Source: Halapricum sp. CBA1109 (lineage in GTDB: Archaea > Halobacteriota > Halobacteria > Halobacteriales > Haloarculaceae). Taken from it: 33,299 nucleotides of DNA. A program made the translations under genes and the position numbers. Under the pieces are notes generated by a model. That model made no database searches and was not told where the DNA came from. It worked only from the letters and a program-made list of their open reading frames with translations. The stretch is from NCBI RefSeq assembly GCF_009741825.1, contig NZ_WPCA01000011.1, positions 1-33,299 on the forward strand. Reading direction: 5' to 3'. Below, in pieces: positions 1-33,299 of the stretch (positions within the stretch are counted from its first letter, which is position 1; each line of letters starts with the position of its first letter).

Positions 1-464
1 GTGGCGACAGGAGTTCGACGACACCGCGCGGACGTACAGGCGATGGCCGACTCCCCGACGGTCGACCTCGCCGACCCCTCGCCCGAGGAAGCCATCGAGT
101 GGGCCAGTGCATACGACGCGCCCCTCCACCCGAAATACACCTACTGCTGGCACGACGTGAGCGTCGATGCGTCCTATCACTCGCAGATGCCGTCGAGAGC
201 GCCGATACTGCGGCCGGCGACGGCGCGACGCTCGGCATCGAGCGACTGGAGGACGGGTCGGGCTTCGCCGTCTCGGCGATGGGGACGGCACTGCCGGACG
301 CCCGCCCCGAGGAACTGTTCCAGATGCACCCCGAACCGGACGACGCGCGCCGCATCTCGATGCGCATCATTATGAACATCATCGAGTCCCACGACTGGGA
401 GTTCGACGTCGTGACCCACGGCGACCAGACGCGCTTTGAGTTCCGGGACGTGATCTTCATCTAA
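1..464 (+). pseudogene. Broken, 5'-truncated fragment: PolD large-subunit-like stretch followed by a histidine-kinase-like ATPase tail
   Basis: The reading frame is open from the first base, so the 5' end lies outside the window. Residues up to about base 170 contain APLHPKYTYCWHD, which resembles the PLHP-x-YTY-x-WHD motif I associate with the archaeal DNA polymerase D large subunit DP2. Near base 170-180 coding sense moves to another frame, which continues as LADAVESAD and ends in a stretch like the C-terminus of haloarchaeal histidine kinases (ISMRIIMNIIESHDWEF, then TRFEFRDV). The usual ATP-lid glycines (GxGxG) are missing, so the tail would not bind ATP normally. DP2 proteins exceed 1000 residues, so this cannot be an intact one. 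It may be a gene remnant, a fusion after deletion, or a frameshifted misassembly. The family assignments are from memory and uncertain; the frame change is visible directly. Confidence 0.4.
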
Positions 465-504
465 ACCGGAAGGGACTCCTCGCGGAGGTCCCAACGTCTG
501 CCCG

Positions 505-1059
505 ATGCAACAGACGCTCCGCGAACGGGTCCCGCTCGTGACCGCAGTCCTTTCGGTCGTCTCTATCGGCGTCGTGTTCGCTGCCGCCGGCCGCCGCATT
601 CCAGAGGCAGTCTTGCCGCCGGTTCCCGAGTCGGTTATCGCGGCGGTGCCACACGTCAACGCCGTCATCAGCGTCGCCGCCATCGTGACGATAACACTCG
701 GCGTCCGGGCCATCCGGAACGGCGACGTCACCGCCCACCGCCGGGCGATGCTCGCCAGTTTCGGCTTGTTCGTCGCCTTCCTCGTCCTCTATCTCACGAA
801 AGTCGCCATCGCCGGCCCGACGTCGTTCACCGGTCCCGGCTGGGTCGAGACGTTCGTCTACTACCCCGTGCTGGCCGTCCACATCGTCCTCGCCGTGGTG
901 ACGATTCCGCTCGTCTATCACGCCCTGTTGCTCGCGGCGACCCACGACGTGTCTGAACTCCGGGAGACAGCCCACCCTCGTGTCGGGCGCCTCGCGGCCG
1001 CCGGGTGGCTGATATCCTTCTCGCTCGGGGTCGTCGTCTACGCGCTGCTTTACCTCTGA
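505..1059 (+). CDS. DUF420 family integral membrane protein
   Basis: This 184-residue protein has about five hydrophobic segments and matches the pattern of the DUF420 (YozB-like) family, whose members are often found near cytochrome oxidase assembly genes. Conserved-looking histidines sit at the membrane edges: PHVNAV, AHRRAML, VHIVLA, YHALLLA and AHPRVGR. Such a set could bind heme or a metal, but that is inference. The ATG at 505 follows a 40-bp gap after the upstream fragment. No oxidase genes lie in the window, so its partner is unknown. It is followed 40 bp later by a sulfatase-fold gene that appears to have its own promoter. Confidence 0.75.
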   Translation: MQQTLRERVPLVTAVLSVVSIGVVFAAAGRRIPEAVLPPVPESVIAAVPHVNAVISVAAIVTITLGVRAIRNGDVTAHRRAMLASFGLFVAFLVLYLTKVAIAGPTSFTGPGWVETFVYYPVLAVHIVLAVVTIPLVYHALLLAATHDVSELRETAHPRVGRLAAAGWLISFSLGVVVYALLYL

Positions 1060-1066
1060 ACGACTA

Positions 1067-1075
1067 GCTTTATTC
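1067..1075 (+). promoter_or_regulatory. TATA-like element of the sulfatase-family gene
   Basis: The T/A-rich CTTTATT lies 25-33 bp before the ATG at 1100 in otherwise GC-rich DNA. No Shine-Dalgarno sequence precedes the start, which fits a leaderless haloarchaeal transcript. Prediction only. Confidence 0.4.
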
Positions 1076-1099
1076 GGGCGAGACGGGTAGGTCCATCCA

Positions 1100-2503
1100 A
1101 TGCGAAACGTCGTGCTGTTCTGTCTCGACTCTGCCCGGCGGGACGTCTTCGAGCGGTCGGCGACCCGTCTGTCTGCCCGCGCCGACGTGACCTTCACGCA
1201 GTGCCGGGCCGCCAGTTCCTGGAGCGCACCCAGTCACGCCAGTATGTTCACCGGGGACCTCCCCCACCGCCACGGCGTCCACGTCCACGACCCCCACTTC
1301 GACTCGATTCCCCGCTCGGAGACGTTCCTCGGCGAGATGCCCGACCACGAGGCGCTGGGCATCAGCGCCAACGTCTTCGCCTCGCCGGCGTACGGCTTCG
1401 ACACGTGGTTCGACCGGTTCGTCGAGGTGTCGACCGGTCGGCGGTTCACCGGCGGCATCGACCCCAACGCCTTCTACGTCGAGAGCGACGCCACCGGCCT
1501 CGCCCGCCACGCCGCGTTCGTCCGGGCGGCCCTGACCAGCGATCACCCGCTCCAGAGCCTCGCCAACGGGACGCTGGCGACGATAAACGTCCTCTCGCGT
1601 GACGCCCCGATACCGAAACTGCTCGACGACGGCGCCAACACCGTCGCCCGGGAAGCGAGACGCCTCACCGAGGCGGCGACGGAGCCGTACTTCCTCTTTA
1701 CCAATCTGGAGGACACGCATATGCCCCACCGGCCGGTGTGGGCCTACGACGGCGACAGCTACGACGCGCCCGCGGACTTCTCGACGGACGACGCCGGCGT
1801 CTGGGAGGTCATCGACGACGTGGAGGGCCACCGGGAGTATCTCGAACACTTCCGGGACCTCTACGCCGCTTCGACGGCCTACGTCGACCGGACGCTCGAC
1901 TCGCTTATCGACAGCTTACAGGCCCACAGCGACCGCGAGACGACGTTCCTGATCACGGGCGACCACGGCGAGAACCTCGGCACGCCCGAAGACGAGAACC
2001 TGCTTGGCCACAAGAGCAGCCTCAGCGAGGGCGTCCTCCACGTTCCGCTGGTCGTCGTCAACCCTCCCGAGGGGTTCGATTCGACCGTCGAGGAGTACGT
2101 CAGCCACCTCGACCTCCCGACGCTCGTCGCCGGCCTCGCCCGCGGCGAGACGCCCGACATCACCCGCGAGCGCGTCCCGGCGGAGATTCTCGGGATGAGT
2201 CCCGGCCCGGACCCCCCGGAGGACTACGACGCCGACTACTGGGACCGCGCGATGCGCTGTGTCTACGAGGACGAGACCAAGTGGGTCTGGGACTCGGAAG
2301 GCGGCCGCGAACGGGTAGATATCGACCGCGACCGGCCGTGCTGGCAATCGGTCGCCGAGGCGGACGCGACGCTGCCCGAGTGGATAGACGACTACTTCGA
2401 GAACGAGGTCACGACGGCCAAAGACGCGGCGATGGCGGCCGAGACGGCGGCTGACGTCGACGCTGCGACCGAACAGCGGCTCGAAGACCTCGGGTATATG
2501 TAG
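1100..2503 (+). CDS. Sulfatase / alkaline phosphatase superfamily hydrolase
   Basis: A 467-residue cytoplasmic protein without a signal peptide. It starts with NVVLFCLDSAR, where Asp10 is the first metal ligand of the sulfatase fold. SWSAPSH (Ser42) sits where sulfatases carry the C/S-x-P-S-R active-site motif, here with Ser as the candidate nucleophile and His in place of the Arg. ITGDHGE at about residue 290 supplies the second metal-binding site. The fold is that of arylsulfatases, phosphopentomutases and phosphoglycerol transferases, so the reaction could be sulfate-ester or phosphate-ester hydrolysis or transfer. Haloarchaeal relatives often occur near polysaccharide or glycosylation genes, but nothing of that kind adjoins it here. 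It ends at 2503, directly abutting the stop codon of the convergent oxidoreductase gene. Confidence 0.8.
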   Translation: MRNVVLFCLDSARRDVFERSATRLSARADVTFTQCRAASSWSAPSHASMFTGDLPHRHGVHVHDPHFDSIPRSETFLGEMPDHEALGISANVFASPAYGFDTWFDRFVEVSTGRRFTGGIDPNAFYVESDATGLARHAAFVRAALTSDHPLQSLANGTLATINVLSRDAPIPKLLDDGANTVAREARRLTEAATEPYFLFTNLEDTHMPHRPVWAYDGDSYDAPADFSTDDAGVWEVIDDVEGHREYLEHFRDLYAASTAYVDRTLDSLIDSLQAHSDRETTFLITGDHGENLGTPEDENLLGHKSSLSEGVLHVPLVVVNPPEGFDSTVEEYVSHLDLPTLVAGLARGETPDITRERVPAEILGMSPGPDPPEDYDADYWDRAMRCVYEDETKWVWDSEGGRERVDIDRDRPCWQSVAEADATLPEWIDDYFENEVTTAKDAAMAAETAADVDAATEQRLEDLGYM

Positions 2504-3084
2504 TTACTCGACGAGCGAGCCGAAGACCTCCTCGGCGTCGGCGGGCACGTCGAAGTCGTGGAAGTGCTCGCCTTTCTCCTTGGTGAGGATGTTGAGGCCG
2601 GCGGCCGCGCCGTCGCCGGCGGAGATGACGGCCTGCCACTCCTCGGCCCGGACCATCGCGCCCGTCGCGTAGGCGTCCTCGACGGACGTCTCCATCGTCA
2701 CGTCCACGTCGACGGTGTCCTCGTCGGTGAACGCACAGCCCAGCGTCTCCGCGAGGTCACGGTTCGCGCCCGTCGCGAGGATGAGGTAGCTCCCGGTGTG
2801 TTCGCCGTCGTCCGTCGTGACGGTGAACCCGTCGTCGGTGGACTCGACGCCTGTGACCTCAGTCCCTTGGTGGCGCTCGACGCCGAAGTCGTCGACCTGA
2901 TCGCGGAGGACTTCTATGTAGTTCGAGCCGTCCATCGACCGATGCCGGGGTAGTTGAACAGGTGGGCCTTGTGCATCCACGTCCCGTCGGTGTCGAAGAC
3001 GGTGGCTTCGAGGCCGTTTTTCGCAGTGAACAGCGCCGCGCTCAGGCCGGCGGGGCCGCCGCCGACGACGAGTACGTCAGGCAT
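2504..3084 (-). pseudogene. Small FAD-dependent oxidoreductase (thioredoxin-reductase-like), single-base frameshift
   Basis: The N-terminus (MPDVLVVGGGPAGLSAAL) has the Rossmann GxGxxG-type FAD-binding motif and runs 48 codons to NYPGI. The rest (SMDGSNYIEVLRDQ onward, with the second FAD motif ILATGAN and a C-terminal GDGAAAG) is in another frame. The join needs one extra base at about 2939-2940 to restore PGI-G-SMDG. The repaired product would be about 193 residues. That is the usual size of short haloarchaeal NAD(P)/FAD-dependent oxidoreductases, which have the FAD domain only, without the NADPH domain and redox CxxC of true thioredoxin reductases. Because both halves keep their conserved residues, I think a sequencing error is more likely than true decay. 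The gene ends tail-to-tail with the sulfatase-family gene. Confidence 0.75.
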
Positions 3085-3105
3085 ACGTCCGTATCTCGGC
3101 CCGAC

Positions 3106-3118
3106 CGGTGAAAAGTGT
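3106..3118 (-). promoter_or_regulatory. TATA-like element of the FAD oxidoreductase gene
   Basis: On the minus strand ACTTTTC lies about 22-34 bp upstream of the ATG at 3084. Position and composition fit a leaderless haloarchaeal promoter. Prediction only. Confidence 0.3.
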
Positions 3119-3137
3119 GTGCCGTTCGGCCACGGAC

Positions 3138-3150
3138 AATATTTTATATC
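3138..3150 (+). promoter_or_regulatory. TATA element of the lipoprotein gene
   Basis: AATATTTTATATC is a strongly AT-rich patch in a GC-rich background, 23-35 bp upstream of the ATG at 3173. It supports that ATG as the true start of the frameshifted lipoprotein. Confidence 0.55.
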
Positions 3151-3172
3151 ATCCCCGGCGCGATAGATGACT

Positions 3173-3647
3173 ATGCGACGACGTACGTATCTGGGCCGGG
3201 CTGAGTGGCGGTGTCACGATGCTCGGTGGGTGTACTGGTGCGTGTGGGTGCGAACCGGTGGGGGGACCTACCGTCGAGTACGAGTCGAAATTCGTGCCCT
3301 GGGAGCGGGCTATGGGTTCGGTGACGGCGACTCCCACACAGACACGCGAGTCAGACGGCGTCATCGAGATAACAAAGGGCTCCGGAGACGCTGTCGATCC
3401 GACGCTGTTGTTTATCGAGGGCGATCGTCTCTACCCACGTGGTGATGGTACGTGGGCCAGTCAGCGTACAGGCTTCTCCGGGGACGCTATCTGGGGGGAA
3501 GTAAGCTATATAAAGGGAAATGCCACAATCTACGTCGACGCCGACCGCGACTGGCGGCTCGAACTCGTCTGGCGGCCGGATAACGGCGACGAGGAGACGG
3601 AAGTGCTCCACGAGAATCCGCCCGAAACCGACACACAACGGGGTTAG
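3173..3647 (+). pseudogene. Tat lipoprotein of unknown function, frameshifted in the signal peptide
   Basis: From 3173 the sequence reads MRRRTYLG, a typical haloarchaeal twin-arginine start. The continuation of the signal peptide (GLSGGVTMLGGCTG, with lipobox LGGC) is in another frame. Removing one C near 3197 joins them into a normal Tat lipoprotein signal of about 20 residues. The mature part (CTGACGCEPVGG, then an acidic beta-rich region) ends at 3647, about 157 residues in all. A start at the internal ATG at 3219 would leave no signal peptide, so I prefer the frameshift reading. No functional domain is recognised. It overlaps by four bases, tail-to-tail, with the convergent zinc-ribbon gene. 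Confidence 0.6.
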
Positions 3648-3793
3648 CCCGCGTCCGGCAGAAAGTACTCGTCGAACGCCACATCGCTCAGTTCCTCGAA
3701 ACCGTCGTCGCCACAGGCACAGCCCGGCGGCTCCTGTACGTCGGCGTACACACGGTCACACCCCGCACAAACGAAGTATCGGAGCCCGAGCAT
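3644..3793 (-). CDS. 49-residue zinc-ribbon-like protein (DUF7128-like)
   Basis: The protein starts MLGLRYFVCAGCDRVYA and contains a second pair, PPGCACGDD, giving CxxC...CxC, a plausible four-cysteine zinc site. The rest is acidic and ends in FLPDAG. The ATG overlaps the TGA of hflX by one base (TGATG), so it is very likely translated by coupling from the hflX transcript. Small zinc-ribbon proteins of this kind are common in haloarchaea and mostly uncharacterised. A longer start in the same frame lies inside hflX and would add an Arg-rich tail that looks like shadow translation. A role beside HflX on ribosomes is possible but is inference. Confidence 0.7.
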   Translation of the reverse strand: MLGLRYFVCAGCDRVYADVQEPPGCACGDDGFEELSDVAFDEYFLPDAG

Positions 3794-5103
3794 CACGCGG
3801 AGGCCCCGACCAGTTCGCTCGCCTTCGCGCGTGACTGTTCGATCACCGCGGGCCGGCCCTCGAACTCGACGACGACCTGCTCGCCGTAGTCGACCGACTC
3901 CACGTGGGCGTGGTCGTGAATCCACGACAGCAGGCTCATCGTGTCGTCGGACATCGGGAGGACCAACCGTTCGGTCCGGAAGTCCGGGAGTTCGTCGTGG
4001 ACGCGGTCACGGAGGGCGTCCACACTCGTCCCTTCCAGCGCGCTCACGGCGACGGGGTTGGGCGCTAGCGCCGACAGCGCTTCCCGTTTCTCGGCCAGTT
4101 CCTCCTCGTCGACCTGATCTATCTTGTTGAGCACGGTCAGGATGGGCGCCTCGTTGCGCTCGTAGAGAGTGTCGTGACAGGTCACGAGTTTCTCCCGAAT
4201 CTCCTCGACCGGTTCGTTCACGTCGACGACGAGCAACACGAGGTCGGCCCGGTACACCGAGTCCAGCGTCGACTTGAACGACTCGACCAGCCAGTGGGGC
4301 AGGTCCGAGACGAACCCGACGGTGTCGGTCACCAGCACGTCCCGGGTGCCGAGGTCGGCCCGGCGCGTCGTCGTCCCCAGCGTGGTGAACAGCTGATTCT
4401 CGCTCTCGGCGGTCGGGTCGAGGTCGGGGTGGAGGTCCTCGTTGTCCGCCACGTCTAAGTCCTCGGCGAGGCGGCGCAACAGCGTGGACTTGCCGGCGTT
4501 GGTGTAGCCCGCGAGCGCCACCAGATCGAAGCCGGACTCGCGGCGCTGCTCGCGGCGGTGTTGCTCGGTCTCCTCGATGGTGTCGAGTTCCTCGCGGATG
4601 TTCGCTATCTGGTTTTTGATGTCCTGCTCGCGGGACTCGTCGTACTCCCCTAATCCCATAAAGCCGGGCCGCTCGTCGCGCTTGGCGAGGCTGGCTTTGG
4701 CCTCGGCCCGCGGGAGTTCGTACCGGAGCTCCGCGAGTTCGACCTGTAGTTGGGCCTTGCGGGTCTGTGCCCGCTGGCCGAATATCTCCAGTATCAACCG
4801 GAAGCGGTCGAGTATCTCGACGCCCGCGGGGAGGACGTTCCCGAGGTTGTACGTCTGGTAGGGGCCGAGTTGGTTGTCGAAGATGACGACCGACGCCTCG
4901 CGGCCGCGGACCTCCCGGGCCAGTTCCTCGGCTTTCCCCTCCCCGATGTGGAACCCGGGGTCTTCGGTCGTCGTCTGGGTCACCTCGCCGACGACGCGGT
5001 AGCCGGCCGAGCGGGCCAACTCCCGGACCTCCTCGGTGTCGGCACTCCCCGAGTCGACACGCTTGACGACCACTGCCTGTGTCGGTGTGTGCGCGTTCGT
5101 CAC
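3793..5103 (-). CDS. hflX: GTPase HflX
   Basis: A 436-residue protein with the full HflX architecture. The N-terminal HflX domain contains FHIGEGKAEEL and VIFDNQLGPYQTYNL (residues about 51-87). A coiled-coil linker with ELRYELPRAEAK follows, then a G domain with G1 GYTNAGKST (about 199-207), TLGTTTR as switch I, G3 DTVGF, G4 NKID and G5 SAL. HflX is a ribosome-associated GTPase that splits stalled or stressed 70S ribosomes in bacteria; archaeal homologues bind the large subunit. The start is GTG at 5103, and a good TATA box stands 23-32 bp upstream. The next gene, a small zinc ribbon, overlaps the stop codon by one base. Confidence 0.95.
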   Translation of the reverse strand: MTNAHTPTQAVVVKRVDSGSADTEEVRELARSAGYRVVGEVTQTTTEDPGFHIGEGKAEELAREVRGREASVVIFDNQLGPYQTYNLGNVLPAGVEILDRFRLILEIFGQRAQTRKAQLQVELAELRYELPRAEAKASLAKRDERPGFMGLGEYDESREQDIKNQIANIREELDTIEETEQHRREQRRESGFDLVALAGYTNAGKSTLLRRLAEDLDVADNEDLHPDLDPTAESENQLFTTLGTTTRRADLGTRDVLVTDTVGFVSDLPHWLVESFKSTLDSVYRADLVLLVVDVNEPVEEIREKLVTCHDTLYERNEAPILTVLNKIDQVDEEELAEKREALSALAPNPVAVSALEGTSVDALRDRVHDELPDFRTERLVLPMSDDTMSLLSWIHDHAHVESVDYGEQVVVEFEGRPAVIEQSRAKASELVGASA

Positions 5104-5125
5104 TCGGTCGAGAATAGTGGGTCCG

Positions 5126-5135
5126 CCTATTTAGG
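5126..5135 (-). promoter_or_regulatory. TATA element of hflX
   Basis: On the minus strand this reads CCTAAATAGG, 23-32 bp upstream of the GTG start. It fits a leaderless or near-leaderless transcript. Confidence 0.5.
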
Positions 5136-5156
5136 TTTGTTCGGCAAAGGGAAACG

Positions 5157-5205
5157 GCGGGTGATGGGCACCCGCGCGTGTGACACTACGGAGCCGTCTG
5201 GCTCC
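5157..5205. other. Two strong hairpins between the acetate-module gene and hflX
   Basis: GCGGGTG (5157-5163) pairs with CACCCGC (5169-5175) over a 5-nt loop. GGAGCC (5190-5195) pairs with GGCTCC (5200-5205) over a 4-nt loop. The stretch lies downstream of the minus-strand Pta-like gene and upstream of the hflX promoter. It could be the 3' end of that transcript or a small structured RNA. No T-run follows, so I do not call it a terminator. Confidence 0.35.
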
Positions 5206-5270
5206 ACTAGCCGGTTGGGACTCCGGCGTAATAACCTCCTAGCTCCGTTCAGACGGCGAGAGGGCCGACG

Positions 5271-6338
5271 CTACTCCTCGTCCTCGATCAGCGACTGGGC
5301 CTCGGAGTGGTCGGCCAGCAGGTGTTGCATCCGCGTGACCGTCTCGGGGTCGCGGGTCGGACCGCTCTCTAACACCGACTCGGTCCGCTCGATGACGTTC
5401 CGGGTGTCGGACTGCAACAGCAACACCGGGACGCCGCGCTTCTCGGCCTTCCCGAGGACGGCCCCCGGCGGGCGGAAGCCGCCGCCGAGGATGATACACT
5501 TGATCCCGGAGGCCTCCAGCGCTGTGGTGATCAGCTCCGAGCGGTCGCCGCCGGTGATGAGCGCGGCGTTCTGGGTCCGCCGGAAGTAGGTGAGCGCGCC
5601 CTCGCCGGACATCGCGCCGACGGTCAACCGCTCGATGAAGACGTCGGTGTCGGCGTCGGTCGTCAACAGTTCGGCGCCGAGACGCTCGGCGAGGTTGCCG
5701 ACGCTGATCCCGGCGAGTTCCGGAATCCGCGGGACGACCCCCAGAACGGGGACGTCGTGGTTCTCGAGGAACGGGACGACGTCGGTCGTCAACTGGTCGA
5801 AGACGGTGTCCGGGACGCCGTTAAACAGGACGCCTGCGAGGTTGTCGCCGATCTGGTCGGCCGCCGCGAGGATGTCGTCGATGTCGCCCGGTTCGTCGTA
5901 GCGGCTGAGGAGGACGACCCGCGCGTCGATGGCCTCGGCTATCTCCGGATCGGTGAGGTCGACGATGCCGCCGGTCGTGAGGCGGTCGGTCCCTTCGAGG
6001 ACCATCAGGTCGCGGTCCTCGGCCAGCGCCTCGTAGTTGTCGAGGACGCGCTCGCGGAGCTCTGCGGACTGCTCGCGGCCGCGGATGGCCTCCTCGACGA
6101 ACGTGGGCGTGTAGACGATGGGCTCCAGTTCGTGCATCTCGGCGTCGAGGTCCAGCAACTCGCGCGCGAGCATCGGGTCCTCGTCGCGTGTCTTGCCGGT
6201 CACGCTCTGCAAGCGCGTGCCCTTTGGCTTCATGTAGCCGACGTCTTTGCCCTGCTCTTTGGCGAGGGTCGCCAGCGCGAGGGTGACTGCCGTTTTGCCG
6301 GTCGCTGCTTCTGTCGAGGTGACGAGTAGTGGGTCCAT
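5271..6338 (-). CDS. Phosphotransacetylase-like N-domain protein: AAA_26 P-loop plus DRTGG domain
   Basis: A 355-residue protein. Residues 1-200 form a BioD/CobQ-like P-loop ATPase, in which TSTEAATGKTAVTLAL is the P-loop region and MVLEGTD a Walker-B-like strand. Residues about 225-330 carry a DRTGG domain (GAMSGEGALTYF, ALITGGDRSELI). This is the N-terminal region found in long bacterial Pta enzymes, but the catalytic acetyltransferase domain is absent. The protein therefore probably senses or regulates rather than making acetyl phosphate. It overlaps the upstream ADP-forming acetyl-CoA synthetase by one base (TAATG), implying co-translation. In bacterial Pta the corresponding domain mediates allosteric control, so control of acetate/acetyl-CoA conversion is a reasonable inference. 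Confidence 0.85.
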   Translation of the reverse strand: MDPLLVTSTEAATGKTAVTLALATLAKEQGKDVGYMKPKGTRLQSVTGKTRDEDPMLARELLDLDAEMHELEPIVYTPTFVEEAIRGREQSAELRERVLDNYEALAEDRDLMVLEGTDRLTTGGIVDLTDPEIAEAIDARVVLLSRYDEPGDIDDILAAADQIGDNLAGVLFNGVPDTVFDQLTTDVVPFLENHDVPVLGVVPRIPELAGISVGNLAERLGAELLTTDADTDVFIERLTVGAMSGEGALTYFRRTQNAALITGGDRSELITTALEASGIKCIILGGGFRPPGAVLGKAEKRGVPVLLLQSDTRNVIERTESVLESGPTRDPETVTRMQHLLADHSEAQSLIEDEE

Positions 6339-8446
6339 TAGTTGCCTCCGTTACGTTTGTCTTGGTCGATAGTAAGTCGTACGTCCACCGCCGAGACGCC
6401 GTCGGGCGACGCGACGAGCGGGTTGATGTCCAGTTCGAGTATCTCCGGGAAGTCGGTGACGAGTTGCGAGAGCCGTTGGATGGTCTCGACGACGGCGCCC
6501 TCGTCGACGGGGTCCCGGCCGCGGGCACCCCGCAACAGCGGCGCCGAGTCCACGTCGTCGACCATCTCCGTGGCCTCCCGCTCGCTGACGGGCGCGACGC
6601 GGACGGACGTGTCCTCGAGCACCTCGACGAAGATGCCGCCGAGGCCGAACAGCACCAGCGGTCCGAACTGCGGGTCGCGGTTCATCCCGACGATGGTCTC
6701 GGTCCCGGACTCGAGGTCCAGCATCTCCTGTACCTGCACGCCGATGAGGTCGGCGTCGGGCTGGTAGTTTTTCGCCCGGCTGATGAGGTTGTCGTAGGTG
6801 TCCGCCACCTCCTCGACGGGGACGTTCACCTCGACGCCGCCGATGTCGGACTTGTGGAGGATGTCCGGGCTGACGATCTTCATCACGACGTTGCCCTCGA
6901 TCGCCTCGGCGGCCGCGACGGCGTCTTTGGGGTTGTCGACGATGTCGCCCTCGGGCGTCGGGATGCCGTAGGCGTCCAGCAGCCCCATCGCTTCGACACC
7001 CAGCGCGTTCGACCCGCGGTCGACCGCCCGCTGGATTATCTCGTCGACGCGTTCCTCGTCGACGTCGAACCGCGCGGGGTCTTCGAAGGTCCGGTCCTGT
7101 GTCCGGGCGTACTGCCGCAGGGCGTCGAGGCTCTCGACGCCGCGTGCGGGGTCGAAGTACGACGGGACGCCCACGTCGTCGAGAATCGACGCGGCGGTCG
7201 TCGCGGACTCCCCGCCCATCAGACTGGTGGCGATGGGCGTGTCCGTCTCCCGGGACGTGTCGGCGACGACCTCGGCGAGGTCCTCGAACTCCATAACGGC
7301 GGTGGGACAGGCCACGACCATCACCGACCCGACGTTGGGGTCCTCCAAGACGATGTCAAGCGCCTCGTCGTAGCGGTCGACGGGCGCGTCCCCGAGGACG
7401 TCCACGGGGTTGAAGATGTTCGCGGCGTCGGGCATCGCCTCCTCCAGTCGCTGGAGCGTCTCGTCCGTGAAGTCGGCCATCTGCAGGCTGGAGTCGCCGA
7501 CGGCGTCGGTCGACATCACGCCCGGGCCGCCCGCGTTCGTGACGATGGCGATGCCGTCGTCGTCGGCCCGCGGTTGCCCTTCGAGGATGGAGGCGTAGTC
7601 GAACAGTTCCTGGACGCTCTCGGCGCGGATCACGCCGGCCTGCTCCAATCCGGCCTCGTAGGCGCGTTCGCTGCCGGCGATAGCGCCCGTGTGGGAGGCC
7701 GCGGCGTTGGCCCCGGCGTCGGTCCGGCCCGACTTGACCGTCACTATCGGGGTGTCCTCGGTCACTTTCCGGGCCGTGTCGATGAACTCCCGGCCGTCGT
7801 CGATGTCCTCGAGGTAGCCGAGGATGACGTCGGTGTCGGGGTCCTCGCCCCAGAAGTCGATGAAGTCGCCCTCGTCGAGGACGGCCTTGTTCCCCAGCGA
7901 GACGACGTCTTTGAACCCGAGGTCGCGGTCGCTGGCCCAGTCTAAGACGGCGGTGATGAACGCGCCCGACTGGCTCATGAAGGATATCGACCCCTCAAGC
8001 GCCGACTGGGAGGCGAACGTCGCGTTCATCCCGACCGGCGAGGAGATGATGCCCAGACAGTTGGGGCCGACGAGGTTCATGTCGTACTCGGCGGCGATAG
8101 ACTGGAGTTGTTTCTCCCGGGAGGCGCCCTCGCTGCCGGCCTCGCCGAACCCGGCGGTGACGACGACGACGTCGGTGATGCCGGCCTCACCGGCCTGTTT
8201 CAGTACGTCGACGGCGATACCCGGCGGGACGACGACGACCGCCAGGTCGACGTCGGACGCCTCCGATATGTCGTCGAGGGCGGCGATACCGAACACCTCG
8301 TCGGCGTTGGGGTTTACCGGGATCACGTCACCCTCGAACCCGTCGAGGAGGTTCTCCATGATCGCGGCACCGACCGCTCCCGACGACTCCGTTGCACCGA
8401 TGACGGCCACCCGTTCGGGTGAGAATAGTGTTCCTAGATTGCCCAT
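6338..8446 (-). CDS. acd: Acetate--CoA ligase (ADP-forming), fused alpha and beta subunits
   Basis: A 702-residue protein. It begins with a CoA-binding Rossmann domain (SPERVAVIGATESSGAVG), followed by succinyl-CoA-ligase-like domains (FMSQSGAF; SHTGAIAGS containing the phosphorylatable active-site His). The C-terminal ATP-grasp half carries VVMKIVSPDILHKSDIGGV and ends near ELDINPLVA. This alpha-beta order is that of the haloarchaeal ADP-forming acetyl-CoA synthetase, which converts acetyl-CoA, ADP and phosphate to acetate, ATP and CoA, the usual archaeal acetate-producing step. Related enzymes also use other acyl-CoAs. The ATG is at 8446, with a TATA-like box upstream, and the gene is translationally coupled to the downstream DRTGG protein. 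Confidence 0.93.
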   Translation of the reverse strand: MGNLGTLFSPERVAVIGATESSGAVGAAIMENLLDGFEGDVIPVNPNADEVFGIAALDDISEASDVDLAVVVVPPGIAVDVLKQAGEAGITDVVVVTAGFGEAGSEGASREKQLQSIAAEYDMNLVGPNCLGIISSPVGMNATFASQSALEGSISFMSQSGAFITAVLDWASDRDLGFKDVVSLGNKAVLDEGDFIDFWGEDPDTDVILGYLEDIDDGREFIDTARKVTEDTPIVTVKSGRTDAGANAAASHTGAIAGSERAYEAGLEQAGVIRAESVQELFDYASILEGQPRADDDGIAIVTNAGGPGVMSTDAVGDSSLQMADFTDETLQRLEEAMPDAANIFNPVDVLGDAPVDRYDEALDIVLEDPNVGSVMVVACPTAVMEFEDLAEVVADTSRETDTPIATSLMGGESATTAASILDDVGVPSYFDPARGVESLDALRQYARTQDRTFEDPARFDVDEERVDEIIQRAVDRGSNALGVEAMGLLDAYGIPTPEGDIVDNPKDAVAAAEAIEGNVVMKIVSPDILHKSDIGGVEVNVPVEEVADTYDNLISRAKNYQPDADLIGVQVQEMLDLESGTETIVGMNRDPQFGPLVLFGLGGIFVEVLEDTSVRVAPVSEREATEMVDDVDSAPLLRGARGRDPVDEGAVVETIQRLSQLVTDFPEILELDINPLVASPDGVSAVDVRLTIDQDKRNGGN

Positions 8447-8476
8447 CGTGTCCCTTCGTGGTTACACCCCGACGGT

Positions 8477-8484
8477 GAAATATC
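8477..8484 (-). promoter_or_regulatory. TATA-like element of the acetate--CoA ligase operon
   Basis: The minus strand reads GATATTTC, 31-38 bp upstream of the ATG at 8446. It fits a transcript with a very short leader. Confidence 0.35.
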
Positions 8485-8611
8485 TGCCGTAGAGTCTCGG
8501 CGTTTAAGAACCTATACTGAACGATAATGCCATAGTTACTTGTCTGTCGCCGGTGGCAGAAACGATCCTGCCCTCGGGCGTGTGGCAGACGCGTGTCAGA
8601 CACGCCACAAA

Positions 8612-8620
8612 GGTTTTTGC
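8612..8620 (+). promoter_or_regulatory. TATA-like element of dacZ
   Basis: GGTTTTTGC lies 24-32 bp upstream of the ATG at 8644. This supports that ATG over an in-frame ATG 51 bp upstream, which would precede the promoter. Confidence 0.4.
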
Positions 8621-8643
8621 CCGTACGTGGGGTGTATCATACA

Positions 8644-9456
8644 ATGGCCGGACTCCGTTCGCTACTCGATGATATCGCCGACGGGGTCGACTCCGTGTTC
8701 CTGTTCTCCCCGAGCACCTCGCTGTACGAATCGACCGTCGAGGACGAGGACCGGACCGTGGTGGTCGTCTCCCCGGAGAACGACGTCGACGCCGACGCCT
8801 ACGTCGTCCTGCCGGTGGAGTTCGCCGACCCGACCGAGCGGGTCCGCTTCGGTATCGAGGGGGCCGTCGACCAGGAGCTGATCGAGGAGACCGACACCGT
8901 CCTCTGTGCGCTGAAGAGCTTCGACGACGACGTCGACACCGTGATGCGGGTCCGCGCGAGCGAGTTCTCCCGCTCGGGCGTCTACGACCTGTTCGTCAAC
9001 AGCCGGGCCGAACCGGGCGTCGTCCGGAACGTCCTCGAAGTCGCGGTCGAACTCGGCAAGAAAGGGCAGAAGGGCAAACCCGTCGGTGCGCTGTTCGTCG
9101 TCGGCGACGCGGGCAAGGTGATGAACAAGTCCCGCCCGCTGAGCTACAACCCCTTCGAGAAGTCCCACGTCCACGTCGGCGACCCCATCGTGAACGTGAT
9201 GCTCAAGGAGTTTTCGCGGCTGGACGGCGCGTTCGTCATCTCCGATTCGGGCAAGATAGTCTCGGCCTATCGCTACCTCGAACCCTCCGCCGAGGGCGTC
9301 GACATTCCGAAGGGGCTGGGTGCCCGGCATATGGCGGCCGGGGCCGTCACCCGGGACACGAACGCCATCGCTATCGTCCTCAGCGAGAGCGACGGGCTGG
9401 TTCGGGCGTTCAAAGGCGGTGAGCTGATCCTCGAACTCGACCCGGAGGCGTACTGA
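8644..9456 (+). CDS. dacZ: Diadenylate cyclase DacZ (c-di-AMP synthase)
   Basis: A 270-residue protein with an N-terminal pyruvate-kinase-like alpha/beta region and a C-terminal DisA_N cyclase domain. The two catalytic signatures are present: DGA at 194-196 (RLDGAFVIS) and RHM at 228-230 (GLGARHMAAGAVTR), the archaeal form of the bacterial RHR motif. The enzyme condenses two ATP to c-di-AMP. DacZ has been characterised in Haloferax volcanii, where its level must be tightly controlled and where a role in osmoregulation was proposed. The start at 8644 is chosen because of the promoter position and because the 51-bp extension reads unlike the family. It overlaps the next gene, a mechanosensitive channel, by one base (TGATG). 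Confidence 0.93.
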   Translation: MAGLRSLLDDIADGVDSVFLFSPSTSLYESTVEDEDRTVVVVSPENDVDADAYVVLPVEFADPTERVRFGIEGAVDQELIEETDTVLCALKSFDDDVDTVMRVRASEFSRSGVYDLFVNSRAEPGVVRNVLEVAVELGKKGQKGKPVGALFVVGDAGKVMNKSRPLSYNPFEKSHVHVGDPIVNVMLKEFSRLDGAFVISDSGKIVSAYRYLEPSAEGVDIPKGLGARHMAAGAVTRDTNAIAIVLSESDGLVRAFKGGELILELDPEAY

Positions 9457-10252
9457 TGGCGTCGCTGCAGATAGACATCCCGGATCTGATACGGGCGCTG
9501 TTCTCCGAACAGGGTGCGGTCGCCGTCGCCGTCGGGATACTGCTGTGCGGCGCTCTTGGCGGCTATCTCGTGTGGCGCGGGACCCGGCGGCTCCTCGTCC
9601 AGCAGGGTGTCGACGAAGCCGTCGAGGGGACGCTGTTCGAACGCTCCGTCCAGAACGTCGGGCTCTCGACGGTCGGACTGCTGGCGATGCTCGCCGCGGC
9701 GGCGGTGTACATCCTCAGCATCCTGCTCGCGCTGAACGTCACGCAACTCGTCGACAGCCAGTTCTTCTGGACGCGCTTTACCGACCTGCTCCCGCGGCTG
9801 TTCGTCGCCGCGCTGGCGGTGATTCTCGGCCTCGTCCTCGGCGACAAGGCGAAGTTGGAGATAGCCGACCGCCTCAAGAGCGTCAAACTCCCCGAGGTCA
9901 GCATCATCCCCGAGATAGTCAAGTACAGCATCTTCTTCATCGCCGGGCTGATAGCGCTCGGGCAACTCGGCGTCGCCACGACGGCGCTGCTCATCCTGCT
10001 CGCGGTGTACACCTTCGGGCTGGTGTTTCTGGCTGGACTGGCCCTGCAGGACCTGCTCACCGCGCCGCGGCCGGGACGTACCTCCTGCTCTCACAGCCGT
10101 ACAGCATCGGGGACGAGGTCAAGATAGACGACACCCGCGGCATCGTTCAGGAGATAGATATGTTCGTCACGCGCGTCGAGAGCGACGGCGAGGAGTACAT
10201 CATCCCGAACCACCGGGTGTTCAAAAGCGGCATCGTCCGGATCCGGAGCTAG
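9456..10252 (+). pseudogene. MscS-type small-conductance mechanosensitive channel, single-base frameshift
   Basis: The N-terminal part has four hydrophobic segments, ending in the pore-lining TM3-like stretch FLAGLALQDLLT. The downstream beta domain (GTYLLLSQPYSIGDEVKID, EIDMFVTRV, YIIPNHRVF) continues in another frame. One missing base at about 10059-10064, in a GC run, explains the break. The repaired protein would be about 265 residues and ends soon after the MscS beta domain, so the usual C-terminal alpha/beta domain is missing or very short. The start overlaps the dacZ stop by one base, so c-di-AMP synthesis and an osmotic release channel are made from one message. Both sides of the break keep family motifs, so a sequencing error is likely. 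Confidence 0.8.
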
Positions 10253-10758
10253 CCCTCCGCGTCGACGACTTCTGCGGGGACGCCGGCCACCGTCGCGCCC
10301 GGCGGCACGTCCTCGGTCACCAGCGAGTTCGCCGCGACCTGTGCGTCCGCGCCCACGTGGACGCCCGGGAGGACGACGGCCCCGGCACCGATCATCGCTC
10401 GCTCGCCGACGACCACTTCGCCGGTCCGGAGTTCGTCCTGTAAGTACTCGTGACAGAGGATAGTGGCATCGTAGCCGACGATGGCGTCGTCACCGATAGT
10501 GATCAGGTTCGGCCAGAACACGTCCGGGGTGGCGGTCAGTCCGAACGCGACGCCCTCGCCGATGTCGGCCCCGAGGCGGCGCAACAGCCAGTTTTTCAGC
10601 TTCAGACTCGGGGAGTAGCGGGCGACCCAGACGACGAGGAAGTTGAGGACGACTCGGAGGGGGTGGCGCGTCTCGGGCCAGTGCCACAGCGAGTTCCGTG
10701 GGCCCGGCGTCTCGTGGTGGCGCAACCGGTCGTAGCGGGACGGCGAATCGTCGGACAC
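10249..10758 (-). CDS. Hexapeptide-repeat acyltransferase (left-handed beta-helix)
   Basis: A 169-residue protein. The N-terminal third is basic and partly hydrophobic (LRVVLNFLVVWVARYSP, LKNWLLRRLGADIG). The C-terminal part has hexapeptide repeats with IGDDAIVGYDA, VVVGERAMIGAGAVVLPGVHVG and the terminal VPPGATVAGVPAEVV typical of xylosyl/serine-acetyltransferase-like enzymes. The family transfers acetyl or other acyl groups from CoA; the acceptor cannot be deduced. The start is GTG at 10758; the upstream extension of the frame contains no ATG, GTG or TTG before a stop. It converges on the mechanosensitive channel gene, and the two stop codons overlap within CTAG. It lies 39 bp downstream of the DUF309 gene in the same direction, so the two may form an operon. 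Confidence 0.8.
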   Translation of the reverse strand: MSDDSPSRYDRLRHHETPGPRNSLWHWPETRHPLRVVLNFLVVWVARYSPSLKLKNWLLRRLGADIGEGVAFGLTATPDVFWPNLITIGDDAIVGYDATILCHEYLQDELRTGEVVVGERAMIGAGAVVLPGVHVGADAQVAANSLVTEDVPPGATVAGVPAEVVDAEG

Positions 10759-10797
10759 GCCCGTCGGTAGTGGTGGCGTGACAATGAAGCCGACGGG

Positions 10798-11277
10798 TCA
10801 CTCGAGGCCGTCGGCGTACTCGAAGTCGGCCGCCGACGCGGTCGGCGTCTCGCCGTCGAGGCGTATCCGGTAGCCGTCGACCTCCGTCGGGTCATCGAGA
10901 GCGTTCGTCAGCGCCGTCCGGACGGAGAGGACGTCGACGCCGTAGTAGTCCCCGGGGATGCCCTGAAAGTACTGGAGTGCGGTCCGAAAGAGGCTACGCA
11001 TCCCGTCGTCGTCCTCGAAGTCGACGTGTTTGTACGCGCCGGCCGCGACCTGCACCATCCCGTGGAGGAAGGCGGACTCGGTGGTTCCGCGGCCGTAGTT
11101 GTACCATTCGTCCTCGAAACAATCGTGCGATTCGTGGAACGCCCCGGCGTTGAACAGGCGGACGCCGTGGACGGTGGCCCGCCGGAGGGTCGCGTGTTCC
11201 CACTGGCCGTCCGTCCGCCACCCCGTCGGTGACCCCGACGGCGGGGCGACCGTCGGGTCGCGGGTGTGGTCGTCCAT
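10798..11277 (-). CDS. DUF309 family protein
   Basis: A 159-residue protein with the DUF309 signature helix pair [19 protein letters not shown] and, about 20 residues later, [15 protein letters not shown]. These carry the conserved HExHD-like and HG residues of the family. DUF309 proteins are all-helical and of unknown biochemical role; the conserved His, Glu and Asp could bind a metal, which is inference. The ATG is at 11277, with a T-rich box about 25 bp upstream on the minus strand. It is followed by the acyltransferase gene. Confidence 0.85.
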
Positions 11278-11299
11278 AGTCAGGCGAACGTGACAGCGA

Positions 11300-11308
11300 G
11301 CAAAAAAG
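11300..11308 (-). promoter_or_regulatory. T-rich promoter element of the DUF309 gene
   Basis: The minus strand reads CCTTTTTTG, centred about 27 bp upstream of the ATG at 11277. The same T-run could end the transcript of the 47-residue gene immediately upstream. Either reading is a prediction. Confidence 0.35.
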
Positions 11309-11316
11309 GCCTCCGC

Positions 11317-11460
11317 CTACGTCGCGCCGGCGCGTGCGCCCCACCGAATCACGAGGAAGACAGCGAGGAACAACACGACGCCCACGACGACACTGACGAC
11401 GGCGTCGGCGTGCAGCGGATTCGAGGGGTCCGCGTGGAGGGTGATACGTCCGGCTGTCAT
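11317..11460 (-). CDS. 47-residue single-pass membrane protein
   Basis: The frame from the ATG at 11460 reads MTAGRITLHADPSNPLHAD and then one strong transmembrane segment (AVVSVVVGVVLFLAVFLVI) ending RWGARAGAT. The hydrophobic stretch and positive-outside charge pattern look like a real small membrane protein. Longer versions of the frame, extending into the divergent lipoprotein gene, look like shadow. No function is known. It lies 39 bp upstream of the DUF309 gene in the same direction and could share its transcript. Confidence 0.55.
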   Translation of the reverse strand: MTAGRITLHADPSNPLHADAVVSVVVGVVLFLAVFLVIRWGARAGAT

Positions 11461-11565
11461 CAACGGATCGTTGGGCCGTGGCCGACCTGAAACTGTCGGT
11501 TCGTGCCGCTCTATCCGTCCGAAGAGCGACAAGTCGGCACCTTCATTAACGCCCGACTCCGTAGG

Positions 11566-11575
11566 AGTATATATA
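11566..11575 (+). promoter_or_regulatory. TATA box of the substrate-binding protein operon
   Basis: AGTATATATA is an unmistakable AT-rich box. The ATG at 11653 is about 80 bp downstream, which predicts a leader of roughly 50 nt, longer than the leaderless norm elsewhere in the window. Confidence 0.6.
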
Positions 11576-11652
11576 CGCGCGGCACTTCGACGTCGCCCTC
11601 CACACGACGACTGCCGCGGACAGGACACGACATCAGTACTGGAGCGCCACCG

Positions 11653-13413
11653 ATGGGAACTACGTTCACCCGACGGAAACTGCTGGCTGCGACTGCCGGC
11701 CTCACGGCCGGGGCCAGCAGCGGGTGTGTCAGTTCCATCGGCAACCTGCTCGGCGGCGGCCCGCCGAATCAGGTTTCGGTCCAGATCAAGGCCCAGCCGG
11801 CCGACCAAGACACGGCGTCCGTCCAGATAGCCCGCACGCTCGCGGACCGGTTGCAGGCCGTCGGCATCAACGCGACGGTCGAGTTGCTGCCGGCCTCCCA
11901 ACTGTACAAGGAGGTTCTCGAACAGCACGCCTTCGACATCTACGTGGGCCGGTTTCCCGCGTTGCCCGATCCGGACTACCTCTACGCGCTGTTTCACTCC
12001 CAGTATGGCGGAGACACGGGGTGGCAGAACCCGTTCGGGTTCGCCGACGTGGGGATGGACCAGTTGATCAGCCGCCAGCGCACCCAGGCCGACGGGGACC
12101 GGGCGGGAACTATCGGGGAGGCGCTCGGTATCGTCGCACGGGAACAGCCGATGTCGCCGCTCGTTCGGTCGGACGCCATCGCCGGTATCGGGACGGGGCG
12201 GTTCGAGGGGTGGGAGCAGTTCCCAGCTCGGGATCCGCTGTGGCTCGTCGGTCTCCAGCAGGCCAACGGATCGCCGGTCGAGCCACAGGCCGACAGGAGC
12301 CTCACCGTCGCGACACCGGACGGCGAGCCGACGCGGTCGCTAAACCCACTCAACCGGCGGACGAACGGGCTGGAGATAGCGACGTCGCTGCTGTACGACC
12401 CGCTCGGCCGGTACTACGACGGGCAGTTACAGCCGTGGTTGGCCGAGTCGTGGTTCTGGTCGAGCGACGACGACGACGAGTTGATTGTGCGGCTGAAACC
12501 GGACCTCCAGTGGCACGACGGGACGCCGCTGACGGCCGCGGACGTGGCGTTCACTTATCGGTTTTACTCCGACGCGACGATGGGGAAGTCCGACACCTTC
12601 GCGCCGGTCCCGCGGTATCAGGGGCGGACGGACCTCGTCTCGTCTGTTCGGGTCGCGAACGACCGGACCGTCGGACTGGAGATTGACGCCGCCGACCCGG
12701 TCGCGACGACGGCGCTCTCGGTACCGCTCGTTCCTCGGCACGTCTGGCGCGAGCGGACCGACGTGGTCGACGCCGACCGCGGACTGACCAGCGCCCACAC
12801 GAGCGACAACGAGGACCCGGTCGGGTCGGGCCCGATGGTGTTCGACTCCTGGTCGAACGGGCGGTCGCTCACGCTCACCCGGAACGAGGAGCACCCGCTC
12901 AACCGGGATACGAGCAGTCGCCTCGGCAGTCGGTTCAACGAACTGGCGCTCACGGAACTGGAGTTGCTGGTCGCGCCCTCGGACATCACCGTCGTCGAAC
13001 ACGTCGCACAGAACAACGCCGACATCACGTCGCCGACGCTCGGCCCGTCGTCAGTCGACCGGGTCGAGGACGCCGACGGCGTGGACCTGCTGACGACGCC
13101 GTCCCGGACGATATACCACCTCGGGTTCAACACCCGGCGGCCGGTGCTTCGCAACCCGAACTTCCGGCGGGCGGTCGTCCGTCTCCTCGACAAGCAGGCG
13201 ATGGCCGACGACATCTTCGGCGGGTACGCGACGCCGCTTTCCGCTCCCGTTCTCGGATCGGAGTGGACGCCCGAGTCACTGCAGTTCGACGGGACTGATC
13301 CGCAGGTCCCCTTCCTCGGGAGCGACGACGAACTCAACGAGACGGACGCCCGCGAGACGTTCCGCGAGGCCGGGTTCCGGTACACCGACGGGGGGTATCT
13401 CGTCCAGCGATGA
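11653..13413 (+). CDS. Extracellular solute-binding lipoprotein, family 5 (peptide/nickel type), with permuted lobe order
   Basis: A 586-residue Tat lipoprotein: FTRRKLLAAT is the twin-arginine motif and SSGC (Cys25) the lipobox. Family-5 binding proteins normally begin with LNPL...LYDPL...PWLAESW...WHDGTPLTA and end with a second lobe that follows EAGF. Here that second lobe comes first: IARTLADRLQAVGINATVEL, then AFDIYVGRFPALPDPDYLYALF, spanning about residues 35-205. The normal N-terminal order starts only at LNPL (about residue 230) and runs to ETFREAGF at the very end. The sequence thus looks circularly permuted. The gene overlaps the PAP2 gene by four bases (ATGA). No ABC permease or ATPase genes adjoin, so the ligand and partner transporter are unknown. 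A start at 11653 is fixed by the signal peptide. Confidence 0.88.
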   Translation: MGTTFTRRKLLAATAGLTAGASSGCVSSIGNLLGGGPPNQVSVQIKAQPADQDTASVQIARTLADRLQAVGINATVELLPASQLYKEVLEQHAFDIYVGRFPALPDPDYLYALFHSQYGGDTGWQNPFGFADVGMDQLISRQRTQADGDRAGTIGEALGIVAREQPMSPLVRSDAIAGIGTGRFEGWEQFPARDPLWLVGLQQANGSPVEPQADRSLTVATPDGEPTRSLNPLNRRTNGLEIATSLLYDPLGRYYDGQLQPWLAESWFWSSDDDDELIVRLKPDLQWHDGTPLTAADVAFTYRFYSDATMGKSDTFAPVPRYQGRTDLVSSVRVANDRTVGLEIDAADPVATTALSVPLVPRHVWRERTDVVDADRGLTSAHTSDNEDPVGSGPMVFDSWSNGRSLTLTRNEEHPLNRDTSSRLGSRFNELALTELELLVAPSDITVVEHVAQNNADITSPTLGPSSVDRVEDADGVDLLTTPSRTIYHLGFNTRRPVLRNPNFRRAVVRLLDKQAMADDIFGGYATPLSAPVLGSEWTPESLQFDGTDPQVPFLGSDDELNETDARETFREAGFRYTDGGYLVQR

Positions 13414-14282
13414 CGCTGGTCGACGTGCTCGTACAGGTCGGTGCGTCGACGGTCGCCCTCGTCACGCTCTCGCTGCTCGGCATCGTCGGTATCGACCGGA
13501 TGCGCTCGCTGCGGACCGTCTACCGGGAACGCATCGTCGCCGTATCGCCGTACGTCGGCGTGCTGGGGCTGATACTCCTCGCGAACAGCCAACTCCGGAA
13601 TTTCGGCAACGAGATATCGCTGGACTTCGGGCTCCGGATCACCGGAAACATCTACGACATCGAAGGGGCCTTCGTCGCGTGGGTTCAGTCCTTCCAGAGT
13701 CCGGAGCTGACGTTTTACTTCTCGCTCATCTACGTCTACGGCTACGTCTACCTGCTCGTCTTCCCGTTTCTGGCGTTCGCGATGCTAGAGGAGACCGACC
13801 GGTTCCGGAAACTCGTCATCGCGTACGGCCTCAACTACACCATCGGGTTGGCGTGTTACATCCTCTTCGTCGCCTACGGGCCGCGGAACCTCCTCCCGGG
13901 ACAGGTCGAGGGCCTCCTCTACACCACGTGGCCACAGTCACAACTACTGACCTCGGAGGTCAACACGAACACGAACGTCTTCCCGTCGCTGCACTCCTCG
14001 CTCGCGGTGACCGTCGCGTTGCTCGCCCGCAAGACCCGCGAGGAGTACCCCTACTGGTACCCAATCGCCATCGCGCTAGCGGTCTCGGTGTGTCTCTCGA
14101 CGATGTACCTCGGCATCCACTGGGGGACGGACGTCGTCGCCGGGATACTCCTCGCTCTCCTCTCGGTGCGGGCGTCGGACTGGTTGCTCCCCGTCTTCGA
14201 GACGCGGTTTCCGCCCGCTCGGGTCGTCTACGCGCGGGTCGCCGACCGGGCGGGCGACGCCCTCGGTCGCCTCCGGTCGTGA
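13410..14282 (+). CDS. PAP2-family membrane phosphatase
   Basis: A 290-residue protein with about six transmembrane segments. The PAP2 catalytic motifs are visible: FPSLHSSLAV (motif with SxH, around residue 193) and YLGIHWGTDVVAG (HxxxD motif, around 234). The spacing is typical of the PAP2_3 / inositol-phosphorylceramide-synthase-like group. These enzymes remove or transfer phosphate from lipid phosphates such as phosphatidate or polyprenyl diphosphate on the outer face of the membrane. In haloarchaea a role in recycling dolichyl phosphate for glycosylation is conceivable but unproven. Translation is coupled to the preceding binding protein through an ATGA overlap, an unusual pairing. Confidence 0.85.
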   Translation: MTLVDVLVQVGASTVALVTLSLLGIVGIDRMRSLRTVYRERIVAVSPYVGVLGLILLANSQLRNFGNEISLDFGLRITGNIYDIEGAFVAWVQSFQSPELTFYFSLIYVYGYVYLLVFPFLAFAMLEETDRFRKLVIAYGLNYTIGLACYILFVAYGPRNLLPGQVEGLLYTTWPQSQLLTSEVNTNTNVFPSLHSSLAVTVALLARKTREEYPYWYPIAIALAVSVCLSTMYLGIHWGTDVVAGILLALLSVRASDWLLPVFETRFPPARVVYARVADRAGDALGRLRS

Positions 14283-14300
14283 CCGGTCGATGTCGTGGTG

Positions 14301-14310
14301 CATATATACC
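14301..14310 (+). promoter_or_regulatory. TATA box of the tRNA-Leu gene
   Basis: CATATATACC is centred about 30 bp upstream of the mature tRNA 5' end at 14336, in the correct position for an archaeal promoter. Confidence 0.55.
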
Positions 14311-14335
14311 AGAGCCTCCTGCACACAGGACGCGT

Positions 14336-14419
14336 GCGAGGGTAGCCAAGCCTGGAAACGGCGGCGGACTCAAGATCCGCTCCCGTAGGGGTCCAAGGGT
14401 TCAAATCCCTTCCCTCGCA
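14336..14419 (+). tRNA. tRNA-Leu (CAA anticodon)
   Basis: The acceptor GCGAGGG (14336-14342) pairs with CCCTCGC (14412-14418), followed by discriminator A at 14419; CCA is not encoded. The anticodon arm is GCGGA-CTCAAGA-TCCGC, giving anticodon CAA, which reads TTG. The variable region, TCCCGTAGGGGTCC, forms the short extra stem of a class II (leucine) tRNA. The T arm is AAGGG-TTCAAAT-CCCTT. There is no intron. The 3' half is copied imperfectly downstream. Confidence 0.93.
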
Positions 14420-14485
14420 CTGTTGGCCACTACGGCCACCCAAACAGTGCAGGAAGATCCGTTCGGAGCGATCTTCCCTCGCAAA
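14399..14485 (+). repeat. Direct repeat copy A, starting in the tRNA-Leu T arm
   Basis: This 87-bp unit starts inside the tRNA (GTTCAAATCCC...) and continues past it through CACTGTT...AACAGTG and GGAAGATC...GATCTTCC, both inverted repeats, to a second short TTCCCTCGCA. Copy B at 14740-14827 matches it closely, except for a few bases in the loop of the first hairpin. Confidence 0.85.
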
Positions 14486-14524
14486 CACTCTCTAAAATCT
14501 GCTCGGGAGCCACAGCTATACGGT

Positions 14525-14663
14525 GGCGGACTCAAGATCCGCTCCCGTAGGGTCCACGCGAGCGACGCGAGCGTGGACTCGGAAGACTCGCTGTCGGCGA
14601 ACGGTGAAACCGTGAGCCAGCGAGTCTTCCGGTGGTCCAAGGGTTCAAATCCCTTCCCTCGCA
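14525..14663 (+). repeat. Partial tRNA-Leu copy with an 80-bp hairpin-rich insert in the variable arm
   Basis: From 14525 the sequence repeats the anticodon arm and start of the variable arm of tRNA-Leu (GGCGGACTCAAGATCC onward). It then departs for about 80 bp and resumes at GGTCCAAGGG (14634) to finish the tRNA 3' end at 14663. The insert has two perfect hairpins: GTCCACGC/GCGTGGAC (14552-14559 with 14571-14578) and GGAAGACTCGCTG/CAGCGAGTCTTCC (14581-14593 with 14618-14630). The 5' acceptor and D arm are absent, so it cannot make a normal tRNA. Confidence 0.85.
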
Positions 14664-14702
14664 TCGCTGTGTGGCCCATCCCGGGCCGCACAAGATGCAC
14701 AC

Positions 14703-14754
14703 GGAAGGATTTGAACGTCGTCGGACAACTCCGACGGGAGTTCAAATCCCTTCC
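14703..14754. repeat. Large imperfect inverted repeat built from the tRNA-Leu 3' end
   Basis: GGAAGGATTTGAAC (14703-14716) is the reverse complement, with one base skipped, of GTTCAAATCCCTTCC (14740-14754), which is the tRNA T-arm/acceptor sequence. An inner stem (GTCGGA with TCCGAC) extends the hairpin. It is a further, inverted copy of the tRNA end. Confidence 0.75.
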
Positions 14755-14827
14755 CTCGCACTGTTGGCCACTACGGCCCCTCGCAACAGTGCAGGAAGAT
14801 CCGTTCGGAGCGATCTTCCCTCGCAAA
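14740..14827 (+). repeat. Direct repeat copy B of the tRNA-Leu 3' end and flank
   Basis: This second copy of the unit at 14399-14485 includes the last 21 bp of the tRNA (14740-14760) and the following two hairpins. It lies just before the stop codon of the DUF418 gene. No integrase gene lies between the copies. Confidence 0.85.
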
Positions 14828-14843
14828 ACCTTCTACGGCGGAC

Positions 14844-16036
14844 TTACGACCGAACCAGCGGCTGGAACTCCCTGTAGGTGAGCGTCCGCCAGAGCCACTC
14901 GACCGGGCCAAAGCGGAAGAACCGAATCCACAGCACCGACAGCGAAATCTGGACGGCCCAGAAGGCGAGGACCATCCCGAGGGCCTCGGCGCGGCCGACG
15001 CGGCCGAACAGGCCCAGCCCGTGGCCGTAGAAGACGCTCGTGGCGACGACGGTCTGGAGGAGGTAGTTCGTGAAGGCCGTGCGGCCGACGGCCGCGAACG
15101 CGCGCGTGAGAGGACCGCCGGGTCGCCAGCGGGCGTACAGCGTGACGAGGCCGACGTAGCCGCCGGCGACGAGGAGGCTGGCCCAGTAGTTGAACTGCCG
15201 CCAGATCAGCGCCGCGTCGGCGCTCCAGTCGGCGGCCTCGATGTAGCGGACGCCCAACAGGACGATGCCGACGCCGACGGCGCCGCCGGCGACGAGGAGC
15301 CGATACAGTCGGGTCGAGCGCTCGCCGGTGAGGACGCCCCAGCGGTAGAGTGCCATCCCCAGCAGCATCGTGCCGCCGACGCGCCAGAACGTCTGCCCGA
15401 GGAAGCCGCTGGTCTGGCGCTCGAACGCGGTCGGGACGCGGTGGGACAACTGCTCGGTCCAGCCGCCGCGGTAGGTCGCTATCTCGGCTTGGAGCACCGA
15501 CCCCGCGGGGGCCCACTGGTCGCTATCGCCGCGCCGCCGCCCGCGAGGCCGACGGCTAACTCCGTCAGCGAGGGGACCAACAGGAGGACGACGCCGACGC
15601 CGGCGAGCGTCCGTGCCGGGGTGTCGACGAACAGGACGATGACCAGTCCACAGAGGGCGTACGCGACGAGGATGTCGCCGTACCAGAGGAGGTAGGCGTG
15701 GGCGAGGCCGATGACGAGCAGCCACGCGGTGCGCCGGTAGTGGTAGCCCATCGCGGGGTCCTCGGACTGACGGCGTTTCTCGACGAACAGGACGGTCCCG
15801 GCCCCGAACAGCGCCGAGAACACCGTGATGAACTTCAGTTCCGCGAAGACGTGGCCGAGAAGCCACGCCCAGTAGTCCAGTCCCGTGAACCCGCCGTAGG
15901 CGGTCGGGTTGAGCAGCGTCACTTCCGGCATCGAGAAGACTCTGACGTTGATCAGGAGGATGCCGAGGACCGCGACGCCCCGGAGTGCGTCGAGACTCAC
16001 GATCCGTTCGGTGGGAGGTGTCGGGCCGTCTGTCAC
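14844..16036 (-). pseudogene. DUF418 family membrane protein, single-base frameshift
   Basis: The N-terminal frame from the GTG at 16036 reads ERIVSLDALRGVAVLGILLINV, the hallmark start of DUF418/YeiB-like proteins, with several transmembrane segments. The C-terminal frame has the DUF418 core: RTAFTNYLLQTVVATSVFY, GLGLFGRVGRAEAL, and the ending FGPVEWLWRTLTYREFQPL. The frames join if one base is added near 15525-15540, within a GC-rich run. The repaired protein would be about 397 residues with roughly ten membrane spans. DUF418 proteins are related to membrane acyltransferases, but their substrates are mostly unknown. The gene lies 55 bp downstream of the PH-like gene in the same direction. 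Confidence 0.82.
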
Positions 16037-16091
16037 GGACAGTTCGACGCAGGAACCCCAGCGACGAATAGGTGTGTGGTCCGCCCGCGGG

Positions 16092-17276
16092 CTACTCCTT
16101 GATCGTCACGCCGAGTTGGAGGTCAGAGCGGTCGGCCAGCAACCGTTCCCGCGTCGCCTCGATGGGGTCGGGGTCGCCGGCGCGGAACTCCCGCGCCAGT
16201 TCGAGGGCGGCCGCCGCGTGGTCGATAGCGTCGGTGAACAGTTCGTAAGCTCTTTTCGGGTCGTCTTCGGCGACGGCCCCGTGGGCCTGCCACTCGGCGG
16301 CCGAGGCGGCCTGACGGTGGTGGTCGAGTAGCGAGGCGACCGTCTCCTCGACGCGGGTCTGCAACCGCTCGCGCTCGATGCCGAGGAGTCTCCGTGCGCC
16401 CCAGCAACAGTCCAACAGCGTCCGGTAGGTGTCGAACGCTCGGCGAAGGTGAGCGGCGGTGTCCGCGGGGTCCGTCGCGGCGTCGGCCGCCGTCCGGGCG
16501 TCGTCGGCTCTGTCGATGGCCTCGCGGCCGACGGCAGCGACCCGGTCGGCGGCGATGGAGAGCGCCGTCTCGGTGTCGCCCGCTGCCAGCGGTGCCCGGC
16601 CGTCGGTCCGTTCGCGCACGGTGACGGCGCGCTGGTCGTCGGCCGTCGTCGATCCGACCGGGTCGATGCCGTACTCTTCGACGCGTTCGGCGGCCGCGCG
16701 GTAGCTTCGGGCGGCCGTGGCGAAGGCGTCCAGCGCCCCGACGTGGTCGTCGTCCGCGAAGCGCTCGCTGGCAGTCGCCGTGGCGACGGTCAGTCGCACC
16801 AGCAGCGCTCTGGTGTAGGCGGATTCGAGGGTTCGCTCGGCCCGGTCGACGGTCCGCTGGAGCGACGCCACGTCCTCGAACGGCGTCTCCTCGGCGGTCC
16901 GTCTGGCGTCGGCCACGCGTTCGGTGAGGAAGTCGTAGCGGTCCGCGACCAACTGCCAGTCGCCGTCCTCGCGGATCGGTTCGACGAGGTCCCCGCGGCT
17001 GGCGTGAATCGTCGACGCCGTCTCCTGTGCGCGGGTCCACACCTCCGCGCCGGTCCGGACGTACCGGACGGCGGCCGCGGCCGTCTCGGCGCCCCCGTCG
17101 GCGACCGGGACGCGCCAGCGGTGGCCTCGCTCGTGGACGACCGAGAGCGTGGCCGGGGCCGACGGGTCGTCCAGTCCGACGCGGCGTACGTCCGCGAAGT
17201 GAATCGGAATCCGCTGGTCGCGGGCCGACCGCGTCCCGGACCCGGGGACCAAGATTACGATCCGACGGTCGGTCAC
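16092..17276 (-). CDS. Hypothetical protein: PH-like N-terminus and long alpha-helical region, start uncertain
   Basis: From the GTG at 17276 the frame encodes 394 residues. The start, VTDRRIVILVPG followed by IPIHFADVRRVGL and a beta-rich stretch, resembles the short bacterial-type PH (bPH) domains used by many haloarchaeal proteins. The remaining 300 residues are Ala/Glu/Arg-rich helices with a CC pair (LLDCCWGARRLLG) and no recognised domain. The frame stays open and protein-like upstream of the GTG as far as about 17487 (LLASLHDDERPEYLLEH, then EGTVECDRDG). The real protein is therefore probably longer by up to 70 residues, but no ATG, GTG or TTG exists there in frame. No function can be assigned. 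Confidence 0.6.
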   Translation of the reverse strand: MTDRRIVILVPGSGTRSARDQRIPIHFADVRRVGLDDPSAPATLSVVHERGHRWRVPVADGGAETAAAAVRYVRTGAEVWTRAQETASTIHASRGDLVEPIREDGDWQLVADRYDFLTERVADARRTAEETPFEDVASLQRTVDRAERTLESAYTRALLVRLTVATATASERFADDDHVGALDAFATAARSYRAAAERVEEYGIDPVGSTTADDQRAVTVRERTDGRAPLAAGDTETALSIAADRVAAVGREAIDRADDARTAADAATDPADTAAHLRRAFDTYRTLLDCCWGARRLLGIERERLQTRVEETVASLLDHHRQAASAAEWQAHGAVAEDDPKRAYELFTDAIDHAAAALELAREFRAGDPDPIEATRERLLADRSDLQLGVTIKE

Positions 17277-17509
17277 GGCGACGAGGGACGGCGCGCCCGC
17301 CCGTGGCGTGAGTTCCTCCGTCCGCCCGTCGCGGTCACACTCGACCGTTCCCTCGGCGTGTTCCAGCAGGTACTCCGGTCGCTCGTCGTCGTGGAGCGAC
17401 GCGAGCAGTGTCTCCCTTGCCCCCGGTTCGTCGTTCGATACTCCCCGCTCGGTCGACTGTCGGCTACGTCGCGTGATATCGTCCCACCCCGTAGGTTCCC
17501 GTTGTGAGT

Positions 17510-17523
17510 AATTTTAAATAAAC
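17510..17523. promoter_or_regulatory. AT-rich shared promoter region between divergent genes
   Basis: TTTTAAATAAA lies between the PH-like gene (minus) and the desuccinylase-family gene (plus). On the minus strand it predicts a transcript start near 17485-17490, supporting the longer PH-like protein. On the plus strand it could serve with the nearer GTTAAG at about 17550. Confidence 0.4.
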
Positions 17524-17581
17524 CTTGGTGATCGCCCACTCCCGACGGCGTTAAGTGGGCGCTTGGCATATGACTGGCCGA

Positions 17582-18373
17582 ATGCGTATCGAACGGCTGG
17601 GTGACGGGCGACCGGAAGTCGCCGTCGTCGCCGCCATTCACGGCGACGAACCCTGTGGCGTCGAGGCAATCGAGCGGATACTCGCCGAGGACCCGGCGGT
17701 CGCGCGGCCGGTCGCGCTGATCGTCGCCAACGAGGCGGCGCTGTCGGCCGGGACCCGCTACGTCGAAGAGGACCTCAACCGGGCGTTTCCGGGCGACCCC
17801 GAGGGACCGACACACGAGTCGCGGCTGGCGGCCGAACTGACGGACGTTCTCGCCGGATGTACGACGCTCGCGCTCCACTCCACACAGTCCTACGACGGGC
17901 CCTTTGCCATCGTCCAAGACGGGGCCGGCGAGTCGGCCGACTTGGCGCGGCAGTTGCCCGTCGACGCCATCGTCGAGACGGGCGCGTTCGACGAGGGACG
18001 GCTGTTCGAGTCGGTGTCGCCGCTGGTCGAAGTCGAGTGTGGGTTTCAGGGGTCGGCCGCCGCCGCCGAGAACGCGACCGACATCGTCCGGCAGTTCCTC
18101 GCCGCCACGGGCGCCCTCGCGGACACCTCCGCGCCCGAGTCCCGGGACGTGCCGCTGTTCCGCCTGTCGGACGTGGTGCCGAAAGCGGCCGCCGAGAGCT
18201 ACGAGGTGTTCGCCGAGAACTTCCAGCGAGTCGAGGCCGGGGACACCTTCGCTGTCGCCGACGGCGAGGAGTACGTCGCCGAAGAGTCGTTCTATCCCGT
18301 CCTCCTCTCGGCGTACGGCTACGAGGACGTCTTCGGCTACGCCGCGGTGAAAGCGTCTTACGGCAGTAGTTAG
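17582..18373 (+). CDS. Succinylglutamate desuccinylase / aspartoacylase family metallohydrolase
   Basis: A 263-residue protein of the M14-like AstE/AspA family. Zinc ligands are visible as HGDE (His20, Glu23) and His99 in LALHSTQS. EDLNRAFPG matches the conserved DLNRxFPG substrate-binding motif, and VEVECGF supplies the likely catalytic Glu. The family deacylates N-acyl amino acids (succinylglutamate, N-acetylaspartate), but many haloarchaeal members stand alone, as here, and have unknown substrates. An alternative ATG four codons upstream (17570) is possible; I prefer 17582 because a GTTAAG box about 30 bp upstream would place transcription start there. Confidence 0.85.
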   Translation: MRIERLGDGRPEVAVVAAIHGDEPCGVEAIERILAEDPAVARPVALIVANEAALSAGTRYVEEDLNRAFPGDPEGPTHESRLAAELTDVLAGCTTLALHSTQSYDGPFAIVQDGAGESADLARQLPVDAIVETGAFDEGRLFESVSPLVEVECGFQGSAAAAENATDIVRQFLAATGALADTSAPESRDVPLFRLSDVVPKAAAESYEVFAENFQRVEAGDTFAVADGEEYVAEESFYPVLLSAYGYEDVFGYAAVKASYGSS

Positions 18374-18391
18374 TCGCTCGTCGGGGCGCGC

Positions 18392-18844
18392 TCAGCCGTC
18401 CTCGGGCGGTGCGAACTCCACGAGTGTCAACTCCCGGTCGAGCATACAGTAGTCGTGTGGCGGGTCGCCGAGCACCTCGTCGATGCGGTATTCGCTGTCG
18501 AAGTCGGCCCCGGCCGGTTCACAGAACCGGTGGCTCGGACAGTCCGTGTAGGGACAGGACCCGGCGAGACTCGCCTTGCTCCCGGCGTAGGCTCCCTTGC
18601 TCGGGACGTTGGCGGTGATCGGTGCCGGTTCGACGTCGACGGCCTGGACGCCGCCGTCGTGGACGGCGCAGTCGAGGACCGAGGTGTTCTCGCGTACGTC
18701 GACCACCTCGTACTTGCGCCCCTCCGTGAGATTGAGGCACTGGTCGCGGTAGGGACACCCCTCACAGGCGTCGGCCTCGCCCTGATAGACGAACGTCTCC
18801 CCCTCCCGTGCGAGGCGCGTCCCGATGAGCGTCAGTTGAGTCAT
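18392..18844 (-). CDS. UPF0179 family cysteine-rich protein
   Basis: A 150-residue protein matching the archaeal UPF0179 family from end to end. It has two cysteine clusters, CEGCPYRDQC at about 28-37 and CPYTDCPSHRFC at about 97-108, plus a further Cys in VLDCAVHDGGV. The pattern suggests a bound metal or Fe-S centre, which is inference. The N-terminus (MTQLTLIGTRLAREGETFVYQG) is typical. The biological role is unknown, although the family is widespread in Euryarchaeota. Its TATA-like box overlaps the stop codon of the upstream DUF5820 gene. Confidence 0.88.
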   Translation of the reverse strand: MTQLTLIGTRLAREGETFVYQGEADACEGCPYRDQCLNLTEGRKYEVVDVRENTSVLDCAVHDGGVQAVDVEPAPITANVPSKGAYAGSKASLAGSCPYTDCPSHRFCEPAGADFDSEYRIDEVLGDPPHDYCMLDRELTLVEFAPPEDG

Positions 18845-18865
18845 TGGGAGACGGTAGTCGGGGGA

Positions 18866-18875
18866 GCCGATTAAG
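18866..18875 (-). promoter_or_regulatory. TATA-like element of the UPF0179 gene
   Basis: The minus strand reads ACTTAATC, about 25 bp upstream of the ATG at 18844, and overlaps the stop codon of the DUF5820 gene. Confidence 0.35.
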
Positions 18876-19257
18876 TGTTCCCGCCAGTCAACCGGTCGAG
18901 TTCGTCGAGATACGCCTCACGAGGCACCTGATACAGCGACCGGTAGTCGACCTCGCCGGCGTCGAACGCCTCGGCCAACTCGACGGCGGCGTCGACGGCG
19001 GCCTCTCGGGTGTCGTAGCTCTCGCCGTCCCGGGAAACGTCGGGTTCGAGACTCAGCGAGACGTACCACGGATCCCCCGGCGACGGTCGGTGGTCGCCCG
19101 GCCGCCGACCGCGACGGCCGTGTGTCAGGTATATCGTCGGCAAGCACGGCGCGGGGAACGCCTGACTGTCGAAGACGTCGGGCCGATAGACGACGACCGT
19201 CCGGTGGTCGCCGTCGTTCCAGACGGTCCATCCCGACAGGTCCGCGAACGTGTCCAT
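18871..19257 (-). CDS. DUF5820 family haloarchaeal protein
   Basis: A 128-residue protein with the features I associate with DUF5820: MDTFADLSGWTVWND, VVVYRPDVFDSQAFPAPCLPT and IYLTHGRRGRRPG, followed by PWYVSLSLEPDV and an acidic helical C-terminus. No enzymatic motif is visible. The ATG at 19257 is preferred over one 48 bp upstream. A TATA-like box at 19311-19319 would put transcription start near 19290, downstream of that alternative. The gene precedes UPF0179 on the same strand with a 26-bp gap. Confidence 0.75.
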   Translation of the reverse strand: MDTFADLSGWTVWNDGDHRTVVVYRPDVFDSQAFPAPCLPTIYLTHGRRGRRPGDHRPSPGDPWYVSLSLEPDVSRDGESYDTREAAVDAAVELAEAFDAGEVDYRSLYQVPREAYLDELDRLTGGNT

Positions 19258-19310
19258 ACCCGAGGGTTCGGCGCGCGCAAGATGAATCTCCCGGTCGGCG
19301 GACACCAGAT

Positions 19311-19319
19311 TTAAGTAGT
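19311..19319 (-). promoter_or_regulatory. TATA-like element of the DUF5820 gene
   Basis: The minus strand reads ACTTAAATC, 54-62 bp upstream of the chosen ATG, which predicts a leader of about 30 nt. Confidence 0.4.
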
Positions 19320-19676
19320 TCTCGCGGGCCGGGTACGAAACGCTCCGGAATCGCGGGACAGTGGTAATATTCGGTCGTTGTTCTATTCAGAAAATGAGTG
19401 AAATAATACCTATATCGGAGAAGCGCTTATGTTGCTGTAGCGACGAATGATATTAGAGTATCGGTATTGGTACGAGATACCACACCCCACTCCCGACCCG
19501 ACACCGACGTATGATACACGACCACAATCGACAGACTCTCGGTCGATCACCGCGGCCGTCGAGCGACCGCCGTCGACGGAGGGTCTCGCCGTCGCGTGCC
19601 GTGAGCGACACGGTCGGGACGGCGACGCGTCCCGAAGGTGTCCCCACTGGGACGCCCTCCACGAACACGTGATACA
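19320..19676 (+). other. Long intergenic region / putative leader of the prkA operon
   Basis: This stretch of about 360 bp holds no convincing gene. The left part (19365-19480) is AT-rich, with ATAATACCTATAT at about 19402 and GATATTAGAG at about 19448 as possible promoters. The right part is GC-rich and reads poorly in all frames. GTATGATACA at about 19508 is a nearer promoter candidate. Any of these gives the PrkA mRNA a 5' leader of roughly 140-250 nt, unusual in this window. Confidence 0.4.
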
Positions 19677-21749
19677 ATGACAGGCACTCCAGATACGCTG
19701 GCAGAACTGAGCGACGAATACCGCGCGTCCATCCCCGCGGACCTGCGCAAGAGCAACGACTTCGAGTGGTACCTAAAACGGCTGTACGACGAACCGAAGA
19801 TAGCCCGCAGCGCCCACCAGCGCGTGGCGGATATGTTCGACTTCTACGGCACGGAGTACGACGAGGAGGCCGGTCTCGTCGAGTACAAACTCGCCTCCGA
19901 GGACCCGCTCAACGACGGCGAGAACACCTTCTACGGGCAAGTCATCCACGAGTCCATCCACGAGTTCGTCAACAAGGTCAAGTCGGGCGCCCGCGGACTC
20001 GGCCCCGAAAAGCGGATCAAACTCCTGCTCGGTCCGGTCGGCTCCGGGAAATCCGACTTCGACCGGCAGGTCCGGCGCTACTTCGAGGACTACACGCGCC
20101 GGGAGGAGGGCCGGATGTACACCTTCCGCTGGACGAACCTCTGTGACGTCATCCCGGATCAGGACCCCGCGGACGATACAGTTCGGTCGCCGATGGATCA
20201 AGACCCCATCGTCCTGATCCCACAGGAGCAACGTGACGACATCATCGAGGACATCAACGCGGACCTGGACGCGCCCTACACCATCCGCAACGAGCAGAGT
20301 CTCGACCCCGCCAGCGAGTTCTATATGGACCGACTGCTGGCGTACTACGACGACGACCTCGAAGCCGTGCTGGACAACCACGTCGAGGTGATCCGGCTGG
20401 TCGCCGACGAGAACATGCGCCAAGCCATCGAGACGTTCGAGCCAAAAGACAAGAAGAACCAGGACGAGACTGAACTGACCGGCGACGTCAACTACTCGAA
20501 GATAGCGGTCTACGGCGAGTCCGACCCGCGGGCGTTCGACTACTCCGGCGCGTTCTGTAACGCCAACCGGGGCATCTTTTCGGGCGAGGAGCTACTGAAG
20601 CTCCAGCGGGAGTTCCTCTATGACTTCCTGCACGCCACCCAAGAGCAGACGATCAAACCCAAGAACAACCCCCGGATCGACATCGACCAGGTGATCGTCG
20701 GCCGGACGAATATGCCCGAGTACAAGGACAAGAAAGGCGACGAGAAGATGGAGGCGTTCAACGACCGCACCAAGCGCATCGACTTCCCGTACGTGCTGGG
20801 CTACGAGGACGAGGCCAAGATATACCGGAAGATGCTTCGCAACGCCGACCTGCCGGACATCGCGGTCGAGCCCCACACCTTGGAGATGGCGGGGCTGTTC
20901 GGCGTCCTCACGCGCATCGAGGAACCCGACGCGACAAACGTCGACCTGATACAGAAGGCCAAAGCCTACAACGGCGAGATAGACGAGACCGACGACGTCG
21001 ACGTGAAGAAACTCCGCGAGGAGGGCGACGCCGCCGCCGAGATCGGCGAGGGGATGGAGGGCGTCTCCCCGCGGTTCATCGGCGACGAGATAGCCGAGGC
21101 CATCATGGACTCGATGCATCGGGACCGACAGTTCCTCTCGCCGCTGACGACGTTCAACCACCTCGAGAAGAACCTCGAAAACCACGGCTCTATCGCCGCC
21201 GAGGACTTCGAGACCTACTATCGGTACCTCGAGTTGGTCCGCGAGGAGTACAAGGACCGCGCCATCGAGGACGTCCGCCACGCACTGGCCTACGACGTCG
21301 ACGAGATACAGCGCCAAGGCGAGAAGTACATGGACCACGTGATGGCCTACATCGACGACGACACCGTCGAGGACGAGATAACGGGCCGCGAGCAGGAACC
21401 GGACGAGCAGTTCCTCCGCAGCGTCGAGGAGAAACTCCAGTTGCCCGAGGACCGCAAAGACGACTTCAGACAGGAGGTCGCAAACTGGGTCTCCCGGCGC
21501 GCCCGCGAGGGGTCGAGTTTCGACCCGCAGGACAACGACCGCCTGCGCCGCGCCTTAGAGCGGAAACTCTGGGAGGACAAGAAACACAACATCAACTTCT
21601 CGGCGCTGGTCTCCTCCGGCGAGATGGACGACGACGAACGCTCGGCGTGGATCGAGGCACTGATCGATCAGGGCTACACCCGCGACGGTGCCAAGGAGGT
21701 GCTGGAGTTCGCCGGCGCGGAAGTCGCCAAAAGTGAGATGGAAGAGTAA
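19677..21749 (+). CDS. prkA: PrkA-family serine protein kinase (AAA+ type), first paralogue
   Basis: A 690-residue protein of the PrkA/YeaG family. The N-terminal AAA+ domain has DPLNDGENTFYGQVIHESI and Walker A GPVGSGKS (119-126), and further on FDYSGAFCNANRGIFSGEELLK and RIDIDQVIVGRTNMPEY. The C-terminal half holds the PrkA kinase-like domain (RTKRIDFPYVLGYEDE, SPRFIGDEIAEAIMDS, HLEKNL). Bacterial PrkA/YeaG is a serine kinase or AAA+ protease-like factor induced by starvation and sporulation. It is the first gene of a four-gene set with a second PrkA, a DUF444 protein and SpoVR. The next ATG overlaps its stop by one base (TAATG). The ATG at 19677 is preferred, as upstream in-frame residues look non-coding. 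Confidence 0.93.
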   Translation: MTGTPDTLAELSDEYRASIPADLRKSNDFEWYLKRLYDEPKIARSAHQRVADMFDFYGTEYDEEAGLVEYKLASEDPLNDGENTFYGQVIHESIHEFVNKVKSGARGLGPEKRIKLLLGPVGSGKSDFDRQVRRYFEDYTRREEGRMYTFRWTNLCDVIPDQDPADDTVRSPMDQDPIVLIPQEQRDDIIEDINADLDAPYTIRNEQSLDPASEFYMDRLLAYYDDDLEAVLDNHVEVIRLVADENMRQAIETFEPKDKKNQDETELTGDVNYSKIAVYGESDPRAFDYSGAFCNANRGIFSGEELLKLQREFLYDFLHATQEQTIKPKNNPRIDIDQVIVGRTNMPEYKDKKGDEKMEAFNDRTKRIDFPYVLGYEDEAKIYRKMLRNADLPDIAVEPHTLEMAGLFGVLTRIEEPDATNVDLIQKAKAYNGEIDETDDVDVKKLREEGDAAAEIGEGMEGVSPRFIGDEIAEAIMDSMHRDRQFLSPLTTFNHLEKNLENHGSIAAEDFETYYRYLELVREEYKDRAIEDVRHALAYDVDEIQRQGEKYMDHVMAYIDDDTVEDEITGREQEPDEQFLRSVEEKLQLPEDRKDDFRQEVANWVSRRAREGSSFDPQDNDRLRRALERKLWEDKKHNINFSALVSSGEMDDDERSAWIEALIDQGYTRDGAKEVLEFAGAEVAKSEMEE

Positions 21750-24031
21750 TGTCCGGCGAGGAGTTCATCGACGCGGCCGACCGCTCGCTGGCCTCGACCT
21801 ACGAGGAGCCGATGAGCCTCGCGGGGTACGTCGATCTGGTACTCGACCACCCTGCCATCGCCTCCCACGCCTCGAAGTACCTGCTGGACGCCATCGAGGC
21901 CGCCGGGACCCGAACGGTGGTCGAGGAGGGCGAGGAGACCGAGCGCTATCGCTTCTTCGACGACCCGCACAACGACGGCGAACACGCCATCCTCGGCAAC
22001 ACCGAGGTGCTCAACCGGTTCGTCGACGACCTCCGGTCTATCGCTGCCCGGCGCGGCAAAGACGAGAAGATAGTGTGGCTCGACGGCCCGACGGCCACCG
22101 GCAAGTCCGAACTCAAGCGGTGTCTCATCAACGGCCTCCGGGAGTACTCCAAGACCGACGCCGGGCGGCGCTACACCGTCGAGTGGAACGTCGCCGGCGC
22201 GGCGGGCGAGTCCGGCGGCCTCACCTACGGCGAACAGGCCGTCGAGGACGAGGACGACTGGTACGAGAGCCCGGTGCAGGCCCATCCGCTGACGGTGTTC
22301 CCCGAGGACGTGCGGGCGGACATCCTCGCCCGCGTCAACGAGGCCCTCGACGACCACATCGAGGTCCACGTCGAGGGCGACCTCGACCCGTTCTCCCGGG
22401 AGGCCTACGACTACCTCGAAGAGCAGTACCGCCGGCAGGGCGTCGAGGACCTGTTCTCGGCGGTCACCGACCCCCAACACCTCCGGGTGAAGAACTTCGT
22501 CGTCGACGTGGGCCGCGGCATCGGCGTCCTCCACTCCGAGGACGAGGGGACGCCAAAGGAGCGACTGGTCGGGTCGTGGATGGCCGGGATGCTTCGGGAG
22601 CTGGACTCCCGGGGCCGAAAGAACCCGCAGGCGTTCTCCTACGACGGCGTCCTGAGTCAGGGCAACGGCCTGCTGACCATCGTCGAGGACGCCGCCCAGC
22701 ACGCCGACCTGCTCCAGAAACTCCTGAACGTCCCCGACGAGGGCAGCGTCAAACTGGACAAGGGCATCGGGATGGACGTCGACACCCAGATGATCATCAT
22801 CTCGAACCCGGATCTGGACGCCCAACTCAACCAGCACGCCGACCGCGAGGGGTCTGACCCGCTGAAGGCGCTCAAGCGCCGCCTCAACAAACACGAGTTC
22901 ACCTACCTCACGAACCTCAGCCTGGAGTTACAGTTGCTCCTCCGGGAGTTGACCAACGACACCGAGGTCTGGGAGTCCGAATCGTGGGCCGACCTAGAGG
23001 AGCGCATCCGCCAGCCGGTGAGTATCGGCGTCCGCAGCGAGAGCGGTGTCCGCGACCGGGAACTCGCCCCGCACACGCTGGAGGCGGCGGCGCTGTACGA
23101 CGTGGTGTCACGGCTCGACGGCAGCGATCTCCCCGAGGAGTTGACGCTGGTCGAGAAGGCGCTCTTGTTCGACCGGGGCTACCTCCAGGAGGGCGACGAG
23201 CGACGGGAGATAGACGCCTTCGCGTTCGACGACGAGGCCGCCGACGGCGACCACGGCATCCCCGTCACGTACACGCGGGACGTCATCGCCGACTTGCTCC
23301 ACGAGACGACCGACCGCCACCACCCCGAGTTGCCCGTCGAGGGCGTGATTATGCCCCAAGACGTGCTGAACGCGATGGCCCAAGGGCTGGTGTCGGCGCC
23401 GGTGTTCTCCAAGGCCGAGGCCGCCGAGTTCGAGGAGCGCGTCGTCCCGGTGAAAAACTACGTCTACGACCGACAGGAGGCGGACGTGCTGGAGGCGATG
23501 ATGCGGGAGAAACGCGTCGACGAGGCCACCGTCGAGGAGTACATCGAACACGTCTACGCGTGGGCGACCGACGACCGCATCGAGAACGCCCGCGGCGAGT
23601 TGGTCGACCCGGACCCGCTGAAGATGAAGGTGTTCGAGATAGAGCACCTCGGGCGCTTCGAGGAGAGCGACTACCGGGCGGACAACGAACCGACCGACGC
23701 CGTGGCCTCCTTCCGGACCGACCGGATCATCACGGCGCTGAACCGCTACGCGTGGCACAACCGCGACGACACCTTCCGCGTCGAGGACGTCAACCCCAAG
23801 GAGATTCCGGTGATCCAGACGGTGCTGGGCAACCACGACTGGGACGATGTCGGCCGGACGTTCGCGGACTTCGACCCGCGTCAGTGGGACGCCCCGCCGG
23901 CGAACACGGAGACGGCCCGCATCAAGGACCAGACCGTCGAGAATATGATCGAGATGTTCGACTACAGCGAGGCGACGGCCGAACTGACGAGTCGCCACGT
24001 GATGAGCCAGGTGAGTTACCGATGGGACTGA
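21749..24031 (+). CDS. PrkA-family AAA+ protein kinase, second and more divergent paralogue
   Basis: A 760-residue protein related to PrkA but clearly different from its neighbour. Walker A is GPTATGKS (113-120), preceded by [20 protein letters not shown]. The AAA+ core continues with [23 protein letters not shown] and [13 protein letters not shown]. The C-terminal part has [17 protein letters not shown] and ends in SQVSYRWD. Two PrkA paralogues encoded back to back are characteristic of haloarchaea; they may form a mixed complex, which is inference. It is coupled upstream by TAATG, and the DUF444 gene starts 10 bp before its end. Confidence 0.9.
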
Positions 24032-25332
24032 GAGACGACTTAGAGCGGTACCGCGAGGTGGGCGAACAGCGCCGGCAGGACCTCGCCGAATTCATCCAGT
24101 ACGGCGACCTCGGGCGCTCGCGGGCGGACTCGGTCCAGATTCCCATCAAGATCATCGACCTGCCGGAGTTCGCCTACGACCAACGCGATCAGGGCGGCGT
24201 CGGGCAGGGCGAGGGCGCCGAGGAGGGCGACCCCGTCGGTCAACCCGAACCCGGCGACGGCGACGAGGACGGCGACCCGGGCGAGGAGAGTGGCGACCAC
24301 GAGTACTACGAGATGGACCCCGAGGAGTTCGCCCAAGAACTGGACGAGCAACTGGGGCTGGACCTCGACCCGAAGGGCAAGAAAGTCATCGAGGAGAAAG
24401 AGGGCGATTTCACCGACATCACCCGGACCGGCCCCTCCTCGACGCTCGACTTCGAGCGGTTGTTCAAGGAGGGTCTCAAGCGGAAGATGGCGATGGACTT
24501 CGACGAGGAGTACGTCCGCGAGGCCCTGAAGATAGACGGCTGGGGCCCGGCGACGGTCTACGAGTGGGCCCGCGGGGAGAACATCCCCGTCTCCCGGGCG
24601 TGGATCGAGGACACCTACGCGGACATCCCGAGCGAGGAGCGGGCGAGTTACCCTGATCAGGAGGCCTTCGAGGACGCCGTCGAGATGGAGTCGACGGCAA
24701 AGCGCATCCGCCGGGAGGGCGTCGATCAGATTCCCTTCCGCCGGGAGGACGAGCGCTACCGCTACCCCGAAATCGTCGAGGAACGCGAGAAGAACGTCGT
24801 CGTGGTCAACATCCGTGACGTATCGGGGTCGATGCGCCAGAAGAAGCGCGAACTGGTCGAGCGGACGTTCACGCCGCTTGACTGGTACCTCACGGGCAAG
24901 TACGACAACGCCGAGTTCGTCTACATCGCCCACGACGCCGAGGCGTGGCAGGTCGAACGCGAGGAGTTCTTCGGCATCCGCTCCGGCGGCGGGACCCGCA
25001 TCTCAAGCGCCTACGAACTGGCCGCGCAGATCCTCGAGGAACAGTACCCCTGGAGCGAGTGGAACCGCTACGTCTTCGCCGCCGGCGACAGCGAGAACTC
25101 CAGCAACGACACCGAGGACCACGTTATCCCGATGATGGAGGAGATTCCCGCGAACCTCCACGCCTACGTGGAGACTCAACCCAGCGGCAACGCCATCAAC
25201 GCGACCCACGCCGAGGAGGTCGAACGGCACTTCCGCGGCGCGGACAACGTCGCCGTCGCCTACGTCACCGGGCCCGACGACGTCGTCGACGCCATCTACG
25301 AGATACTCAGCACCGAGGAGGACGACTCATGA
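24022..25332 (+). CDS. yeaH: DUF444 (YeaH-like) protein with von Willebrand A fold
   Basis: A 436-residue protein. The N-terminal region ([23 protein letters not shown]) is followed by a low-complexity acidic Gly/Asp/Glu stretch at about 55-95. The middle is helical, and a VWA-like domain from about 255 contains an intact MIDAS core, DVSGSM (Asp266, Ser268, Ser270). It continues with [11 protein letters not shown] and [19 protein letters not shown], the DUF444 signature. E. coli YeaH is co-expressed with the kinase YeaG and works with it in nitrogen-starvation survival. The start at 24022 overlaps prkA2 by 10 bp, and the stop overlaps the spoVR ATG by four bases. Confidence 0.92.
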
Positions 25333-27362
25333 TAGACGACCGCATCGCCGCACAGCGAATCGCCGCCGAGTTAGAGGAACCGGTCGAAGAGGCCGGCAAC
25401 CTCGCCGAGAAACTCGGGTTGACCGCCTACCCCGTCAACTACTGGATCGTCGACTACGACGAGATGAACGAACTCATCGCCTACGGCGGGTTTCAGGACC
25501 GCTACCCGCACTGGCGGTGGGGAATGCAGTACGACCGCCAGCAGAAACAGGGCCAGTTCCTCGGCGGCAAGGCCTTCGAGATAGTCAACAACGACAACCC
25601 GGCCCACGCGTTCCTCCAAGAGTCGAACTCGATGGCCGACCAGAAGGCCGTCATCACCCACGTCGAGGCCCACAGCGACTTCTTCGCCAACAACGAGTGG
25701 TTCGGCCTGTTCACCGACCGCGAGACGGCCCCGGGCGAACGCTCTGAGGTCCACCCGCTGGAGGGCCCCGACGCCGCCGGGATGTTGGCCCGCCACGCCG
25801 AGACGATCCGCGAGATTATGGCCGATCCGGACGTCGACCGCGCCGAGGTCGAGAAGTGGATCGACCACGTCCTCTGTCTGGAGGACAACATCGACCAGCA
25901 CGTCCCCTACGAACCGGTCGAACCGGAGGCCGAGGCCGCCGAGTTGGACACCGCCGACGTCGACGAGCAACTGGACGAACTCGACCTCAGCGAGGAGGTC
26001 CGCCGGCAAGTGTTCGACGAGGAGTGGATCGACAGTCAGGGCGAGGGCGACGGTCCCGTCTCCTTCCCCGACGAACCCCAGAAAGACGTCATCGGCTTCC
26101 TGTTGAAACACGGTAAGCAGTACGACGACGACGCCGAGAAGGCCGTCGAGATGACCGACTGGCAACGGGAGATTCTGGAGATTCTCCGCCGGGAGGCCTA
26201 CTACTTCGCACCCCAGAAGATGACGAAGGTCATGAACGAGGGGTGGGCCAGTTACTGGGAATCCGTGATGATGGTCGACGAGGGGTTCGCCGGCGACGAC
26301 GAGTTCGTCACCTACGCCGACCATATGTCCCGCGTGCTGGGGTCGGGCGGACTCAACCCCTACAAACTGGGACTGGAACTGTGGCAGTACATCGAGAACA
26401 GCGAGAACCGTCGGGAAGTCGTCGAGCGACTGCTCCGGGTCGAGGGCATCGCGTGGCGGAACTTCCACGAGACGGTCGACTTCGAGGCGATACAGGCGAC
26501 GCTGGAACCGCCCGCGTGGCTTGTCGACGTGCCGGGCCACCTCGACGACATCGACCCCGAGGACCCGCGGGTCGACGCCGACGGACTGGCGGCCGCCCGT
26601 GACGGGGAGTTCGACGTCGAGGCGTACCCGTGGAAGGTCCTCACCTACGAGGGCCTCTGTGAGCGTCACTACTCGCTGGTGCGGCCACAGAACCGGGGCT
26701 TTCTCGCCCGCGTCAGTCCCGAGGAACTCGAACGCGTCTCCCGGTATATGTTCGACGACGAACGATACGACAGCGTCGACGCCGCCCTCGCGGACGTAGA
26801 GTACACCCGCGGCTGGGACCGGATGCGTGAGATACGCCAGAGCCACAACGACGTGACGTTCATCGACGCCTTCCTCACACAGGAGTTTGTCGACGACAAC
26901 GACTACTTCACCTACGAGTACGCCCACAAGAGCGGCGACTATCGGGTCTCCTCGACGGACTACGAGGACGTCAAAAAGAAGCTGATGTTGCAGTTCACCA
27001 ACTTCGGGAAACCGACCGTCGTCGTCGAGGACGGCAACTTCGACAACGCCGGGGAACTCCTGTTGGCCCACCAGTACAACGGCGTCGCGCTGGACATCGG
27101 GCAGGCCAAGGAGACGCTCAAGCGCGTCTTCGAGTTGTGGGGGCGGCCGGTGAACCTCCTGACCATCGTCAAGGAGTACGACGAACACGACTTGGAGGTC
27201 GCTCGCCGCCGTGACCGCGAACCCGAGGCGACGGAGGTGGGCAAGCGCATCCGGTACGACGGCGAGGCGGTTACCATCACCGACGTACCGTGGGAGGCCG
27301 TCGAACACCTCGCGGCGACGGACGTCGACTACGACACCACGCCCGAGGAGTGGCTGGCCTGA
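25329..27362 (+). CDS. spoVR: SpoVR family protein
   Basis: A 677-residue protein with the SpoVR/YcgB signatures: [51 protein letters not shown] and [11 protein letters not shown] near the N-terminus; [24 protein letters not shown] in the middle; and GLELWQYIE followed by THGWDR-like [25 protein letters not shown] further on. The C-terminal region ([21 protein letters not shown]) is also typical. B. subtilis SpoVR affects spore cortex formation, but the biochemical role is unknown and this host does not sporulate. The ATG overlaps the DUF444 stop by four bases (ATGA), so all four proteins of the module should be made together. Confidence 0.95.
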
Positions 27363-27766
27363 CCGACGTCACTGTTTCGGCGGACTGAACCATCGCCTCG
27401 AAGTCCACGTAGTGTTCAGGCAAAGAGCCACTCGGCATTGAGGCGGAGAAATCCCTCGGGACTCCCGACTCCTGTGGCTCGCTGCCCGTGGGTCGAGAGC
27501 GCGTCGCTCTCCCGCGATCACCGCTCGTCGTGAAGAGAGAACTCTTCGATGGGCTTCCCCATTGTGTAGCCCACACAGATATGATATCGACAAGGCCGGA
27601 TTAAAGAATGGGTCACAGCGGAGCGGTCGCGGCTTTCGTCGGGATCACGTTCGTGTGCCGCTACCGCTGTCTCCGAGAACAAACACAGGGCGTCGTCCTC
27701 GGTTTCGGGGGCTGAGCACGGGCCGTCCGTGCGCCTACCGGGGTAGCGAGTTCTTCCCGCGGTCGC
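27363..27766. other. Intergenic region downstream of spoVR, no gene supported
   Basis: About 400 bp separates the convergent spoVR and amidase genes. A perfect hairpin, GAGAGCG-CGT-CGCTCTC (27495-27511), could help end the spoVR transcript, though no T-run follows it. A 35-codon plus-strand frame starts at 27608 after ATTAAAG, but it has no recognisable similarity. Minus-strand frames across 27369-27593 are also unconvincing. The region may contain remnants of a mobile element, but I cannot show it. Confidence 0.45.
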
Positions 27767-29674
27767 TCATTCCGGCAGATTGCCGCCGTTTACTTCCTCG
27801 TCGCTGACTTCCTCGTCGCCGGACTCCGAAGCTGTGCCGCCACCAAGGCTGACACTGTCGGTGGACCCCGGCAGGTTTCGCGTGTCGACAGACAGGTCCT
27901 GTGGACTCGTGGAGGCGCTGCTGCCGTCGGGGATGTCACACGCCTCTCCGACCGTGTTGTAGACCGGCCGTGCGTCGTTCCACATAGCGATATCGTCGGC
28001 GTCCCAGTCGCCGCCTCCCTCGACGGGACCGAAGTCCGCCGGCGGTTCCCGGGCCTCGGTGAGTTGTTCGAACGCGTATGCGGTCTCGATGAGTTTCGGT
28101 TCTTCGAACTTCGGTGCCAGAAACTCCATACCGACAGGGACGCCGCTGTCCTCCCGGAAGCCGACGGGCATAACGATGGACGGCCAATCCAGAATCGGGG
28201 ACAGTTGCAGATTGGCAGGGCCCCAGCTGATGTCCTCGGAGTAGTCCGGGGTCGGGACATCCTGATTCCCGGGGTACATCACCATATCGAGGTCGTGTCT
28301 CTCCATCTGTGAGAGGATGTACTGCTGGAGTTCACGCTGGTTGTAGTAGGGCACGGAGAACTCGACGTTCTCTTTGAGTCCCTCGATCGTCTCGGGTTCC
28401 TCCAGCGCGAAGGTGATGCCACAGCTTTCGAGTTCGCCGGTCAGGGCGAGGTCCTCGATACTGTCGTACTCCTCGATCGTTTCGAGGTAGTTCTGCCAGT
28501 CCCAGTTGATCGTGCTCGAACGGTACGCGCTGTCCGTGAGATCATCGGGCGGGGACTCCAGATAGGAGACGACCGTCGCGCCCGCGTCCTCCATCTCGTC
28601 GAACACCGATTCGAACTGCTCGCGTATCTCCCCCTCTGGCATCCAGTCGGCGTAGACGCCGATTCGAGCACCGTCCAAACCGTCCTCGTTGAGGAAGTCC
28701 GTGTACCGGTTGCCGTCGGCGTAGGGTGTCTTGCCGTACTGGTGATACGTGAGCGTGTCGCCGGGACTGGGTGCCGCGAGGACGTCGAGCATCAGCGCCG
28801 TGTCCGCGACAGTCCGGGCCATCGGTCCCGGGATATCCTGTCTGGAGTACAGCGGCGAGACCCCCGCACCGCTCACCAGTTGCCGCGTCGGTCGCAGGCC
28901 GACAAGGCTGTTCGCCAGCGACGGTACCCGAACCGAGCCGCCGGTGTCGGTCCCGATTCCGATGGCGGCGTAGTTGGCTCCCATACCCGTGCCGGACCCG
29001 CCGCTGGACCCGCCCGAGGTCCGTTCCAGATTGTAGGGGTTGTACACCGTTCCGCCCATCGAACTGGAGGAGGTGTAGCCGAACGCGAACTCGTCCATGT
29101 TCGCCTTTGCGATGACGATTCCGCCGGCGTCCCGGATGTTCTGGACGATATCGGCACTCTCGGTCGGGACCGAGTCCTCCATCGCAACTGTCCCGGTCGT
29201 CGTCGGGATGTCGTCAGTGTTGCAGTTGTCCTTCACGAGGACGGGGACGCCGTGGAGCGGACCCACGAGGTCCCGCGGGGCCGTGACACTTGCCGATCCG
29301 CTCTCCTCGGATTCGGACGCTTGTACACCGCCCGGTTCGGCCGCTTTGTCGAGTTCCTCGGCTCGTTGGATCGCGTTGGGATTGATAGTGATGACGGCCT
29401 GTAACTGGTCCTCGTAGGCCAGAATGCGGTCCAGATACGCTTCGACTACCTCCACGGCCGTGAACGCTCCCGTCTCGTATCCGCGTCGGATCTCCCAGGA
29501 GTTCGCCTCGACCGGGTCGAACTCCTCCGATGACGTGTGCTCGTCCCCGCTCCCCACACCGGACAAGAGTCCGCTGACGGCGACGGCTCCGGCGGTCCCG
29601 AGGATGCCTCTCCGAGTTAACGATTTGTTATCTTTTGTGTCCGGTTTACTGCTTTTTTGTTCCTTATTAGCCAT
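27767..29674 (-). CDS. Exported amidase (amidase signature family)
   Basis: A 635-residue enzyme with the full Ser-cisSer-Lys triad: Lys148 in VLVKDN, Ser223 in GGSSGGSGTG and Ser247 in TDTGGSVRVPS. The spacing matches the family. It hydrolyses amide bonds; the substrate cannot be read from sequence. The N-terminus, SLTRRGILGTAGAVAVSGLLSG, is a Tat signal without a lipobox, so it should be secreted. It is preceded by an unusually Lys/Ser/Asn-rich 18-residue leader encoded by AT-rich DNA. The C-terminal 60 residues are an acidic Ser/Gly/Glu tail of low complexity. It is divergent from the subtilase gene, 212 bp away. Confidence 0.9.
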   Translation of the reverse strand: MANKEQKSSKPDTKDNKSLTRRGILGTAGAVAVSGLLSGVGSGDEHTSSEEFDPVEANSWEIRRGYETGAFTAVEVVEAYLDRILAYEDQLQAVITINPNAIQRAEELDKAAEPGGVQASESEESGSASVTAPRDLVGPLHGVPVLVKDNCNTDDIPTTTGTVAMEDSVPTESADIVQNIRDAGGIVIAKANMDEFAFGYTSSSSMGGTVYNPYNLERTSGGSSGGSGTGMGANYAAIGIGTDTGGSVRVPSLANSLVGLRPTRQLVSGAGVSPLYSRQDIPGPMARTVADTALMLDVLAAPSPGDTLTYHQYGKTPYADGNRYTDFLNEDGLDGARIGVYADWMPEGEIREQFESVFDEMEDAGATVVSYLESPPDDLTDSAYRSSTINWDWQNYLETIEEYDSIEDLALTGELESCGITFALEEPETIEGLKENVEFSVPYYNQRELQQYILSQMERHDLDMVMYPGNQDVPTPDYSEDISWGPANLQLSPILDWPSIVMPVGFREDSGVPVGMEFLAPKFEEPKLIETAYAFEQLTEAREPPADFGPVEGGGDWDADDIAMWNDARPVYNTVGEACDIPDGSSASTSPQDLSVDTRNLPGSTDSVSLGGGTASESGDEEVSDEEVNGGNLPE

Positions 29675-29726
29675 TTTTTCTCTTCGTTTACCCGTATCTA
29701 CAGACCACTGATAAGCGTTCTGTGTA

Positions 29727-29737
29727 AATACATCCCC
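29727..29737 (-). promoter_or_regulatory. TATA-like element of the amidase gene
   Basis: The minus strand reads TGTATTTACAC, about 53-63 bp upstream of the ATG, which predicts a leader of about 25-30 nt. An A-rich stretch directly precedes the ATG. Confidence 0.35.
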
Positions 29738-29837
29738 CCAGCGAACAGGTGATTATACTATACAGATGCTACCGATATGTCCCGTGTCTCCGGCAGACAC
29801 AGGTAGCTGTTCTAGGAAACATATGTCATAGAATATC

Positions 29838-29846
29838 ACTTAAAAC
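29838..29846 (+). promoter_or_regulatory. TATA-like element of the subtilase gene
   Basis: ACTTAAAAC lies 41-49 bp upstream of the GTG start, giving a predicted leader of roughly 15-20 nt. Confidence 0.4.
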
Positions 29847-29849
29847 TCA

Positions 29850-29868
29850 CCAAAAGATTTAGTTTTGG
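29850..29868 (+). promoter_or_regulatory. 19-bp palindrome, candidate operator of the subtilase gene
   Basis: CCAAAA-GATTTAG-TTTTGG is an inverted repeat with 6-bp arms and a 7-bp centre. It sits immediately downstream of the TATA-like box and around the predicted transcription start. In that place a bound protein would block initiation. No second copy was noticed in the window. Confidence 0.4.
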
Positions 29869-29886
29869 GGGGATTTTGTTACGAAT

Positions 29887-32800
29887 GTGCGAAGCAGTTC
29901 CCTATATCTTCCCATCGTTATCACTGCGATACTGGTGTTCGGTATGGGGACCACGGCGGCAGCCACGGACCAACCCGGTGGTCAGGACGTTCGGGCGAGT
30001 GCCGCGCTGTCCTCGTGTGCGGACGTCGACTCGTGGGAGGCGGACGCCGCCGGTGGCGTCGACTCGGACTCTGGTGACGACGTCCGAGTCGTCGTCATCT
30101 ACGAGGACAATGTCACACGGGCGAGCTGTACCGGCGGGAGCGTCTCGGCGGTCGGTGGGCGCGTCCTCGGCGGCGAGAGCGTCGACATCGTGTCGATGCG
30201 GGTCGCGCGAGTCGACCCCGCGGCGATCCCAACGCTGCGGGCCAATCCGGCGGTCCGGGCCGTCGAGCGTGACCACGTCATCCGGATTCAGGATGGCGCT
30301 ACCGGGAACGAGACGACCGATACCGGCGGGGCAGCTAGCCAGAGCGTTCCCTGGGGAGTCGGGCGGATAAACGCGACGCGGGCGGCACAGTCGGTCCCGG
30401 CTGCGAACCGGGCGAACGTCGACGTCGCCGTGGTCGACACCGGGATCGACTACGACCACCCCGACCTCGAAGGATCGGTCGAGTGGGGGTACGACACCAC
30501 GGACGAAGTCGGTACGGCCGGCGTCAGGGCGGCGGACGACGACAACCGACACGGGACCCACGTCGCGGGGACCATCGCCGCCTCGGACAACGACCGGGGA
30601 GTCGTCGGCGTCGCGCCGGGGGTCGACCTCTACTCGATGAAGGCACTCAACGCGGACGGATACGGCTACTACAGCTGGTGGGCAGAAGCGCTCGACCGTG
30701 CCGTGAAGGGTCCGGACGGCGAAATCGGAACCGAGGACGATGCCGACGTCATTTCGATCAGCGCCGGCGGAGACGAGCGATCGACGACCCTTCGGAACGC
30801 CGTCGAGAACGCCGCAGAGCACTCGGTGATCGTCGCCGCAGCGGGCAACGACGGCGACGGTGACCCGACCACTGACGAGGTCAGCTACCCGGCAGCCTAT
30901 CCCGAGGTGATGGGTGTCGCGGCGACCGACCGAGACGACCTGACGACGAGGACGAGCGCCGAGGGCCCGGATATCGCGATCGCTGCGCCCGGGGAGGACA
31001 TCCTCTCGACAGTCCCGATAGAACTGACCGGATACGATTACGGGCGTCTCGACGGTACCTCGATGGCCGCCCCGCACGTCTCCGGAGTGGCGGCCCTCCT
31101 CATCGCCAGCGACTTCGCCGACGGGGAACGGACCGTCACCGACGCGCAGATACGGGAACAATTGACAGACACCGCGACGGATATTCACACCGAGGGCCGT
31201 GACAACTACTCCGGCTACGGCCGCCTTCGGGCCGCTCAGGCGCTGAACGTGAGTGGCGGTCTCGGCAGCGAGGTAGTCGTCGAAGCCACGCAGGTCGACG
31301 CCGACGGCTTCCCGACAGTCGACGTCTACGTGTCGGTCACGAACGGGTCGCGGCCGGTGTCGGGCCTGACCGCCGCCGACGTCGAGGTCGACGAGAACGG
31401 GACCGACCGGCCTGTCGAGTCGGTCACCCCGATTGGGGACGACGACGCCGTCGACACCGTCTTTGCTGTCAGTCGGAGCGGGACTCTCGATTCGGGAACT
31501 CTCGCGGACGCGACGGCGGCGGTCAGACAATACGTCGGGAACTTCGGGCCGAACGACGAGGGCGCGGTGGTGTCCTTCGCCGACGACGTGCGGATCGACC
31601 GGCGCTGGACGGACAACAGGACAGCACTGAACCGCTCGGTCGCGAGCCTCCAGACCGGCGGGAACACCTCGCTGTACGACGGCGCGCTCCGGAGCGTGCG
31701 GGAGGCCGCCACACAGGATGTCCGGACGGCGGTCGTGCTACTGGCCGGCGGGGAGGGCGACGACGACACCCACACGATGTCAGACGTGGTCGACGCCGCG
31801 CGGGCGGAGAACGTTCCGATCTACGCGGTCGGCCTGCCTTCAGGCGACGCGACAGTCCTTCGCAATCTAAGCCGCCGGACCGGCGGGGAGTACTACGCGG
31901 TGTCGACGGCCAGCGATCTGAGCGAGGCCTACGCGACTATCGGCCGGCAGATCCGCGACGAGTACCGGGTCTCCTACGACGCGAGTGACACGGCGACGAA
32001 CGGGAACCGTCGGACGGTCGAGGTCACTGCTCGGAGCGGTGGGATGGTGGGTTCGGGAATCGGCCGATACAGGGCCCCGTGTGCGCCGTTGCCGACTGCC
32101 GCGTTCAACTACTCGCTGGACCGGCAGACAGTCAGTGTCGACGCCGCCCCGAGTTCACCACGAAGCGACCTCAGCGCGATGCAGTGGGACTTCGACGGCG
32201 ACGGCGTCGTCGACGGGCGCGGCCGGACCGCGAATTACACCTACGCCGACGGCGGGACCTACGAGGTCGAACTCCGGGTGGCACGCGAGTGTGGTGCCGA
32301 CGACACCGCCGTCCGGACCGTCACTGTCCCGGATGCCCCCGACTCGGCGGTCGTCGTGAGTAACGGGACCGTACGCCCGGGTTCGCGGACCGAACTGACG
32401 CTCTCGGCGGTCGCTGACGGCGTCGCGGGCTACCGGACGAAACTCCGCTACGACCCATCGGTGCTGACGGTCGTCGACGCGATAGGAGGCGACTTCGCCA
32501 CGCCAGTCGTGAACGTCGACAACGCGTCCGGAACGGCCGTACTGACCCAGTCCCGGGCGTCCGGCGTCGACAACCCGACCTTGGCGCGGGTGACCGTCGC
32601 GGCCGCCCCGGACGCCGAGGCGGGTACGTACCCGGTTACTGTCGACGCGGCGGCAACACGGCTGCGTGGCCCGACGGACGCGATTCCGGTCGGAATCGAG
32701 AACGGCAGCGCGACGGTGTCGGCCGCCGACGGGGTGACGCTGCCGGACGCCACGGGCCCCGCCGGTGACCCCGACAGCGACGGCCTGTTCGAGGACGTCG

Positions 32801-32958
32801 ACGGGAACGGGCGGACCGACCTCTTCGACGCCCTCGCGCTCTACAACAATCTCGACAGCGACCCGATCCGGACCAACGCCCGGGCCTTCGATTTCGACGG
32901 CTCGGGGAGCGTCGACATCTTCGACGCGCTTGCGCTGTACAACGAGGTCTCGGAGTGA
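29887..32958 (+). CDS. Secreted subtilisin-like protease with VWA-like, PKD, cohesin-like and dockerin-like domains
   Basis: A 1023-residue protein starting with GTG. It has a Sec signal peptide (LPIVITAILVFGMGTTAAA) and an inhibitor-like propeptide (about 60-135). The S8 domain has Asp184 (VVDTGID), His222 (HGTHVAG), oxyanion Asn321 (AAGNDG) and Ser392 (GTSMAAPH). Then follow a VWA-like domain (about 455-690) whose MIDAS Asp is replaced (AVSRSGT), a PKD domain (about 735-815, WDFDGDGVVDG), a cohesin-like beta domain (about 820-945) and a dockerin-like end with two Ca-binding repeats, DVDGNGRTDLFD and DFDGSGSVDIFD. It is divergent from the exported amidase. Halolysins are usually about 400-530 residues, so this is a much enlarged form, probably surface-attached or part of a complex. 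Confidence 0.9.
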   Translation: MRSSSLYLPIVITAILVFGMGTTAAATDQPGGQDVRASAALSSCADVDSWEADAAGGVDSDSGDDVRVVVIYEDNVTRASCTGGSVSAVGGRVLGGESVDIVSMRVARVDPAAIPTLRANPAVRAVERDHVIRIQDGATGNETTDTGGAASQSVPWGVGRINATRAAQSVPAANRANVDVAVVDTGIDYDHPDLEGSVEWGYDTTDEVGTAGVRAADDDNRHGTHVAGTIAASDNDRGVVGVAPGVDLYSMKALNADGYGYYSWWAEALDRAVKGPDGEIGTEDDADVISISAGGDERSTTLRNAVENAAEHSVIVAAAGNDGDGDPTTDEVSYPAAYPEVMGVAATDRDDLTTRTSAEGPDIAIAAPGEDILSTVPIELTGYDYGRLDGTSMAAPHVSGVAALLIASDFADGERTVTDAQIREQLTDTATDIHTEGRDNYSGYGRLRAAQALNVSGGLGSEVVVEATQVDADGFPTVDVYVSVTNGSRPVSGLTAADVEVDENGTDRPVESVTPIGDDDAVDTVFAVSRSGTLDSGTLADATAAVRQYVGNFGPNDEGAVVSFADDVRIDRRWTDNRTALNRSVASLQTGGNTSLYDGALRSVREAATQDVRTAVVLLAGGEGDDDTHTMSDVVDAARAENVPIYAVGLPSGDATVLRNLSRRTGGEYYAVSTASDLSEAYATIGRQIRDEYRVSYDASDTATNGNRRTVEVTARSGGMVGSGIGRYRAPCAPLPTAAFNYSLDRQTVSVDAAPSSPRSDLSAMQWDFDGDGVVDGRGRTANYTYADGGTYEVELRVARECGADDTAVRTVTVPDAPDSAVVVSNGTVRPGSRTELTLSAVADGVAGYRTKLRYDPSVLTVVDAIGGDFATPVVNVDNASGTAVLTQSRASGVDNPTLARVTVAAAPDAEAGTYPVTVDAAATRLRGPTDAIPVGIENGSATVSAADGVTLPDATGPAGDPDSDGLFEDVDGNGRTDLFDALALYNNLDSDPIRTNARAFDFDGSGSVDIFDALALYNEVSE

Positions 32959-33009
32959 TCCGCGTTCGGTCCCGTCAGGCTTAGGCCACTGGCTGTCGTC
33001 GGCGCGGAT

Positions 33010-33299
33010 ATGCGCGTCTCGGTCGTGTTGTGTACGCACACGCTGGATCGGTACGACGACCTGCTGGAGGCGGCCGAAAGCGTCCACGCCCAGACCTACG
33101 ACGACGTGGAACTGGTCCTCGTCAGCGACGGCGACCCCGCGGTGGCAGAGCGCTACCGCGAGGACTTCGGCGACGACGAGGACGTCGTCGTCGCGGAACT
33201 GACCCGGAACTGCGGCCTGCTCCGGGCCCGAAACGAGGGCGCGAAAGCCGCAAGCGGCGACGTGGTCGCGTTCGTCGACGACGACGCCGTCGCCGACCC
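33010..33299 (+). CDS. GT2 family glycosyltransferase, 3'-truncated by the window end
   Basis: The first 96 residues of a family-2 glycosyltransferase are present. They show MRVSVVLCTHTLDRY, ESVHAQTYDDVELVLVSDG and the GLLRARNEGAKAASGDVVAFVDDDAVADP region, where DDD is the nucleotide-sugar/metal-binding DxD motif. The start resembles haloarchaeal Agl-type GT2 enzymes (AglG-like) that add sugars to dolichol phosphate during N-glycosylation, but the donor and acceptor cannot be read from this part. The ATG lies 51 bp after the subtilase stop. The coding frame is open to the last base. Confidence 0.88.
   Translation, partial: MRVSVVLCTHTLDRYDDLLEAAESVHAQTYDDVELVLVSDGDPAVAERYREDFGDDEDVVVAELTRNCGLLRARNEGAKAASGDVVAFVDDDAVAD

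Follow-up and report, generated by a model that had tools for sequence, protein, structure and literature searches.

Naturally permuted family-5 solute-binding proteins in archaea and bacteria, with a haloarchaeal branch predicted to work with an adjoining PAP2 protein

Family-5 (cluster C) solute-binding proteins (SBPs) such as DppA, OppA, NikA and AppA belong to the most thoroughly studied transport proteins, and the family at large has its two halves in one canonical order. A 'domain dislocation' in binding proteins was reportedly treated by Fukami-Kobayashi in 1999. A natural circular permutation has been described for the tethered 'Type Ic / Cluster Bc' ligand-binding protein TpMglB-2 (Tp0684; PMC4990184). 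That protein appears to differ from those described here in that it belongs to the type I / B fold cluster and is cut elsewhere, and its moved part is poorly conserved, with an origin from a different gene considered (PMC4990184), whereas in the family-5 proteins homology is evident for both halves and closely related proteins of either order occur. Glycine-betaine-binding proteins are likewise SBPs related by circular permutation according to the CPSARST paper, but they form another family and were detected by structure comparison (PMC2395249). Mycobacterial SBP-like lipoproteins have been linked to envelope enzymes, namely LpqZ and FecB, which lack a transporter and interact with such enzymes (PMC12802301), and LpqW (PMC3229680); they resemble our case as SBP-like lipoproteins tied to membrane enzymes and differ in that the enzymes are others. 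No report of permutation in family-5 or cluster C proteins was found by full-text search of the accessible portion of the open-licence literature. Circular permutation is already known in other solute-binding families and, as far as the literature was searched, is new for family 5, with an unusual breadth and recurrence.

We analysed a stretch of 33,299 nucleotides from Halapricum sp. CBA1109 (contig NZ_WPCA01000011.1, positions 1 to 33,299; hereafter the window). It encodes an SBP which, similar to canonical family-5 proteins, is homologous to them near full length in both halves and has the same predicted fold, and most permuted relatives examined likewise have dpp-type permease genes nearby. 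It differs from the canonical proteins in that its halves are rotated, that the cut lies inside the second lobe (by the domain limits of OppA) and that in its branch a PAP2 gene replaces the permeases. The features of the locus are as follows.

11653..13413, plus strand: SBP gene, encoding a 586-aa lipoprotein with the family-5 solute-binding fold (Pfam PF00496) in circularly permuted form
11653..11727, plus strand: Tat-type signal peptide, by sequence inspection (twin arginine at residues 7-8, lipobox ending at Cys25)
11728..11760, plus strand: linker from the lipid anchor to the rotated domain, limits approximate
11761..12288, plus strand: moved segment, residues 37-212, equivalent to the C-terminal part of canonical family-5 SBPs
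12289..13410, plus strand: remaining segment, residues 213-586, equivalent to the N-terminal part of canonical family-5 SBPs and ending at the cut after ETFREAGFRYTDGG
13410..14282, plus strand: PAP2-family membrane phosphatase/phosphotransferase-like protein of 290 aa, whose gene shares 4 bp with the end of the SBP gene, at its stop

Several neighbouring features of the window were also recorded. Within 8593-10252, a diadenylate cyclase gene (DACZ_N and DAC matches) precedes what looks, by eye, like a mechanosensitive-channel-like gene without a Pfam match; the reading of the latter appears to change frame near 10060, which suggests a possible frameshift. At 14844-16036, two minus-strand ORFs that overlap in different frames resemble, by eye, one broken membrane-protein gene, perhaps through a sequencing error. 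A tRNA-Leu lies at 14336-14420, with direct repeats at 14399 (starting in the tRNA 3' end), 14643 and 14740 and a 43-nt exact repeat at 14443 and 14785; the repeats within 14336-14827 may be remnants of earlier tRNA copies or of attachment sites.

The initial annotation had claimed that the C-terminal part of a canonical protein was placed directly behind the lipobox, with two well-conserved halves and a clean cut exactly where the moved segment would continue. We confirmed the swapped order by profile comparison with hhalign, in which window residues 40-194 matched canonical residues 356-507 (E 4.7e-17) and residues 201-579 matched canonical residues 23-355 (E 1.8e-44), so that each half is homologous to its counterpart and the boundaries are complementary. 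Against PF00496 (SBP_bac_5) the whole protein scored 174.6 bits, significant at the cut-off of 32.4, and the model was matched at 296-363 before 2-284, which means that the canonical linear order is absent; the N-terminal segment thereby matches the C-terminal part of the model, although taken by itself it reached 24.3 bits and stayed below the cut-off. An AlphaFold2 model of the permuted order gave a pLDDT of 91, with values below 50 for residues 1-28. Against solved family-5 chains, the long piece matched strongly and the short piece weakly, the latter in the C-terminal half of proteins that include NikZ and AppA, and the two matches were complementary. The protein matches PF00496, solved family-5 structures top its match lists, and the model predicts the two-lobed cluster C fold.

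In the permuted form, the original termini are fused to each other, and the new ends lie in the lobe-2 loop that connects the 'A..LL..AGY' helix to the strand after it; the cut fell between these two elements in all cases read closely. For OppA, we take domain III to span approximately residues 271-486, which puts a cut near 361 in lobe 2, and both canonical termini to lie in lobe 1, so that the rotation would link ends that were already close to each other. Because the termini are rejoined, the cut is in lobe 2 and the signal peptide and lipobox remain in front, the N-terminal lipid anchor has probably shifted from lobe 1 to lobe 2, as judged from these domain limits. Among 63 aligned rows G24 and C25 were invariant and R7 and R8 were present in at least 90%; the export route and lipidation of the window protein are predicted from this type of sequence feature. 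A like idea, adaptation to membrane anchoring, has been raised by the authors of the TpMglB-2 study for their protein (PMC4990184).

The same architecture was found throughout the close relatives of the window protein. A search with the window protein returned matches at E <=1e-20 in 201 of 292 haloarchaeal genomes, a tally that may take in other SBP subfamilies, and the best matches were nearly full length. Each of 62 SBP copies from 53 haloarchaeal regions aligned by tblastn without a break and in the permuted order, and one further ORF in these regions carried the long piece alone; the piece HMMs for this family were built from its own rows and thus restate the alignment for those 62. The host assembly is fragmentary, with 266 contigs and a completeness of 78.65%, and neighbouring genes of the window appear frameshifted by eye, which would fit a misassembly or a chance fusion of SBP fragments. 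However, permuted copies also occur on single-contig genomes and in named plasmid and genome records, and the complementary piece boundaries and confident predicted fold also speak against an artefact, making it exceedingly improbable. Close homologues thus share the permuted and not the usual order, and both misassembly and chance fusion of two SBP fragments were rejected.

The permuted order marks a wide clade of family-5 proteins from bacteria and archaea, most of which have permease genes in their vicinity. The permutation claimed in the initial annotation is upheld, but it is neither peculiar to this copy or its PAP2-linked branch nor a single event (see below). Searching 392 genomes from the phylum with a 63-row profile brought up permuted proteins that are more distantly related, in haloarchaea and, in a single case, in another class. 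When ORFs in regions L087 and L098-L135 were scored with piece HMMs, 18 of 41 were permuted, 20 canonical and three carried the long piece only; in the distant haloarchaeal permuted loci, a permease match was nearby in 16/17 and PAP2 in 0/17. A plasmid tblastn search returned alphaproteobacterial matches that ran in a single piece along 83-92% of the query, and all four that were inspected were permuted. Annotated operons with two permeases and two ATPases contain the permuted SBPs of Nitratireductor, Roseomonas and Ketogulonicigenium, as well as that of the haloarchaeal Natrononativus. Among the best 80 of at least 584 loci in a scan of genome contigs, 83 ORFs were scored, of which 54 were permuted, 25 canonical and four long piece only, and a permease match was nearby in 48/53 permuted and 24/24 canonical loci. 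Hosts of permuted proteins include Alphaproteobacteria, Brevibacillus, Dethiosulfatibacter, Anoxynatronum, Alkalispirochaeta and Desulfurococcaceae archaeon AG1, together with metagenome bins named Beta- and Gammaproteobacteria, Desulfobacterota, Trueperaceae, Chloroflexi, Atribacteria and Bathyarchaeota. Ten genomes hand-picked from the phylum (seven haloarchaeal) were scanned with Pfam: the main family-5 matches ended at model positions 279-297 in 21 of 75, at 275 in one and at 324 or beyond in 53, and 13 further rows were matches to the moved piece. The possibility that the permutation is unique to the PAP2-linked branch was rejected, with permuted SBPs found across bacteria and archaea.

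Close pairs of both orders were found in two groups. An Archaeoglobus-like genus (g118, class of G449) has the permuted form in three genomes, one of them a single contig of 2,178,400 bases, and the canonical form in four; an eighth genome, 54% complete, gave no match. The permuted and canonical members of one pair (L160:6004-7563 and L162:5878-7428) are 81-89% identical per half. In the single-contig genome, permuted residues 30-192 correspond to canonical 353-515 and residues 196-520 to canonical 29-353, while the signal peptide (residues 1-30) is still in front and 60% identical to the canonical one; Pfam pieces of these proteins match model positions 290-367 and then 1-279. The canonical order, followed directly by dppB and dppC, is seen in three genomes from sister genera, so the simplest reading is that the rotation is derived in this genus. 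The permuted genes are divergent from dppB. In the four canonical relatives dppB is elsewhere and the SBP lies away from dppBCDF, and no SBP match was found in the stretch fetched around their dppB, one such stretch being cut by a contig end. The second group is a haloarchaeal dpp-type family of 660 aa, in which a permuted (L261:1347-3353) and a canonical protein (L265:1317-3320) are 73% identical in both halves and each gene is followed by a permease gene, the two permeases being 86% identical. Further members of this family are:

L262:394-2886, L263:783-3068 and L264:1195-3177: family-5 proteins of the haloarchaeal 660-aa family

Overall, 28 of 34 scored ORFs of the 660-aa family were permuted and six canonical. 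A 32-row tree (two duplicates omitted) required three order changes, of which branches marked with a star force two, and the AU test rejected a single permuted group (p 1.85e-4); canonical members were few (5 of 32 rows) and had been collected by their similarity to a permuted query. Further order changes thus appear to have occurred within this family.

The number of origins was assessed on unrooted trees built after both pieces had been put into one common order. In a 140-row tree, for which 67 of 207 rows were dropped (53 of the 62 from the window family, leaving nine chosen at random, plus 14 duplicate or near-duplicate rows), 82 permuted rows clustered together with one long-branch canonical row (L121). 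In a 60-row tree hand-picked from these rows, with L121 left out, 32 permuted rows formed one group (100/98), the Archaeoglobus-like permuted proteins were nested among canonical relatives (100/99, 100/100) and L114 stood apart. The AU test rejected a single group of all permuted rows (p 3.75e-5) as well as the grouping of L114 with the Archaeoglobus-like permuted proteins (1.35e-54) or with the large permuted clade (1.8e-14). A single origin of the permutation was rejected by these tests, and because the single-group topologies fail, the main tree of sequences indicates at least three separate origins. The third is that of L114:4416-6155, an archaeal permuted SBP next to dpp-type genes, whose C-terminus marginally matches PGF-CTERM (18.9 bits versus a cut-off of 18.8). 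Direction in the large clade is read as canonical to permuted because the family at large is canonical. Trees of interior columns, for which nine long-branch rows were dropped beforehand, differed in resolution: the long piece recovered the large permuted group (support 93, no star), whereas the short piece was weakly resolved, with five order changes, and did not recover the large group as one (three changes); its starred branches force just one change. No duplicated intermediate with the moved piece on both sides was found in 254 genes that carry the two pieces (duplicates included), and the genetic route may have been either duplication followed by trimming or excision with re-entry. Matches outside the tested gene appeared, as far as checked, to be neighbouring SBP copies or weak matches. 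We tentatively suggest, at somewhat less than even odds, that the family-5 fold is prone to this one permutation: at least four changes of order would have taken place at one and the same loop of lobe 2, with the two orders alternating, possibly back and forth, in one haloarchaeal dpp-type family, and one ancient rotated lineage would have left ABC transport and become a PAP2 binding partner.

The initial annotation had also pointed to a PAP2 phosphatase in place of a permease, and the neighbourhood data agree. The partner gene matches PF14378 (PAP2_3; E 1.5e-20, 74.2 bits against a cut-off of 27) and PF01569 (E 4.7e-12) and is a clear PAP2_3 member; His195, His237, Asp241 and Arg159, which we take to be catalytic or active-site residues, are kept in 58/58 aligned rows (57 partners and the window). 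A PAP2 gene lies immediately 3' of 57 of the 62 SBP copies, with a largest gap of 318 bp; the spacing is 10 bp or less in 46 and the genes overlap in 31 of these 57, with start codons chosen by the analyst. The five copies lacking an adjoining PAP2 gene are those of L073, L076, L079 and L080 and one of two in L046. Permease and ATPase matches were found in 2/53 and 8/53 of the family's regions, respectively. Plasmid records of Haloferax gibbonsii and Halobaculum halophilum both annotate the pair as 'ABC transporter substrate-binding protein' and 'phosphatase PAP2 family protein'. The pair occurs twice, side by side (SBP-PAP2-SBP-PAP2), in L048, L049, L050, L052, L054, L059, L060 and L061. No paper on this haloarchaeal pairing was found in a search of the open-licence literature.

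From the PAP2 adjacency and the near-absence of permease genes, we propose, with a probability of roughly 0.6, that the window protein is a membrane-tethered, naturally permuted family-5 lipoprotein that binds a ligand and works with the adjoining PAP2 protein and not with an ABC permease. A small ligand would be bound between the lobes at the outer membrane face, and the SBP would partner the PAP2 enzyme of the haloarchaeal branch, either by presenting a phosphorylated or lipid-linked substrate to it or by switching it upon ligand binding, and would feed no ABC permease. This joint function is predicted from gene pairing, an adjacency that would also fit a shared regulon. An ordinary ABC-importer binding protein, permuted by chance, with its permease encoded elsewhere and PAP2 merely co-transcribed, seems unlikely to us. 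A permease gene does lie close to most other permuted family-5 SBPs examined, four of which belong to annotated operons with two permeases and two ATPases, and orphan SBPs exist, as in the four canonical Archaeoglobus-like copies. However, an importer fits poorly with a PAP2 gene that adjoins 57/62 copies, often overlapping, in regions that hold a permease in 2/53 only, and the PAP2 branch is set apart within the permuted clade on a long branch (100/100). One form of our preferred reading has the SBP as a ligand sensor that regulates PAP2, for example in envelope or lipid-head-group remodelling, with no substrate handover. It draws on the same neighbour data and on the known link of SBP-like lipoproteins to envelope enzymes, although sensing and substrate delivery are not separated by the present data, and we regard it as possible but doubtful. 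LpqZ, FecB and LpqW are precedents for an SBP that might serve PAP2 by delivery or by control; residues 25-385 of LpqW (2grv) align to the long piece, which indicates the canonical order there.

These results bear on how the family is read and studied. The standard Pfam model presumes one order of the halves, and scans with it truncate the proteins of the wide rotated clade, with main matches in the ten-genome scan stopping at the cut as counted above (21/75). The close pairs (81-89% in the Archaeoglobus-like genus and 73% in haloarchaea) are natural before-and-after experiments, which make testable how a permutation arises in nature and how moving the lipid anchor between lobes affects an importer. 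The PAP2-linked branch points to a haloarchaeal pair of binding protein and enzyme.
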